Positions 1-64,000 of a stretch of DNA of 64,000 nt are shown here, one piece after another. The number at the start of each line of letters is the position of its first letter. The first letter of the stretch is position 1. A model generated the notes under the pieces. That model was not told where the DNA came from and searched no databases. It saw only the letters and a program-made list of their open reading frames with translations. This stretch comes from Halodesulfovibrio aestuarii DSM 17919 = ATCC 29578 (GTDB lineage: Bacteria; Desulfobacterota; Desulfovibrionia; Desulfovibrionales; Desulfovibrionaceae). The stretch covers positions 62,001 through 126,000 of the forward strand of contig NZ_ARQF01000019.1 in NCBI RefSeq assembly GCF_000384815.1. The letters run 5' to 3'. The position numbers and the translations under genes were made by a program.

Positions 1-549
1 TATGCACTCGAACGCGCCAAAAAAGCCGGAATTCCCACAACAACGATTCTCCATGCCGACTACAAAAGCAGGGAAACATTTGATGCGGCTATGATTGAAC
101 AACTGCAAGCTGCTGATATTGATATTGTTGTTCTCGCAGGTTTTATGCGCATATTAACTCCTTTGTTCATTCAAACATTTGCAGGACGCATTATTAATAT
201 CCACCCTGCGTTGCTGCCTTCATTTAAAGGAGCACACGGCATTACGGACGCTGTTAAGTACGGTGTAACACTGGCAGGATGTACAGTACATTTCGTTGAT
301 GAAATCATGGATAATGGTGCTATTATTGCTCAAGCAGTGGTACCCTTTACATCTGAAGAACCAGTAGAAGTTGTGCAAAATCGAGTTCTTAAGCTTGAGC
401 ACCGCATTTACCCGCAAGTGCTACAATGGATTTCCACAGGACGTGTAACTCTGAACGGACGTAAAGTTTTTGTGCAGGACATCGGATTACCCAAAGTGCC
501 CTCTGACGGTAGCTTTATCGTTTCACCTCAATTAGAAGATGGATTTTAG
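1..549 (+). CDS. purN: Phosphoribosylglycinamide formyltransferase PurN, 5'-truncated by window edge
   Basis: This enzyme transfers the formyl group of 10-formyl-THF to GAR, the third step of cytosolic purine synthesis. The reading frame is open from base 1, so the N-terminus lies outside the window; about 182 residues are visible of a usual 200-220. The family hallmark NIHPALLPSFKGAHG carries the catalytic His, and the later DNGAIIAQ segment matches the region with the conserved catalytic Asp. An upstream in-frame stretch reading ERAKKAGIPT is typical of PurN, so the ATG at 91 is internal and not the start. The LysR gene begins 3 nt after the stop, which suggests cotranscription. Confidence 0.95.
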   Translation, partial: YALERAKKAGIPTTTILHADYKSRETFDAAMIEQLQAADIDIVVLAGFMRILTPLFIQTFAGRIINIHPALLPSFKGAHGITDAVKYGVTLAGCTVHFVDEIMDNGAIIAQAVVPFTSEEPVEVVQNRVLKLEHRIYPQVLQWISTGRVTLNGRKVFVQDIGLPKVPSDGSFIVSPQLEDGF

Positions 550-552
550 GTA

Positions 553-1524
553 ATGAAAACAGGGCGAGTGAATCTGGCTTCAGTGAATCTTAATTTGCTT
601 GTTGCGCTTAAAGCACTGCTTGATGAAGGCAATGTTACCCGTGCAGCAAGTCGCTTAAATATTACACAAAGCGGTATGAGTAAAAACCTGAGGAATCTTC
701 GGGAACTCTTCGATGACCCACTTCTCGTCCGCAGTGGAAACAACTTTGCTCTCACAGAACGCGCCATTGAGCTAAATCAGGATCTGGAACGCATTCTTGG
801 TGAGGTAACCGAACTACTTGACCGCAGCAGCTTCGAGCCAGCGGAATGTGACCGAACCTTTACCTTTGCTACATCAGACTATGTGGCAGAATACATCTTT
901 CCCAAGGTATTAGAAAACTACCTGAAAGTTGCTCCAAATATATCCATCAGACTCGAGATAGCGGACAGTTCAACAATCAGTAAATTATCGAATGGTTCCT
1001 ACGATCTCATTACTTCCATGCTTGATTCACAATATCAGGGTTTGCATCACCTCGTTATCGGACGAGATCAGTTTGCATGTTGCATGCGTAAAAATCATCC
1101 TCTAATGCTCCGCGGTGGAGGGATTTCTCTCAACGAATACTGTACACTTGATCATGCTATCATTACGGGTGGCGGCGACAAGGTACAAGTTATAGACGCA
1201 GAACTGGCTAAAATTGGACAACGGCGGACAATACGTTTTGCAGCTCCACTCTTCACGACAGTCTGTAAAGTTGTAAGCGGTTCTGATATGATTGCGACTA
1301 TGCCGAGCCATATCGCGAGCAATCTTGCACCGGAGTTCGGTCTTTCATGGTGTGCTCTCCCCTTCTATGTTGAGTCGTTTGACTACACCATTGCGTGGCA
1401 TGAGCGACATCACCATGATGCCTCACACATTTGGTTCCGGAATACAATGCAGCAGCTTGTTCAAGCCAGTCTTTACAGCTACATGGCACAGGAATCGACG
1501 AGCAACGTTTTGTGCGTACTATAG
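553..1524 (+). CDS. LysR-family transcriptional regulator (NodD-like subgroup)
   Basis: The 323-residue protein has an N-terminal winged helix-turn-helix (about residues 9-68, with VTRAASRLNITQSGMSKNL as recognition region) followed by a periplasmic-binding-protein-like effector domain. The opening NLNLLVALKALLDEGNVTRA resembles the NodD/NahR/LeuO subgroup. Its start ATG lies 3 nt after the purN stop, without a strong Shine-Dalgarno of its own, so translational coupling is likely. The target genes and effector cannot be read from the sequence. The neighbouring AMMECR1 gene follows 11 nt later, so the three probably form one transcript. Confidence 0.9.
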   Translation: MKTGRVNLASVNLNLLVALKALLDEGNVTRAASRLNITQSGMSKNLRNLRELFDDPLLVRSGNNFALTERAIELNQDLERILGEVTELLDRSSFEPAECDRTFTFATSDYVAEYIFPKVLENYLKVAPNISIRLEIADSSTISKLSNGSYDLITSMLDSQYQGLHHLVIGRDQFACCMRKNHPLMLRGGGISLNEYCTLDHAIITGGGDKVQVIDAELAKIGQRRTIRFAAPLFTTVCKVVSGSDMIATMPSHIASNLAPEFGLSWCALPFYVESFDYTIAWHERHHHDASHIWFRNTMQQLVQASLYSYMAQESTSNVLCVL

Positions 1525-1535
1525 CGGAGAAAAGT

Positions 1536-2114
1536 ATGAATAATGAAAATGCAGACGTACGTAGTCTTTCCTTATCTAAGGCAGACAAAGACTATTTGAA
1601 AAAACTCGTGCAGTGGAGCATTACCACATATTTTGAAGGAGCACATACTCTTGATGATAAGGTTGTCCCTAAGCCGCAAAACAAGCTGCTGACGCAAGAG
1701 CTTGGGGCCTTTGTCACGCTTAAAAAAAATGACACGCTGCGTGGTTGCATTGGTAATGTCGTCGGGCAAGGCCCATTATACCTTACAGTTGCCCGCATGG
1801 CACGCGCTGCAGCATTTGAAGACCCTCGCTTTCCCCAAGTATCAGAATCGGAATTTGCAGAGCTTTCTGTAGAAATATCCATCATGGGACCAATCACCAT
1901 CTGTCCGGATACCAATCGTATAGAAATCGGAATCCACGGGCTTATCATACGACACGGAGCATACTCCGGCCTTTTGCTCCCGCAGGTTGCAAAAGAATGG
2001 CACTGGGATCGCAAAACATTTCTTGAACAAACCTGCATCAAGGCTGGACTCAAACCAAACATGTGGGAACATCCCTCCACAAAAATTTATTGGTTTGAAG
2101 CCTATGTCTTCTAA
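1536..2114 (+). CDS. AMMECR1-domain protein (AmmeMemoRadiSam system protein A)
   Basis: This is a 192-residue single-domain AMMECR1 protein. The signature LRGCIGN is present near residue 69, and the total length is normal for the family. I chose the ATG at 1536 because a GGAG-like ribosome site (gcggagaaaag) precedes it; an in-frame ATG at 1431 would add 35 residues inside the LysR gene. In many bacteria AMMECR1 belongs to a set with a MEMO protein and a radical SAM enzyme of unknown biochemical role. Neither partner is next to it here, so they may be elsewhere or absent. Confidence 0.88.
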   Translation: MNNENADVRSLSLSKADKDYLKKLVQWSITTYFEGAHTLDDKVVPKPQNKLLTQELGAFVTLKKNDTLRGCIGNVVGQGPLYLTVARMARAAAFEDPRFPQVSESEFAELSVEISIMGPITICPDTNRIEIGIHGLIIRHGAYSGLLLPQVAKEWHWDRKTFLEQTCIKAGLKPNMWEHPSTKIYWFEAYVF

Positions 2115-2270
2115 CCCCTACCTACACAACACTCTTTAATTTATACATTTTTATCTGATCTACAAATATCTTGCTTGCGCGGACAAACAATATCTTGCAT
2201 TATTGCTTCCCGCACTTAACTATGCGTAACCATCTACACATTTTTTGCATGATATTCTGGAGAGCCAACC

Positions 2271-3410
2271 ATGTCCGACGCAGATCGCCGCAGAATGTAT
2301 ATTTTTCTGCTTGTTATGACCATTGCTGTTGCAGCGGGTTTTCAAGCATGGCGTACCCTTTACAACAACTTTGCTGTTGATATTGTTGGTCTGACTGGTC
2401 AACAAATCGGCCTCATTCAATCCGTTCGTGAAGTACCTGGGTTTCTTGCTCTTCTCGTCATCTACCTATTGCTCTTCATTACAGAACACCGCCTCGCAGC
2501 AGTCTCTATAATTATCCTCGGTTTTGGTGTCGGGCTGACGGGCTTTTTACCTACATATCAAGGACTCATTATTACAACGCTTATAATGAGCTTCGGTATG
2601 CATTACTACGAGACAGTCAACCAATCCCTTACTCTACAATATTTCGACTTAAAAGAAGCACCTGTTATTATGGGGAGACTCCGTGCAATGGGGTCGGCAA
2701 CTAACCTTGTTGTCGGTGGTGTAATATTTCTGTTGAGTATGATACTTAATTTTCAGCAACTGTTTTTACTCTTCGGTAGTATTGTGATTCTGGCAGCCCT
2801 CTGGTGTTTAACGCAAAATCCAACGGCTGCTAACGTTCCTCCACAGAATAAAAAAATGGTTCTGCGCTGGCGCTACTGGCTCTTCTACCTGCTCAACTTT
2901 TTTGCAGGTGCCCGCCGACAAATATTTGTGGCATTTGCCGTGTTCCTTATGGTGGAAAAATTTCACTATTCCATACAGGAAATCACCTTGCTCTTCATAA
3001 TTAATAACGTCATAAACTGGTGGCTTTCTCCAGCCATAGGCAGGGCCATCAACAAATTCGGAGAACGCAAAGTCCTTTCACTGGAATACGCAGCTATGAT
3101 TTTTATTTTCACTTCGTATGCGTATGTTGACTCTAAATTGCTTGTTGCCTTCCTGTATGTACTCGATCACATTTTCTACAATTTTTCTCCGGCAATTAGA
3201 TCCTACTTCCAAAAAATTGCGGATCCGACCGATATTGCCCCTTCCATGGCAGTTAGCTTTACCATAAACCATATTGCTGCCGTTGTTATTCCTGTCTGTG
3301 GCGGCATATTATGGATGGTAGACTATAAGATTCCATTCATTGCTGCTGCAGGGCTGGCCTTTATTTCTCTTATTTTCGTGCAATGTATCAGCACACCGGA
3401 TCAGGACTAA
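2271..3410 (+). CDS. Major facilitator superfamily transporter
   Basis: The 379-residue protein is almost wholly hydrophobic and shows about 10-12 membrane spans separated by short charged loops. The pattern (for example NFAVDIVGLTGQQIGLIQSV early on, and a central basic loop before a second hydrophobic half) fits an MFS permease with two six-helix bundles. A ribosome site (ctggagag) lies just before the ATG. Nothing in the sequence identifies the substrate, and no biosynthetic or catabolic gene sits beside it to hint at one. It is short for an MFS protein but shows no sign of truncation. Confidence 0.8.
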   Translation: MSDADRRRMYIFLLVMTIAVAAGFQAWRTLYNNFAVDIVGLTGQQIGLIQSVREVPGFLALLVIYLLLFITEHRLAAVSIIILGFGVGLTGFLPTYQGLIITTLIMSFGMHYYETVNQSLTLQYFDLKEAPVIMGRLRAMGSATNLVVGGVIFLLSMILNFQQLFLLFGSIVILAALWCLTQNPTAANVPPQNKKMVLRWRYWLFYLLNFFAGARRQIFVAFAVFLMVEKFHYSIQEITLLFIINNVINWWLSPAIGRAINKFGERKVLSLEYAAMIFIFTSYAYVDSKLLVAFLYVLDHIFYNFSPAIRSYFQKIADPTDIAPSMAVSFTINHIAAVVIPVCGGILWMVDYKIPFIAAAGLAFISLIFVQCISTPDQD

Positions 3411-3497
3411 CCCACGAACACTCTGACAAAATCTACGACACGTACCATGTGCCACGGAACGTCATTCTACATCGCGAAACGACATAAGGAGAACAAA

Positions 3498-3983
3498 GTG
3501 AAAAAACTACTCTGCTTCGTACTCATTTGCATTACATGCGCTGCAGTTCCTGCATTCGCAAAAGAAGCTCCAAAACAAACAAAAGCAACGCAGGTTAGCG
3601 ACCCTAAAGCCGATACTCCTGCCGTGCTTACCTCACGCACTACTCCTATTTTTATTGGACAACAGGGGGCAGACAATCTTGGCTCCATGCTGGCATTTGA
3701 ACTCAAAAGTGCCTGCAACACATCCAGTCTGTTTAAAATGACAAACGAAGATGTGCCAAAAATTACAGTTATGATTACTACTATGTCAGAATTTTCAGAC
3801 CGTCCTAAAATCGGTTCTGTATACAGCATTGTGTGGGTATTTTCTGAAGACGCCAACAACCTGAAATATTACCTTGCTCAGGATACTGGAATTGTGACAG
3901 CAGACAATGTTACTATGCTCGCAACCTCCATAGCAAACAAAACAGATCAAATTGCTTTGCAATACGGGTACTTGTTTGAATAA
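3498..3983 (+). CDS. Small secreted protein of unknown function
   Basis: The start is the GTG at 3498, preceded by aaggag at good spacing; an in-frame ATG at 3447 has no ribosome site. The 161-residue product opens with a classical Sec signal peptide (VKKLLCFVLICITCAAVPAFA, cleavage after AFA), so the mature protein is periplasmic. The rest is a mixed alpha/beta sequence with a stretch DRPKIGSVYSIVWVFSEDAN and few cysteines. I do not recognise a family. It is followed after about 115 nt by an intrinsic terminator, so it ends a transcription unit. Confidence 0.7.
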   Translation: MKKLLCFVLICITCAAVPAFAKEAPKQTKATQVSDPKADTPAVLTSRTTPIFIGQQGADNLGSMLAFELKSACNTSSLFKMTNEDVPKITVMITTMSEFSDRPKIGSVYSIVWVFSEDANNLKYYLAQDTGIVTADNVTMLATSIANKTDQIALQYGYLFE

Positions 3984-4096
3984 ATCCACATTCTGTTAAC
4001 AAGTTCTCTTCTGCATAGATAAAGGCAAACCAGTACTAAACTGCCTTTAGTCGTTACGTATGCTCCAATTCAATGAATAAATACAACAGTACAAAT

Positions 4097-4147
4097 AAAA
4101 GCCAAGATCGCACTATGCTGACAGCATGTATGATCTTGGCTTTTTTA
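4097..4147 (+). terminator. Intrinsic terminator
   Basis: The arms AAAGCCAAGATC and GATCTTGGCTTT pair perfectly and are followed by a T-run. A weaker hairpin (AAAGGCA...TGCCTTT) lies at 4021-4048. Together they isolate the upstream secreted-protein gene from tupA. Confidence 0.85.
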
Positions 4148-4434
4148 TAAAATACCAGTCAGCCATAACTAATACCACGAGTCTTATTGTTATAAATCTC
4201 ACGGCAATAAATTTTTCACTGATCTTCTTGCTGTCATCCTCAGTTATCTATGGTTATCTTTTTCATATACAAATAATTATATTCAACAAAATAAGTATGT
4301 AACGAGTTATTTTTTTTCAAAGTGTCATTTTATAATCAGGTATTTTTAGTTTCCTTTAGTATAAAAATATGGTTACACCTCATTCAAGCACTTTTGAGGA
4401 CTAAAAATAACTTAAAATGACTTTGGAGCTCGTA

Positions 4435-5256
4435 ATGAAAAAATTTGCTGCCTTACTTCTCGCATTAGCGCTGCTCGTACCAGCAATGGCACAAGCGAAA
4501 GATAAAGTACTCATGATGGCAACCACCACCAGTACTGATAATACCGGACTGCTTGATGAGCTCATGCCTGAATTCACTAAAGACACTGGCATCGACATTC
4601 GCTGGACCGCTATCGGTACCGGTAAAGCACTTGCAATGGGCCGCAACTGCGATGTTGATGTACTGCTCGTACATGCTCCAGGTGCAGAAAAGAAATTTGT
4701 TAAAGATGGTCACGGCATTGGTCGCACCCAGCTTATGTACAACGACTTTGTTATCGTCGGTCCTGACACAGACCCTGCGCACGTAAAAGGTTTGCCTGTA
4801 GAAAAGGCACTGAAAGCAATTGCAAAAGCAAAAGCTCCTTTCGCTTCACGCGGTGACAACTCCGGTACCAACAAAAAAGAAATTTCCCTCTGGAAAGCTG
4901 CAGGCATGGCAGTTCCTGATAAAGCAGACTGGTACATGCAGCTTGGTCAGGGTATGCTCAAGACTCTGAACGCAGCAGCTCAAAAAGGTGCCTACACAAT
5001 GACTGACCGTGGTACTTGGATCAAGTACATGGACGTTAACAAAGGTAAGACACCATTGAACATCGTTGTAGAAGGCGATAAGGTACTCTTTAACCAGTAC
5101 AGTGCTATTGCAATCAACCCTGCTGTTTGCCCTAAGGCAAAAGTAGAACTTGCTAATGAATTCATCGGTTGGATGGCTTCACCTAAAGCACAGAAAGCAA
5201 TCGGCGACTTCCGTCTTCTCGGCAAACAGCTGTTTACTCCTAACGCAGGTAAATAG
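4435..5256 (+). CDS. tupA: Tungstate ABC transporter substrate-binding protein TupA
   Basis: This periplasmic binding protein captures tungstate for the TupBC importer. Tungsten is needed by tungsten-dependent formate dehydrogenases and aldehyde oxidoreductases in sulfate reducers. The 273-residue protein has a signal peptide (residues 1-22, ending AMAQA), then the family segment TTTSTDNTGLLDELMP that contains oxyanion ligands, and the motif YNDFVIVGP. I start it at 4435, where ttggagct gives a ribosome site; an ATG at 4417 adds six residues with no such site. An attenuator hairpin separates it from tupB, consistent with higher expression of the binding protein. A molybdate-binding ModA is less likely because the TTTST...NTGL pattern is TupA-like. 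Confidence 0.94.
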   Translation: MKKFAALLLALALLVPAMAQAKDKVLMMATTTSTDNTGLLDELMPEFTKDTGIDIRWTAIGTGKALAMGRNCDVDVLLVHAPGAEKKFVKDGHGIGRTQLMYNDFVIVGPDTDPAHVKGLPVEKALKAIAKAKAPFASRGDNSGTNKKEISLWKAAGMAVPDKADWYMQLGQGMLKTLNAAAQKGAYTMTDRGTWIKYMDVNKGKTPLNIVVEGDKVLFNQYSAIAINPAVCPKAKVELANEFIGWMASPKAQKAIGDFRLLGKQLFTPNAGK

Positions 5257-5283
5257 TTTGCTTTTGCACAAATAGGTTTTGCT

Positions 5284-5310
5284 GGGGTGGCTTTTGCCAC
5301 CCCTTTTTTT
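5284..5310 (+). terminator. Intercistronic attenuator between tupA and tupB
   Basis: The stem GGGGTGGC/GCCACCCC with a four-base loop is followed by seven T. It lies in the 69-nt gap between two genes of one operon, so partial termination would lower tupBC relative to tupA. This is a common layout after binding-protein genes. Confidence 0.85.
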
Positions 5311-5325
5311 GGGCAAGGAGATTAC

Positions 5326-6021
5326 ATGGGTTTCATATATGAAGGTCTGCTAAAGGCTTTTCAGCTTCTTTTCGACGGGAATCCGGAGACATGGTCTGCT
5401 GTATACATCACGCTCTGCGTATCATCTCTTTCTATTTTTCTAACAATCCTTCTTGGAGCACCGCTCGGCTTCGTACTTGGGTACTACCGATTTAAAGGAC
5501 GTGAGACCCTGCGGATGTTTACCGACACTCTTCTATCCTTCCCAACAGTGGTCATCGGTCTGCTTGTCTACTCACTGGTATCACGCCAAGGCCCTTTCGG
5601 CGACTATGGTTTGCTCTTTACTCTCCCCGGCATTGCCATTGGTCAAGTTATGCTCGGTATGCCTATCGTTGTAGCTATGGTCGCAAACGCGGTGGAAAAC
5701 GCCGAATCCGGCATGAAAGAAACATTGCTAACCCTCGGGGCAGATAAATTTCAGGTACTACGGGCAACGCTATGGGAAACCCGCTACCACCTCATGCTTG
5801 CCGGAGTTGCGGCCTATGGGCGCATAGTCTCTGAAATAGGTATTTCCATGATGGTAGGCGGAAACATCAAATGGCACACACGCACCATTACAACCGCCAT
5901 TGCGCTGGAAACCGGCAAAGGCGAATTTGCAATGGGCATTGCCCTTGGCGTGGTGCTGCTTATTATCGCCTTTGGGGTGAACTTCAGTGTCGCAAAACTC
6001 AAACGACGCGCGGGGCAATAG
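5326..6021 (+). CDS. tupB: Tungstate ABC transporter permease TupB
   Basis: This inner-membrane permease of 231 residues has five to six predicted spans. A BPD_transp_1-type loop with GADKFQVLRATLWE (near residue 145) serves as the EAA coupling motif that contacts the ATPase. The start at 5326 has an aaggag ribosome site seven bases upstream; earlier in-frame codons lie within the attenuator hairpin. Its location between tupA and tupC, and the single permease type, fit a homodimeric TupB. Confidence 0.93.
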   Translation: MGFIYEGLLKAFQLLFDGNPETWSAVYITLCVSSLSIFLTILLGAPLGFVLGYYRFKGRETLRMFTDTLLSFPTVVIGLLVYSLVSRQGPFGDYGLLFTLPGIAIGQVMLGMPIVVAMVANAVENAESGMKETLLTLGADKFQVLRATLWETRYHLMLAGVAAYGRIVSEIGISMMVGGNIKWHTRTITTAIALETGKGEFAMGIALGVVLLIIAFGVNFSVAKLKRRAGQ

Positions 6022-6023
6022 TC

Positions 6024-6680
6024 ATGTCGCTTTATCAACTTTCAAACATTGCTCAAATATATAGCGGCAGAACAGTCCTCACTATAGAATCCCTTACGCT
6101 GGAAGCAGGAACCATCACTGGTATAGTAGGCCCCAACGGCAGTGGTAAATCTACTCTTATGCGTATGCTTGCGTTTTTGGAATTACCACACACAGGTAAC
6201 GTACTCTATAAAGGGGTTGATACTTCCATTATGGATACTAAGCTAAGACGCGAAGTGACACTGCTTACCCAGCAACCATACTTGCTGAAGAGAAGTGTTC
6301 AAGAAAATATTGAATACGGTTTACATGTTCGGGGCATCTCAAATATTTCCGGCCTTGCAGCTTCTGCACTGGAAGAAGTAGGACTTTCACCAGCCATCTT
6401 CCTTACCCGCAACTGGTTTGAACTTTCCGGCGGCGAAGCGCAACGAGTAGCCCTTGCAGCACGTCTTGTTATTCGTCCAAGTGTACTGCTGATGGATGAA
6501 CCTACATCTTCTCTTGATGAAGAATCTGCTGAGCGCATCAGAAATGCAGCAGTACGCGCAAAAAATGAACATAAAACAAGTTTGATCATTGTTTCGCACG
6601 ACAGAGAATGGCTACGCTCTGTATCGGATCGAACAGTACTTATTCGTAACGGGAAAATAGACGCTGTACATTCAGGATAG
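6024..6680 (+). CDS. tupC: Tungstate ABC transporter ATP-binding protein TupC
   Basis: The 218-residue ATPase powers tungstate import. Visible motifs are Walker A (GPNGSGKST), Q-loop (LLTQQPY), signature (LSGGEAQRVAL), Walker B (VLLMDEPTSSLD) and the switch His in VSHD. It starts 2 nt after the tupB stop, so translation is coupled. No C-terminal regulatory domain is present, as is usual for TupC and unlike some ModC proteins, which carry a TOBE domain. Confidence 0.93.
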   Translation: MSLYQLSNIAQIYSGRTVLTIESLTLEAGTITGIVGPNGSGKSTLMRMLAFLELPHTGNVLYKGVDTSIMDTKLRREVTLLTQQPYLLKRSVQENIEYGLHVRGISNISGLAASALEEVGLSPAIFLTRNWFELSGGEAQRVALAARLVIRPSVLLMDEPTSSLDEESAERIRNAAVRAKNEHKTSLIIVSHDREWLRSVSDRTVLIRNGKIDAVHSG

Positions 6681-6869
6681 CAATACCGTTATCGCCTTTC
6701 CTGCTATACTCTCCCTATAGAATATCGTCACTTTACCGGATTAAAGAGACACTACTGTTATGTCCTTTTATACTATAAAGCATCACAAGACTTGTCGTCA
6801 CTCCAGTTACCCGCTATAGTCGACACTGCATAACTTTGGGCAGTAACTTTTTCTTATCAGGTGATTAAC

Positions 6870-8036
6870 ATGGATGCTTTTACTTATAGTGCCCCAACTC
6901 AGGTAATTTTTGGTCAAGACGCGGTCGATCTCATTGGCTGGCATATTGTGAAAGAAGCGTCTTCCGTTCTTCTTGTTATGGGAAACGGATCTGCCCGTAA
7001 TAACGGTGCGTATGAAGCAACAACCCGTTCATTGCAGGAAGCAGGCGTGGAGTGGACCGAGTTTTGGGGAATTAAACCCAACCCTTCACTTGAGCAAATT
7101 GAAGCGGGAATAAATATTGCCCGTAAATCCAGCGTAGGGGCAGTACTAGGCGTCGGCGGCGGCAGTGTTATTGACGCTGCAAAAGCCATCGCTGCTGGTT
7201 TCTACCTTGATGACTACTGGGAACGGGTTGAATCCCGCAAAGCAGTTGAGCGTTCTTTACCTGTATACACTGTTGTTACGTTGTCCGGTACTGGCTCTGA
7301 GATGAATGGTAAAGCTGTCATCACCAACGAGCAATTGCAAAAAAAATGGAGTCTTGGCGGTCACTGCATGATTCCGAAGGTAACTGCGATAGATCCCCTC
7401 TACCAAGTGCAGGCTCCATGGAAAATCACCGCAGGTAGCGGTATTGATGCAATGACTCACATTATGGAAAACTATTTCCGCGGACGCATTGCTGACAAAC
7501 GCACCGGATATTTTAATGAGGAGACAACCCTGAACATTTGTGAAGGACTACTCATTTCTCTCATTAACTCTATGCATTCCCTGCAGCACGACCCTTCCAA
7601 TTATGAAGCACGTGCCAACCTCGCATGGGCCTCCTGCTTAAGTCTTAACGGACTTACGGGATGCGGCTTATCCGGCGGAGACTGGACTTCTCATGCACTT
7701 GAGCATGCTCTTAGCGGACGATTTCCGCATATCCCGCATGGGGAAGGCCTTGCAGTTATCTTCCCTTCATGGATGCAGCAGGTTTGCGCAAAAGCTCCAG
7801 ATATTTTTAATAGATTTGCAGCGACAGTGTGGGGACAGGCAACTATTCAAGATGGTATCGATGCCACACGTGCAGCATTCTCCACTTGGGGAGCACCATC
7901 ACGTCTTTCCCACTGGGGCGTAACAGAAAAAGATGTCCCGCATCTTGTTGAAAATGCGTTCGCGTATCGTGACCTCGGGCGTATCGCACCACTCAGCAAA
8001 GAGGACGTTGCCGAAATTTTCATGCGCATATTATAA
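6870..8036 (+). CDS. Iron-containing alcohol dehydrogenase
   Basis: This is an NAD(P)H-dependent group III alcohol dehydrogenase of 388 residues. The Rossmann-like N-terminal half contains GGGSVIDAAKAIAAG, and the metal site is in the C-terminal helical half with SHALEHALS and HIPHGEGLAV supplying His ligands. The sequence resembles the YqhD/butanol dehydrogenase branch, which reduces aldehydes or acts on primary alcohols. The ATG at 6870 has aggtgatt as ribosome site; a GTG at 6861 is in frame but overlaps that site. It stands alone, closed by a terminator at 8071. The physiological alcohol cannot be told. Confidence 0.9.
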   Translation: MDAFTYSAPTQVIFGQDAVDLIGWHIVKEASSVLLVMGNGSARNNGAYEATTRSLQEAGVEWTEFWGIKPNPSLEQIEAGINIARKSSVGAVLGVGGGSVIDAAKAIAAGFYLDDYWERVESRKAVERSLPVYTVVTLSGTGSEMNGKAVITNEQLQKKWSLGGHCMIPKVTAIDPLYQVQAPWKITAGSGIDAMTHIMENYFRGRIADKRTGYFNEETTLNICEGLLISLINSMHSLQHDPSNYEARANLAWASCLSLNGLTGCGLSGGDWTSHALEHALSGRFPHIPHGEGLAVIFPSWMQQVCAKAPDIFNRFAATVWGQATIQDGIDATRAAFSTWGAPSRLSHWGVTEKDVPHLVENAFAYRDLGRIAPLSKEDVAEIFMRIL

Positions 8037-8070
8037 AAATTTATTGCAACAGATTTTATTAGTTACAAGT

Positions 8071-8107
8071 AAAGCCCGTTATCACATGCACGATGACGGG
8101 CTTTTTT
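8071..8107 (+). terminator. Intrinsic terminator after the alcohol dehydrogenase
   Basis: Arms AAAGCCCGTTATC and GATGACGGGCTTT flank an eight-base loop and are followed by T. It also sits between convergent genes. Confidence 0.85.
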
Positions 8108-8156
8108 AAGCCACAAAACCTCAGCGCTCTAAATTGACCGCGCCGGAGTACAAACC

Positions 8157-9149
8157 TTATCCAATCACAGAAGAAACAGCGATTTCTCGTAGGGTCTGAT
8201 AATATTTCCGGAACATCTGTTCCTGCTCTATCGTTGGAAACTTGCTGGAACCACATACGCCGGACTGAAAGACCAACACGGTACCATCAACCAGCATATA
8301 CCAGTTATAATAATATCCCGCGCTCCGGTCTCCTTTCCCCTTCGCCGAAAACATAACCCAAATCCCCTGAATATCTCCAAGCCGCTGAATACCTTGCGCC
8401 AAAATTTCCACGCCCCCGAACTGTTTTTTCAAGACTTCTGCAGAAACTCGACCCTGAAGTTCCTGCATAATACCTTCATCTGACCGCACACGCTTTGCCG
8501 GAACATACTGAATGGAGAAAAACGGAATGCCAGTTCCCAATGCACTCCGATACTCAAAAGAACGGTTAGCAGTGTCTGACCCGACCCGACCCCATGTTTT
8601 CGGAATAGAAACACGACAGGTTCTCCTTTTGCCACTGGCAACCCACTGGTAACGGGCGGTGGATACCAAGCCGTCATTAAATTCAAGTTCAGGATTCCGT
8701 ATATACTTTTCGGTATGAAGCAACACAGTACGTGCCATTACGGTTGGAAGACCGGACTCTGAATATGTCTGGATTTTTTTCGCCAATGAACTACACGGCG
8801 TACATCCAGCAGACTGAGAATACGTTTTTTTACTGGATGTAAGCAGCACAGAGTCAAGCTTCTGAAAATCTACAACATCATTATACTGTCCGCGTATAGA
8901 TGATACCGCATCATCAAGCAGGACAGCAAAAATCCCCGAGGCATTTTCGAACGTTTCAGACTGGGCAGGACATGTAGCGCAACACAGTTCCAGCCCCTGA
9001 CTATGCTTCATGTAAAAAGTATATAGCTCCATATCTACACTACGTATTGCCGGAACTTGCTTCAAACAAACATCATCTGCAACAACTTGCACAGTCGCAG
9101 TGCAAAGTAAAAAAATAATCGCAACCATACAGTTGCTCATACGTCTCAC
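8157..9149 (-). CDS. Secreted cysteine-containing protein of unknown function
   Basis: This minus-strand gene begins at GTG 9149, preceded by a strong GGAGGAG; ATG 9140 is the alternative. The N-terminus (MSNCMVAIIFLLCTATVQVVADD) is a signal peptide, so the 330-residue protein is exported. Cysteines cluster in pairs (LCCATC, CTPC, later single CRVS and GVCG), which suggests disulfides in the periplasm. The C-terminal half contains aromatic-rich stretches such as RSAGYYYNWYML. I do not recognise a family. It has no operon partner; convergent to the alcohol dehydrogenase and divergent from rlmN. Confidence 0.72.
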   Translation of the reverse strand: MRRMSNCMVAIIFLLCTATVQVVADDVCLKQVPAIRSVDMELYTFYMKHSQGLELCCATCPAQSETFENASGIFAVLLDDAVSSIRGQYNDVVDFQKLDSVLLTSSKKTYSQSAGCTPCSSLAKKIQTYSESGLPTVMARTVLLHTEKYIRNPELEFNDGLVSTARYQWVASGKRRTCRVSIPKTWGRVGSDTANRSFEYRSALGTGIPFFSIQYVPAKRVRSDEGIMQELQGRVSAEVLKKQFGGVEILAQGIQRLGDIQGIWVMFSAKGKGDRSAGYYYNWYMLVDGTVLVFQSGVCGSSKFPTIEQEQMFRKYYQTLREIAVSSVIG

Positions 9150-9415
9150 AGCACTCCTCCATAGCGGTAGAACAATTATACCCACACAAGAAAACTATAT
9201 TCACATATCACTATTCTCTTTAAAAAATAAGTAGTTATTTTACAGCAGACATGGAACACGGTGAGCAGACGGCAAGACTTACCATTTCGAAATACGCAAA
9301 GATTTCTACCGCCTCTTCACAGGTCAACCGTTAATGTATATAGAGTCTGTGGCGATGGCGCACTGCGTTCATCCACATATTCACCGGTACATAATGCCGG
9401 ATAAAAGGGGCCGTC

Positions 9416-10468
9416 ATGGTTAATATTCTTGATCTCTCATATGAAGAGCTTGAAGAGTTCCTCGTAGAACTCGGGGAAAAAAAGTTCCGCACCAAGCAAG
9501 TTTGGCAGTGGCTGTGGAACAAATACGTTCAATCTTTCGATGAGATGACCAACATCTCCAAAGCTGTTCGCGCTCGCCTGCACGAAGAAGCATACATCCG
9601 CTGGCCGGAAGTTGTTACCTCCCAGAAAAGCAAAGATGGCACGATCAAATTTCTCTTAAAACTACATGACGATGCTCTCGTGGAAACCGTGCTTATTCCC
9701 GGCTCAAAGGGAAGATACTCCCAGTGTCTTTCCTGTCAGGTAGGTTGCGCCATGGCGTGTACCTTCTGTTCCACCGGTACAATGGGTTTTAAACGCAACA
9801 TGACCCAAAGTGAAATCCTCGGGCAGGTACTCGTTGCGCGCCATTACCTCAACGATGTAGCAGAACGTCCTATCCTGCGTAACATCGTGTTCATGGGCAT
9901 GGGCGAACCTCTGCTGAATCTGGAGAATCTCCTCAAGTCTCTCAACACTATGCACAGCACTCTCGGCCTTGCATTTTCTCCGCGCCGCGTAACTGTTTCC
10001 ACCTGTGGTATTCAGAAGGGGTTATACGAACTTGGCGAATCCGGCCTTGCGTTCCTCGCAGTATCTCTGCATGCTCCGAATCAGGACGTTCGCGCTAAAA
10101 TTATGCCTAAGGCTGCACGCTGGAAACTTGATGATTTCATGACTGCCCTTAAGAACTATCCACTCAAAACACGAGAACGTATTACATACGAATACCTCCT
10201 GCTCGGCGGAGTGAACGATTCTGTGGAAGATGCACGCGAACTCGTTAAGCTTATCTCCCAAACCAAATCAAAACTTAACCTCATCGTCTACAATCCGTCT
10301 GAGGGCGACCCGTATAAAGCTCCTTCAGAAGAAGCTGTGCTCAAGTTCCAGAAAGTTCTCTGGGACAAAGGCGTTACAGCCATTATCCGGCAGTCAAAAG
10401 GCGCGGATATCAAAGCAGCATGCGGACAGCTTGTTGCCGATCAAAGCAAAAATGAAGCTGAATGTTAG
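9416..10468 (+). CDS. rlmN: Dual-specificity RNA methyltransferase RlmN
   Basis: This radical SAM enzyme makes 2-methyladenosine at A2503 of 23S rRNA and A37 of some tRNAs. The 350-residue protein has the radical SAM cysteines in CAMACTFCSTG (CxxxCxxC), the preceding SCQVGC, the MGMGEPLLN substrate loop, and a C-terminal CGQL in which the second catalytic Cys lies (AACGQL). A purine-rich stretch (aaaagggg) precedes the ATG. It forms a single-gene unit closed by a long perfect hairpin. Confidence 0.96.
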   Translation: MVNILDLSYEELEEFLVELGEKKFRTKQVWQWLWNKYVQSFDEMTNISKAVRARLHEEAYIRWPEVVTSQKSKDGTIKFLLKLHDDALVETVLIPGSKGRYSQCLSCQVGCAMACTFCSTGTMGFKRNMTQSEILGQVLVARHYLNDVAERPILRNIVFMGMGEPLLNLENLLKSLNTMHSTLGLAFSPRRVTVSTCGIQKGLYELGESGLAFLAVSLHAPNQDVRAKIMPKAARWKLDDFMTALKNYPLKTRERITYEYLLLGGVNDSVEDARELVKLISQTKSKLNLIVYNPSEGDPYKAPSEEAVLKFQKVLWDKGVTAIIRQSKGADIKAACGQLVADQSKNEAEC

Positions 10469-10470
10469 AA

Positions 10471-10509
10471 ACAACAAAGCCCAGAGCGAAACGCTCTGGG
10501 CTTTGTTGT
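10471..10509 (+). terminator. Bidirectional intrinsic terminator
   Basis: The perfect stem ACAACAAAGCCCAGAGCG with its complement begins 2 nt after the rlmN stop and is T-rich on its 3' side. It separates rlmN from the convergent YihY gene. Confidence 0.85.
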
Positions 10510-10578
10510 TTTCATTATCCGTCAGATCTTGCTTCCGGCGGGCCTTCTTCGAGCAAACGCCGGCAGCCAATACTCTTG

Positions 10579-11898
10579 CTACAACTCAGCGAGGGTACAG
10601 TCATTACCACTAGCGAGTTGTTCATATAATTTTTCAACAATGACCACAGACTCAGAGTGTCCATGCATCGCGTACTCCATTACCCGCTCCGGATGGTATT
10701 GCGCAACGGCTGTGATCACATCTGAAATGTTCGTCGATGCAGCTGGACGTGCCAAAATATACATTGCTTCATCTGCTTCAATCTTTGCAACAAACCCTTT
10801 CTCCTCCAGCACGCAGAGTACATCTTCGACAAGAAGTTGTGAAACTTGGAGGTTCTCGCTCAGAGAGTTCACACTCACAGCGCCTTCATTTTTTCCATAT
10901 GTTTTGGCAAGTGCAGTCATGACTGCAGTGGCAAGTATCGCTTTTTCATAACAACTCGTTTTGCCGGACAACATTTTATCTTCTTCCGTTGAACCGTATT
11001 GAATTGCATAACATATTTCCACACCAAACAGCACAATCAACCAGCTGATATAAATCCAGACAAGAAAAAGTGGGAGTTGTGCAAAACTGCCATAGATCAC
11101 GTTGTAATTATTCACACCGACAAGATACGAAATATACACGCTTTCAACGCTCTTCCATAAAATTACGCCAACCAGTGCACCAGCAAGCGCACTTTTTGCC
11201 TGAACTTTCAGGTTAGGAATAAAAGCATACGCGAAAAAGAGCAGGAACCAGATCATAACGGTAGGCACTAATTTTAGAATTTGAAAATAAACATAGTTTA
11301 TCGCATCAATGCTTAACAAATCTTGAAATATAGAATCATGCTGCATTGTTACACTAAGACTTACCGCAACACCAAGCAACACGGGAGCAACAAGAACAAT
11401 AGAGAAAAAATCTGTAAACTTGCGCCACATGGTTCGGCCATACTTTACATTCCATATCGTATTAAATGCTGCCTCAATGTTCCCCATCAAAGAAATAACC
11501 GTAAAAAGCAATGTTGCAACACCGATCACTCCCAACGTGGTCACATCAGTGTTGTTCACATATTGTAGAAGGAAATCAACAGCCTTTTCATTTCCGGCAG
11601 AAGCATTTAGCAGAATAAACCGTAACGTTTCGCTATTCTGTACGCCCAGCCCCTTTGAAATAGAAAATACAACGGCAAGAAACGGCACAATAGATAGTAT
11701 AGTCGTATAGGCCAGTGCGGTCGCCCGCAGCATACAATTGTCTAAAAAGAAACCACTAAAAACAACGGAAAGCCGCCTGCAAAAAAGTACTGCACGTCGC
11801 TGAACAAGCGGTAACTCTTTTACATCAACACGCCACATGCCCCGGGTCACAAACTGAATCAACGAAGAAATATGCCTCGTGCCTAAAGAACTACCCAT
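10579..11898 (-). CDS. YihY/virulence factor BrkB family membrane protein
   Basis: The 439-residue inner-membrane protein has six predicted spans in its first 300 residues. Family features include the early NCMLRATALAYTTILSIVPFLAVV and a later GSFAQLPLFLVWIYISWLIVLFG. The C-terminal 120 residues are soluble and look like a winged-helix segment (LSENLQVSQLLVEDVLCVLEEKGFV). Older annotations call this family ribonuclease BN, which is now regarded as a misnomer. No function can be assigned from context; the gene is monocistronic. Confidence 0.88.
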   Translation of the reverse strand: MGSSLGTRHISSLIQFVTRGMWRVDVKELPLVQRRAVLFCRRLSVVFSGFFLDNCMLRATALAYTTILSIVPFLAVVFSISKGLGVQNSETLRFILLNASAGNEKAVDFLLQYVNNTDVTTLGVIGVATLLFTVISLMGNIEAAFNTIWNVKYGRTMWRKFTDFFSIVLVAPVLLGVAVSLSVTMQHDSIFQDLLSIDAINYVYFQILKLVPTVMIWFLLFFAYAFIPNLKVQAKSALAGALVGVILWKSVESVYISYLVGVNNYNVIYGSFAQLPLFLVWIYISWLIVLFGVEICYAIQYGSTEEDKMLSGKTSCYEKAILATAVMTALAKTYGKNEGAVSVNSLSENLQVSQLLVEDVLCVLEEKGFVAKIEADEAMYILARPAASTNISDVITAVAQYHPERVMEYAMHGHSESVVIVEKLYEQLASGNDCTLAEL

Positions 11899-12030
11899 AG
11901 TAAATCCTGCAAATAATTTTAGTTAACAAGGTTATCGTTACAAGAGTACATGCTGTAGCTTGACTCTACAAGGCTCTAAGAAGACAATATCCCGACACAA
12001 AAGAGTTTCTGATTATACTAGGAGTTCCAC

Positions 12031-12429
12031 ATGGAAGAATACATTGATGTCTGCCCACAACTCTCAGACGTTTTACGCGAGATGGACATAGCTTTTCTGG
12101 TTGCTGGTGAATATGGGATAACCGTCGAAGAAGCCAGTAAATTTATCGATCACGATCACTTCGTCTTTCTGGATGTCCGAACACACGAAGAAGCAAAAAC
12201 GCTTGCGTTTTCATTTGCACAACATATTCCGTTAAATGAACTTCCAGACCGTCTGGCTGAAGTACCGCGTGATAAGTTCATCATAACCTTCTGTCTCTCC
12301 GGTTTCCGTGCCTCAATGGCTTACACATACTTACGAACCCAAGGATATGATGAAATAAAAGCCCTTAAAGGCCGTCTTGACCAACTAGCCGGCGCTATGA
12401 CACCGGAGCGTTTTTACAAACTGCACTAG
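12031..12429 (+). CDS. Rhodanese-like domain protein
   Basis: This cytosolic 132-residue single rhodanese domain follows an N-terminal extension of about 35 residues. The active-site loop CLSGFRA has the catalytic Cys, and FLDVRTHEE is the conserved CH2-type start of the domain. It could carry persulfide sulfur, but the acceptor is unknown. A ribosome site (ctaggag) precedes the ATG, and it is closed by a strong terminator. Confidence 0.85.
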   Translation: MEEYIDVCPQLSDVLREMDIAFLVAGEYGITVEEASKFIDHDHFVFLDVRTHEEAKTLAFSFAQHIPLNELPDRLAEVPRDKFIITFCLSGFRASMAYTYLRTQGYDEIKALKGRLDQLAGAMTPERFYKLH

Positions 12430-12430
12430 G

Positions 12431-12480
12431 TTACAAAAAAATCCGTCCGTCTTTAATAAAGACGGACGGATTTTTTGTAA
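12431..12480. terminator. Bidirectional terminator between convergent genes
   Basis: TTACAAAAAAATCCGTCCGTC and its complement form a long nearly perfect stem, with A-runs on one side and T-runs on the other, serving both the rhodanese gene and the minus-strand amino-acid permease. Confidence 0.88.
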
Positions 12481-12550
12481 CTAAAATATTTCTCATTGCA
12501 CTCGACTAAGACAGTTAAGCCGCAACTGTTTTTTTCAAATAAAACAGCAA

Positions 12551-13456
12551 CTAGTTCTTCCACTCCAATGCGCGTTCTACTCTACGGGAAAGCACCGAAC
12601 AACCAAGTGTGAGCACAAGATACATCATGGTAATAGTAATCCATATTTCAAATACCAGATAGGTGGATGCCATGAGTTCCAACCCTTGGAAGGTAAGCTC
12701 TTGAATAGAGATTACGGAAAGAATTGCTGAGTCTTTAATTGTTGAAATAAACTGCCCTGCCAATGGTGGAATAATTACTTTGAGCGCCTGTGGCAACACA
12801 ACAAGCCTCAACTGATCAAAACGACTGAAGCCAAGTGATGCTGAGGCTTCCCATTGCCCACGTTGCACGCTATTCACACCGCCGCGCACAATTTCTGTGA
12901 TATATGCACCTTCATATAAACCAAGAGTGATTACTCCGGTTACAAACTGCGTAAGCTGTGATGGCTTGTTGAATAAAATGGAGATGGCAGAGTATAACCA
13001 TGATGGAAGATCCTGAACCATTGTATCCAAGGCAAAATAGCGGGTAAGCTGAGCAGACAAAAAGAAGTACGAGATAAAGATAAGCACGATGGGCGGCATA
13101 TTTCGAACAACTTCCACATAGGTTCGGGAAATCATCCGAGCAAAACAGCTCTGGCTTACTCTGGCAAGCCCCATCACAACACCGACAACAGAGGCAAGGA
13201 TCGTTGCCCAGATGCTCAGACGAATTGTGGTCAACAATCCTTCAAGCAAGAAGTTAGGCTCCCATGTTCCATTCGTATTTTTAAAAATAAATTGCGGAAT
13301 GGTTGCCCATCTCCATTCATATTGCAGTTCATTCTCCAGCTTCCAGAAAAAATAGAGAATGCTACCGCCGATGAATGCCAACAGGATGTAGTCAAGAAGA
13401 ACAGGTCTGTATCGTTTATGCTGCATAAGAAAGTTGTGGCGGAACAAGTCCGCCAC
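12551..13456 (-). CDS. Amino-acid ABC transporter permease (His/Glu/Gln/Arg family)
   Basis: This 301-residue inner-membrane permease has about five to six spans. The coupling segment is WEASASLGFSRFDQLRLVVLPQALK, typical of polar amino-acid permeases. The start could be GTG 13456 or ATG 13426; neither has a good ribosome site, so this is uncertain. It is the last gene of an operon with a binding protein and a second permease. No ATPase gene accompanies them here. Confidence 0.9.
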   Translation of the reverse strand: MADLFRHNFLMQHKRYRPVLLDYILLAFIGGSILYFFWKLENELQYEWRWATIPQFIFKNTNGTWEPNFLLEGLLTTIRLSIWATILASVVGVVMGLARVSQSCFARMISRTYVEVVRNMPPIVLIFISYFFLSAQLTRYFALDTMVQDLPSWLYSAISILFNKPSQLTQFVTGVITLGLYEGAYITEIVRGGVNSVQRGQWEASASLGFSRFDQLRLVVLPQALKVIIPPLAGQFISTIKDSAILSVISIQELTFQGLELMASTYLVFEIWITITMMYLVLTLGCSVLSRRVERALEWKN

Positions 13457-13506
13457 AGTGTTAAATATAATTTTTCAATTCAATATCAAACGTGATACCA
13501 CCCTGA

Positions 13507-14334
13507 CTATTTAAGCATGTTTTCCCACTGCTTACCTTCAAACCAGTAGTCTTTGCGTGCTTTAAGCCATCCGGAATCCTGCTTAATACGAATCCAGTTG
13601 TTAAGAACATTCAAGGTATCAGGATCACCTTTTCGCAATGCAAATGCGATAGGTTCCTTGGTAAAAGTACCTTTTACCGGCACAAAAAGCTTTTTCGGAA
13701 ATTCATATGCCTTAAATGCAGGAAGTGGAGCACTGGCCAGCATCACGGTCGCCCTTCCCGTCATAAGTTCCTGCACACACTGCGTTTCTTTTTCAAAAAG
13801 TCGTACTGCCGCTTTAGGAAAATATTGCTTTGCTGCAGCAGCAGGTGTTGAACCAATGCGGGCAACAATGATTACACCTTCCTTGTTAACATCTTCCAAG
13901 GAGTGAATGTCGCCCCCCTTTTTGAGAGAAGCTAGAATGCCGATGCCGGTATAGTCGTAAGGAGCTGAGAAATTAACCTTAAGATTTCGCTGGGTAGTTA
14001 CAGACATTCCACCGATAATTACATCAAATTTGTCTGCAAGTAGCGCAGGAATAATACCAGACCACGTAGTCGGTACAAATTCAATCTCAACACCGAGATC
14101 TTTTGCCAGCTCTGTCATTACGTCAATTTCGAACCCGATAAAATCGCCATTCTTATCTTTCATTGCCCAAGGAACAAATGTTGAGAAGCCAACACGCAGT
14201 TTGTTCCGTTCTATAACTTTTGAAATTACGCTTTCCTTACTCAACTCCGACATCAAATTCTGAGCAGAAGCAGGAATGCAAAATGCCACTACCAAAAGTA
14301 ACGCAACTACAGCCTTCAGCACTGATTTTCCCAC
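13507..14334 (-). CDS. Amino-acid ABC transporter substrate-binding protein
   Basis: This periplasmic binding protein (SBP_bac_3 family) has 275 residues. A signal peptide occupies residues 1-24 (ending PASA), followed by KLRVGFSTFVPWAMKDKNGDFIGFEIDVM, a standard start for this fold, with the pocket sequence IGGMSVTTQRNLKVNFS. It starts at GTG 14334 with agaggag upstream. It lies between two permease genes and should deliver a polar amino acid to their heterodimer. The substrate cannot be read off. Confidence 0.92.
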   Translation of the reverse strand: MGKSVLKAVVALLLVVAFCIPASAQNLMSELSKESVISKVIERNKLRVGFSTFVPWAMKDKNGDFIGFEIDVMTELAKDLGVEIEFVPTTWSGIIPALLADKFDVIIGGMSVTTQRNLKVNFSAPYDYTGIGILASLKKGGDIHSLEDVNKEGVIIVARIGSTPAAAAKQYFPKAAVRLFEKETQCVQELMTGRATVMLASAPLPAFKAYEFPKKLFVPVKGTFTKEPIAFALRKGDPDTLNVLNNWIRIKQDSGWLKARKDYWFEGKQWENMLK

Positions 14335-14365
14335 GTTAATTCTCCTCTTTTCATAGACTCTGCAT

Positions 14366-15184
14366 TTAAAAATCGTACGAATATTTTTTCTCTAAAAAAT
14401 GTACAACAAAAGACAAACTTACTGTAATCAATAAATAAATTAGAGCCACTATAAACCAAATTTCAAAAGTAAGATAGGTTTCTGAAATGATTGCCTGCCC
14501 CTGCATTGTCAAATCGTAAATTGCGATAACGGATACTAAGGCAGAATCTTTTACTAAAGATACAGCCTGACCAGTCAATGGGGGTAATGTAGCTCGAATA
14601 GCCTGCGGCAACACAACAAGCCTATATATATGAAAACGGCTCAACCCCACGCTTTCAGCAGCTTCCCACTGTCCTTTCGGAACAGAGCCAATACCTGCCC
14701 GAAAAATTTCTGCAATATACGCTCCCTCAAACAGGGCAAGAACAAGGACAGCAGAAAGAAAGCGTTCCATCTCCAAAACCGGAGCGATAACAAAATACAT
14801 TATCAGAACCTGAAGCATGAGCGGAGTATTACGAATAAGCTCAACGTAAAGAAGAGCAATGTAGCGGGCAATTATCGACTTGGAATATCTTAAAAGCACT
14901 GCCGTTAAGCCAAACAGAAACGCCAGCACCATAGAATAACATGTTATTTCAAGAGTAATACCAAGGCCGGTAAGTAACGGTCCAAAATGGAATGTCCCGT
15001 CTGTAAAAGTAAAGATATAGCGAGGAACTCTATTCCACTGCCAGTTGTAACCGGAAGCCTCAGCTCCAGAGAAAATGCTCCAGAGAAAAACTGACATCAC
15101 CGCAAGATACATAGCCAGATCAACAGCAAAGAAGCGAGTCTCAGGATGAATAAAGTGAAAAAATTTACGAAAGAAATGTTGCAT
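14366..15184 (-). CDS. Amino-acid ABC transporter permease, first gene of the operon
   Basis: The second permease of the importer has 272 residues from ATG 15184; an in-frame ATG at 15247 would add 21 residues and lacks a ribosome site. The coupling segment is QWEAAESVGLSRFHIYRLVVLPQAIR. It is homologous to the product of the gene at 12551, as expected for a heterodimeric polar amino-acid importer. The binding-protein gene follows after 31 nt. Confidence 0.88.
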   Translation of the reverse strand: MQHFFRKFFHFIHPETRFFAVDLAMYLAVMSVFLWSIFSGAEASGYNWQWNRVPRYIFTFTDGTFHFGPLLTGLGITLEITCYSMVLAFLFGLTAVLLRYSKSIIARYIALLYVELIRNTPLMLQVLIMYFVIAPVLEMERFLSAVLVLALFEGAYIAEIFRAGIGSVPKGQWEAAESVGLSRFHIYRLVVLPQAIRATLPPLTGQAVSLVKDSALVSVIAIYDLTMQGQAIISETYLTFEIWFIVALIYLLITVSLSFVVHFLEKKYSYDF

Positions 15185-16713
15185 AGTAAACGGTACTTGC
15201 TCCCAAAAAAATAACCCCAGCCCATTGGTACTAAAAAGAAAACACATTGAACAGGCAAAGAAAGAAGAACTTTATTTTGTACCAAATCTCTTCCGTCTTT
15301 GAAACGAGTACGAAAAATAATCAATAACGATTATACACGCATTACGGTCTACTCTAACTATCACTGATAGCTCATCCCCCTTGCAGTTTCTTGTCATTAT
15401 AAGGATTGGGAATACAGCAGTGGAAAAGGAATGAGCAGGATGTTTTCATCAGCATGCCCGCTTAGGCTCGTCAGGGATTAAGAGCTGCCTGAGTATTTTT
15501 TTATGCGTTAAAAGGTACTTTTCGCATCAAACTATTTATAGCACCTGTTCCGTAATTTCACATACGTAATTTGATTTATCTTCGCTCACAAATTTCGAAA
15601 AGCTCTGTACCCCCCGGAATTAGAGTACTTTTCGCTACTCATCACTTTAGAAATAAAAGAGATAAACGGACAACATAGATTCTAGACTTTAACCTAAAAA
15701 TAAAATAATCTTTTATATCATGGCATTAGGTTGACTTAAAAAAATAACAATCACTCATTTATACAACAGTAAATTTCTAACTACAGCAACAGTGCATTCC
15801 TACAGACTACTTTTTTGAATATACAATATAAAAACGTCTGTATTAAAGAACATGTATTTTATGTAGTAAAAAAACATTGTGAAAATAGTAAAAACAGAGA
15901 GTTTTTATTGTTAAAAATGTTTAACTTTCTACTGACCAGTACTAATCTTCCATTAAAATGAACGTATGAATATCTACTTCCAGAAAAATATAGAAAATCT
16001 GAATTTAAAAAACAACCTCTTTTCTTTATATAACCATAAGAAATAGAATACCTTTTTTATATAAAAAAATACTACCCATTCTTACACACATAAAATTGAT
16101 CGTGCTCATTTTTACTTTTTTAAAATTATAGGAATATATTTAAACTACGATAGTATCTTTACATCATAAGAATTTTCGTCATAGACAAATTATAAAAGAT
16201 AGCGCAACATACAGTTACTTTTTTTATAATTTTTCTTACTATAATTTATTTCAAAGATGCATACAGTTTCACACTGTACTTCCATTTTTAACCCTTATCT
16301 TTGATTACTGAATCAAACATTCTGCTTTTTACTGTCAGTTAATACCTTCATACAGTGTTAACCACGGTAAAAAAATTTCAAATGTTAGAATTATCCTTTG
16401 TCACATTGGTAAAGGATGGAATGTAGGTAATACTCACCAAAGTTACACTATATGCAACGTTCTGCCACACCTCCCCAGCTGTGCAGAACACAAAAAGCAC
16501 GTCTGGAAACAGACATAATAGCTTTTTCATAAAAAGTAGGTGAGGACGTTCTAACTTAAGCACTTAACATGACATTACAAACTAATTACGGTGCAAATAA
16601 ATTCCCCTTATTTTCCCCGTACTACGTTAATTGCCCATGCTTCCCCCAAGCTAAAAGCTTCGTAGATTAGATCGTAACATCTGTGCTTACAACCTTACAG
16701 GCTACATCAGGTA
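15185..16713. other. Long AT-rich intergenic region
   Basis: About 1.5 kb has no convincing gene. Hairpins are visible at 15508-15530 (GCG...AAAAGGTACTTTT...CGC) and at 15595-15637 (CGAAAAG...CTCT...AGAG...CTTTTCG). A minus-strand 50-61 codon frame ending at 16378 has a hydrophobic start (MKKLLCLF) but no ribosome site, so I do not call it. The region from 15660 to 16370 is extremely AT-rich with no pattern I can name. Confidence 0.6.
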
Positions 16714-17709
16714 ATGACACAAGCTGTTCCCCAAGCACCTCCTAGAGAGGAATTGTCGCACGACTTTTTCCCCGTCTTGCCTTCACTGGTCTTACGTTCG
16801 ACCCGTGGGAACTACGACATTTATATCCGCAGTGACGATTCATTTGCATTGTATGCCAAAGCTGGAGACAGCTTCACCGAGCACCATGAAAGAATCCTGC
16901 TCAACAGCGGCCGAAAGAATGTATACATCAGGCATGACCAACGACCAGAATATTTTAACCACATTACATCACTTCTTGGCGAAACCCTGCTCGACGAAAA
17001 AATTCCCAGACCTGCAAGGGCGCAAATCTTCTATGAAACGTCTTTAGGTATCGTTGAAGAAATTTTTACTGAAGAACTTCCTCCACATATAGATAGAAGC
17101 CAGTTCGACAGGGTATTTGAATTTGTAACAAAGGGTGTAAGTTTCCTTACTCTGGAGAATTCCCTGCAGACCATGGGCTCGATTATCGCCCATGATTACC
17201 AGACGTACTCACACTCACTTCATGTTTTTGTATATTCTCAACTGATTTTACAAACATATTCGTTTGCCGAACGAGACATGGTGCAGTTTGGTCTGGGTGC
17301 TATTCTGCATGACATTGGCAAAAGGAAAATTCCTGAAACCATTCTCGGTAAACCTGGGAAACTCACAGATAGAGAGCGACTGTACATCAATACCCACCCT
17401 ATCCATGGTGCCGGTGTATGCGCACGACTGCCTCTTTCTCAAGATGCACTCAACTGCATACTCTTTCATCACGAAAAACTTGATGGTTCAGGCTACCCAT
17501 GTGGGCTCAAAGATGCGGACATCCCGCTTCCTGTCCGCGCTGTAACTATTGCAGATATCTATGATGCCATCCGTTCTTCAAGACCATATTCTGAAGGTAC
17601 TGATGCATTCAGGACATTGCGAATTATGAAGGAAGAGATGTCAACGCAAATAGATATGAATGTGTTCAGACGGTTTATTGAAATATTAAGCGGACACGGC
17701 ATTATTTAG
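16714..17709 (+). CDS. HD-GYP domain protein (probable c-di-GMP phosphodiesterase)
   Basis: The 331-residue cytosolic protein has an N-terminal region of about 130 residues (DUF3391-like position, no known motif seen) and a C-terminal HD-GYP domain. Visible metal and signature residues are the first His in HSLHVF, the HD pair in LHDIGK, HHEKLDGSGYP containing the HHE, and DIYDAIRSSRPY. The GYP triplet is present (SGYP). The family hydrolyses c-di-GMP, but some members are inactive. It is monocistronic and has no response-regulator domain. Confidence 0.87.
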   Translation: MTQAVPQAPPREELSHDFFPVLPSLVLRSTRGNYDIYIRSDDSFALYAKAGDSFTEHHERILLNSGRKNVYIRHDQRPEYFNHITSLLGETLLDEKIPRPARAQIFYETSLGIVEEIFTEELPPHIDRSQFDRVFEFVTKGVSFLTLENSLQTMGSIIAHDYQTYSHSLHVFVYSQLILQTYSFAERDMVQFGLGAILHDIGKRKIPETILGKPGKLTDRERLYINTHPIHGAGVCARLPLSQDALNCILFHHEKLDGSGYPCGLKDADIPLPVRAVTIADIYDAIRSSRPYSEGTDAFRTLRIMKEEMSTQIDMNVFRRFIEILSGHGII

Positions 17710-17919
17710 TCGTCGACCAATAAAAATATAGTCTGCATTTCAGGCAGCCTCAGATACTCTTATTATGGCCGTACAATATCAATAAACACGGGTTCAGCCC
17801 AAAACGCCCTGTGCCATCTTAAAAAAAAAAGTGTTAGCCTCTTCCCTAACCCCTTTTGCGTTACTATACTTCAAGATGCGCTCACAATACTTTTGAACTG
17901 AATCCGGAGGATACTTGTA

Positions 17920-18768
17920 ATGTGGGAATATACTGACAAAGTGCGCGAGCACTTCCTAAATCCTAGAAACGTAGGAGAAATGAAAGACGCAAGCGCTGTT
18001 GGTGAGGTGGGAAGCCTCGCATGTGGTGACGCGCTCAAACTCTTTCTTAAAATAGATGACAATGACCGTATCGTTGACGCCACATTCCAGACATTCGGAT
18101 GCGCCAGCGCTATTGCATCGTCTTCTGCACTTACTGAATTACTGAAGGGCAGAACTCTCGACGAAGCAGCAGAAATTACCGATAAAGAAATCGCTGATTA
18201 CCTCGGCGGTCTCCCAGAAGAAAAAATGCATTGCTCTGTTATGGGGCATGAAGCGTTAGATGTTGCGATAAAAACCTACCGCGGTGAACCTATTGAAGCA
18301 AAGGAACACGAAGGTAATATCGTTTGCCATTGCTTCGGTGTCACTGATGAGATGATTCTGCGCACTATCGAAGAAAACGGACTTACAACCGTTGAAGAAG
18401 TCACTCACTATACCAAAGCCGGTGGCGGTTGCGGTAACTGCATTGACGAAATCCAGCTCCTTCTTGACGAAGCTACTGGTAAAGTTGCCGCATGTGAGTT
18501 TCCGGACGACAGACCACACCCAAATCTTTCCAACATTGAACGTATGCAGCTTGTAATGAAAGTGCTTAACGAAGAGGTTCGCCCACGCCTCAAACAGGAT
18601 GGTGGGGATGTTGAACTTATCGACATCGACGGACACTTCGTAAAAGTTGCACTTCGCGGAATGTGCACTAGCTGCCCATCAAGCAAGCTTACTCTCAAAA
18701 ATGTTGTTGAAAAAGCATTACAAGAGCAAGTCGAACCTGAAATCAGCGTTGTAGAGGTATCAAAATGA
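17920..18768 (+). CDS. nifU: Fe-S cluster assembly scaffold NifU
   Basis: The 282-residue protein has the full three-domain NifU architecture. Residues 1-125 are IscU-like with scaffold cysteines in SLACGDA, FGCASAIA and MHCSVMG. Residues about 130-190 are a BFD-like [2Fe-2S] domain (CHCFGVTDE and GGCGNC). The C-terminal Nfu domain has MCTSCPSSKLTL with the CxxC that holds a transient cluster. It overlaps nifS by 4 nt (ATGA). No nif nitrogenase genes are nearby, so it probably serves general Fe-S assembly, as in other delta- and epsilon-proteobacteria. Confidence 0.96.
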   Translation: MWEYTDKVREHFLNPRNVGEMKDASAVGEVGSLACGDALKLFLKIDDNDRIVDATFQTFGCASAIASSSALTELLKGRTLDEAAEITDKEIADYLGGLPEEKMHCSVMGHEALDVAIKTYRGEPIEAKEHEGNIVCHCFGVTDEMILRTIEENGLTTVEEVTHYTKAGGGCGNCIDEIQLLLDEATGKVAACEFPDDRPHPNLSNIERMQLVMKVLNEEVRPRLKQDGGDVELIDIDGHFVKVALRGMCTSCPSSKLTLKNVVEKALQEQVEPEISVVEVSK

Positions 18769-19952
18769 ACACAATTTATTTAGATAACAACGCAACCACC
18801 AAAATCGACCCCTTAGTACTTAAGGAAATGATGCCGTTTCTTACAGACTACTACGGCAACCCTTCCAGTATGCATAAGTTCGGTGGTCAGGTTAGTTCAG
18901 ATATCGCCAAAGCACGTCATAACCTTGCGTCTCTCTTAAATGCACATCCGGATGAAATCATCTTTACCGCTGGCGGTACAGAAAGTGATAACACTGCAAT
19001 CTACTCTGCTCTCGAAGCACAGCCGGAGAAGAAGCATCTTATCACCACCCGTGTTGAACATCCTGCGATTCTAAACGTCTGTCACCATCTGGAAGAACGC
19101 GGCTACGAAGTTACCTACCTCAATGTGGACGAAAAAGGTCAACTCGACCTTGAAGAACTTCGTGGAGCGCTGCGTCCGGATACCGCTCTTGTTACCATTA
19201 TGTATGCTAACAGTGAAACCGGCGTTATTTTCCCAATGCATGAGATTGCTAAGATCGTAAAAGAACGCGGTATCATGCTGCACACAGATGCAGTGCAGGC
19301 TGTTGGTAAAATTACCATCGATCTTGAGAAGCTTCCCGTTGACTACCTATCCCTTTCCGGCCACAAAATTCATGGGCCTAAGGGTATCGGCGCTCTGTTT
19401 GTTCGCAAAGGCGTATCGTTCCGTCCTCATCTCCGTGGTGGGCATCAGGAACACGGACGCCGTGCTGGTACTGAAAACACTGCGGCTATCGTAGGCATAG
19501 GTAAAGCAGCAGAACTTGCACAGATCAACATGGAAATAGAGAATACCGGCGTTAAGCACATGCGCGATACTCTTGAGAAAGGTCTTCTTAAAACTATTCC
19601 GGACGCTATTATTAACGGTGACACAGAAAACAGGCTGCCTAACACCACCAACATTTCTTTCAAACATGTTGAAGGTGAAGCAATTCTGCTCATGATGGAC
19701 GGCCACGGCATTGCGGCAAGCTCCGGCTCAGCATGCACATCTGGCAGTCTGGAACCTTCCCACGTGCTACGCGCAATGGGTGTGCCGTTTACATTCGCGC
19801 ACGGCTCTATCCGCTTCTCACTTTCACGTTTTAACAGTGATGACGAGATCAAAGTAGTACTCAAAGAGCTTCCTCCTATCATCAAGCGGTTACGCGAAAT
19901 TTCTCCGTACAAAAATGAGGAAAGTACCCCCCGTTCTTGTTCTTGTAAATAA
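18765..19952 (+). CDS. nifS: Cysteine desulfurase NifS
   Basis: This PLP enzyme removes sulfur from L-cysteine and passes it to NifU. The 395-residue protein has the PLP lysine in LSGHKIHGPKG, the TEHxA-like RVEHPAILN, and the mobile active-site loop SSGSACTSGSLEPSHVL with the catalytic Cys. The C-terminal tail ends in RSCSCK, adding two further cysteines near the end. Its start overlaps the nifU stop. A terminator follows before cysK. Confidence 0.96.
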   Translation: MNTIYLDNNATTKIDPLVLKEMMPFLTDYYGNPSSMHKFGGQVSSDIAKARHNLASLLNAHPDEIIFTAGGTESDNTAIYSALEAQPEKKHLITTRVEHPAILNVCHHLEERGYEVTYLNVDEKGQLDLEELRGALRPDTALVTIMYANSETGVIFPMHEIAKIVKERGIMLHTDAVQAVGKITIDLEKLPVDYLSLSGHKIHGPKGIGALFVRKGVSFRPHLRGGHQEHGRRAGTENTAAIVGIGKAAELAQINMEIENTGVKHMRDTLEKGLLKTIPDAIINGDTENRLPNTTNISFKHVEGEAILLMMDGHGIAASSGSACTSGSLEPSHVLRAMGVPFTFAHGSIRFSLSRFNSDDEIKVVLKELPPIIKRLREISPYKNEESTPRSCSCK

Positions 19953-19974
19953 CAGGCCCTAAGATACAAGCTTC

Positions 19975-20015
19975 AGGGTCGGACAACACACGTGGTTAGT
20001 CCGACCCTTTTTTTT
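19975..20015 (+). terminator. Intrinsic terminator between nifS and cysK
   Basis: AGGGTCGGA and TCCGACCCT pair around a loop and are followed by eight T. It probably reduces or ends transcription after nifS, leaving cysK-cysE either read through or separately driven. Confidence 0.85.
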
Positions 20016-20035
20016 CATCTAATGAGGTAACTAGC

Positions 20036-20965
20036 ATGAAGATCGCAAATTCTATGATCGACCTTGTCGGCAATACACCGCTTGTACGCATCAATCATAT
20101 CGCTGAAGGAGTACAAGCCGAAGTTGTAGGAAAACTGGAATCAATGAACCCGTGCTTTTCTGTTAAAGATCGTATCGGTTTTAACATGGTTCAAGCAGCA
20201 ATCAATTCAGGAAAGACAAATGAAAATACAGTCTTTGTTGAAGCTACAAGCGGCAATACTGGTATCGGTATTGCGTTTACCTGCGCTGTAAAAGGCTTTC
20301 CGCTTATTCTCACTATGCCCGAATCCATGAGTATGGAACGACGCTCTCTTCTTAAAGGTTTCGGTGCAAAACTTATCCTTACCCCTGCTGAAAAAGGCAT
20401 GACAGGTGCCGTGGAAGAGGCGAATCGCATTACTCAAGAAAACCCGAATGCTATCCATCTCCAACAATTTGCTAACGAAGCAAATCCCGACATACACCGC
20501 AAAACAACTGCAAAAGAAATCCTCAAAGACACCGACGGGAACATTGATATTTTTATTGCAGGTGTCGGCACTGGCGGTACCATCACAGGTGTTGGTGAAG
20601 TCCTCAAAAAGCACAACCCAAACATCCAATGCATCGCTGTCGAACCGGATGCCTCACCGGTTCTTTCCGGCGGTACCCCCGGCCCTCATGCCATCCAAGG
20701 TATCGGGGCGGGATTCATACCGGAAGTGCTCAACACAAGCATCATTGATGATATCGTACGCGTAACCAATGAAGATGCCCTTGCTATGGCACGCCGTCTT
20801 ATGAAAGAAGAAGGCATTATGTGCGGCATTTCTTCAGGCGCAAACGCATATGCAGCAATGCAGGTTGCAGCCCGACAGGAAAACAAAGGGAAACGTATTG
20901 TTTTCATCATCTGTGACACAGCAGAACGCTACCTTTCAACCCCGCTTTTTACAGAAGCTGACTAG
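20036..20965 (+). CDS. cysK: Cysteine synthase (O-acetylserine sulfhydrylase) CysK
   Basis: This PLP enzyme makes cysteine from O-acetylserine and sulfide, which is abundant in a sulfate reducer. The 309-residue protein has the PLP lysine in CFSVKDRIG, the substrate loop EATSGNTGIG, the phosphate-binding GTGGTITGVGE and GISSGAN. It is 21 nt upstream of cysE, so the two form the cysteine synthase pair. The product feeds NifS encoded just before. Confidence 0.96.
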   Translation: MKIANSMIDLVGNTPLVRINHIAEGVQAEVVGKLESMNPCFSVKDRIGFNMVQAAINSGKTNENTVFVEATSGNTGIGIAFTCAVKGFPLILTMPESMSMERRSLLKGFGAKLILTPAEKGMTGAVEEANRITQENPNAIHLQQFANEANPDIHRKTTAKEILKDTDGNIDIFIAGVGTGGTITGVGEVLKKHNPNIQCIAVEPDASPVLSGGTPGPHAIQGIGAGFIPEVLNTSIIDDIVRVTNEDALAMARRLMKEEGIMCGISSGANAYAAMQVAARQENKGKRIVFIICDTAERYLSTPLFTEAD

Positions 20966-20986
20966 CAAACTCGTAAGGGAGACCAA

Positions 20987-21937
20987 ATGCAACGTAACTA
21001 CGCCGAACTGGGGCAGCACAACATGAAAGAACTCGAAAAAGTAGTTGAAGAACTCTGCGCTCCAGAATCTTACGCTGCGGTATACCATCGTTCCAAACAT
21101 GATGCACCAATGCCTTCAACAGAGGCATTGCATGAATTGGTAGAACGCCTCAAGGCTGCCCTCTTCCCCGGTTATTTCGGAGATAAAACAGTACGTCTTG
21201 AATCCATGCGTTTCCATCTGTCTGCCAACCTCGATTCTATCTACAGAATCCTTGAAGAACAGATTAAACGCGGCGGCTGCTTCATTTGCGCTGATTTTGC
21301 TGACGAATGCCAAAGTTGCGAAGAACACTCCCGCGTTACTGCAATGAAATTTCTTCAGTCTCTACCAACGCTTCGCCGACTCCTTGCCACAGACGTAAAA
21401 GCAGCGTTCGAAGGTGACCCTGCAGCAAAAACTCCGGGTGAAACTATCTTCTGCTACCCGTCTATGACTGCAATGATTCACCATCGAATTGCACACGAAC
21501 TTTACAAACTTGAAGTGCCAATTATTCCCCGTATCATCAGCGAAATGGCACACTCCAACACCGGAATCGACATTCATCCGGGCGCACAGATCGACGAAGA
21601 ATTCTTTATCGACCATGGTACGGGCGTTGTTATCGGCGAAACCTGCATCATTGGTAAAGGTTGTCGCATCTATCAGGGAGTAACTCTCGGTGCTTTATCT
21701 TTCCCTAAAGATGATGAAGGATTACTTGTTAAAGGCAATCTCCGCCACCCGATCCTTGAAGACAACGTAACTGTCTACGCAGGAGCAACAGTACTCGGAC
21801 GCATTACTATCGGACACGATACAATGATCGGCGGTAACGTCTGGATTACACATGACGTGGAACCGAACTCCAAAGTGATTCAGTCACGCTCAACCAAGCC
21901 GAAAAAAGAAGAAAAACTTGTGGGAGAGAAGGCATAG
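20987..21937 (+). CDS. cysE: Serine O-acetyltransferase (EpsC-type)
   Basis: The enzyme acetylates L-serine to supply CysK. The 316-residue protein has an N-terminal helical region longer than in E. coli CysE, and a C-terminal left-handed beta helix with hexapeptide repeats. The catalytic and CoA-binding segment is DHGTGVVIGETCIIGKGCRI. It is the EpsC-like long form common outside enterobacteria. The terminal KPKKEEKLVGEKA tail does not match the usual CysK-binding Ile end, so complex formation with CysK is uncertain. Confidence 0.94.
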   Translation: MQRNYAELGQHNMKELEKVVEELCAPESYAAVYHRSKHDAPMPSTEALHELVERLKAALFPGYFGDKTVRLESMRFHLSANLDSIYRILEEQIKRGGCFICADFADECQSCEEHSRVTAMKFLQSLPTLRRLLATDVKAAFEGDPAAKTPGETIFCYPSMTAMIHHRIAHELYKLEVPIIPRIISEMAHSNTGIDIHPGAQIDEEFFIDHGTGVVIGETCIIGKGCRIYQGVTLGALSFPKDDEGLLVKGNLRHPILEDNVTVYAGATVLGRITIGHDTMIGGNVWITHDVEPNSKVIQSRSTKPKKEEKLVGEKA

Positions 21938-21977
21938 AGCACTGGGGATGCTCTGTGACGACACAATAGATAACCTC

Positions 21978-22014
21978 AAAAAAAAGGGTGGAGTATTATT
22001 CCACCCTTTTTTTT
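21978..22014. terminator. Bidirectional terminator
   Basis: AAAAAAGGGTGGAGTATTATTCCACCCTTTTTTTT-type hairpin (stem GGGTGGA/TCCACCC) separates cysE from the convergent decarboxylase gene, whose stop at 22013 overlaps the T-run. Confidence 0.88.
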
Positions 22015-22966
22015 ATTCTTTTTTGTTTTTAAAATATTCAATAGTTTTCTGCAGTCCATCTTCAAGAGTTGTAACAGGAGACCACTTCAACTTTTCACGG
22101 GCAAGGCTGATATCCGGCATTCGCTGTTTCGGGTCATCATTCGGCAACGACGTAAACTCTAATCCGGAATTTGAATTAGTAAGTTTAACCACGGTTTCGG
22201 CTAACTCCCGAATGGTTATTTCATTTGGATTACCCAAATTTACAGGTCCGCCAAACGAATCTTCTGTCCTGTCCATGAGACAAATAATACCTTCCACCAG
22301 ATCATCCACAAAGCAGAACGAACGAGTTTGTGTTCCATCTCCATAAATAGTGACAGGCTCCTCTTTAAGAGCCTGAACAATAAAATTAGACACTACACGA
22401 CCATCATGAGGATGCATACGAGGGCCATACGTATTAAAGAGCCGAGCGACCTTAATACGAACCTTATGCTGGCGCTGGTAATCAAAAAAAAGAGTTTCTG
22501 CACAGCGCTTGCCTTCGTCATAGCAGGAACGTACTCCCCGAGGGTTTACCTTGCCCCAATAGTCCTCTGTTTGCGGGTGGACTTCAGGATCACCATAGAC
22601 TTCAGAAGTAGAAGCCTGAAATATTTTCGCCCCGGTGCGCTTTGCAAGTCCCAGCATATTAATAGAACCATGCACACTTGTTTTCACTGTCTGGACAGGG
22701 TCATATTGATAATGCACGGGCGATGCCGGACACGCTAAATTATAAATTTCATCCACTTCTACATAAAGGGGAAATGTTATGTCATGCCGAAGTAATTCGA
22801 AATACGGATCCTTGAGCAGGTGGACGATATTCTCCTTTGTTCCTGTGAAAAAGTTATCCACACACACGACTTCGCATTGTTTTTCCAACAACCGCTTACA
22901 TAAATGTGCTCCTAGGAACCCTGCACCACCTGTTACCAGCACCCGCTTTCTCGGTGTAAAAGTCAT
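22013..22966 (-). CDS. UDP-glucuronate decarboxylase (UDP-xylose synthase type), SDR extended family
   Basis: The 317-residue NAD-dependent enzyme has the Rossmann motif [10 protein letters not shown], a Ser/Thr-rich catalytic strand [13 protein letters not shown], and the Tyr-x3-Lys pair in SCYDEGKR, where YDEGKR is characteristic of UDP-xylose synthases. It would convert UDP-glucuronate to UDP-xylose for surface polysaccharide. ATG 22966 has an AAGGGG ribosome site; GTG 22972 is an alternative. It is monocistronic. A related dTDP-glucose dehydratase is possible but the YDEGKR motif argues against it. Confidence 0.9.
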
Positions 22967-23072
22967 GCGCACCCCTTCCCTAAAACATACTGATTTTAAA
23001 ATATGATTTCAGCTAGGTAGCGTAATAACTCTCACCGTTTTATTCTTTGATAATTTGCATCTTTTATACGCA

Positions 23073-23112
23073 CAAAAAAAAGAGGACAGAGCAAATGCTC
23101 TATCCTCTTTCT
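23073..23112. terminator. Bidirectional hairpin terminator
   Basis: AAAGAGGACAGAGC and GCTCTATCCTCTTT pair around AAAT, with A-runs upstream and T downstream. It sits between the UXS gene promoter region and the cobA-hemD 3' end. Confidence 0.75.
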
Positions 23113-23216
23113 ATAATCGTATTGCCCATCACACCAATCTGACAAAAGGTATTGGGCTCAGCAAGTCGCAAGTCCGGCCCTATGATAGGCTGGCCTCGCT
23201 AATAAAAGTTTTCAAG

Positions 23217-23280
23217 AGGGATCAGGGGAAAAGCCTTTTCCTAAAAATTCCAGCCCAGCCGCCGAAGCCCCATAAAAAAC
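23217..23280 (-). repeat. Dispersed Desulfovibrio-type 3' element (CTTCGGCGGC core), minus strand
   Basis: Read on the minus strand, just after the hemD stop, the element runs GGGGCTTCGGCGGCTGGGC, then a hairpin of GGAAAAGGCTTTTCC type. It resembles the elements at 24893 and 44717, with the same order: GGCGGC core followed by a hairpin with an AAAAGG/CCTTTT arm. Confidence 0.55.
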
Positions 23281-23288
23281 ATAAGGGT

Positions 23289-24794
23289 CTACAGTTTTTC
23301 TACCAACGCATCCACGAGTGCAGGTATGGTGTAATCTTCCGGTTCGATATCCGGAGTAAATCCGAACCGCTCAAGTGTTTTTGTGGTAATCGGGCCAATA
23401 GAAGCAAGCTTCACATGACTCCGGTGTTCTTTGATAAGGTCAGGAGACACAAGGTCAAAGAAATTTTCCACAGTAGAAGAAGAGCCGAACGTCACGCAGG
23501 AAAGTTCACCATTTTTGAGGAGCTCAAGCACTTCTTCGCGTTGTTCTTCTGCTGGTCTGGTTTCGTATACTGGAAGGATATCTACCTGTGCACCGGCCTT
23601 ACGGAGTTCTTCCGGAAGAACTTCACGAGCAACTTTCGCGCGTGGAAGCAGAACCTTGCTACCGTCCATACCACGCTCAAGAAGACCTTTTACAACGCCT
23701 TCAGCAACATATTTTTCTGGAATGAAATCAGGCTCTATGCCTTTTTCACGTAGAATATCTGCTGTTGCCGGACCAATTGCAGCAATCTTGCTGGCACCGA
23801 GAGCACGGGTATCAAGTCCCAGCACTGCAAGCTGGTTCCAGAAATGCTTTACACCGTTAACGGAAGTGAAGATAACCCACTCGTACTCATTAAGAGATTT
23901 AATTGCTGCGTGCACTTCGCTGTAGTCTGCAAGCGGGTCAATTTTGATAGTCGGGAACTGGATTACGTTAGCGCCAAGCTTAGTAAGGGATTTTGCCATA
24001 CCGCTTGCCTGCTCACGAGCACGGGTTACAACTACGCCTTTACCACGCAATGGTAGCTGTTCGAACCAGTTAAGTTCATCACGAAGCTTAACGACGTTAC
24101 CGACAACAATAAGGGAAGGAGAGGTAAAGCCTTGCTTTACGCCTTCCTCTGGAAGTGTTCCGATAGTTGCAGCCATGGAACGGTGTTTCGCTGTTGTACC
24201 CCAGTGCACAAGTGCTGCCGGAGTTTCAGGGTCCATACCGTTTTCGATAAGCTGCTTAGAAATATGCGGCAGGTTCTTCATGCCCATAAAGAACACGAGA
24301 GTAGATGTGCCGGTAGCAAGAGCCTTCCAGTTATGGGAAGAGCCAGGCTTGTCTGGGTTTTCGTGACCAGTAATAAAGGACACGGAGGAAGCATAATCAC
24401 GATGAGTCAATGGGATACCTGCATATGCAGGGCCCGCGATAGCAGAGGTAATACCCGGTACTTCTTCAAATGGTACGCCGGCGGCAAGCAGCTCCTGTGC
24501 TTCTTCACCACCACGACCGAACATGTATGGGTCGCCACCTTTAAGGCGAGCAACAGACTTACCCTCTTTCGCTTTATCAACGATAAGCTGGTTGATACCT
24601 TCCTGACTCAATGTGTGGTCGCCGCCCTTTTTGCCTACATAAATAATTTCGGCATCAGGCTTTGCGTAAGAAAGAAATTCAGCGTTCGCAAGATAGTCGT
24701 ATACAATAACGTCTGCGGTACTCAGAATATCACGGCCTTTAATTGTCAGCAGGCCGGGATCGCCCGGACCAGCACCGATAAGGTAAACTTTCAT
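23289..24794 (-). CDS. cobA-hemD: Fused uroporphyrinogen-III C-methyltransferase / uroporphyrinogen-III synthase
   Basis: This bifunctional protein of 501 residues carries a SUMT domain (residues 1-245) and a HemD domain (about 250-500). SUMT marks are VYLIGAGPGDPGLLTIKG at the start, the RLKGGDPYMFGRGGEE SAM site, and AGIPLTHRD. The HemD half has VVVTRAREQASGM and FTSVNGVKHF. Together they make uroporphyrinogen III and methylate it to precorrin-2 for sirohaem and cobalamin, both needed in sulfate reduction. I start at ATG 24794 because GGAGG lies five bases upstream. A hairpin in the leader may control the ribosome site. Confidence 0.95.
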   Translation of the reverse strand: MKVYLIGAGPGDPGLLTIKGRDILSTADVIVYDYLANAEFLSYAKPDAEIIYVGKKGGDHTLSQEGINQLIVDKAKEGKSVARLKGGDPYMFGRGGEEAQELLAAGVPFEEVPGITSAIAGPAYAGIPLTHRDYASSVSFITGHENPDKPGSSHNWKALATGTSTLVFFMGMKNLPHISKQLIENGMDPETPAALVHWGTTAKHRSMAATIGTLPEEGVKQGFTSPSLIVVGNVVKLRDELNWFEQLPLRGKGVVVTRAREQASGMAKSLTKLGANVIQFPTIKIDPLADYSEVHAAIKSLNEYEWVIFTSVNGVKHFWNQLAVLGLDTRALGASKIAAIGPATADILREKGIEPDFIPEKYVAEGVVKGLLERGMDGSKVLLPRAKVAREVLPEELRKAGAQVDILPVYETRPAEEQREEVLELLKNGELSCVTFGSSSTVENFFDLVSPDLIKEHRSHVKLASIGPITTKTLERFGFTPDIEPEDYTIPALVDALVEKL

Positions 24795-24797
24795 CAT

Positions 24798-24840
24798 TCC
24801 TCCGGTAATAATCAGGAACCGGAGTTTCCTCCGGTTCCCT
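24798..24840 (-). promoter_or_regulatory. Leader with two mutually exclusive hairpins over the cobA-hemD ribosome site
   Basis: On the minus strand GGAACCGGA pairs with TCCGGTTCC (24815-24838). The same middle arm, CTCCGGT, is also complementary to ACCGGAG, which contains the Shine-Dalgarno at about 24799-24806. Only one of the two pairings can form, so translation could be switched. I infer this from base pairing only. Confidence 0.4.
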
Positions 24841-24892
24841 GATAATAACTTTCTCTTACTTGATGGAACAGCACAGCTGTTTGCCTCCGGCG

Positions 24893-24925
24893 GCTCGCCA
24901 AGAGGCAAGGGGGGATTATATCCCC
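24893..24925 (+). repeat. Dispersed Desulfovibrio-type element (CCTCCGGCGGC core)
   Basis: The sequence GCCTCCGGCGGC is followed by an inverted repeat (GGGGATTATATCCCC). It shares a twelve-base core with the copy at 44717. It lies between valS and cobA-hemD, on the strand opposite to both. Confidence 0.55.
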
Positions 24926-25008
24926 AGCATGTCGGAGACAAAAGCGCCGCAGGCAACTTTTACTCCAACTGTTCTATCGAGTTGTCAGCTTAACGACGTA
25001 ACGTGCTG

Positions 25009-27657
25009 CTAGCCCATTGCGTCAACAAGACGCTTCTGAAGCTTAAGCAGTTTCTGCTGTGTATCTTCAAGTTCTGCAGCGCGAGCTTTTTCTTTTTCAA
25101 CGATAGCAGCCGGAGCGTTGTTAACGAAGCTTTCGTTACGAAGCTTACCGGAAGCCTGTTTGAGATCTTTTTCAACTTTACCCAGCTCTTTGTCGAGTCG
25201 GGCAAGTTCGTCTTCAAAGTTCACGAGACCTTCGAGAGGTACGATTACTTCGTTACCCTGAACGACGCTGGAAGCAGAAGCTTTTGGTGCTTCTATGGCT
25301 GCGCCGAGCTCAACGTTTTCAAGGCGGGCAAGAGCCTGCATAACTTCCATCGCATCTTCATACAACGCTTTTACTTCATCAGAAGCGGTACGGATGAGTA
25401 CACTAAGGCGAGTCTGCGGAGCAACGTTAAGTTCTGCTTTAATAGTACGCACTGCAACGATTGTTTCCTGAATAAGAGTCATAGCTGCTTCAGCTTCTGC
25501 ATTTTCACATGCAGGACGCATTTCAGGGTACAACTCAGTTGCAATATCTTTGTTCTCGATTCCCGGCAATACGCTCCATACCTGTGCGGTAATGAAAGGC
25601 ATAATAGGGTGAAGAATGATCATCATTTCCTGCAAAACAGTCCAGAGTACAAACTGTGCTTTTTCTGCACGTTCGCCGCCTGCCCGCATATCCGGTTTGA
25701 TAAGCTCAAGGTACCAGTCGCAGAACTCGTTCCAGATAAACTTGTACATGATCTGTGCAGATTCATTGAAATGGTAGCTGGTGATAGCAGTATCCATATC
25801 TTTCTTCACAGACTCAAGACGGGAAAGAATCCAACGGTGATGTACGCCGTCAATTTCTTCAAAAGCAAAAGTCTTAGGCTTTTCTTCCGGCAGGTTCATC
25901 AGAGCAAAACGAGCTGCGTTCCAAATCTTGTTGCAGAAGTTACGGTACCCGTCGATGCGTTGCTCGGACAGTTTAATATCACGTCCCATTGCTGCGAATG
26001 AGGTCAACGTAAAGCGCAGGGAGTCACAACCGTATTTATCAATCATTTCAACCGGGTCAATAACATTACCTGTCGACTTAGACATTTTCTTGCCCTGTTC
26101 GTCACGTACAAGAGCATGGATGTACACGTGATGGAACGGAACTTCGTCCATAAAGTGCAGACCCATCATCATCATACGGGCAACCCAGAAGAAGAGGATG
26201 TCGAAACCGGTAACAAGTACAGAAGTCGGGTAGAAGGTGTCCAGCTCTTTAGTTTTGTCAGGCCAGCCCATAGTGGTAAACGGCCAGAGTGCGGAAGAGA
26301 ACCAAGTATCCAGAACATCTTCGTCCTGTACAATATTCTTGGAACCGCACTTACACGTGGTTGGATCTTCAATTGCGACGATAAGCTCGCCACAATCCTG
26401 ACATGTCCATGCCGGAATACGGTGTCCCCACCAGATCTGACGGGAAATACACCAGTCACGGATGTTATCAAGCCAGTGGTTGTAAGTCTTAATCCATGAC
26501 TCAGGGAAAATCTGAGTAAGCTCAGGCACTGCTGCACGGGCACGTGGAGCAAGCTTAGTCATTGCCACAAACCACTGAGTGGATACAAACGGCTCAACAA
26601 TGGTTTTACAACGGTAACAGTGACCAACACTGTGTTCGTGCTCTTCGATACGATCAAGGAAGCCTTCAGCTTTAAGCTCTTCAAGAATCTTCACTCGTGC
26701 TTCAACGCAGGTAAGACCTGCATAGTCACCAGTATCTTCGTTGAGGGTACCGTCTTCGTTAAGGATGTTCATCACCTCAAGGCCATGTTTACGGCCAAGT
26801 TCCCAGTCATTATGGTCATGGGCAGGGGTAACTTTAAGACAACCTGTACCGAATTCGATATCTACATAACTATCACCGATGATGTCGAGTTCACGTCCAA
26901 CAAGTGGAAGAATTGCTTTTTTACCGATGAGATGACTGAAGCGATCATCATCAGGGTTAACAGCAATAGCGGTATCCGCAAGCATGGTTTCAGGACGGGT
27001 GGTCGCGATAGTAAGATCGCCGGAACCGTCCGCGAGTGGATATTTAATGTAGTGCAGAGCACCCGGTTCGTTAGCGTGATCTACTTCGTCATCTGCGAGA
27101 GCAGTGTGGCAGCGAGGGCACCAGTTAATGATGTAGTCGCCTTTGTAGATGAGATCTTGTTCGTGAAGTTCAACAAAAACTTTACGAACAGCTTTGGAAA
27201 GACCTTCGTCCATGGTGAAGCGTTCACGGGTCCAGTCAACGGATGCACCCATTTTACGAACCTGATTAAGGATACGGCTGCCGTATTCCTCGCGCCATTC
27301 CCACACACGTTCAACAAATTTTTCACGGCCAAGATCGTGACGACCCAAACCTTCAGTTGCAAGCTTGCGCTCTACAACGTTCTGAGTAGCAATACCTGCA
27401 TGGTCAGTGCCCGGTACCCACAGAACTTTTTTACCTTTCTGACGCTGGTAGCGACAAAGGATGTCCTGCAAAGTAAGGTTAAGAGCGTGCCCCATGTGCA
27501 GAGCACCTGTGACGTTCGGTGGCGGAATAACAATAGAATATGGTTCACCTTCGGCATCCATATCCGGTGTAAACACGTTGTTTTCTTCCCAGTACTTTCG
27601 CCACTGGTCTTCAACTGTTTGAGATTCATACCCCTTAGAAAGAGCGTTTTCCGCCAT
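25009..27657 (-). CDS. valS: Valyl-tRNA synthetase
   Basis: This class I aminoacyl-tRNA synthetase charges tRNA-Val. The 882-residue length is standard. The HIGH signature appears as PPNVTGALHMGHALN (about residue 50), KMSKS appears as GKKMSKSTGN (about 535), and the C-terminus carries the ValS coiled-coil arm (LDKELGKVEKDLKQASGKL). Two CxxC groups (CQDCGE and CKCGSKN) in the editing/insert region suggest a zinc site. ATG 27657 has a ggag ribosome site. No T-box leader is visible upstream. Confidence 0.97.
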   Translation of the reverse strand: MAENALSKGYESQTVEDQWRKYWEENNVFTPDMDAEGEPYSIVIPPPNVTGALHMGHALNLTLQDILCRYQRQKGKKVLWVPGTDHAGIATQNVVERKLATEGLGRHDLGREKFVERVWEWREEYGSRILNQVRKMGASVDWTRERFTMDEGLSKAVRKVFVELHEQDLIYKGDYIINWCPRCHTALADDEVDHANEPGALHYIKYPLADGSGDLTIATTRPETMLADTAIAVNPDDDRFSHLIGKKAILPLVGRELDIIGDSYVDIEFGTGCLKVTPAHDHNDWELGRKHGLEVMNILNEDGTLNEDTGDYAGLTCVEARVKILEELKAEGFLDRIEEHEHSVGHCYRCKTIVEPFVSTQWFVAMTKLAPRARAAVPELTQIFPESWIKTYNHWLDNIRDWCISRQIWWGHRIPAWTCQDCGELIVAIEDPTTCKCGSKNIVQDEDVLDTWFSSALWPFTTMGWPDKTKELDTFYPTSVLVTGFDILFFWVARMMMMGLHFMDEVPFHHVYIHALVRDEQGKKMSKSTGNVIDPVEMIDKYGCDSLRFTLTSFAAMGRDIKLSEQRIDGYRNFCNKIWNAARFALMNLPEEKPKTFAFEEIDGVHHRWILSRLESVKKDMDTAITSYHFNESAQIMYKFIWNEFCDWYLELIKPDMRAGGERAEKAQFVLWTVLQEMMIILHPIMPFITAQVWSVLPGIENKDIATELYPEMRPACENAEAEAAMTLIQETIVAVRTIKAELNVAPQTRLSVLIRTASDEVKALYEDAMEVMQALARLENVELGAAIEAPKASASSVVQGNEVIVPLEGLVNFEDELARLDKELGKVEKDLKQASGKLRNESFVNNAPAAIVEKEKARAAELEDTQQKLLKLQKRLVDAMG

Positions 27658-27920
27658 ACTGCTACTCCAAATTCGTTATTGTATTCAGGCATGTAACAGC
27701 CTGATTTTGTACCTTATATACGCCTAAGCCAACGTTGCATAGTCGTTAAACTTTCGGCAAGCGGGCTAAGCCCCGCACCTGCAAGGAGAACATTCTCCTT
27801 GACCGCGATTGAGGACTGCCCTTTTTCAAGTTAGTCTTGTAATTATTTGCACTCGCTGCCCTCGCTTGATAGAGTGCGCTTCCACGACTGCAAAAAGTCA
27901 GATTAATTAGCGGAAGGACA

Positions 27921-29189
27921 ATGTCAAGCATCTATATATTATGGGACGAATCCCACCTATGGGGTTTACTCGTCTGGCGGGCACTGGAAGCAATGAAACT
28001 TCCATATTGCATTGTGCGGGGAGAAGAAATAGCGCAGGGATTGCTTTCTTGCAACCCACCAGCTCTACTTCTTGTTCCTGGAGGCAACGCCAGACTTAAA
28101 GCAGACGCCCTTGGTTCTACGGGAATCGAGGAAATACGTAAATATGTTGCTAATGGCGGAAAGTACTTAGGCTTCTGCGGCGGCGCAGGACTCGGGCTTA
28201 CCGGTAAAAATGGCCTTAACCTCTGCCCATGGGAACGGGCAAAATTTACCAACCGCTTACAACACTTTGTCAGCGGGCACCTTCATTCCGCTATCGGTGC
28301 TGACATTTCCCAAGCGGCTGACCTTATTCCAGAGAATTTTCCCGCAACTCCAGCACTTCCTGTTTGGTGGCCAGCAAAATTTTCTCCAAAAGAGAATACT
28401 GATGTCGAAATTTTAGCCAGCTACACAACGCCTGATAATGATTTCTGGATTGCAGACCTGCCACTTAACACCTTGCCTCCTGGAACATTCAATGAATGGG
28501 AAGCACTTTACGACATCAAACTTCGTCCAGAATTTCTTGAAGGTCAGCCCTGCATTCTTGCAGGTAAATACGGTGAAGGCCGTTATGTGCTAAGCTACAC
28601 GCACCTTGAAACACCAAATTCTCCTGATGCAAATGCCTGGCTCGCCCACATCATTGCCACACTCACAGAAGGTACTGTAAGCACAAAACAAACGCTGGTA
28701 ACAGACTGGCATCCTTCAACCGAGCCACCGCAATGGACAGATGAAAAGCTACTGGAAGCAAAAGGGATATTTGACGATATAGTCACAATTGGCAAGAACC
28801 ATTGTCTTTTCTTTGCAAGAAACTCATGGCTTATTGGCTGGCGGGCAGGAATTCCGGGTGCAAACCTGAATAACCTCTACAACGGGCTATGCTCCGCTGT
28901 CTCCATGCAGCCTACTCCTGCTGCGGAAAACTACTGGGCTTCTGTCTCTGATGAGTTCATGCACAACCTGCATCTCTTTTACGAGGGAGTAAAAGGATAT
29001 CTGCTAGCAGAACGCCTTGCCATGACCTTATCAAAAACGTTTCCGGAAACTGTTTCTACAGAATCACTACGCAACCAGCGGACGGCACTTTTCGGCCCTC
29101 CAATGGCAAGCGGGGGGCTATATCTTGAACTTCTTCAGACATTAGACCATGTTGTATATCTTCTACTGCCGCACCATATACAGCCATAG
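27921..29189 (+). CDS. BPL_N-domain protein (glutamine amidotransferase-like fold)
   Basis: The 422-residue protein has an N-terminal BPL_N domain of about 230 residues, with PALLLVPGGNARLK and the nucleophile elbow GGKYLGFCGGAGLGLT containing the candidate Cys. The domain is named for the N-terminus of yeast biotin-protein ligase, but there is no ligase domain here. The C-terminal half (residues 230-422) is helical and unknown. A ribosome site (gcggaagg) precedes the ATG. It is divergent from valS and ends in a strong terminator. Confidence 0.78.
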   Translation: MSSIYILWDESHLWGLLVWRALEAMKLPYCIVRGEEIAQGLLSCNPPALLLVPGGNARLKADALGSTGIEEIRKYVANGGKYLGFCGGAGLGLTGKNGLNLCPWERAKFTNRLQHFVSGHLHSAIGADISQAADLIPENFPATPALPVWWPAKFSPKENTDVEILASYTTPDNDFWIADLPLNTLPPGTFNEWEALYDIKLRPEFLEGQPCILAGKYGEGRYVLSYTHLETPNSPDANAWLAHIIATLTEGTVSTKQTLVTDWHPSTEPPQWTDEKLLEAKGIFDDIVTIGKNHCLFFARNSWLIGWRAGIPGANLNNLYNGLCSAVSMQPTPAAENYWASVSDEFMHNLHLFYEGVKGYLLAERLAMTLSKTFPETVSTESLRNQRTALFGPPMASGGLYLELLQTLDHVVYLLLPHHIQP

Positions 29190-29239
29190 TGTTCTATAAC
29201 CCACATGGGGTACAGGGCACGCACGTTCAATAACACATT

Positions 29240-29287
29240 AAAAAGCCCATTCTGTTGTAACCATTCAACAGAATGGGCTTTTTTTAT
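29240..29287 (+). terminator. Intrinsic terminator
   Basis: AAAAAGCCCATTCTGTTG and CAACAGAATGGGCTTTTTTT form a long perfect stem. Confidence 0.88.
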
Positions 29288-29454
29288 GTTGTAGCATTAT
29301 TAAACACCACCATAACCTATTCAAACAGTTAGGAAGTGTAGGCAACAACTCTTTAGTAGACTTGGTATTCTTTTCTTTAATCCTTGCTGCAAGACGTTCA
29401 CGATTCTATCATACCAAGTGAGAACGACACACACTTGGCAAGGAGTTTCTTTTC

Positions 29455-30147
29455 ATGAAAAAGATTTTCTTACTGCTGCTGCTCTCCGGATTAATTTCCT
29501 TAGGTATCAGCTCTTACACTACCGTTTCTATTAATCCTATCCTCAAAAAAACAGTGCATTACATTGGCCCTCGAGTCATGGGATCAAAAGTGCAGCTTGA
29601 GGATGCCAAGTTATCTACGCTCTCCGGTTATGGTTCACTTCAAAACGTCTATCTTGGTAACCCGGTTGGGTTCCCTCGCGGACACTGTATTCAGATTGGA
29701 GCAATTGATGTGGATATGCTTCCATCATCCATTGGTACAGGTACCATCATTATCAATGACCTTACCATCAAGGATATGGACATTGCGTTTATAACACAGC
29801 GTAAAGAAAATAACTTTGCACTGTTACTCCAGAACTTACGACGAAAACTTCCCGAAGCTCCGGTCTTTCCGCCCAATCCAAGCAAAGAAATTGACTACGC
29901 TAATGTAATCGGAAATCGATATGTCATTAAAAATGTGCATATCATCAGCCCGTCAGTCAGTGGCTCAATGCCCAAACCACAAAAAGCAAACTTTAGCGTC
30001 ATGATGGACGATATGAACTTTTCAGACATTGGTGCCCCGGAACATGGCGTTCCGTTTCTGGTGGCACTTGAACAAATTCTAGCCAAAATAGAAAATCGGG
30101 TTCGTTACGCTGTAATGGACACATACGCCCGCTACAAAAACTACTAA
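29455..30147 (+). CDS. AsmA-like exported protein of unknown function
   Basis: The 230-residue protein starts with a hydrophobic export segment (KKIFLLLLLSGLISLGISS) and continues with beta-strand-rich sequence. VQLEDAKLSTLSGYGSLQNV and NDLTIKDMDIAF recall the repeated strand pattern of AsmA/DUF748-type proteins, which are lipid-transport or envelope proteins, but the match is by eye only. A good ribosome site (aaggag) precedes the ATG. It is monocistronic, with 270 nt of AT-rich DNA before nfeD. Confidence 0.65.
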   Translation: MKKIFLLLLLSGLISLGISSYTTVSINPILKKTVHYIGPRVMGSKVQLEDAKLSTLSGYGSLQNVYLGNPVGFPRGHCIQIGAIDVDMLPSSIGTGTIIINDLTIKDMDIAFITQRKENNFALLLQNLRRKLPEAPVFPPNPSKEIDYANVIGNRYVIKNVHIISPSVSGSMPKPQKANFSVMMDDMNFSDIGAPEHGVPFLVALEQILAKIENRVRYAVMDTYARYKNY

Positions 30148-30419
30148 CAATCAATTATGCAATACCCCTCTACACAAAAACTTTGTACATTTAGCACTGT
30201 ATAAATAAAACATTTCCGTAAGCAACGTTTCATTTTCTTTTACAGCAATAAATGCAAAAAACTAAAACGCATCTATTTATAATATGTGCATGTGCTTTAT
30301 CTATTCACTGTTTATTTATTTTTTTTAAAATTCAACATAGATTTTCCATTTACTCTACTACAACGTAGTGATAGTCACGTCACCACGATATAGAGAATGC
30401 AATATGGAGAATTCATTCG

Positions 30420-30878
30420 ATGTTTGACACAAATTTTGATGTAAATTTTATCTGGCTGGCTTGGTTTTCATTAGCAGTAGTTTTTTTCCTTATTGAAATG
30501 TTTACTCCAACCTTCATTGTTATCTTCTTCTCTGCAGGAGCCGTGCTGGCCGGTTGCGCAGCACTGCTTGATATGTCTTTGACATTTCAAGTCGTGACTT
30601 TTTTCTCCTCTTCCATCGCCCTGCTCATCCTTCTTCGTAAAAAAATGCCGAGCATGTTCAGTCAGGATACCGTGGATAATGAAGTATTCACAGACGCTGC
30701 ACTGAACTCAAAAGCAACCGTTACTGAGCCGATAACAAGTGCTACAGCCGGACGCATAAAATATCAGGGTACTTTCTGGAATGCTGAATCAACGGAAGAA
30801 ATCACTTCCGGCACAATTGTAACGATTCTCGCCCGAAAAGAATCCGACCCCAATACTTTCATTGTTAAAAAGGATTAA
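30420..30878 (+). CDS. NfeD-like membrane protein
   Basis: This short NfeD protein of 152 residues has two or three membrane spans and a C-terminal OB-fold (about residues 90-150, ending TIVTILARKESDPNTFIVKKD). It corresponds to the short NfeD1b class that lacks a ClpP-like protease domain. These proteins partner SPFH/stomatin proteins in the membrane, and the SPFH gene starts 1 nt after its stop. A ribosome site (atggagaa) precedes the ATG. Confidence 0.88.
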   Translation: MFDTNFDVNFIWLAWFSLAVVFFLIEMFTPTFIVIFFSAGAVLAGCAALLDMSLTFQVVTFFSSSIALLILLRKKMPSMFSQDTVDNEVFTDAALNSKATVTEPITSATAGRIKYQGTFWNAESTEEITSGTIVTILARKESDPNTFIVKKD

Positions 30879-30879
30879 C

Positions 30880-31803
30880 ATGACCAGTCTTATTACTTCT
30901 ATAGTTATTGCCGTTCTCGTTCTCATTACACTCATTAAAACTGCTATTGTTGTACCGCAAAAAAGCTCTTTCGTTGTTGAAAGATTAGGCAAGTATTCTA
31001 AAACACTTGATGCGGGCCTGCATATTCTTATCCCTTTTGTAGACAAAGTTGCCTATCGTCGTTCCACCAAAGAAGAAATTCTCAACATTGCATCTCAGTC
31101 CTGCATTACCAGTGACAACGTCGTCGTTGAAATCGACGGAGTACTCTATATCCAAGTGCAGGACGTTATGAAATCCTGCTACGGCGTAAACGACTACTAC
31201 CTTGCTGCAAGCCAGCTGGCACAAACATCCCTGCGCTCTGCCATCGGTAAGATCAGCCTTGATAAAACCTTTGAAGAACGCGACAGCATTAATGCTGCTG
31301 TTGTTGGTGCTGTTGATGAAGCAGCACGTGAATGGGGCATCAAGGTTATGCGTTACGAAATTCAGGACATCACCCCGCCGGAAAGCGTTATGCATGCAAT
31401 GGAACAACAGATGAAAGCTGAACGTGAAAAACGTGCAGAAATTGCCAGTTCCGAAGGTGACAGACAGTCCCGTATCAACCGCGCGGAAGGTTACAAACAG
31501 GAAGCAATTGAACTTTCTGAAGGTGAAAAACAGAAAAAAATTAACGAAGCAGCCGGTCAGGCACAGGAAATTCTCCTTATTGCGGAAGCAACATCTAAAG
31601 GCATTTCCCTCATTGCAGACGCTATGTCCGGCCCTAATGGTAAGGATGCAGCACAGCTTAAAATTGCTGAACAGTTTATTAATCAATTCGGTAAAATGGC
31701 TGAAAAATCCAACACAATGATCATTCCAGCTGACATGGCAAATGTTGGCGGCATGGTTGCCTCTGCCTCTGAAATTTTAAATCAAATTAAATTAGAGAAA
31801 TAA
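30880..31803 (+). CDS. SPFH/stomatin-family protein (paraslipin, QmcA-like)
   Basis: The 307-residue protein has an N-terminal membrane anchor (residues 1-22), the SPFH domain (about 25-200; QKSSFVVERLGKYSKTLDAGLHILIPFVDKV is diagnostic), and a charged coiled coil rich in EKRAEIASSEGDR and AEGYKQEAIELSEGEKQKKI. Such proteins oligomerise into membrane microdomain scaffolds. I start at ATG 30880, after the aagga in the nfeD 3' end; an in-frame ATG at 30862 would overlap nfeD. Operon with nfeD. Confidence 0.92.
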   Translation: MTSLITSIVIAVLVLITLIKTAIVVPQKSSFVVERLGKYSKTLDAGLHILIPFVDKVAYRRSTKEEILNIASQSCITSDNVVVEIDGVLYIQVQDVMKSCYGVNDYYLAASQLAQTSLRSAIGKISLDKTFEERDSINAAVVGAVDEAAREWGIKVMRYEIQDITPPESVMHAMEQQMKAEREKRAEIASSEGDRQSRINRAEGYKQEAIELSEGEKQKKINEAAGQAQEILLIAEATSKGISLIADAMSGPNGKDAAQLKIAEQFINQFGKMAEKSNTMIIPADMANVGGMVASASEILNQIKLEK

Positions 31804-31826
31804 CTTTTCTCACCAACTGTAAATTT

Positions 31827-31864
31827 AAGGCTGCTTCTGAGGATTATTCAGGAGCAGCCTTTTG
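31827..31864 (+). terminator. Intrinsic terminator after the SPFH gene
   Basis: AAGGCTGCTTCTGA and TCAGGAGCAGCCTT pair with one mismatch and are followed by TTTGCTTTT. Confidence 0.75.
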
Positions 31865-31904
31865 CTTTTAGGATGTTACTTGGCAGCATAATCGTATTTT
31901 TTGA

Positions 31905-33077
<1,173 letters not shown>

Positions 33078-33115
33078 AGAACTGCACATTACAGTTCTAC
33101 AGTCTAATGCAAAAG

Positions 33116-33151
33116 AAAACGCCCTGTTCAACGAAAGCAGGGCGTTTTTTT
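33116..33151 (+). terminator. Intrinsic terminator after tgt
   Basis: AAAACGCCCTG and CAGGGCGTTTT pair around TTCAACGAAAG and are followed by T. Confidence 0.88.
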
Positions 33152-33282
33152 ATATAAAATATTTCAGGGTCTATTTCATTCTCCCGCAATACAAGAATTT
33201 CGACTAGTATGACGCATTTTCTGTTGCGTTTTATATTTGCCCACGATAAATAAGAGTCTGCCTCAACATATGGACCTCGGTT

Positions 33283-33460
33283 GAAGACAGCAGGAGAGAC
33301 CCCCTTTTTTCCCCAAAAAAGGAACGGCGCCGAAGATGTAACTCTTTCAGGCAAAAGGACTGCTGCTCGGACGAGCCTCTGGAGAGACTCCGCAAGGAGC
33401 ACCGAAGGAGCAAACTGCTTTCCCAGTGCAGTGAAACTCTCAGGTAAAAGGACAGAGTGG
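33283..33460 (+). ncRNA. Tandem glycine riboswitch (two aptamers), no gene directly downstream
   Basis: Two consecutive copies of the gcvT-type aptamer are visible. Aptamer 1 has GGAGAGACC, GGCGCCGAAGA, CTCTTTCAGGCAAAAGGAC, with P1 closing as CAGCAG/CTGCTG (33288-33293 with 33360-33365). After a linker of about ten bases, aptamer 2 has GGAGAGACTCC, CACCGAAGGAGCAA and CTCTCAGGTAAAAGGACAGAG. The 3' strand of its P1 (GGACAGAG) can pair instead with CCTCTGTCC at 33490-33499. Such RNAs sense glycine cooperatively and usually control gcv genes or glycine/alanine carriers. Here none follows. Confidence 0.93.
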
Positions 33461-33527
33461 ACCCATAAAACCAATATTGCGTTTTGCCGTCCTCTGTCCC
33501 ACTTTTCAGTCACACCGTTTCCATTTA

Positions 33528-33555
33528 GGCACCGCTTAGCGGGGCTGTTTTTTTG
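33528..33555 (+). terminator. Terminator hairpin of the glycine riboswitch expression platform
   Basis: GCACCGC and GCGGGGC form a seven-base-pair stem with one mismatch around TTA, and a run of eight T follows. Its distance behind aptamer 2 fits an expression platform. Confidence 0.6.
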
Positions 33556-33675
33556 CGTTCACGCTTTGACAGCCAGCAAACTGGGAGCATTTAATTACGT
33601 TTGTAATCGCCTAGGTGCGATACATATATAGGGGAATATAGATTCCCCTCCTGACTGGTTTGTTGTTGTGGTTGC

Positions 33676-33708
33676 GATGCGCCGGAGCTTTTTAGTTCCG
33701 GCGCATCT
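33676..33708 (+). terminator. Second hairpin terminator downstream of the riboswitch
   Basis: GATGCGCCGGA and TCCGGCGCATC pair perfectly; the T-run is interrupted (TGCATTTT). It lies before any gene, so a transcript that passes 33555 would still probably end here. Confidence 0.65.
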
Positions 33709-33964
33709 GCATTTTATAACACCCGCGTTTTCCCTTTATCGAGTCTTTGTTTTCCCGCCATACGACCTTCTTTTCTATTTAGTATGTTACGGCAGTGTAA
33801 ACATTATCATTGCTACACCTGCATAAAAAAAGCACTACACTTTCATAGTCCTCTTTTTTTTATGACATTAGGTGAAGCTATTAATAGTGTTTTGTTTTTA
33901 TCGTTTTTTTCTGCCGTTACCAGTACTTTAAATATAAGAAGTTTTATCTTCACAGGAGCTTACT

Positions 33965-34363
33965 ATGCAGACAGTTTCCTTAAAAAGAAATGGCAAAGAA
34001 AACCTAGTATTTACTGGTGAGTTACTTGTGAGCCTTGATGACAGAGAAGTAATGGGCGTAACTCCAAATTGGTGGGAACTGAAACTGTACAAAACCTCAA
34101 TCGGAAAATTCATCCTGTCCTCCACATTCCATATCAACTACCCTAACAGACGTACGCTGTACGGAGCCCTGAGCTTTTCTGAAGCAGAGCATCTACAGCA
34201 CTACCTTGTTAACGAATGCAACGGACCTACAAAAATAGCTGATGAATTCATCAACAGAGCTGCCAAGCGTGATAATGCATTTCAGACAATACTCAACAAC
34301 CAGAAAGGTAGCACTTCCTACAAGCAACCGACTGTTAAGCCTTTCACCTCAAAGGCACTTTAA
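33965..34363 (+). CDS. Hypothetical protein, 132 residues
   Basis: A clear ribosome site (caggagctt) precedes the ATG, and a perfect-palindrome terminator follows, so this is a likely real gene. The product is soluble and lacks a signal peptide. It includes a tryptophan pair (TPNWWELKLYKTS) and FSEAEHLQHYLVNECN. The C-terminal 25 residues look disordered (NNQKGSTSYKQPTVKPFTSK). I do not recognise a family. It lies about 500 nt behind the riboswitch, with two terminators between, so glycine control of it is unlikely. Confidence 0.72.
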   Translation: MQTVSLKRNGKENLVFTGELLVSLDDREVMGVTPNWWELKLYKTSIGKFILSSTFHINYPNRRTLYGALSFSEAEHLQHYLVNECNGPTKIADEFINRAAKRDNAFQTILNNQKGSTSYKQPTVKPFTSKAL

Positions 34364-34372
34364 TTTTACAAT

Positions 34373-34405
34373 AAAAAAAGGATGGAGCATGCTCCATCCT
34401 TTTTT
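34373..34405. terminator. Bidirectional terminator (perfect palindrome)
   Basis: AAAAAAAGGATGGAGCATGC continues as its own complement with a run of T. It lies between the convergent hypothetical gene and MCP gene. Confidence 0.88.
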
Positions 34406-34511
34406 ATTTCATCTATGCAACCTGCTAAGCACAATGACCGGCGCCATCACCTTGCCTTCCAGTAAAAAGCAGAAGACTACGACGTGCGGCAGAATGCAAT
34501 TATCCTTCAAG

Positions 34512-36530
34512 TTAAGAACGCATATTCTCAATAATACCATTCAAATCCAACGCAAGCTGTGCCACAGCCTCAACGGCAACCGTCGATTCCGTCATAGCGG
34601 CAGCTGTCTGTTCAGAGATATCACTGATAACAGTTACAGAACTGTTGATCTGTTCACTTGCCGCTGACTGCTCTTCAGAAGCAGTGGCAATAGCACGAAC
34701 CTGATCCGAAGTTGCTTCTACCATTCCCATAATTGACTTCAATGCTTCACCTGAGCGGGCAGCCAGTTCCGTAGAATCCCCTACAAGTTCAACAGCCTTT
34801 TCAGTTGCTTCAACGTTCTGGTGTGTGCTGGTTTGAATTGCACCTACATATTCAACAACTTGGCGAGTAGCATTCATTGTTTTTTCTGCAAGTTTGCGCA
34901 CTTCATCTGCCACCACAGCAAAACCTCGACCAGCATCACCAGCACGCGCAGCTTCAATAGCCGCATTCAATGCAAGTAAGTTAGTCTGGTCTGCAATATC
35001 TTCAATTACGGTAATAATCTGACCAATTCCATCAGCGCGGGAACCAAGCACACTCATTTCTTCTTTCAAAGCCTGTGCCTGCTCTGCAACAGCATGAATT
35101 TTATCCACAGCCTGAGCAACAATCTGCCCACCTTCTGCGGCCTTTTCCTGCGTTTGTGCAGCAAGTTCCGCAGCATCAGAAGCATTACGGGCAACCTCAA
35201 GAACAGACGCATTCATTTGCGTCATTGCGCTTGCAGATTCTCCTGTTAGTTTCTGTTGCTCGTCAGCACCATTACTGGATTGACGAATCTGCGCGGCAAG
35301 TTCCTCAGATGCAGACGATACCTGCTCTGAGATATCCTGAGCAGACTTCGCTGCATGGGTAATTTTCTGATTCTGTTCTTCCACCCTACGTTGTTGCCTG
35401 CGCATGGTTGTCATATCTGTTATCATCACAAAGACACCAAGCATTTTTCCATCTAAGTCATAGATAGGAGCAGCATCAAAAATAAGAGTTAGCTGTTCAC
35501 CCACAAAGTTTTCAAGATCACCTTCATTACCAGTGGAAGGCTTACACGACGTAATTACATCATTAATAATACGATCACAGCAAGGGTCGTTAACGATAAA
35601 CTTAGAAACCGGAACACCTTTATAATCAATAGGTGTTCCTGAAATCCCCATAAGATCAATGGCTTTCTGATTGGTAGATGTAACGTTTCGGTCGACATCA
35701 CAAATCAAAATTGGTGCTGTCATGCCACGCAGGACCCCTTTTGAAAAACCAAGCTCGACTTTAAGTTTTTCAACCATTCCCCCAAGGTTGTTAGATAAAT
35801 TCCCGAGCTCATCTTCGCTTTCCACCAAAAATTGTGCATTGAAGTCGCCATTTGAAATGGCGTCAGATGCAGCAGTAATATGCTCAATTGGCTTAATAAC
35901 GACTTTGCGAATAAAGAACACAACACACAGCACGAGTACAATCAGCCCGGTAAGAGAAATCGCGATGTTCTCGTACATCTGCATGGTAATAGTACTCATG
36001 GTTCCTGATATGTCTTTGGTAATAACCAATTGCCCGAGAATTGGCTTGGAAGCACCGTGACAGTGCTTACAGGAAGGCGCGTTAGGAATTGAAATGACCC
36101 TGACAAAAACGGGGGTACTACCACCGCTTATAATCAAGTTTTCTGTTATCTTTTCTTGCAGTGCCCGTTTAGAAACATCCGCAAAGCCATCAATAGGCAG
36201 TACCCCGGCTATCTGTTTAGCAACATTAATTTGCTGGGTTGAATACGTTACTTCGCCTGCGTAATCTGCAAGATGAATCTTCATGTCAGGATATTCATCC
36301 CGCAGGCGACTGAATTCTGCAGTCGTTCCTTCATCATTGCCGACAACCATCGGGCGCTCAATCGCTTCCTGTACCAGTTGTGAAGTCTGTGTCAGTGAAT
36401 CACTTAATTGCTCCAACATCCCCTCACGCTGAAGAAATGTTGAAGTTCCGATAAGTATAGAGAACACAACAAACGAAATGATGGTGATTAAGAGTGTTAT
36501 CTTAGCACCTAAAGAAGCCCGTATCGCCAT
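34512..36530 (-). CDS. Methyl-accepting chemotaxis protein with a periplasmic c-haem motif
   Basis: The 672-residue chemoreceptor has TM1 (about 8-33), a periplasmic domain (34-188), TM2 (about 189-212), HAMP, a PAS domain (about 265-385) and a signalling domain (about 400-672) with the hairpin tip NLLALNAAIEAARAGDAGRG. The periplasmic part carries SCKHCHGA at residues 153-160, a CxxCH c-type haem site. This matches the known DcrA type of redox or oxygen chemoreceptor in Desulfovibrio. It starts at ATG 36530 with aggagga upstream. The tetrahaem cytochrome gene ends 9 nt before it, so both are one operon. Confidence 0.94.
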   Translation of the reverse strand: MAIRASLGAKITLLITIISFVVFSILIGTSTFLQREGMLEQLSDSLTQTSQLVQEAIERPMVVGNDEGTTAEFSRLRDEYPDMKIHLADYAGEVTYSTQQINVAKQIAGVLPIDGFADVSKRALQEKITENLIISGGSTPVFVRVISIPNAPSCKHCHGASKPILGQLVITKDISGTMSTITMQMYENIAISLTGLIVLVLCVVFFIRKVVIKPIEHITAASDAISNGDFNAQFLVESEDELGNLSNNLGGMVEKLKVELGFSKGVLRGMTAPILICDVDRNVTSTNQKAIDLMGISGTPIDYKGVPVSKFIVNDPCCDRIINDVITSCKPSTGNEGDLENFVGEQLTLIFDAAPIYDLDGKMLGVFVMITDMTTMRRQQRRVEEQNQKITHAAKSAQDISEQVSSASEELAAQIRQSSNGADEQQKLTGESASAMTQMNASVLEVARNASDAAELAAQTQEKAAEGGQIVAQAVDKIHAVAEQAQALKEEMSVLGSRADGIGQIITVIEDIADQTNLLALNAAIEAARAGDAGRGFAVVADEVRKLAEKTMNATRQVVEYVGAIQTSTHQNVEATEKAVELVGDSTELAARSGEALKSIMGMVEATSDQVRAIATASEEQSAASEQINSSVTVISDISEQTAAAMTESTVAVEAVAQLALDLNGIIENMRS

Positions 36531-36539
36531 TATGTCCTC

Positions 36540-36989
36540 CTAGTGTGCACCGCTGTTTACAAGCGGCTTAAACCCAAAATCATTAACTCGTGCTGCATTA
36601 TGACACACCACGCAGTCTTCTTGATCTGGTTTACGCTTGATCAAATCAGGATCACCGTCTTCAGCATGTGCCGCACCAGGTCCATGACATGTCTCACACC
36701 CAACATCTGATAGTTCCGGAGTCACTTCGTAGCTAACAAACCCCCCCTTTTTATATCCAGTAGTATGGCATTCGTAGCATTCTTGTTGCTCCGCCTTTGT
36801 AAGTTTAGGCGCCATTACCGCAATACTCTCCCACGATGTGGCTTTCTTAGAATATTGCATAAAACGACCATGTTCTGCTTCATGACATTCCCCGCAGGCA
36901 GCTGACCCCACATATTTAGCTGCGAACGCAAAACATGGCACGCACAGAACCAATATGAGAGCAACAAAAAGGACTCTCTGGTTTTGCAT
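36540..36989 (-). CDS. Tetrahaem c-type cytochrome (cytochrome c-554/c-552-like)
   Basis: The protein has 149 residues from ATG 36989 (gggag upstream). Residues 1-23 form a signal peptide ending AFAA. Four CxxCH motifs are visible: CGECH, CYECH, CETCH and CVVCH, giving four c-type haems in about 125 mature residues. The spacing and the segment VGSAACGECHEAEH fit the c-554 family, not tetrahaem cytochrome c3. It should be periplasmic and is cotranscribed with the haem-containing chemoreceptor, so it could be a redox partner of that receptor. This pairing is inferred. Confidence 0.92.
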   Translation of the reverse strand: MQNQRVLFVALILVLCVPCFAFAAKYVGSAACGECHEAEHGRFMQYSKKATSWESIAVMAPKLTKAEQQECYECHTTGYKKGGFVSYEVTPELSDVGCETCHGPGAAHAEDGDPDLIKRKPDQEDCVVCHNAARVNDFGFKPLVNSGAH

Positions 36990-37447
36990 ATCTTTTCTCC
37001 CTTTTTGGAAGAACATTCGCACACTTCCCTACGCTTGCACGAACACTCTTCACGACTACCACCCACGTACTCCTTTTTATAAGGAAACTCTATATCCTCC
37101 ATCGGTTTCTATTCATCACTCTTTAATTTTTTTAAACCATAGGACAAACGATTAAATAATACTGATTGAGCGATCAACACAATCAAACACACTCAACATC
37201 CTTTTTTTATTAAATAAAACTAAAAAAATCAACTTATTTAGCACTCCAAACTCTCTAGCTAAGCACAAAGTCACTCATATTTAAGCACCGATAAAAATCT
37301 AAAATGCATCTATCCAATAAAAATATACAGTTCCAATATCATATGTTCTTGCCATGCTCACATATTACACTGCCAGTAGCATTACCAACACACTCACCCA
37401 TACCGTCTTACAGTAATATATTATTCATTTTATTTTGGGGATTAGAA

Positions 37448-37618
37448 ATGGTTCAAGATCCAAAAGCTTCCCATTTTCGTTCATTACGAAATGTTTTGTT
37501 CATTATACTTTGTATTACTTTTGCAATAGGTACATGGCGAATTCTGAACGATACAACTCACAAAGATATTCCAAATGCAGAAAAGACATTTACTGAAGAG
37601 CAAAACATCGAAAAATGA
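37448..37618 (+). CDS. Small single-span membrane protein (56 residues)
   Basis: An ATG at 37448 follows a purine-rich stretch (tggggattagaa). The product has one hydrophobic segment (VLFIILCITFAIGTW) after a basic N-terminal region, then a charged tail (DIPNAEKTFTEEQNIEK), so it would be a membrane protein with its C-terminus probably outside. It lies 63 nt upstream of the MinD/CpaE-like gene and probably shares its transcript. No family is recognised. Confidence 0.55.
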   Translation: MVQDPKASHFRSLRNVLFIILCITFAIGTWRILNDTTHKDIPNAEKTFTEEQNIEK

Positions 37619-37681
37619 TTACAATTCCATGTTGTAAACAGTATACTTCGTTTTTCCCTACAGAAGTAAGCGGAGGAATTT

Positions 37682-38818
37682 ATGCCTACAATTGAAGAAG
37701 CACTATATATAAAACTTGAAGCATGTGATCCGGCGATTGCAGGCACGTTACATACTATGCTTTGTGAAATCTCATTCACGCATCTTGTAAATACGCTTGA
37801 GATTATCAAGCCTGAAGTTCTTATCATAGGCTGCACAACATATTCTAAAGAAATTACAGAGCGCATAGTTGAGGCTAAAAAACACAACTATGGCGCGGTG
37901 TATGTCAGTGCATCACAGTACACAACCGCTGATAAACACGATGCATTAGTAGCAGGTGCACGGGATTTCTTTAGTTATCCTCAAAGCAAATTAATTTTAG
38001 AACGGGCATTGCAAGACTACATGGCAACCCGCTTAGTTGACCCAAGCAAAGCATCTCGCCCAAAAGTAATTTCCGTTATGGGCGCACGTGGAGGTTCTGG
38101 TACAACCTCAGTAGCTGTAAACCTTGCCGCTTGTTTTGCACAAGAAGGGAAACGGGTTGGTTTATTCGACTTTTCAAGACCTTACGGCGATGTCGCCACA
38201 TTCCTAAATACACCGTCCAAACGTGACAGACGCCATGCGGTGAGAGATTTAAGCCAAATGAATGCATCATTTATTAAAAGTGCCATGTATCATCACAGCA
38301 GCGGCATTCTCGCACTGGTTGCGCCTGAAATAACTATGGGAGCAGGGACAGTTGTTCCTGAAACAGTATCTGCAACGCTTATGGCTGCAGCAGACGCATT
38401 TGAAACAATTGTTATTGATATGGGCAGCCGTGTTGATGCAGGACTCTACAGAGTAATGGAAATGGCTGATGACAGCTTGCTTATTACCATGCCTACAAAA
38501 CCCTGCATGAGAAGCGCAAAGCGGTTTGTTGAAACAATTTCAGCAGGTGGATTTGAGAACTTCTGCAAACTCTCGCTTGTTCTCACCGGATGTATTGCCG
38601 GCAACACACTGTCAAAATTTGAAATAGAAAAAACCGCTGGTGTTGATTGTATCACCTGTCTACCGGAAGATCAGAAGGGAACGTTCATCGCGATTAACGA
38701 CGGAACACCTTATTGCCTTTTATTCCCAGATGCTCCACTCACGGTCAGCCTTAAAGAACTTGCCGCCTTACTGCAGCAACACGAATGTCCAGAGGAAAAT
38801 AAAGAAAGCGAATCTTAG
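37682..38818 (+). CDS. CpaE/MinD-like P-loop ATPase with N-terminal receiver-like domain
   Basis: The 378-residue protein has an N-terminal domain (about 1-115) resembling a response-regulator fold, though the phosphorylation Asp is not evident, and a C-terminal MinD/ParA-type ATPase with the deviant Walker A ARGGSGTTSVAVNLA. The combination is that of CpaE/TadZ, which localises Tad pilus machinery. The Asp of Walker A' in VGLFDFSRP is present. A strong ribosome site (gcggaggaat) precedes the ATG. No other tad genes adjoin it; the prepilin peptidase at 51952 is 13 kb away, so a Tad link is unproven. Confidence 0.82.
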   Translation: MPTIEEALYIKLEACDPAIAGTLHTMLCEISFTHLVNTLEIIKPEVLIIGCTTYSKEITERIVEAKKHNYGAVYVSASQYTTADKHDALVAGARDFFSYPQSKLILERALQDYMATRLVDPSKASRPKVISVMGARGGSGTTSVAVNLAACFAQEGKRVGLFDFSRPYGDVATFLNTPSKRDRRHAVRDLSQMNASFIKSAMYHHSSGILALVAPEITMGAGTVVPETVSATLMAAADAFETIVIDMGSRVDAGLYRVMEMADDSLLITMPTKPCMRSAKRFVETISAGGFENFCKLSLVLTGCIAGNTLSKFEIEKTAGVDCITCLPEDQKGTFIAINDGTPYCLLFPDAPLTVSLKELAALLQQHECPEENKESES

Positions 38819-39513
38819 CTATCCTGAATCAAATATTATGATTAAGAAAAGGACAACATTGCAAATTCATCCCTAAAACTTAATAGGTACAACGCAGAGT
38901 TCTATACTATGCATCGACCACGCTGCACCTTATTTCCATCGTGGATTTCATAAAATCCGGAGCAAAAATAGAAAAAGCACGCTTTTCGGACTTTTTTTAT
39001 ATTCTTCAGCAAAAAATAATACGTTCAATTTGCCTATATCCCCCTCTAACCAAAGCAACTTCTTTGTGAAAAAAATATTTATCAAAAAAAAGCTTTTTTC
39101 CTCTGGACGCTGAGCACAGTATCAGATATTTAGCCCGAGTTCAGACGCGGGTAGCAATATTACTGCTACTTCTTTTTATAGTTTTTAACCAAGGCTTTTG
39201 TATGCAGAATACGCAGTTTACGAATAAACAAATTACACTTTCCAGTCTGGAAGGTCTTTTTGCGTGCGTATTTCATGAGTCTTGGACTACGCATAGCTAT
39301 TCGCAGCAACGATAAGCTGCGACGTTTTCTGTTATTACAAAGGCTCGGAACATACGTTCTCGAGCCTTTTTTTATGGATCTATCAATGCCTGCTACGCCA
39401 TTTCACGCTGTGAACATGGTCTTGTATGGGCAAAACGTTATTGAGCGCACAGAATACTCTGAAACCGGCCATACCGGAGCACAATCTAAGCTGTAAAACT
39501 AAAGGAAAGCACA
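38819..39513 (+). other. Intergenic region with a terminated short transcript
   Basis: No convincing gene is seen in this 695-nt stretch. From 39270 a short frame beginning MSLGLRIAIRSNDKL runs into a terminator at 39339-39374 (AAAGGCTCG...CGAGCCTTTTTTT), so a small RNA or leader peptide is possible. The frame (39260-39496) overlaps the terminator and has no ribosome site, so I do not call it as a gene. Confidence 0.45.
39339..39374 (+). terminator. Intrinsic terminator upstream of the YitT gene
   Basis: AAAGGCTCG and CGAGCCTTT pair around GAACATACGTTCT, which can itself extend the stem, and seven T follow. Confidence 0.75.
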
Positions 39514-40377
39514 ATGCAGTTTAACCGTCATGCTCTTGCCTACTCCCTTTCGTGGAACATTTTCCTTCTCACCTTTGGCGCAATTATTTTTATAATTGGA
39601 TATAACGGCATTGCCATACATCACGATTTTATTCCTGCGGGGCTGTATGGATTTGCTGTTCTCGGAAGTTACCTTAGCGATACATTTACAACGTCCCAAT
39701 GGTATCTCATGTTTAACATTCCAATCTTCGTCATCGCATGGCGCAGTGTTGGCAAGAGATTCTTTTTGTTGAACTTGTATTGCATGCTGCTGATAACGTT
39801 CCTTACACAATATTTTACACTGGATCTTCACATTCAGGACAGGCTGCTTGCGTCCATTGCTGCAGGTGTAATTATGGGGCTTGGTAGCGGCATCATTCTG
39901 CGTTCCTTCGGTGCCGGTGGGGGTTTTGATGTTCTTGCAGTTATCCTGAACAAAAAATATGGCCTGCGTATCGGGGTGTTTTACTTCATTATCAATGCCG
40001 TTCTCATGAGCCTGATTGCCGTTCGCTTTAACCCTGATCTCGTTGTAACTACAGTTATTATGCTTTTTCTCAGTTCATTGGTTACTGAGTACGCGCTGTC
40101 CATGTTCAACCAAAAAAAGGGTGTGCGCATAATCTCCTATAAAAATGAGCAAATTATTGAACAAATGCGGCAAGCTCGTCGCCTTAACGGCACACTGGTA
40201 TGGGGCACAGGCTCCTACTCTGGTAAAGCAGTAAGTATGCTGTTCTGTGTTACAGATAACATCCGCATGAAACAGCTTGAATCAATTGTATTTGATACTG
40301 ATCCGAATGCGATCTTCATTGTTGAAAACACATTTTCTGTTGTCGGTTCTAACTTTACCCCGCGTAAAATGTACTAG
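39514..40377 (+). CDS. YitT-family membrane protein (DUF161 + DUF2179)
   Basis: The 287-residue protein has about six spans in residues 1-200 and a soluble C-terminal DUF2179 domain (about 205-285). YNGIAIHHDFIPAGLYGFAV and GLGSGIILRSFGAGGGFDVLAV are typical of the family. The function is unknown; some relatives are annotated as transporters without proof. A ribosome site (aaaggaaag) precedes the ATG and a terminator closes it. Confidence 0.9.
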   Translation: MQFNRHALAYSLSWNIFLLTFGAIIFIIGYNGIAIHHDFIPAGLYGFAVLGSYLSDTFTTSQWYLMFNIPIFVIAWRSVGKRFFLLNLYCMLLITFLTQYFTLDLHIQDRLLASIAAGVIMGLGSGIILRSFGAGGGFDVLAVILNKKYGLRIGVFYFIINAVLMSLIAVRFNPDLVVTTVIMLFLSSLVTEYALSMFNQKKGVRIISYKNEQIIEQMRQARRLNGTLVWGTGSYSGKAVSMLFCVTDNIRMKQLESIVFDTDPNAIFIVENTFSVVGSNFTPRKMY

Positions 40378-40409
40378 TAGCCCTCCAGCAAGGTTTCTCC
40401 TCAAAAAAC

Positions 40410-40462
40410 AACCCCTCACTGGGTACACGAAAATTTGTGTGCTCTGATGAGGGTTTTTTTTA
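40410..40462 (+). terminator. Intrinsic terminator after the YitT gene
   Basis: AACCCCTCA and TGATGAGGGTT form the outer stem, ACACGAAAATTTGTGT the inner stem, and eight T follow. Confidence 0.82.
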
Positions 40463-40551
40463 TTTATGCAACACATCAAACTCACCTGCGACCGCTTGAC
40501 GGATTCCCAATCATCTGATGCTGTGCTACGAATTCAAATATTGGAGAGATT

Positions 40552-40674
40552 ATGCCCAAACTATATATCTATACAGTGATACTTAGCATACTACTTGTCA
40601 GCACAACAACAGGATGCGCCGTCAAGGCAAAGGGAAATTACACAGTTGAGCACAACATACTGCGTGTGAAATAA
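40552..40674 (+). CDS. Very small lipoprotein (40 residues)
   Basis: A 41-codon frame follows a good ribosome site (ttggagaga, six bases before ATG). It encodes MPKLYIYTVILSILLVSTTTGCA, a hydrophobic signal with a lipobox ending at TTGC, then 18 mature residues rich in charged and polar amino acids (AVKAKGNYTVEHNILRVK). After processing only a 19-residue lipidated peptide would remain. Length and lack of homologues known to me make it uncertain, but the signal, lipobox and ribosome site agree. Confidence 0.55.
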   Translation: MPKLYIYTVILSILLVSTTTGCAVKAKGNYTVEHNILRVK

Positions 40675-40862
40675 CAATTCACTGTCTGACATAATACAAC
40701 TGCACATGATGTTTTCCCAAACGAATATTGACAGCTTAGTTAAAAAAACAAGTTAGCTACCCGACTAAATATTACATATAAATCTTTCACAAAAAAATTT
40801 TCAATTTTTAGCAACATTATCAGCATATTATCTTTTGAATTCTAAAAAAAAAGACAGCACAC

Positions 40863-40872
40863 GATAATTATC
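40863..40872. promoter_or_regulatory. Possible ArsR operator palindrome
   Basis: GATAATTATC is a perfect ten-base palindrome 80-90 nt upstream of arsR. ArsR-family operators are AT-rich palindromes, but a site this short in AT-rich DNA could arise by chance. Confidence 0.25.
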
Positions 40873-40955
40873 AACCCTTTATTTTATTCCGGCACAGCAC
40901 GTAACAAAACTGACAAGATAGCAGCGTATACTATTGCAACCTGCCTAGGATGATC

Positions 40956-41333
40956 ATGCAAAAAATTACTCAAACACTGAAAGCACTATCCGATCAAAAC
41001 AGAATTCGTATAATTGCCGCATTAATGGAACACAACGAACTATGTGCCTGTCAACTTACAGAACTGTTGGGGATAGCCGGCGCTACTGTTTCACGTCATT
41101 TAGGCATCTTGCATAACGCAGAGCTTGTGCAATTTAGAAAAGAAGGACGTTGGGTCTTTTACCGCCTTGGGAAAGGGATTGAATATTCCCAACAACTTCT
41201 AGACTGGATTCATGAAAAAGCAATCACCTCTAAAGAATTACAGCAAGACCGTGAGCAGCTACGCACTATTCTTTCCTGCGACCCTGAAGAAATTTGCCGG
41301 AAACAGCGTAATGATTCCTGCTGTTCTAACTAG
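40956..41333 (+). CDS. arsR: ArsR-family metalloregulator
   Basis: The 125-residue winged-helix repressor has the metal-binding start of the recognition region ELCACQLTELLG, with the CxC pair found in arsenite-sensing ArsR, and the DNA-binding helix GATVSRHLGILHNAELV. The C-terminal CCSN adds two further cysteines. I start at ATG 40956 (spaced from the purine stretch taggatg); ATG 40950 is in frame. The arsC gene follows after 8 nt, so the operon is arsR-arsC. Confidence 0.9.
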   Translation: MQKITQTLKALSDQNRIRIIAALMEHNELCACQLTELLGIAGATVSRHLGILHNAELVQFRKEGRWVFYRLGKGIEYSQQLLDWIHEKAITSKELQQDREQLRTILSCDPEEICRKQRNDSCCSN

Positions 41334-41341
41334 GAAAAACT

Positions 41342-41788
41342 ATGAGCGCTAAAATAAATATTTTATTTTTATGCACAGGCAACTCATGCCGCAGCCAAAT
41401 GGCAGAAGGTTGGGCAAAACACCTCAAAAGTGATGTTCTCAATGCATATTCAGCCGGTATTGAAACGCACGGTCTCAACCCGAATGCTGTTGCGGTCATG
41501 AAAGAAGCCGGTGTAGATATTTCTTCACATTCATCAAAACTGCTTAGTGAACTCAACACAATAAACTTTGATGTAGTTATTACCGTCTGTGGTCATGCAC
41601 ATGAAACATGTCCATACTTTCCAGGGAAAGCCAAAGTTGTTCATGTTGGCTTCCCCGACCCTCCGGCACAGGCAAAAGAACTTGCAGCACAAGGTGCCCC
41701 TGAAGAAGAACAGCTTAACTGCTATCGAAAAGTCCGTGACCAAATTAAAGCATATGTTGTTACACTTCCAGAATCTCTAGGCATGTAA
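41342..41788 (+). CDS. arsC: Arsenate reductase, low-molecular-weight phosphatase type
   Basis: This 148-residue cytosolic enzyme reduces arsenate to arsenite. The nucleophile loop is LFLCTGNSCRSQMAEG (CX5R with S), and two further cysteines for the thiol relay are present (VCGHAHETCPYFPG, i.e. Cys in GHAHETC), which suggests the thioredoxin-coupled class. It is 8 nt downstream of arsR. No arsB or acr3 efflux gene is present in this operon; a terminator follows, so export must be encoded elsewhere. Confidence 0.92.
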   Translation: MSAKINILFLCTGNSCRSQMAEGWAKHLKSDVLNAYSAGIETHGLNPNAVAVMKEAGVDISSHSSKLLSELNTINFDVVITVCGHAHETCPYFPGKAKVVHVGFPDPPAQAKELAAQGAPEEEQLNCYRKVRDQIKAYVVTLPESLGM

Positions 41789-41812
41789 CACCGCCTTCAA
41801 AATATTATTCAT

Positions 41813-41849
41813 AAAAAAAGACTTCAATTTCAGATTGTTGTCTTTTTTT
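41813..41849 (+). terminator. Intrinsic terminator after arsC
   Basis: AAAAAGAC...CAAT and ATTG...GTCTTTTT pair with two symmetric bulges and a T-run follows. Confidence 0.6.
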
Positions 41850-41905
41850 GTTTGAGACTCGTACTTTGTAACACAACTGTCACATAACAAACATATACTA
41901 CTTCC

Positions 41906-42034
41906 TGTCAGCCATTGGCAATTATGGCGACGGCAACTCTATTCTACGTCTTGCAGCATGGTCCAGCAATTCCATGCAACAAGACATCTGATCGGGACAG
42001 GAAGCCTCTCTCTCCCTGTCCCGATTATCTTTTT
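41906..42034 (+). ncRNA. Candidate structured small RNA or leader
   Basis: About 130 nt with three successive hairpins: GCCAT...ATGGC (41911-41928), GTCTTG...CATGG...CCATG...CAAGAC (41949-41985), and ATCGGGACAG...CTGTCCCGAT (41991-42025) followed by TATCTTTTT. A TATACT box lies at 41894-41899. It contains no convincing reading frame. It is 240 nt upstream of the acyl-CoA synthetase gene, on the same strand, and could be an independent sRNA or an attenuated leader. No known family fits. Confidence 0.45.
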
Positions 42035-42276
42035 CCTTCATAAAACTTCCAGTCTCTAAAACGTACGTTCTTGATTACAAGCCCCCCGCGCATCTTAACC
42101 AACATACATTCAGCCTGAATCTTTCAATTCTTTTTTGCAGCAAGCGGAATATGCATATTTTCCCGCTATAGCCCCCCCTTTTTTCCACATAGTCGAAAAA
42201 GAAAAGACACCGAAGACAAAAACGTCAAAAGTTCGTACAGTTATTTTCTTACAGATTTTTTTCAAGAGAGACGGCT

Positions 42277-44679
42277 ATGAACACATTGATAGATTTTGAA
42301 AAGATTACTCAGTTATTTAGTGCTGCTGACACAGAAAATAGAGACTTTCTGTATGAATACGAAGTGTACAATCTCTTAGCAAACTCCGGCGCAGAAACAC
42401 CACCAATTGCAAACCTTTTGCCCCGAGGTGCGCGATTTTCAGACGAAGAGCTTATGGCTATTCCGGGTGAAAAAGCTGTACTCAAAATTGTATCCCCTAC
42501 TATTATTCATAAAACAGAAGTAGGTGGAGTCCGTATTGTAGAAAAGCAACCATCTAAAATCCGCTCTGCGGTTCGCGGTATGCAGTATGAAGTTCCGGAA
42601 AACTACGCTGCGTACATAGAACGTCATCCTGCCCACGCACCAGAGTCTTACAGAGGCCTGAAAGGTGAAGCGCTGATCAAAGCTATCAGCCGTGACTTAA
42701 AAGGGGTGCTGCAAGTACAATTTATGCCGCCGGATTCCAGCGCATTCGGCAACGAACTCATTGTAGGTCTGCGTCATACCCGTGAGTTCGGCATGGTTAT
42801 CAGCGCAGGTCTCGGTGGAACTGATACCGAGCTATACGCCGAACGCTTCCGCAAGGGGCAGGCAATTGTAGCTGCATCCACAGACCTTGTTGACGGTGAA
42901 TCATTCTTCGCACTGTTCCGTAAAACTATTTCATATCGAAAACTTGCCGGACTCACCCGAGGACAACGCCGTATTGTCACGGATGAACAACTCATCGAAT
43001 GTTTTAGCTCTTTCATTGAAATGGGACGTTACTACTCAACATCCAACAACAACGCACCTTTTATTATTGAAGAGCTTGAAATCAACCCCTTTGCGTTCAC
43101 AGACTACCTTATGGTTCCGCTGGATGGTATGTGCCGTTTCGGAAAGGCCCAGAAACTGGCTAACCCTCGTCCGATCAAAAAGATTAACAACCTGCTGCAC
43201 CCTGAACGCATCGGTATCATCGGAGTTTCCGCAACCCGCCGCAACTTCGGCCGAATCATCTTAGAGAACATTCTTGCTGAAGGTTTTTCCAAGAAAAATG
43301 TGACCCTCATTAGAGACGGTATTGACGAAATTAACGGTGTGCGCTGCGTTCCAAACCTTGCCAGCCTAGACCACAAGCTTGACCTGTTCGTTGTTGCCGT
43401 TTCTGCAGCACAGGTGCCGCAGCTTGTAGATGAACTTGTAAGTCTTGATGCTGCCCAGAGCGTCATGCTTATTCCAGGCGGCATGGGTGAAACTGAAAGC
43501 AGCCAAAAAGAAGCAGCTGAACTCATTGCCCACATTAACGCCACCCATGCCAAAGGAGACGGAGGCCCTGTATTCCTCGGTGCCAACTGCATGGGGGTAG
43601 TTTCACACCCCGGTTCCTACGACACATGGTTCATTCCAGAAGAAAAACTTCCGAAAAACCGGTCTGCAACCCCACACCGGGCAGCACTTATCAGCCAAAG
43701 CGGTGCCTTTATGCTGCACCGTTGCAGCCAGAGCCCTGAGCTGCACCCTAGCTATATGATCTCCATGGGCAACCAGACAGACCTCACCCTTGGAGACATG
43801 GTTCGTTATTTCAAAGATGCTGAACAAGTGGATGTAATTGCCGTATACGCAGAAGGCTTCAGCGATTTAGACGGCCTCGAATTTTGTAAAGCGGTCCGCG
43901 AGGCTATTCATAACGGGAAAGAAGTTATCTTCTACAAAGCAGGTCGCACTCCGGAAGGCAAATCCGCCACAAGCGGCCATACAGCATCGCTTGCCGGTGA
44001 TTACATGGTATGCGAAAGCTGTGTGCGTCAGGCTGGTGCTCTTGTTGCGCGAAACTTTCAGGAATTTCAGGATCTCTTCATGCTTGCAGAAATGCTCCAT
44101 GACAAAACTATTGCGGGCAACCGCCTTGCAGCTGTTAGCGGCGCGGGATTTGAAGCGGTAGGCATGGCTGATTCTATCCATTGCGACGACTTCCAGATGG
44201 ACTTGGCACAATTCGGCTCTGACACAAAACAAACCATTGCCGCAATGCTCGAGGCAAACCGTCTGCAATCTCTGGTAACAATCCAGAACCCGCTAGACCT
44301 CACACCAAGTGCAACCGACGCTCTTCACGCAGATGCAGTAAAAACTCTCGAAAAAGATACTGCTGTTGATTCCGTAATTGTCGGACTCGACCCGCTTTCC
44401 CCTGCAATGCACACTCTTGCAGAACCGACAAGGCCAGCTTTTTCCATGGACGATGTCCACTCTATTGCCAATCTGCTTGTAGATGTCGCAAAAAAATCAT
44501 CCAAGCCGATCATCGGCGTCATTGATGGCGGCAGGCTCTATGATCCGCTACGTGATCATTTCTTACAGAACAACGTTCCCGTCTTTCCTGTCTGTGACCG
44601 AGCCGTAACCGCGCTCGCATTGTACTCTGAAGCACGACTCCGCGTTGAAGAAATCAGAGCTACCAACGAACATTTTTAA
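42277..44679 (+). CDS. Acyl-CoA synthetase (NDP-forming), fused alpha-beta subunits in beta-first order
   Basis: The enzyme interconverts an acyl-CoA (such as acetyl-CoA), ADP and phosphate with acid, CoA and ATP. The 800-residue protein carries an ATP-grasp beta domain first (about 1-300; KIVSPTIIHKTEVGGVRI and IIEELEINPFAF) and then the CoA-binding/ligase alpha part (about 308-800), opening with PERIGIIGVSATRRNFGRIIL. The phosphohistidine is in SGHTASLAG. A ribosome site (agagag) precedes the ATG. The permuted domain order is known in this family. The substrate cannot be read off. The gene is alone. Confidence 0.9.
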   Translation: MNTLIDFEKITQLFSAADTENRDFLYEYEVYNLLANSGAETPPIANLLPRGARFSDEELMAIPGEKAVLKIVSPTIIHKTEVGGVRIVEKQPSKIRSAVRGMQYEVPENYAAYIERHPAHAPESYRGLKGEALIKAISRDLKGVLQVQFMPPDSSAFGNELIVGLRHTREFGMVISAGLGGTDTELYAERFRKGQAIVAASTDLVDGESFFALFRKTISYRKLAGLTRGQRRIVTDEQLIECFSSFIEMGRYYSTSNNNAPFIIEELEINPFAFTDYLMVPLDGMCRFGKAQKLANPRPIKKINNLLHPERIGIIGVSATRRNFGRIILENILAEGFSKKNVTLIRDGIDEINGVRCVPNLASLDHKLDLFVVAVSAAQVPQLVDELVSLDAAQSVMLIPGGMGETESSQKEAAELIAHINATHAKGDGGPVFLGANCMGVVSHPGSYDTWFIPEEKLPKNRSATPHRAALISQSGAFMLHRCSQSPELHPSYMISMGNQTDLTLGDMVRYFKDAEQVDVIAVYAEGFSDLDGLEFCKAVREAIHNGKEVIFYKAGRTPEGKSATSGHTASLAGDYMVCESCVRQAGALVARNFQEFQDLFMLAEMLHDKTIAGNRLAAVSGAGFEAVGMADSIHCDDFQMDLAQFGSDTKQTIAAMLEANRLQSLVTIQNPLDLTPSATDALHADAVKTLEKDTAVDSVIVGLDPLSPAMHTLAEPTRPAFSMDDVHSIANLLVDVAKKSSKPIIGVIDGGRLYDPLRDHFLQNNVPVFPVCDRAVTALALYSEARLRVEEIRATNEHF

Positions 44680-44716
44680 TGCGTTTCATTCTCAGGGGCG
44701 CTTCTTTGCGTGTTTT

Positions 44717-44770
44717 GCCTCCGGCGGCCAGAGAACCTTTTTGAAAAAGGCTTCTCTGGCCTCTCCAAAA
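44717..44770 (+). repeat. Dispersed Desulfovibrio-type 3' element (CCTCCGGCGGC core)
   Basis: GCCTCCGGCGGC is followed by a long hairpin GGCCAGAGAA...CTTTTT...AAAAAGG...TTCTCTGGCC (44726-44762). It lies 38 nt after the acyl-CoA synthetase stop, in the same orientation, as a 3' element would. Core shared with 24893; the AAAAGG hairpin layout with 23217. Confidence 0.6.
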
Positions 44771-45141
44771 ATGTTTATTCACAAGAACAGCACGTTCCAG
44801 CATATCGTTACTATTCAGCAACACAGCCCATTACAAAAAAATTATTTATCGCAACACATTAAATATATTTTGACTTTCAAACAACATATTGATCACTCAA
44901 TCAATAACCAAGTGTCTTTACAGCAACAATTTGGTGTCAAACAATGGCCGAGTCATTTTTTCTGGAGATAAATCCCAAGCCGTGAAAGATAACTCCAGTG
45001 AATGTCTTAGCGTTGTTTCGGTCACAGTCGCACTAACCCGGCGATGGTACCTCCCAGAGATGAATTCTTTTAAATTAAGTATAATTCATCCCTAAAAAAA
45101 TCCGAGACTTACCCCACGCATTTTGAAGACAAACAAGACAG

Positions 45142-45172
45142 AAAAACCCACCTGGCAGCAAGTGGGTTTTTT
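45142..45172. terminator. Intrinsic terminator near the dhaM 3' end
   Basis: AAAAACCCAC and GTGGGTTTTTT pair around CTGGCAGCAA. It could end transcripts from either side. Confidence 0.8.
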
Positions 45173-45268
45173 CTATTTTGCAGTCGGTAGACTATGGATA
45201 TTCAGTCATAGACCTTTTCAACGTTTCATTTAATAGAGAATACATTGCAACAGAACAACGCATCCCGC

Positions 45269-47755
45269 TTAATATGACATACAGCAATGCATAGAGATAA
45301 GAGTCTTTACACTGCTGGCGTCCGGCAACTCCATTGCCTCCATAGCAACCTCTTTTGCTTCACTCACCACTATCGAGCGGATCAGATTTTTTGTCTGTTC
45401 AAGCGAAGTAGCGGATACTGCGAGCGAATCGATCCCCAGTCCCACAAGGACAAATACGGCCTGCAAATTACTGGTTATCCCCCCGCCCACGCTCACAGGG
45501 ATACCCGCATCGTGCGCCAGACGGATTATATCACGCATTATCCTTAAAATTGCAGGATGCAACTGCGTAAACTCTGTACCCAATACAGAGTTTTTCGCGT
45601 CATACACCATTACATACCGCGCAAGATCATCACCGCCCAATACAAAGAAATCTGCTTCACGCGCCAACTGATCTGCAAGAAATACAGACGCAGGAACTTC
45701 AATAACAATACCCAGATCAACATTGACTGAGCAGGGGATAGAATCTTTTTTCAACATGACACGCGCTTCATTGATGACGGCATATACTTCGCGCAACTCT
45801 GTAAGGTGTGAAACCATTGGAACCAACACCTTTATCGGGAATTCTGCTGCGGTTCGAAGGAGAGCTTTGATTTGCTGTAAGAACATATCCCTGTGGGCAA
45901 GGCTGTAACGCACACCTCGCCTGTCAAAACCAACATTACGCTCTGTTGGATTCTTATCCAGATACGGCAGTGCATTCTCACCACCTAAATCCGCAGTAGA
46001 AATGACCAGTGGATCCCCTTTCATCATGGCTGCTGCTTTCATGTACTCTTGATACTGTTCTTCCTCTGACGGTGCACTATCCCTGTTTAAGTACAGATAC
46101 TCTGTACTTAAAATACCAATACCGTCTGCACCCGCATCAAGAGCCGCTTTAATTTCACTTACGGATTTTACATTTACATCTACACGGATACTTTTACCGT
46201 CACGTGTTACCGCAGGCTCAACAGCTTTTTGTCGTACTTCCTGCAAATGCGTGTCCCACTGGGAACGCAGTAAGGCCAGCTTTTCCTGTTCTCTTGAACT
46301 CGGAGAAGTCCAAACTTCACCAGTTGAGCCATTAATACCTATAATGTCACCATCTTGAAGAGAATCAACAAGCCCATTCGCTCCGGCAACAGCAGGAATT
46401 TTCAAGGCTCGGGAAAAAATCGCTACGTGTGAGGTTGCACCACCTTCCTGCGTAACAATCCCCAACACGTTCTCCTTATCGAGATCGACCATGTCAGAAG
46501 CCCCGAGATCAGTTGCCACCAAAATAGCAGGTTCTTCCACCTTGGGCCCGTTAAACACTTCCCCCGTTAAAGCCCGAAGAACCCGGGTGCCAACATCAAG
46601 AACATCCACAGCTCTGCCACGCACATATTCATTTTGCAGAGAGCGGTACCGCTCCATTGTTTTTTCTATGGTCTCCACCCACGCAGACTCTGCATTATAC
46701 TTTGACTTCGTAATAAAATCGTGCGCGGAACACGTAATATACGGATCATCCAATAACATACTATGCAATGCAAAAAATTCTGCCTCTTCCACGGTGGCTG
46801 CATTACCGGACGTTTTCTGTTCCAACTCGGCCAGTTCAATACGGGCCATAGCGATGGCTTCTGCCAGACGTACCATCTCATTTTCAGCATCCGAAACTAT
46901 TTTCCGTTCAATTTTCGGCAGCATTGGATGATACCAGACAACGGGCCCCAACGCGCTTCCCGGAGAAGCCGCAATACCACCTTGCGGTATACTTTCTTTC
47001 CGCAAGGTGAAATCAGGCTTGTCTACATCACCAAAATTTACATCAGCTAATGCCCGCAAAGCAGTGAGCACATCTTTAGCATCTTCTCCTACCGCACGGA
47101 ACATGATGCTTTCTCCCTGTGACACTGCCAGCATTGTTATCTGGTTCAACGAACGGGCATTAGCACTTTCCGTCCCCCGAATTAACCACACATCAGAAAC
47201 ATACCCGCCAACAGTTCCAACTATACGCGCTGCCGGGCGCGCATGTAGCCCAAGCTTATTAGGGATTACTAATGAAATCTCTTCACTTTTTTTCCCCGAC
47301 GGAGGAGTATCCACATTACGCATAGCTACAAAAAACTCCGTTTTTTCTATCCCAAGTTGTTTGGCCTTGAATTGAACAATTGAAGCCAACTCTTCAAGTA
47401 CTGTTTCCATATCAGCGCCTAAGGACACTTGAACAGCCGCAGCCATTGCTCCTTCCACTAACGGAGCAGGGCTTAAAACAATATCCCTTCTTTCTACCTC
47501 CGGCAAAAGATCGATAGCAGCCTCTGTGCTAAGCATCGCACTGCCAAAATCCATAAGCACAAGAACCCCATCCCCCTGTTGAACCTGCTTCACAGCATTG
47601 AGAATTTTAACAGGGTCGGTTCCAATAGGATTTTCTTCATCGTTGGTGCCAGCAGCCACGGCCATCGGTACTGAATGTTGCGTCATCTGCCCAACAATTT
47701 CCCTGATTCCTTCTGCTAAACGAATACTATGAGAAACTAAGACAATACCAACCAT
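45269..47755 (-). CDS. dhaM: DhaM: EIIA-Dha / HPr / Enzyme I-like fusion, phosphoryl donor for dihydroxyacetone kinase
   Basis: The 828-residue protein has an EIIA-Man-type DhaM domain (1-130; phospho-His 9 in VLVSHS), an HPr domain (about 158-245; His 171 in GLHARPA), and a full Enzyme I-like part (about 255-800; His 443 in GGATSHVAI). It passes phosphoryl groups to DhaL-bound ADP. E. coli DhaM has only a shortened Enzyme I part. Here the PEP-binding half is complete but lacks several key residues: Ser 550 and Ser 586 replace the PEP-site Arg, Asp 709 an Asn, and Gly 757 the catalytic Cys. It follows dhaL by 4 nt. Confidence 0.93.
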   Translation of the reverse strand: MVGIVLVSHSIRLAEGIREIVGQMTQHSVPMAVAAGTNDEENPIGTDPVKILNAVKQVQQGDGVLVLMDFGSAMLSTEAAIDLLPEVERRDIVLSPAPLVEGAMAAAVQVSLGADMETVLEELASIVQFKAKQLGIEKTEFFVAMRNVDTPPSGKKSEEISLVIPNKLGLHARPAARIVGTVGGYVSDVWLIRGTESANARSLNQITMLAVSQGESIMFRAVGEDAKDVLTALRALADVNFGDVDKPDFTLRKESIPQGGIAASPGSALGPVVWYHPMLPKIERKIVSDAENEMVRLAEAIAMARIELAELEQKTSGNAATVEEAEFFALHSMLLDDPYITCSAHDFITKSKYNAESAWVETIEKTMERYRSLQNEYVRGRAVDVLDVGTRVLRALTGEVFNGPKVEEPAILVATDLGASDMVDLDKENVLGIVTQEGGATSHVAIFSRALKIPAVAGANGLVDSLQDGDIIGINGSTGEVWTSPSSREQEKLALLRSQWDTHLQEVRQKAVEPAVTRDGKSIRVDVNVKSVSEIKAALDAGADGIGILSTEYLYLNRDSAPSEEEQYQEYMKAAAMMKGDPLVISTADLGGENALPYLDKNPTERNVGFDRRGVRYSLAHRDMFLQQIKALLRTAAEFPIKVLVPMVSHLTELREVYAVINEARVMLKKDSIPCSVNVDLGIVIEVPASVFLADQLAREADFFVLGGDDLARYVMVYDAKNSVLGTEFTQLHPAILRIMRDIIRLAHDAGIPVSVGGGITSNLQAVFVLVGLGIDSLAVSATSLEQTKNLIRSIVVSEAKEVAMEAMELPDASSVKTLISMHCCMSY

Positions 47756-47759
47756 AATT

Positions 47760-48389
47760 TCACTCTCTTATGCTCTCGTACAATGCGGTAACAAGATAGT
47801 ACGACGAAGTTGCTCCGGGATCCTGATGTCCTATACTCCGCTCTCCTAAATAACTTGCCCGCCCTTTTCGAGCCAGCATAGGTATTGTTGCCTTCATCCC
47901 TAACTCCGCAGCATGAACACATTCCTCTAAAATTTGTTCCATGCCCATCCCAGCTTCAAGGCTTTGTTTATACTTACGCAATACAGGAGCCCACACATCA
48001 TACATCGTCTTATCTTCTTCTTCAGTTCTGCCACGAGTAACCAGCCCGGCTACTCCTACATCAAGAAACGTCAGCAAGGCAGACGCATCAAGAGCTTCAG
48101 CATCTCCAACAGTTGCTGCGCCCTTAATAAACAAGGCTCCGTACAGCGGCCCACTTGCACCGCCAATGTTGGAAAGTAGCACCATACCTGTCTGCTTAAG
48201 TACTTCACCTAAGCATAAGTGCTCCATTTCAGGAAGGTTATGGATAAGCTTACTAAAGCCTCTATCCATATTAATACCATGATCACCATCCCCGATGGCA
48301 GCATCAAGCAAATGGAGCTCATGCTTGTGCTCTGTCATTAATGTTGCTGCGTTATTGAACCATGCAAAAGCAGTAGCTTTAGTCAGCAT
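47760..48389 (-). CDS. dhaL: Dihydroxyacetone kinase ADP-binding subunit DhaL
   Basis: The 209-residue all-helical DhaL holds ADP as a cofactor, which is phosphorylated by DhaM and then donates to Dha on DhaK. The Mg-binding Asp triad is in LDAAIGDGDHGINM and the cap loop in GGASGPLYGALF. I start at ATG 48389, with gagg at proper distance; ATG 48395 is two codons earlier. Middle gene of dhaK-dhaL-dhaM. Confidence 0.94.
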   Translation of the reverse strand: MLTKATAFAWFNNAATLMTEHKHELHLLDAAIGDGDHGINMDRGFSKLIHNLPEMEHLCLGEVLKQTGMVLLSNIGGASGPLYGALFIKGAATVGDAEALDASALLTFLDVGVAGLVTRGRTEEEDKTMYDVWAPVLRKYKQSLEAGMGMEQILEECVHAAELGMKATIPMLARKGRASYLGERSIGHQDPGATSSYYLVTALYESIRE

Positions 48390-48407
48390 TACCATCCTCG
48401 TCTGCTA

Positions 48408-49487
48408 CTATTTTACGGCACACTCAGGGACACACAGAGCAGAGGTAAGAGCTGGTGCATCCCATAATTTCACCATTTCAGCATCTGCTCTCAGTAAACT
48501 TATAGAACACCCCTGCATTTCCAGTGATGAGATATATGTTCCAACCAAATTTCTTCGGATACGAACGCCACGTTCCTCACACAGTTCTGCCAGTTTCCGG
48601 TATACGCTGTACAATTCACCTAATGGAGTTCCGCCCATACCATTGACCAACGCAATAAATTCATCCCCCTCCCCAAATGGCTCGCTCACAAGCTGCACAT
48701 CTTCCCACTGCCCTGTGTCTGTATTCAGTTCTCGAACAACACGGATATATACAGGATCTGAAAAGATATGCTCGACTAAAATCTCCACAAGATCATCCAC
48801 ACGGGCCATGCACATGCGCTCTACTCCGGGCTCACCATGGATACCTATGCCTATCTCAACTTCATCATCACCCAGAACAAAGGTAGGCGCTCCTGCCATG
48901 GGTACAGTGCACGAACTCAATGCAACTCCCATAGAACGCCCGTTCAAATTCACACGACGGCACAAATCTGCACATTCTTTCAGCGAATACCCTGCTTCTG
49001 CTGCAGCCCCGACAATTTTTTCTGCAAGTACTGTAACGCCGACGCCGCGTCTTCCTGCTGTACCTCCGCCCCCTTTTACCGCCACATCATCATCAATCAA
49101 AACACACTGAACCTGTATTCCTTCGACCATGCACAGTTCAGCAGCAGTTTCAAAATTAAATACGTCGCCCGTGTAGTTCTTAACCAGAAACAGCACCCCC
49201 GCTCCTCGATGTACGTTCTTCGCGCATGCATAAATCTGGTCAGGTGTCGGTGATGTAAATACTTCCCCGGGACATGCTCCGTCCAGCATGCCATACCCGA
49301 CATACCCACAATGCATTGGGTCATGCCCGCTCCCGCCACCGGAGACAATGGCCACTTTCCCATCTGGAATATTCTTCCTGCACAAGTACCGTGGCTCCAT
49401 GTTCAAATATAATTCAGGATGCGCTGCAGCCAGCCCCAGCAACTGTTCATCCACAACGTTTTCAGGTTCGTTAATTAACTTTTTCAT
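48408..49487 (-). CDS. dhaK: Dihydroxyacetone kinase substrate-binding subunit DhaK
   Basis: The 359-residue subunit binds dihydroxyacetone covalently. Visible marks are [21 protein letters not shown] and, near residue 218, [11 protein letters not shown], which holds the substrate-binding His. The ribosome site ggagag lies before ATG 49487. The operon dhaKLM indicates the PTS-coupled type, not the ATP-dependent fused type. No glycerol dehydrogenase is in the operon, so the Dha source is elsewhere. Confidence 0.94.
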
Positions 49488-49650
49488 TTACTCTCTCCGA
49501 ACTCTCAAACTCACAAAGTTCAAATTGCAATCACGAATCATACCACGGAAGGCCACACAAAATCGTGGATTATCTGTAATGCTTTTTATGTCTTCAGCTG
49601 AGAAAAAGCTGCACCCCCGTCACGATAGTTACCCTCTCATTCTGCAATAA

Positions 49651-49690
49651 TAAAAGGGCTGTCCCACAGATATGGAACAGCCCTTTTATA
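49651..49690. terminator. Intrinsic terminator
   Basis: TAAAAGGGCTGT and ACAGCCCTTTTA pair around CCCACAGATATGGA. It lies between dhaK and the EamA gene and reads well in either direction. Confidence 0.8.
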
Positions 49691-49755
49691 CTTCAACGAA
49701 AGATAGTTAACCGGACAGACTAGCCCAAAACAGCCTTTATTAAAAGATCTGCATG

Positions 49756-50637
49756 CTACACTTTTCTCGCCACAGAGTTCGTTAAATAAACACCTGAGAC
49801 AACGAGCGCCACGCCTACGAGCAACGACAGCGCCAACGATTCACCAAGAAAGAACCAGCCGCACAGAATCCCGGCTACCGGCACGAAATTAATAAATACA
49901 GCGGCACGCGATGCTCCGATCTCGTGAATTGCTTCATAAAACCATGTAAATCCAATAACGGTGCCGAGTACTCCAAGGTATGCGATACATAGGTAATGAG
50001 TCACAGTGTAACCGGCAAAATCAGTTACCAACCCTTCATACAGGGCGAACGGTAACAACATTATCGTACCTGTAATACAGGAATAGGTGATTGCTGCGTG
50101 CGGAGTTAAAAAGCCCATCATTCTTTTACCTAATAAAGAATACGCGGACCAACTTGCAACACAGCCAAAAATTGTAAGGTCACCGGAGGTCAGGCCGCCT
50201 GTAAAGAGTGACACAGGATCTCCACGGGAAATAGCTATAGTTGCTCCTGTTACTGAAAGACAAATACCAATCCCTTTACGTGGAGTCAGCTTTTCACCAA
50301 ACAGTAATGCCGCCAACAACGTGATGACTATTGGGTTCATAGAAATAATTACTGCAGCTCTGCCTGCCGGGACAGTTTGTAATCCTGTAAAAAAGAAGGC
50401 GTTATATGCAAACACACCGGTTGCCCCTAACAGACAAACGCCTATCCATCCTTTTTTATCCAACTTAGGCAACCCGCCAGAGCGATTATGCATTACCCAC
50501 ATCATACAGACTGATGCTGTCAAAAAACGCAAAAACGCAGCGGAAAAGGCTCCCATTCCATTCGACAACAGCCTACCTGCGACGAATGTACCTCCCCACA
50601 ACAATGCGGTTAGGATTAGCTTTCCGTACACCATCAT
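49756..50637 (-). CDS. EamA/DMT-family transporter
   Basis: The 293-residue inner-membrane protein has ten predicted spans in two EamA repeats (about 1-140 and 150-290). The first repeat opens with LTALLWGGTFVAGRLLSNG and the second has SWSAYSLLGKRMMG. The substrate is unknown; relatives export amino acids or other metabolites. A ribosome site (gggag) lies about nine bases before ATG 50637. Monocistronic. Confidence 0.88.
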   Translation of the reverse strand: MMVYGKLILTALLWGGTFVAGRLLSNGMGAFSAAFLRFLTASVCMMWVMHNRSGGLPKLDKKGWIGVCLLGATGVFAYNAFFFTGLQTVPAGRAAVIISMNPIVITLLAALLFGEKLTPRKGIGICLSVTGATIAISRGDPVSLFTGGLTSGDLTIFGCVASWSAYSLLGKRMMGFLTPHAAITYSCITGTIMLLPFALYEGLVTDFAGYTVTHYLCIAYLGVLGTVIGFTWFYEAIHEIGASRAAVFINFVPVAGILCGWFFLGESLALSLLVGVALVVSGVYLTNSVARKV

Positions 50638-50986
50638 CTCTGTTTTCTCCCAAGAACGTTAAAAACGCATCGCAATATTGGTGCCTTTCACAACACACCG
50701 GCCGTAAGTAGCCAGCTAGTTACAATAACAAGAAAAAATACCATTGCCTCATTTACTGCAAATAGCACTCAACCCTATAAGAGACGATACGTAATATGTC
50801 GTAAACGACCACCTTCTATGTTGTTTACTCATTTCGGTACATCCATGCGCTGTTATGACGAGCTTTAAATCTCAAGCGGCTTTCGCTTATAGACTGAAAT
50901 TCCCCGCGCAAAAAGTCCCGCATCCTACAAGAACACGGGACAGATAGAGTCTTTCATAAAAAAACGACACGAGTATCTTGGTTACA

Positions 50987-51733
50987 CTACGCTAAGGCTA
51001 TTAATTGCGTGACAGCGCTTCGTAGAATCACGCACGACATTACGGCGAGCATTCCGAAAAGAACCTTTCGGTACGTAAATTCACCAATTTTAGTGGATAC
51101 CATCACACCCAAACGGGCTCCGATCATGACAGCTGGTGCTGCAGCTGCAAAAAGCATTACGGTTTCCTTTGTCTGAATCCCTGCATACGTCTGTAACAAA
51201 ATAACCAGAATGCCTGAAACAATAAAGTAACTGGCGATGCCCGCTTTGACGGCATCCTTCGTCCAGCCCGCAAGAGAGGTGTAGACAATAGTTGGAGGCC
51301 CTCCCATTCCTATGGACGAACTGATTGCAGTAGAACAAAATCCAGCGACAACGCCCCAGCCCTTATGTATGACCTTTTGTTTTTTGCCTTCAAAAAACAA
51401 CCCCCATACTGCATAGATAAATAGAAAAATTCCCATGCCTAATTTCAAGTAATGCACAGGGAACTTCTGCATCATAGTAATGCCAATAATGGCACCGGGT
51501 ATTGTCCCTATATAAACAGGCTTTAATTTTTCAAAATCGATATGTTGTCGATACGTCCATGCCATTTGGAAACACAGAGTAACGCCGAGAATCGTACAAC
51601 TAGGCACTGCAAGGCGCAGCGGAACCATCGTTGTAACAAGAGGCATAGCAATAAGCGCAGCACCAAACCCCGCAATACCGTTGATGAACCCGCCAACGCC
51701 CCAGCACAAAACTACAAAAAGTAGATGCTCCAT
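50987..51733 (-). CDS. TauE/SafE-family membrane transporter
   Basis: The 248-residue protein has eight spans in two halves. The N-terminal segment GGFINGIAGFGAALIAMPL is the family signature, and the second half has SSSIGMGGPPTIVYTS. Members are linked to export of sulfite, sulfoacetate or other organosulfur compounds. No organosulfur pathway gene adjoins it, so the substrate remains open. A cggag site precedes ATG 51733. Closed on the 3' side by about 350 nt without genes. Confidence 0.87.
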   Translation of the reverse strand: MEHLLFVVLCWGVGGFINGIAGFGAALIAMPLVTTMVPLRLAVPSCTILGVTLCFQMAWTYRQHIDFEKLKPVYIGTIPGAIIGITMMQKFPVHYLKLGMGIFLFIYAVWGLFFEGKKQKVIHKGWGVVAGFCSTAISSSIGMGGPPTIVYTSLAGWTKDAVKAGIASYFIVSGILVILLQTYAGIQTKETVMLFAAAAPAVMIGARLGVMVSTKIGEFTYRKVLFGMLAVMSCVILRSAVTQLIALA

Positions 51734-51951
51734 TATATACTCCGTTGCCCAACACCTGTTGAACAGTTAATGACAAAGGGCAATGTGGGCTAAAACGGAG
51801 AAAATGTTAAATACTAATTTGAAAGGCCTGTCATAAGTGCCTCCTATGACCAAACCTTGCCTTTGCATTTACACACTGCAACGAACTTATTATAGCCTTA
51901 GTAAACTTTTTCAGGCGATATTCAAACAACTTACATCCTACTGGAATTAAA

Positions 51952-52707
51952 ATGTACCTTCTTTTTGCAGGAATCTTCGGGCTGATACTTGGCAGCTTTT
52001 ACTCTGTCTGTGCCAGCCGTTATGGGACAGAAAAAACTGTCGCCAGCCCGGCACGCTCGTACTGTCCGCACTGCAACCATCAACTTACAGTCCTTGAAAA
52101 CATACCGCTCCTAAGCTTTATAATACAGAAAGGGCACTGCATCCATTGCCGCACCCGTATTCCACTATTCTATCCATTGATTGAACTTGTCTCTATGCTC
52201 TGGGCAATACTTGCTGCATGGAACGCAACAACTCCGCTGGAGTGGATAGCCCTTATGATTATCGGCGGCATATGTATCGTTGCATCCGCCATTGACCTGC
52301 GAACCTTTCTGTTACCGGATGTCCTTACATATTCCGGCGCAATAATCGTACTTGGAGCAAGCTATGCTGGGATACTTCAGATTGACTTCATACAATCTTT
52401 GCTTGGTGCGATTATCGGCGCATTTGCTTTGTTGGCCGTTGCCGCAGTCTACAAGCTGATTCGAAAAATTGACGGCATGGGGCTTGGCGACGTTAAATTT
52501 ATGCTGATGCTTGGTGCTCTGACTGGGGTAGAACACCTTACCATTTTCATTCTAGCTGCAAGCGTCTGCGCGCTTATTTTCAGTATCATTGCAATGTGGG
52601 GAAAAAAAAATATCTCCACAGCATATGTCCCCTTCGGCCCTTTCCTCGCATTCGGAGCACTCATTACCTACCTATACGGTGATCAAATAATCTTTTTTCT
52701 CCACTAA
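51952..52707 (+). CDS. pilD: Prepilin peptidase (type IV leader peptidase, A24 family)
   Basis: The 251-residue bifunctional enzyme cleaves type IV prepilin leaders and methylates the new N-terminus. The cytosolic zinc-type cysteines are CPHCNHQL and CIHCRTRI, and the two catalytic Asp lie in DLRTFLLPD and GMGLGDVKFM. About seven to eight spans are predicted. It is alone, with no pilus or type II secretion genes in the window; the CpaE-like ATPase at 37682 is the only other hint of a pilus system. Confidence 0.93.
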   Translation: MYLLFAGIFGLILGSFYSVCASRYGTEKTVASPARSYCPHCNHQLTVLENIPLLSFIIQKGHCIHCRTRIPLFYPLIELVSMLWAILAAWNATTPLEWIALMIIGGICIVASAIDLRTFLLPDVLTYSGAIIVLGASYAGILQIDFIQSLLGAIIGAFALLAVAAVYKLIRKIDGMGLGDVKFMLMLGALTGVEHLTIFILAASVCALIFSIIAMWGKKNISTAYVPFGPFLAFGALITYLYGDQIIFFLH

Positions 52708-52831
52708 AAAAGAACTCATGAAAAAACTTACTTATCAATTCATGCTATATAACCGGCTATTTTTACCATCTTCTCTCATTCATACCAACGATCCTGCAAA
52801 GCTGCTTTTGCCGAACAACTAGTCACCAATA

Positions 52832-53518
52832 TTACACAGCCACACCTAAACAGCGGATAGACTGAAGAAGTTCGCTGATACTATCCTGAATTTGCAGGAA
52901 TGCTGCTACAACTACAGGATCAAACTGTGTCCCTGCGCTCCTGACAATCTCTGCAACGGCCTGTTCATACTCCATTGCATTCCGGTATGGCCTATTTTGC
53001 AACATTGCAGAAAGACTGTCTGCGACGGCAATAATTCGCGCACCTAAAGGGATATCCTTTCCACAAAGTCCCTCGGGATATCCCTTGCCATCATAACGCT
53101 CATGATGGTGCAAAATAATTTTTACGACTTCACCATTGCCCACTGCTCCCATAACCGGTGTTACTATCTCCGCTCCCAACTGTGGATGGCGCTTGATTTC
53201 CAAATACTCTTCATCCGTAAGCGCATTATCTTTTTTCAAAATTGAATCTGGTACACCTATTTTACCGATGTCATGCAGGTGACCGGCAATATGAAGCAAC
53301 TGCGTTTCCATCGGGGAAAGGCCAAGCTGTACTCCTATTGCCTGAGAAATGATGGCAACTTCCTCAGAATGCAAACACGTACAATGATCTTTCGCATCTA
53401 TGGCATTACCCAGCGATTCCGCAAATAAATGAAGTGAGCTGAGAACTTCACGCTGCACCCGTTCATCATTTTTCTGAGCAACCCCCTGAGGGGCCCAAAA
53501 GCTGTCCATAATTGTCAT
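52832..53518 (-). CDS. HD-GYP domain protein (probable c-di-GMP phosphodiesterase)
   Basis: The 228-residue protein is nearly all HD-GYP domain, without a sensory domain. Residues visible are the first His in CTCLHSEE, the HD of HLHDIGK, HHHERYDGKGYPEGL with the GYP triplet, and VADSLSAMLQNRPYR. ATG 53518 and ATG 53509 are both possible; the latter has gagg at longer spacing. It is divergent from the DUF4345 gene. The 360-nt divergent gap contains a Fur-like site, so iron control of either side is possible. Confidence 0.87.
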   Translation of the reverse strand: MTIMDSFWAPQGVAQKNDERVQREVLSSLHLFAESLGNAIDAKDHCTCLHSEEVAIISQAIGVQLGLSPMETQLLHIAGHLHDIGKIGVPDSILKKDNALTDEEYLEIKRHPQLGAEIVTPVMGAVGNGEVVKIILHHHERYDGKGYPEGLCGKDIPLGARIIAVADSLSAMLQNRPYRNAMEYEQAVAEIVRSAGTQFDPVVVAAFLQIQDSISELLQSIRCLGVAV

Positions 53519-53697
53519 ACCTCACCGAGAAAAAACGACGTAAAATAAAAAAACACAGAGTATGATCTACTGCCTATTCAAATTAAAAAACACATCCTGA
53601 CAATCTTATCCCACAGCAACAGATGTATCTCGAGCCCTGCATTACCTTTGCAGGAGAATATCCCCCCCTGTCCTCACCTTTCAACACTATCAACTGT

Positions 53698-53716
53698 GAT
53701 ATTGATATTCATTATC
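53698..53716 (+). promoter_or_regulatory. Fur box
   Basis: GATATTGATATTCATTATC matches the 19-bp Fur consensus (GATAATGATAATCATTATC) at 17 of 19 positions. It is flanked by ACTGT...ACAGT, which extends the palindrome. It lies about 160 nt before the DUF4345 gene and about 180-190 nt before the divergent HD-GYP gene. Confidence 0.75.
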
Positions 53717-53879
53717 ACAGTCAAGATGTTCTTAGGTTCCCTTCACTAAGTCACTTTAAATAAATGCTAGAGACGCCGCGGCCTGACACAATGAAAAAAA
53801 CATGGGAACCCTTTTCAACTGCTCACAGTGCAACAAATCTGTTGGACAGCAAAAAATCTCCAATTACCGGGAGGCGGAA

Positions 53880-54263
53880 ATGGCGGAAATGACTCCTGCT
53901 GAGATGCTTTTACTCATAAGTTCAATAGCGTTACTTCCTATTGCTCTTGCTTATGGACTTTACCCGAAATTTACGATGAGAAAACTCTATAATATTGAAG
54001 TTCGCTCAACAAATCTGGCAAATATTACCCGTTCCATTATGGGACTCCACCTTGCTTTCATCATTTACTGGATGCTCGCATTTTGGGGTTTTATAGGCGC
54101 AAAAGCAGCACTTGGTTCACTTACAACATTTATGTTTGGTCTGGCCTTCGGACGCACTGTGAGTTGGTGCGTTGACGGTAAGGCAAACCTTTGGCTGGTA
54201 CTATACCTGATACTTGAAGTCTTTTTGGGCTGCACAGGGCTATTTCTTGTTCTTACTATGTAA
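53880..54263 (+). CDS. DUF4345-family small membrane protein
   Basis: The 127-residue protein has four predicted spans. GLHLAFIIYWMLAFWG and FGLAFGRTVSWCVDGKANLW match the DUF4345 pattern. I start at ATG 53880 (gggaggcgg just before); an in-frame ATG at 53802 would add a CxxC-containing leader (FNCSQCNK) but has no ribosome site. A Fur-like box lies upstream, which suggests iron-dependent expression. Its function is unknown. Confidence 0.75.
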   Translation: MAEMTPAEMLLLISSIALLPIALAYGLYPKFTMRKLYNIEVRSTNLANITRSIMGLHLAFIIYWMLAFWGFIGAKAALGSLTTFMFGLAFGRTVSWCVDGKANLWLVLYLILEVFLGCTGLFLVLTM

Positions 54264-54306
54264 CAACCACTCTAAGAGCCCAGAAACACAATGTTACCCT
54301 AACAAC

Positions 54307-54345
54307 AAAAAGGCCCGTTATCGCATCGCAATAACGGGCTTTTCT
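54307..54345. terminator. Bidirectional terminator
   Basis: GCCCGTTAT and ATAACGGGC pair, with A-runs upstream and T-runs downstream. It serves the convergent DUF4345 and serine dehydratase genes. Confidence 0.85.
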
Positions 54346-54376
54346 TTACGGCAATCCGCCTTAATATAATTGTATC

Positions 54377-56011
54377 TTATGAAGCAAACCGTATTCGATC
54401 GACTTCTTCCTTTATCCTGACACCTGAAGGAGTAATACATAAGCCGCCCTTACCAGTGCATCGCAATGTCTCCGGTAAAGCATTTCCTACTTCCCACATG
54501 GCACAGATGACATCATCAAGCGGCAGGTTTCCTTTAAATCCGTGCATAGCTAAATTTGCCGAAGATACTGCATTACTTACAGCACCCACGTTACGCCCAA
54601 TACAAGGTACTTCCACCTGTTCCGCTACAGGGTCACACGTAAGCCCCAAAGAATTTTGCATAGCAAGGGCTGCTGCGTCACAAGCGGCCTGTGCTGAGCC
54701 ACCAGCCATATTGACCAAGGCCGCTGCTGCCATACTAGCCGCAGAGCCGCATTCGGCCTGACAACCGCAAACTTCAGTGGCAAAAGTTGACTGTTCACTG
54801 ATAAATACCCCAATAAGCCCTGCCGATAGCAACGCCTTTGCAGCAAATTCAATTCGAAAATCCTGAGGCACACCAAGCTCATCAAGTGCACTAAAAACAG
54901 CCGCAGGCAGCACGCCACAAGAACCCGCAGTAGGCGCTGCGACAACACATCCCATTGCAGAATTTAACTCCATTACTGCAACGGCCATGACAGTAGCCAT
55001 ATCCAACATGCCTGTCGGTATAAATTTCCCTTGATCAACAGCATGCTGTAACTCGCCCGCAGTAGGTTTCAAAAAGCCTTTCATAGCAAACCTACCGGTC
55101 AAACCGGTTGCGATAGCCGTCTCCATTGTCTGAGCAATCTCTTCCATCATATGAAGTACTTCGACCTCATCTACATTCCCACGAGCCGCCTCGTATTTGG
55201 CTGCCGCTTCCCACAAAGGCGCATTATCATGCTCTGCACACCACTCAAGCAATTTTTCTGCACGGGTAAATGGAACCTTACATGTTGCAGAAGCAAGAAC
55301 CGGCATGACAGGAGCTACTTCCCGTATTCCTGCATTACCGCAAAGCCCTGTCACATACTCCAGCTGTGCCGAGGAAAGCTTCTGACGCAGATGGATGACG
55401 ATCACCCCACGCCACTCATCATTTTTTTCTCCATTATCACTTACGGTACTTCCATGAACTTCAACTGTTGCTCTTGTTAAAAACAATTCGATTCTGCTGC
55501 AAAGTTGTTCTAGTGATAACGAAACTCGCTCAGAAAGAAGAATAACGAGCTCATGGTAGTCTCCCGCCATATAGACGGGACAGCCGTTTATTCCATTCAA
55601 TTCAATACGTCCGCCCCCTGTGGACAGCGCTTTTACGAGGACGGATACTCCGTACTCATCCATAATATCCAGTAACATAACGTTAGGATGCTCTGCTTCA
55701 AACTCTTTAATTTCAAAGACAAGATCTACTCCTGCCTTTTTTATCAGTTCAAGCGCATTAGACAACCGGGGATCCTGGGGAACCATTCCCATCAACCCTG
55801 CTGCTAATCCTTGATCAGATTTCTGCCCTCTATATGTCGTGGAAAAAGAACCACTTGCTTCAAAAGTCACTCGTACACGCGATAGTTTACCACCTGCCAA
55901 TTGCCTTGCAAGATTTCCGATACGAGATGGTGCTGCTGTATGAGAACTAGATGGGCCAGTCATAACTGGCCCAATGACTTCGTTAAAAATGCTCGATGGT
56001 AGCTTTGACAT
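54377..56011 (-). CDS. sdaA: L-serine dehydratase, iron-sulfur dependent, single chain
   Basis: This enzyme deaminates L-serine to pyruvate and ammonia. The 544-residue protein begins with the beta domain (FNEVIGPVMTGPSSSHTAAPSRIG) and has the alpha domain with the catalytic [4Fe-4S] cysteines in EVCGCQAECGSAAS and VEVPCIGRN. It is longer than E. coli SdaA (454) because of the extra segment around residues 150-260. I start at ATG 56011, where aagga gives the right distance; ATG 56017 is two codons earlier. Monocistronic. Confidence 0.93.
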   Translation of the reverse strand: MSKLPSSIFNEVIGPVMTGPSSSHTAAPSRIGNLARQLAGGKLSRVRVTFEASGSFSTTYRGQKSDQGLAAGLMGMVPQDPRLSNALELIKKAGVDLVFEIKEFEAEHPNVMLLDIMDEYGVSVLVKALSTGGGRIELNGINGCPVYMAGDYHELVILLSERVSLSLEQLCSRIELFLTRATVEVHGSTVSDNGEKNDEWRGVIVIHLRQKLSSAQLEYVTGLCGNAGIREVAPVMPVLASATCKVPFTRAEKLLEWCAEHDNAPLWEAAAKYEAARGNVDEVEVLHMMEEIAQTMETAIATGLTGRFAMKGFLKPTAGELQHAVDQGKFIPTGMLDMATVMAVAVMELNSAMGCVVAAPTAGSCGVLPAAVFSALDELGVPQDFRIEFAAKALLSAGLIGVFISEQSTFATEVCGCQAECGSAASMAAAALVNMAGGSAQAACDAAALAMQNSLGLTCDPVAEQVEVPCIGRNVGAVSNAVSSANLAMHGFKGNLPLDDVICAMWEVGNALPETLRCTGKGGLCITPSGVRIKEEVDRIRFAS

Positions 56012-56695
56012 ACTCATTCCTTATGTTGCGTTACAATAGCTGTAATTAATTCCAAAAGTATTTTGGTAGATATAGTGCAATATATGAAAATATGTTGATT
56101 AAACCAAACTAAGACACTTCATTATATCAGGAGTACGCGCATAATTCTTTCTATGCTGACTATCTACACTTTATCGATATGAGCATCACAATACAGTAAC
56201 AACACTACTGAAAAAATAATAGTGACACATCAAATATACATAGCAAAAGTTACAGTAAATTGTGCTGAGGAATAGAAAAGACCTATAGTAATTTAATGCA
56301 GCAATAGTTAGGCAACAATGAACCCAACCTGTCTTCCCCTTAACATAACAAGACAGACTATGAATACATCAATAATTATAAAAGGCGGGAATACGGATAT
56401 GGCCCTCTAAACAATGCTCCCAAACCAGACAGAAGGCCCTGAACGAGAATAATAACTGCCTTATACTCTGTTGATTAGAATAAGCTTATGAGGGGGGGGA
56501 TGAAGATAATAAAGAAAAATTATAAATAATTTTAAATTGTTAAATGACAAACCACTCCTATGGCGCAAGAGCAATATCTAATAGTCCCTTTTCAGTTGAA
56601 TCCTCGCTTTAGCAACACGCTCTGCCCCCTCGCACCTCGCAGTTATTTCACAGCTCTTCATCACGAGAAAATGAAAGTGCTTCAGCTTTATCGGA

Positions 56696-56747
56696 ACGGA
56701 ATTCCGTTACAAAGCAACGAACATCCGTTTTAATCACGGAATTCCGT
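56696..56747 (+). promoter_or_regulatory. Two palindromic upstream activator sites, 40 bp apart
   Basis: ACGGAATTCCGT occurs as a perfect twelve-base palindrome at 56696-56707 and again at 56736-56747; the first extends to AACGGAATTCCGTT. Their centres are 40 bp apart, close to four helical turns. They lie about 65-115 bp upstream of the sigma-54 promoter, the usual place for enhancer-binding sites. The regulator is probably the neighbouring activator, which is an inference. Confidence 0.7.
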
Positions 56748-56811
56748 TGAAAAAACAAATATCAAAATAATTAAATATTGTTATTTCAAATACATACGCA
56801 ACAAAACAATT

Positions 56812-56827
56812 TGGCTCACCTCTTGCT
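56812..56827 (+). promoter_or_regulatory. Sigma-54 (-24/-12) promoter
   Basis: TGGCTCACCTCTTGCT matches TGGCAC-N5-TTGCW with one mismatch in the -24 element, and GG and GC are spaced by ten bases as required. It lies about 120 nt before the CooS-like gene. Confidence 0.7.
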
Positions 56828-56945
56828 TTGTATGACAACGAAATCAAAAATTCTTTTGTGGAGCGTTTGGAATAACAGGTAATCATCCACCTAGTACCAC
56901 CAGCACCAGCCGCTTGCTCCCATTCAGTTCTAAAAGGATCTATAC

Positions 56946-58640
56946 ATGAAAACAGAGAAACAGACTCATAACAATCACGACAGCAATTCTACGGACAATA
57001 TTGCTGCCGACAAACTGCTTCGTTCTGCTGCAAAAGACGTTGCCGCCCATGAAGCACGTATGCGAGAGATTATTCTTACCCTGAAAAAAGCAGCGGAAGG
57101 AGATACTGATCTTTCTATTGTGGGTGAAAGAAAACTGAGAAGTATTGCAGCTCATTTTGACATCAGCACCAAGAATAAAGAAACAAACACAATTGCTGCG
57201 GAACTCGCAGACAAGCTGCTTGATGACATCAGCCGCACTGAGCCTGGTCTCTGCTCCACTCTTAGTGTCGTCGCCCCGCCTGAACGAATCCAGACATGGA
57301 AACAACTTGACCTGCTGCCTGTCAGTTCCTCCTTCGAAGTGTCCAGCGCTCTGAAGCAAACATCAGACGAAAGCCTGAATGATTGGCAAAAAAAAATGAA
57401 TACAACCTTCCGGCTCGGGGCCGCCTTTTTACTCAACTGCACCGCAGGTAGTTCTCTAGCTACTGACTGCCTTTGCGGTACTGCAGAACATACTACTACG
57501 AAGGTTTATCTCGAATCGTTACATGCAGACACCGTGAACATTGCATTATACGAACATATCCCAACGCTTGCTGCTGCCGTATGTAATGCGACCCAAAACA
57601 AAAGATTTACTGCAATGGCTAACGAGGCAGGCGCGACTGGAATCCAAGTGTATGAGATCCGCAGTTCAGATAAGCCCTCCACAGATACCGTTGATAACGT
57701 ATTTCGACTCGCTACGACTAATGGGGTTGGTCTCGCTCTCGAAACAGGTGCAATTGATGTATTGTTAGCTGATACACAAAAAGTTCTGCCTAAAATTGCA
57801 AGTGTTGCCGCCTTCAATAAAACCGTCATCGTGACAACAAACAAATCTAGCCATCTCGCCGGGGCTGAATTTATTGGCACAGGCAATGAAGTTCAGACAC
57901 TTGCAGAAAACATCGTCACGCGTGCTATTGAAAGCTTCAAAAACCGTCGTGATGTCAAAAGGACACTCCCCGGCAAAGACGTTACAGCTCAAGTTGGCTT
58001 CAGCCTTGATACTATAGACAGACATTACGGCTGTCTTGACCGTATCGCATCTGCTTTAATTGATGGAAAAATCAAAGGCATCGTCAGCCTTTTCGGCAGT
58101 ACTCCAACCGACGCTGACTCAACACAACATCTTGCAGTGCTCATTAATACTTTGCTTGAGAATAACATCCTGATCTTCGCCAATGGTTACCCGGCGTTCT
58201 CTTTGGCAACTCAGGGTTTCTGCTCCAGCAAAGCACGGGAAAAATGCGGTGAGATGCTGCAGCTTTTCCTTAATACAAACATGCCGCCTGTATGGCATTT
58301 CGGAGAATGCACTGATAATGCACAGCCATTAGCAACATTTAGAGAAGTTGCTAAATATGCTGGCCATAAAATGAAAGACCTTCCTTTTGCTGCTGTCATT
58401 CCAGAATGGTCCGAAGCCGAAGGTCTTGGGGCAACACTCGCATTCCGTGTATCCGGCTTTGACACCTATCATTGTACCCCTCCTTCACTACAGCAGTCCA
58501 AAAAGATTCAGGATTTTCTGTATAATGGTACACAAGATCAGCTCGGCTCATCCATGCATGTGGCTCCTAACCCTAACGACCTTGCTGAAATGATTATTTC
58601 TGACTTTAACAACGCAAGATCGGAGCTTTGCTGGCGCTAG
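56946..58640 (+). CDS. CooS-like protein lacking most metal-cluster ligands (CODH pseudoenzyme)
   Basis: The 564-residue protein aligns along its length with anaerobic Ni-CO dehydrogenase catalytic subunits, for example LPVSSSFEVSSALKQT, ATDCLCGTAE, ADTVNIALYEHIPTL and GATGIQVYEI. It lacks the N-terminal B/D-cluster cysteines altogether. Of the C-cluster ligands of CODH II, His 261 and Cys 526 correspond to His 204 and Cys 455, but Cys 295, 333, 446 and 476 are replaced by Ser 240, Lys 279, Thr 386 and Tyr 415. So no C-cluster should form and the protein should not oxidise CO. The frame is intact, so it is probably kept for another role. It is driven by an apparent sigma-54 promoter with two upstream palindromes, next to a sigma-54 activator gene. 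Confidence 0.85.
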   Translation: MKTEKQTHNNHDSNSTDNIAADKLLRSAAKDVAAHEARMREIILTLKKAAEGDTDLSIVGERKLRSIAAHFDISTKNKETNTIAAELADKLLDDISRTEPGLCSTLSVVAPPERIQTWKQLDLLPVSSSFEVSSALKQTSDESLNDWQKKMNTTFRLGAAFLLNCTAGSSLATDCLCGTAEHTTTKVYLESLHADTVNIALYEHIPTLAAAVCNATQNKRFTAMANEAGATGIQVYEIRSSDKPSTDTVDNVFRLATTNGVGLALETGAIDVLLADTQKVLPKIASVAAFNKTVIVTTNKSSHLAGAEFIGTGNEVQTLAENIVTRAIESFKNRRDVKRTLPGKDVTAQVGFSLDTIDRHYGCLDRIASALIDGKIKGIVSLFGSTPTDADSTQHLAVLINTLLENNILIFANGYPAFSLATQGFCSSKAREKCGEMLQLFLNTNMPPVWHFGECTDNAQPLATFREVAKYAGHKMKDLPFAAVIPEWSEAEGLGATLAFRVSGFDTYHCTPPSLQQSKKIQDFLYNGTQDQLGSSMHVAPNPNDLAEMIISDFNNARSELCWR

Positions 58641-58666
58641 CCCACAGCCAGCGTGACAACGACTCT

Positions 58667-58736
58667 GTAGCCTTTTTTGTAAAAGGCTACTCAGCACTGC
58701 CTGTTCCTCCTTATGCGCATAGGCAGGCAGTGCTGA
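58667..58736 (+). terminator. Double hairpin after the CooS-like gene
   Basis: GTAGCCTTTT pairs with AAAAGGCTAC (58667-58690), and TCAGCACTGCCTG pairs with CAGGCAGTGCTGA (58691-58736). The two stems are directly adjacent. Neither has a classic T-run, so termination is plausible but not certain. Confidence 0.5.
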
Positions 58737-58851
58737 CTATCCCCTCTCTCTATCTTGTTACTAACTTTTGTGCATAGGCACTGCCATCTTTACTACCCCT
58801 CATAAATACAAACTTGTTGTTATGTACCCCCGTTTCGTTTAGCGTTACGGG

Positions 58852-60464
58852 ATGACTGGCAAGCAAAATTTTCACTTTAAAAATATGGAACTTCAATCAC
58901 TTCTTCTGGAAATGGGTGAACAGCGCTCAACGAGTTCACTATTTCGCCTTATTGTTAACCGGCTGTTCCAGTTTGATGAGGTGTCACTCGTACGCATATG
59001 GCTCGTTAAAAAAGGCGACATATGCTCATCTTGCCTAATGCTCAAAGAATGTCAGCAAAGTCATAGATGCTTGCATCTCGTAGCCAGTGCAGGTCGGTCT
59101 GTCGTAAACAAAGATGAAGACTGGTCACGTCTTGACGGAAAATTTAGTAGATTTCCTATGGGCTGTAGAAAGGTGGGCCACATTGCCGCGTCCGGCCAAC
59201 CTGTAATTGTTAAATCCGTCCCGGAAGACTCCAAGTGGATTATTGACAAGGGATGGGCAAAGCGAGAAGGAATAAATGGTTTTGCAGGTCACCCCATGCA
59301 ATTCCATGGTGAGGTACTTGGAGTACTGGCTGTATTTACCAAGACACAAATAACCCAGCCGGTTCTCAATGAGCTGAACATCATTACAAACCATTCAGCC
59401 ACCGCGCTTGCTAACGCCAGAGCCTTTGAAAAAATTGAGGAACTCACCAAGCAGCTTAAGAATGAAAACAAATACTTACGTGAAGAGCTGTCTGAAGTAA
59501 GCTTACATGGCGAATTTGTTGGACATAGTGCAGCGTTACAAAGAATCATTCAACAAATCGACCTTGTTGCCCCGACAGAGGCAAACGTTCTCATTCAGGG
59601 TGAGTCTGGAACAGGAAAAGAGCTAGTAGCTAGAGAACTGCATCGAAGAAGTAATAGAAGTTCAAAACCGCTTATTAAAGTTAACTGCGCATCAATTCCT
59701 AAAGAACTCTTTGCCAGCGAATTTTTTGGACATGCCAAAGGAGCCTTCACTGGAGCGCACACCTACCGTGAAGGTAAATTTGGTGCTGCCAACAATGGCA
59801 CTTTATTTTTGGACGAAGTAGGTGAAATCCCACTCGAATTGCAAGCCCAACTTCTTAGAGTCTTACAAGAAGGAGAATACGAACGGGTCGGTGAAGAAAA
59901 AGTCCGAAAGGTGAATGCCCGCATTATTGCCGCGAGCAACCGTGACTTACTGAAAGAAGTAAAGGCCGATAGATTTCGAGAAGACCTATATTTTCGCTCA
60001 ACGTATTTCCTATCACTGTCCCGCCGCTTCGGGAGCGCAAAGAGGACATTGAGCCTCTGGCTAATCACTTTCTGCAACGTTCACTCATCGGTATGAAACG
60101 TCCTGTCGTTCAATTCTCTCCCGACCAACTCGCAACCCTCAGTGCATACAGCTGGCCGGGCAACATTCGGGAACTGCAAAATATTGTGGAGCGATTTGCG
60201 ATTTCTTCTATCTCAGAGTCCGCACAACTGGATCTTACAGACGGGTTTACGAAAACTTCACCTCAAATTGCTCGCAACTATAATCTAGATGATCAGCCGT
60301 TACTTACAGAAGAAGAAATGGTTCAACTTCAAGTAAAAAATATAGAAAAAGCCTTAAACCGCTGTAATGGAAAGATCTACGGAAAAAACGGAGCAGCGTT
60401 CCTGCTGGGAATGAAACCGACAACTCTCGCAACACGAATAAAAAAAATGAAGATTTCTCGCTAA
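58852..60464 (+). pseudogene. Sigma-54-dependent transcriptional activator (GAF-AAA+-HTH), broken by a frameshift
   Basis: One gene is split over two frames (58852-60096 and 60000-60464). It encodes a GAF domain (about 1-190) with a cysteine cluster CSSCLMLKECQQSHRC (58, 61, 67, 73) that may bind metal or an Fe-S cluster; an AAA+ domain (about 220-450) with GESGTGKE, GAFTGAH and FLDEVGEIP; and a Fis-type helix-turn-helix (NGAAFLLGMKPTTLATRIKKM). After FREDLYFR (about 59996) the frame shifts by one base; the other frame continues correctly as LNVFPITVPPLRERKEDIEPL. A one-base loss is the simplest explanation, either real or a sequencing error. If real, it lacks DNA binding. Confidence 0.88.
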
Positions 60465-60555
60465 CGAAATTTCAGATACTGCTTGTAGATACGTACTTAA
60501 TTAGCATTTTCGTTTTTAAACACAAAAACTGTATCACCTTATATAAAAAATTTTT

Positions 60556-60595
60556 ATGCTTCCAACCTGATGCTGCCAGATCAGGTTGGAAGCAT
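60556..60595. repeat. Perfect inverted repeat, possible terminator
   Basis: A 16-base arm, ATGCTTCCAACCTGAT, pairs with its complement around a short loop. It follows the activator gene by about 90 nt. A T-run is absent on both sides except the upstream TTTTT, which would suit the minus strand poorly. Confidence 0.5.
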
Positions 60596-60930
60596 GTTTG
60601 TTACTAGCGAATTCAAAAAGCATGTTGCCAACTATGTTATTTAAAGGTGGTACCAAACATATTGCAACATACAGATAAAACATCAGGATAATCACCGATG
60701 TTCTCTTTATTGTACGTTCAACTCGCAGTAACGGTGGGGTATTTACTATGCGTTACACAACTAATTTATTTAACTAAGCAATAACCTGCTATCAAAGAAA
60801 CAACATACTTTCACAGCTAGCCAATTTTTTACGTATTCCATCCATGGAATAAACGGAGCAAATACGTTTTTTATCCATCCCTATCTTCTGACATTGCAGA
60901 ACGAAGAAACCGTTTTGATAAAAGCACATT

Positions 60931-60964
60931 AAAAAAGAGTACGGTATTTACATACCGTACTCTT
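60931..60964 (-). terminator. Terminator of the microcompartment operon
   Basis: On the minus strand AAGAGTACGGTAT and ATACCGTACTCTT form a perfect stem around GTAA, followed by a run of T (A-run on plus). It ends the operon after the shell-protein gene. Confidence 0.85.
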
Positions 60965-60982
60965 AGTCTGACAATCCAAACC

Positions 60983-61264
60983 TTACTTATTTTCAGGCAG
61001 AATAGTTTCTACATCTGTGTGAGGACGAGGAATAACGTGTACGGAAACAACTTCACCAACACGCTGTGCTGCAGCTGCACCTGCGTCAGTTGCTGCTTTA
61101 ACAGCACCAACATCGCCACGAACCATTACGGTTACAAGACCGCTACCGATCATTTCTTTACCAAGAAGGGTAACATTAGCAGCTTTAACCATTGCGTCAC
61201 TTGCTTCGATTGCGCCAACAAGACCTTTAGTTTCAATCATTCCTAATGCATCATTCTTACTCAT
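60983..61264 (-). CDS. Bacterial microcompartment shell protein (BMC domain, PduA/EutM/CutN-like)
   Basis: This 93-residue single-domain BMC-H protein forms hexameric shell tiles. The sequence [26 protein letters not shown] and the [23 protein letters not shown] stretch are diagnostic. A short acidic tail (ETILPENK) follows. It is the last gene of the operon, with the PduL gene 16 nt upstream. The ribosome site ggag lies before ATG 61264. Confidence 0.95.
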
Positions 61265-61280
61265 TGTACACTCCTATAAT

Positions 61281-61934
61281 TTATTGCTTTGTAATTTCAA
61301 CTGTTGATGACGATGTGATACTCATTGCGTTTGCTTCTTCCGTATCAAGATGAAACTCCAGAGCAGAGTCCTTGCTGACCCTGATGGCAACGTTGTGGAA
61401 GATCCCACCACGCACACCGTCTAATTTAATGCTGACAAGCTGACCGTCACGCACACCATATTGTTCTGCATTTACTGGGTGCATATGGATATGCCGCTGA
61501 GCAACTATCAGCCCCTCTTTTGTCTGGACAGATCCTTTCGGACCAATAATTGTAATCCCCGGGGTTCCTTGAAGATCACCGGACATACGTGCCGCAGCTT
61601 TTACTCCAAGTTTAAAAGAGTCCCCTGCGAGAATCTCAACCTGTGTCTTGCTACGAACAGGTCCAAGAACACGTATTTTTTCAATTGCCCCTTTAGGACC
61701 ACAAATGGTCACAACTTCCTTGCAGGCAAACTGTCCCGGCTGTGAAAGTTCCTTTAAAGGAGTCAACTGGTATCCTTCACCAAACAGCGCATTCAAATCA
61801 TCCTGAGAAATATGAATGTGGCGGTTGGAGATGCCTACCCCGATGCCGTTAGGTACAGGAACCGGTACGGGCGTTTTCTGTACAGCTTCTACAGCCTCAA
61901 TTAACAACTTGAGGACATTTTCTAACTCAGCCAC
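61281..61934 (-). CDS. pduL: Phosphate propanoyl/acetyltransferase PduL, microcompartment type
   Basis: The 217-residue enzyme turns acyl-CoA into acyl phosphate inside the microcompartment. Zinc-binding His are in GISNRHIHIS and AQRHIHMHP. The N-terminal MAELENVLKLLIEAVEAVQK is an amphipathic encapsulation peptide. It starts at GTG 61934, 2 nt after the dehydrogenase stop, and shares its transcript. The acyl substrate depends on the pathway and is not readable here. Confidence 0.93.
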   Translation of the reverse strand: MAELENVLKLLIEAVEAVQKTPVPVPVPNGIGVGISNRHIHISQDDLNALFGEGYQLTPLKELSQPGQFACKEVVTICGPKGAIEKIRVLGPVRSKTQVEILAGDSFKLGVKAAARMSGDLQGTPGITIIGPKGSVQTKEGLIVAQRHIHMHPVNAEQYGVRDGQLVSIKLDGVRGGIFHNVAIRVSKDSALEFHLDTEEANAMSITSSSTVEITKQ

Positions 61935-61936
61935 GC

Positions 61937-63460
61937 TTACGCACCTTTTGCCAGAGCCAAAACCAGTGAGGAGGCTAACTGAACGAGCTTTTCGTGTTCC
62001 AAGCTAGATGCGTTCGCCAATACATCATCCAAAGAAGTAGCGCTCGCAGTAGAAGAACCGCATGTGTAGTTATTTAACTCAGGATAGTTAAAGGTTGGAT
62101 CGTCTTCTGCAACAGTGCTGCAGTTTTTCAATCCGTATGCAACCTTTTTGATGTTGATAAGATGCTCAGGAGTAACATTCTCAGAAACAGAACTTCCGCC
62201 CCATGAACCACATCCCAAAGTAAATGCAGGAGCAAGGCCGGTGCTGATCCCAACGCCACCCTGAGTGCTGCCGGTATTAACAAGAATTCGGGAAGCAGGC
62301 TTAACGCTAAACTCACGAACGATATTCTCGTCTTCGGTATGCAGACTCATGGTATGGCCAATACCATTCTGCAGTAATTCAATACTGAGCTTACAAGCCT
62401 CGTGCCAATCTTTTACAGTGTAGAATGCAAGAACAGTTGTAAGCTTTTCAAAAGAGAGAGGGGATCCTGCGCCAACGCCCTGCTGCTCACCAATGAGAAC
62501 TTTAGTATCTGCAGGGATAGCGATACCAGCTGCTTCAGCAATAACCTGTGGGGCTCTGCCTACAAAGCTCGCGTTCATTACATGGCCATTTTTAAACAGA
62601 CATGCGCAAACTTTGTGAGTTTCTTCCGCTGTCATGAAGTATGCGCCGTTCTTTTTGAGCTCTGCAATTACAGCCTCACGGTTGCATTCTTCTACGATAA
62701 TTGACTGCTCAGAAGCACAAATTGTGCCGTAATCGAAGGTCTTACTTGCAATAATATTTTTAACAGCCTGCTGAACATTCGCTGTTTTTTCAATATATGC
62801 CGGAGAGTTACCTGCGCCAACACCAAGAGCCGGCTTACCAGAACTGTATGCAGCCTTAACCATGCCCGGGCCACCAGTCGCAAGAATCATTTTAACATCG
62901 GCGCCCTTCATCAGCTCGTCCGTAGCTGGCATGGAAGGCATGGATACACAGGAAATGATTCCTTGTGGAGCACCTGCAGCAACTGCAGCCTCACACATAA
63001 GGCGTGCAGCTTCGAGTGTACATTTCTTCGCAGCTGGGTGAGGAGCAAATACGATAGCATTACGGGACTTGATAGCTATCATAGCCTTGTAGATGGCAGT
63101 AGATGTAGGGTTTGTAGAAGGAGTAATCCCCATCAAAAGACCTACAGGCTCCGCAATTTCAATAACCCGATTAATCGGATCTTCTTTGATTACACCAACC
63201 GTCTTCATTGACTTAATGAAATCGTACAAGACCTGTGAAGCCAGATGGTTCTTGTATGTTTTACTAGGAACGTTACCGAATCCGGTTTCTTCAACCGCCA
63301 TTCGAGCAAGCTTCACAGCATTAGCTTTCGCAGCCTGCACCATACTGCGTAAAATAGAATCTACTAATTCATCTGTATAAGTAGCAATTTTTTCTGCAGC
63401 GATGCTACCGGCACGAGCTAAATCGCGTGCTTCCTGCACAGATTGTAAATCAAAATCCAT
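61937..63460 (-). CDS. CoA-acylating aldehyde dehydrogenase, microcompartment type
   Basis: The 507-residue NAD- and CoA-dependent enzyme oxidises an aldehyde to acyl-CoA. The catalytic Cys is residue 248 in DYGTICASEQS, the NAD fold has PEPxxxLxGxT-like GLLMGITPSTNPTSTA. A linker then leads to a C-terminal amphipathic helix (LEHEKLVQLASSLVLALAKGA), an encapsulation peptide. A strong ataggag site precedes ATG 63460. The aldehyde could be acetaldehyde, propionaldehyde or a related one. Confidence 0.94.
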   Translation of the reverse strand: MDFDLQSVQEARDLARAGSIAAEKIATYTDELVDSILRSMVQAAKANAVKLARMAVEETGFGNVPSKTYKNHLASQVLYDFIKSMKTVGVIKEDPINRVIEIAEPVGLLMGITPSTNPTSTAIYKAMIAIKSRNAIVFAPHPAAKKCTLEAARLMCEAAVAAGAPQGIISCVSMPSMPATDELMKGADVKMILATGGPGMVKAAYSSGKPALGVGAGNSPAYIEKTANVQQAVKNIIASKTFDYGTICASEQSIIVEECNREAVIAELKKNGAYFMTAEETHKVCACLFKNGHVMNASFVGRAPQVIAEAAGIAIPADTKVLIGEQQGVGAGSPLSFEKLTTVLAFYTVKDWHEACKLSIELLQNGIGHTMSLHTEDENIVREFSVKPASRILVNTGSTQGGVGISTGLAPAFTLGCGSWGGSSVSENVTPEHLINIKKVAYGLKNCSTVAEDDPTFNYPELNNYTCGSSTASATSLDDVLANASSLEHEKLVQLASSLVLALAKGA

Positions 63461-63485
63461 ATCAATCAGCTCCTATAAATTCGGA

Positions 63486-64000
63486 TCATGAATTTAATAA
63501 ATTGTAATAACGGGTGAACCCTTCCAGCAGTGCACGCTTTTTCACTTTTGACAGTTTTTTCTTATCAATAGTAAACTCTGAATACTGACGGGCCAATACA
63601 CGCAAAGTTGCCACGGTATGTTGTGCCAACATAGCGACAGCCTGTTGCGTTCCGAGTTCATCGTTAAGAGCGTCAACTTCGTCCTTCGATATAGGAAGAG
63701 CCTTTTTCTTCTTGGATACGGTTAGATTTTCGTTTTCAGAAGATGGAATAGTTCCATTCTCCTTCGAACTAACGCTGTCGTTGTCCAATTGGTGAAGATT
63801 TTTCTCTGCATTCTGAGCAGGTTCGGCATCTTCTACGGCAGGTGATGCTAGAAGCACGTCCTCATGTTCAGGTTGGTCTATAGCTGAAACACTTTTCATC
63901 TCGTTTTCAAAACAAGACTCAAAGGACTGCCCACCCTCGCAGGCATAACCTTCAGCCTGTCCGGAACCTGAAGAATCTTTGGGGGTGTCAAACAGCACAT
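63486..64000 (-). CDS. C-terminal part of a microcompartment-locus protein of unknown family, cut by the window edge
   Basis: An open frame of at least 171 residues runs leftwards from beyond the right edge; the codon at 63998 (GTG) may be internal. The visible part has a long acidic, Ser/Glu-rich linker (about 120 residues) and a conserved-looking C-terminal helix set (TQQAVAMLAQHTVATLRVLARQYSEFTID), ending in KKRALLEGFTRYYNLLNS. It lies 25 nt upstream of the aldehyde dehydrogenase and shares its operon. I do not recognise the family. It could be a cargo or scaffold protein. Confidence 0.65.
   Translation of the reverse strand, partial: VLFDTPKDSSGSGQAEGYACEGGQSFESCFENEMKSVSAIDQPEHEDVLLASPAVEDAEPAQNAEKNLHQLDNDSVSSKENGTIPSSENENLTVSKKKKALPISKDEVDALNDELGTQQAVAMLAQHTVATLRVLARQYSEFTIDKKKLSKVKKRALLEGFTRYYNLLNS

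Follow-up and report, generated by a model that had tools for sequence, protein, structure and literature searches.

A CO dehydrogenase-like protein of Halodesulfovibrio aestuarii that lacks most metal-cluster ligands and is probably kept as a regulated pseudoenzyme

The gene at 56946-58640 of the window (the whole stretch of 64,000 nucleotides of DNA analysed, from Halodesulfovibrio aestuarii, a marine sulfate reducer) probably encodes a regulated, metal-free pseudo-CO dehydrogenase (pseudo-CODH) with a non-redox role. The frame runs uninterrupted from ATG to stop over 564 codons, and family matches cover almost the entire length of the product, with scores of 250.5 bits against Pfam Prismane and 262.7 bits against NCBIfam TIGR01702, the latter well below the curated cutoff of 478. 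All 36 solved-structure matches at E ≤ 0.001 are named CO dehydrogenase, the best with an E value of 6e-56. These results bear out the original prediction of an intact frame homologous to Ni-CO dehydrogenase. For comparison, TIGR01702 gives 479.8 bits for the intact clade-B-type relative in genome G001 and 683.7 bits for the host genome's other CODH (row L001), which has all aligned ligands present in the 48-row alignment described below; the label "clade E" for this and similar rows was assigned from the residue pattern alone. Two additional Prismane proteins are found in the host genome, both on another contig, one being this CODH and the other a hybrid cluster protein (HCP). A heterodimer of the window protein with the other CODH was set aside, the two being 26% identical and encoded on different contigs. 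HCP (hydroxylamine reductase) has the Prismane family in common with the window protein, but the latter matches no HCP model at E ≤ 0.001, and HCP is encoded separately in this genome (G000:C18:34127, TIGR01703 729.5 bits).

Metal-site and catalytic residues were compared in an alignment of 48 rows, comprising 42 of the clade-B type and 6 other CODHs; L090 is a repeat of L040, L042, L046, and L105 are fragments without the N-terminus, and L089, L097, L098, and L100 were omitted from the row count as repeats of other rows. We take the CODH-II ligands to be His261, Cys295, the cysteine at 333, Cys446, Cys476, and Cys526, as in the original prediction. The Cys295 numbering also appears in the available portions of PMC9311411 and PMC13240472. 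The window protein retains two of the six C-cluster ligands, His204 and Cys455 (Table 1), and of the acid-base pair it retains His93 as His35, with Glu492 in place of Lys563. Conserved stretches flank the ligand positions in the alignments, so the substitutions are not alignment errors, apart from one residue: Thr386, as first proposed, is one position off and should read Ser385, whereas Ser240, Lys279, and Tyr415 were placed correctly, as were the retained His204 and Cys455. Four of five cysteines had been counted as replaced. Four positions are indeed occupied by other residues, but the parent state at 333 is an acid (Asp or Glu) and not Cys, and the window lineage has therefore lost three C-cluster cysteines, not four. 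Because the known cluster ligands are gone, the window protein should not work as a CO dehydrogenase, in keeping with what was originally proposed.

Table 1. Features of the CODH-like locus, in window positions
Feature	Position	Strand	Basis
Cluster-free CODH-like protein, 564 aa	56946..58640	+	Open frame, family profile matches, 48-row alignment
N-terminal remnant; relatives' B/D-cluster segment missing right after	56946..56996	+	Alignment
His204, equivalent to CODH His261, retained	57555..57557	+	48-row alignment
Ser240, replaces Cys295	57663..57665	+	48-row alignment
Lys279 at position 333, where intact clade-B-type rows have Glu/Asp and other aligned CODHs have Cys	57780..57782	+	48-row alignment
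Ser385, replaces Cys446	58098..58100	+	48-row alignment
Tyr415, replaces Cys476	58188..58190	+	48-row alignment
Cys455, equivalent to Cys526, retained; Gly in G007, Ala in G002	58308..58310	+	48-row alignment
Glu492, replaces catalytic Lys563	58419..58421	+	48-row alignment
Activator-site-like palindrome ACGGAATTCCGT, copy 1	56696..56707	.	Exact match
Activator-site-like palindrome ACGGAATTCCGT, copy 2, 40 bases further	56736..56747	.	Exact match
Sigma-54 type promoter TGGCTCACCTCTTGCT	56812..56827	+	Pattern match; aligned similar site in G007
First part of the GAF and sigma-54 activator; frame break near 59996	58852..60096	+	Domain profiles, comparison with G007
Activator C-terminal part, other frame: lid domain; Fis-type HTH below its cutoff	60093..60464	+	Domain profiles, comparison with G007
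Four-cysteine motif in activator GAF part	59023..59070	+	Retained in 16/16 aligned orthologues, window included

Among the clade-B-type rows, 35 of 42 are intact: none of their C-cluster positions is changed, 333 being Glu or Asp, and the lysine is present. The seven altered rows are the window protein and those of G007, G002, G006, G268, G258, and G062. Most of the cysteines are gone in G062, one is changed in G258, and in G268 all six C-cluster columns are the same as in intact rows. The G006 protein retains three C-cluster cysteines and has Glu at the equivalent of His204. The derived residues Tyr202, Ser240, Lys279, and Glu492 are common to the window protein and G007, indicating that much of the loss predates their split. 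At the N-terminus a short leftover of a His-rich tail (MKTEKQTHNNHD) is found in the window protein, and the cluster segment is missing between MKTEKQTHNNHD and the rest. Relatives in three other Halodesulfovibrio genomes (73, 48, and 43% identical to the window protein) lack the same segment, so that four proteins, those of the window, G007, G002, and G006, are without it, the G002 protein having a short unalignable stretch. With the segment absent from three further genomes of the genus, its loss is not a matter of chance or an assembly fault, and the B/D-cluster cysteines, originally described as absent, are missing together with the whole segment.

At E ≤ 1e-70 the family yielded relatives at 24 places in 21 of 288 genomes, the class in 21 of 348, and an even draw of 395 genomes from the phylum in 7, the window genome counted. 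All seven altered genes among the loci examined belong to the Desulfovibrionaceae, the family of the window. A contig scan with the window protein as its sole query gave no relatives; an alignment query of contigs gave 38 loci, of which 17 (L089-L105) were examined, the rest being 19 rows at 25-28% identity and two fragments. Plasmids yielded two records, one annotated as a Ruminococcus cooS (40% identity) and the other distant (25%). In a tree of 27 rows the four segment-less proteins form one branch (support 100/99), and the ten-row group around it (96/98) adds three partly altered and three intact proteins (G250a, G022b, and G251b). The original prediction had called for a search for homologues with the same substitutions, and this small separate branch, in which G007 carries Ser240 and Lys279, is what was found. 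The window protein is nested among proteins of the B-1 pattern, a label given by residue pattern, in a tree made up of these and three other CODHs and not of published clade references. The tree program raised a long-branch flag on G006, G002, G062, G258, and one row of the outgroup, and a composition flag on G002, G062, and the window protein. An activator gene and upstream sites common to six of the seven altered loci give independent support. The three partly decayed Desulfovibrionaceae genes (L036/L059 in G268, L044/L064 in G258, and L045/L065 in G062) have lost different ligand subsets and are possible intermediates. As separate observations on these loci, L052, L057, and L058 (G022, G250, and G251) each have two neighboring clade-B-type CODH genes with a DUF169 gene in between, and at L069 9227-11154 (G247) a clade-B-type CODH is split over two frames.

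The window gene appears to have a switch of its own. The predicted sigma-54 type promoter was borne out by pattern and is accompanied by paired ACGGAATTCCGT sites and an adjoining activator gene. The sites were scored over 500 bases upstream at 20 of the 24 places (G014, G293, G171, and G196 were omitted) with a 14-base consensus, AACGGAATTCCGTT, derived from the window and its relatives themselves. At least one site within three mismatches was present in 18 of the 20 upstream regions, and none was found in those of G002 and G001. Six of the seven altered loci have two to three upstream copies within this limit, a number reached in 0 of 1000 resamplings of each; in G006 the sites lie upstream of a DUF169 gene, which stands between them and the CODH-like gene. 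Weak cases are G251a, G239, and G247, each with a single site that 20 to 45 resamplings in 1000 equalled. In the same six altered loci a sigma-54-like match separates the sites from the gene, by a loose pattern without chance control and with start codons unsure in G258 and G062. The strict sigma-54 pattern has no match upstream of G236, G237, and G239, and the promoter is therefore not established for each intact locus. A wider regulon was rejected: the eight other genomic ACGGAATTCCGT sites at up to one mismatch are all internal to open frames 120 or more codons long, have no sigma-54 match within 400 bases, and fit background, as the reversed control pattern gave 5 sites versus 10. A DUF169 homologue elsewhere in the host genome (67% identical, L132) has no such sites in the retrieved stretch.

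The neighboring activator has GAF, AAA+, lid, and HTH domains, and the spacing of its four cysteines is C-x2-C-x5-C-x5-C; binding of an Fe-S cluster by these cysteines is conjecture. The window copy (58852-60464) has one base fewer than the intact G007 copy near 59996 and is thus split into two frames, a break that could reflect either a genuine recent loss or an error in sequencing. The relatives' neighborhoods, to which the original prediction had also pointed, contain the activator in 16 of 21 retrieved loci, including six of the seven altered ones, and a linked HPP membrane gene in 10 of 14 unaltered and none of the seven altered loci, HPP counts that ignore shared ancestry. At E ≤ 1e-130, four of ten genomes in the genus carry the activator, and none was found in G002. 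Among 16 genomes searched for HPP anywhere, 7 had a match; six of the seven altered genomes had none, and G006 has one elsewhere, of a stronger-scoring kind. A report of HPP and cooS genes with higher expression under nitric oxide (PMC5701242) was set aside, as the available text describes two separate loci in another species. In G002 the CODH-like gene (L054 7210-9388) adjoins iron-siderophore-type ABC transporter genes (Peripla_BP_2, FecCD), with activator and sites absent nearby. Elsewhere in the window we noted a glycine riboswitch aptamer (33369-33465, 66 bits), an upstream DUF4345 protein (53802-54263) with no counterpart in the relatives' retrieved neighborhoods, and, by eye, genes resembling a microcompartment shell protein, a PduL-type phosphotransacylase, and an aldehyde dehydrogenase (60983-63460).

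Codon comparison shows that the window gene is under moderate purifying selection, clearly weaker than that on intact CODHs. Window and G007 are 73% identical in protein, with dN 0.169, dS 0.868, and a dN/dS of 0.195 over 562 codons (bootstrap 0.149-0.250), which is below neutral, and zero stops in either frame over the compared codons. At similar dS (0.76-0.84), two intact clade-B-type CODH pairs gave 0.018 and 0.028 and the adjacent activator gave 0.058 over 386 codons; the ratio of the CODH-like gene is 7-11 times that of the former and 3.4 times that of the latter. Against G001 the window gene gave 0.216 at dS 2.1; pairs of the window with G002, G006, and G022b are saturated. Among six stretches, dN/dS is lowest (0.09) at residues 401-480 and highest (0.44) at 361-400, around the lost Cys446. 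We further scored nine invariant metal or catalytic positions (His261, Cys295, Cys446, Cys476, Cys526, Lys563, His93, and the neighbors His259 and Cys294) versus 111 other sites invariant in intact rows. The window protein retains 3/9 versus 86/111 (p 0.009) and G007 2/9 versus 84/111 (p 0.002). G002 shows a weak preference (2/9 versus 61/111, p 0.08; p 0.04 on a smaller set) and G006 no preferential metal-site loss (5/9 versus 63/111, p 1). The partly altered proteins retain 6/9 versus 107/111 (G268, p 0.009), 7/9 versus 86/111 (G258, p 1), and 5/9 versus 85/111 (G062, p 0.22). At the level of sequence, two of the four proteins without the segment, those of the window and G007, thus clearly show a stripped active site on a retained scaffold. 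With catalytic residues lost and constraint retained, the window protein resembles pseudoenzymes in general, which are likewise members of enzyme families that have lost catalytic residues and stayed conserved.

Because intact CODHs are under clearly stronger selection, the main and serious rival is a slowly decaying relic, in which the gene would drift under weak residual selection after loss of CODH function, with the old regulator still switching it on. This would account for the relaxed dN/dS, yet a ratio clearly below 1 at dS 0.87 and four open frames in four genomes speak against it. The graded losses within one lineage, seen also in G268, G258, and G062, are what decay would leave, but in the window protein and G007 scaffold sites are retained while metal sites go. 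The broken activator frame in the window, the lack of activator and sites in the long-branched G002, and the absence of the linked HPP gene from all altered loci also fit decay, although sites and a promoter-like match persist in six of the seven. On balance we consider decay unlikely.

Under the preferred reading of a regulated pseudo-CODH, the activator would bind the paired palindromes, and its four-cysteine GAF domain would sense a redox or small-molecule signal and switch the CODH-like gene on. The product would be made without Ni or Fe-S clusters and, instead of carrying out redox chemistry, may use the emptied cleft or the conserved C-terminal half to bind a ligand or a partner protein. 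The scaffold, sensor, or ligand-binding function originally proposed stays hypothetical. A more specific proposal, which we regard as doubtful, is that the cluster-free CODH fold has become a regulatory or ligand-sensing protein with rearranged domains, which would signal to the neighboring four-cysteine GAF/sigma-54 activator, or modulate it, while being switched on by that activator. The AlphaFold model of the window protein, built from 18 sequences, has a pLDDT of 85 and a pTM of 0.86; that of an intact relative, from the same 18 sequences, has a pLDDT of 77 and a pTM of 0.77, with the cluster segment below 50. The best solved matches of the window model are CODHs (TM 0.73, rmsd 8.6 over 553 columns), and the intact-relative model gave TM 0.85 and rmsd 3.1 to its best solved match. 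Parts of the window protein are thus predicted to be CODH-like in an arrangement of domains that departs from CODH, which is a lead only, because the models were made without metals and from few sequences.

It is improbable that leftovers in the window protein, either His204 and Cys455 or the conserved Cys426, Cys434, and Cys562, still allow a metal or a reduced cluster to be bound. The latter three are invariant in an alignment of ten rows, but they are also present in cluster-bearing relatives on top of their ligands. G006 retains three C-cluster cysteines, and in CODH-V, by the available text of PMC9311411, an altered ligand set holds another cluster; however, because Cys455 and His204 vary among the four segment-less proteins (Gly in G007 and Ala in G002 for the former, Glu in G006 for the latter), these have no common ligand set at the old site. 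An artefact of alignment or assembly, which the one mis-set ligand position and the frame break in the neighboring gene might suggest, can hardly be the explanation, given the conserved stretches flanking the ligand positions and the same missing segment in three other genomes.

The nearest tree relatives of the window protein are CODHs with the clade-B/B-1 pattern, described in the available text of PMC6344411 (Inoue 2019) as a His-rich N-terminus and Asp/Glu at the second Cys. Many of them have the activator gene and upstream sites, as the window does, and the window protein keeps a short remnant of the His-rich tail; it differs in lacking the B/D-cluster segment, the catalytic Lys, and the linked HPP gene, in having most C-cluster ligands replaced, and in having Lys279 rather than Asp/Glu at 333. 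Clade B has been linked to transporters (PMC13056359, available portions). CODH-V of Carboxydothermus hydrogenoformans (clade D, PMC9311411) is likewise a natural CODH-scaffold protein that is not a CO dehydrogenase, but according to the text available it has one C-cluster cysteine changed to Glu and a hybrid Fe-S-O cluster, whereas in the window protein most ligands are gone. The original statement that CODH-like sequences always bear clusters is partly a survey effect, and CODH-V shows that the cluster itself can be altered. As far as the available parts of these sources go, PMC6344411 defines 24 structural groups, with 21 of 1942 proteins outside them as 'others', lists the three C-terminal C-cluster cysteines as retained in each group (Table 2), and excludes sequences with deletions in the D-, B-, or C-clusters; PMC8776680, PMC13240472, and PMC11338639 filter similarly or more strictly on cluster residues. 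In the open-licence literature, supplements aside, no cluster-free CODH was found described, and the sole match joining pseudoenzyme with carbon monoxide dehydrogenase concerns, in the portion available, a Clostridioides endopeptidase.

The usual view of CODHs is as cluster enzymes, and the pipelines used in surveys demand cluster residues, so that branches of this kind are filtered out. That a branch has shed most cluster residues, yet remains under selection and behind a sigma-54 switch of its own, suggests that the protein shell can be worth keeping in itself. The graded series of intact, partly decayed, and cluster-free proteins in one bacterial family may reveal the order of loss, and the features that survive in the stripped relatives could offer a route to the role of clade-B CODHs.
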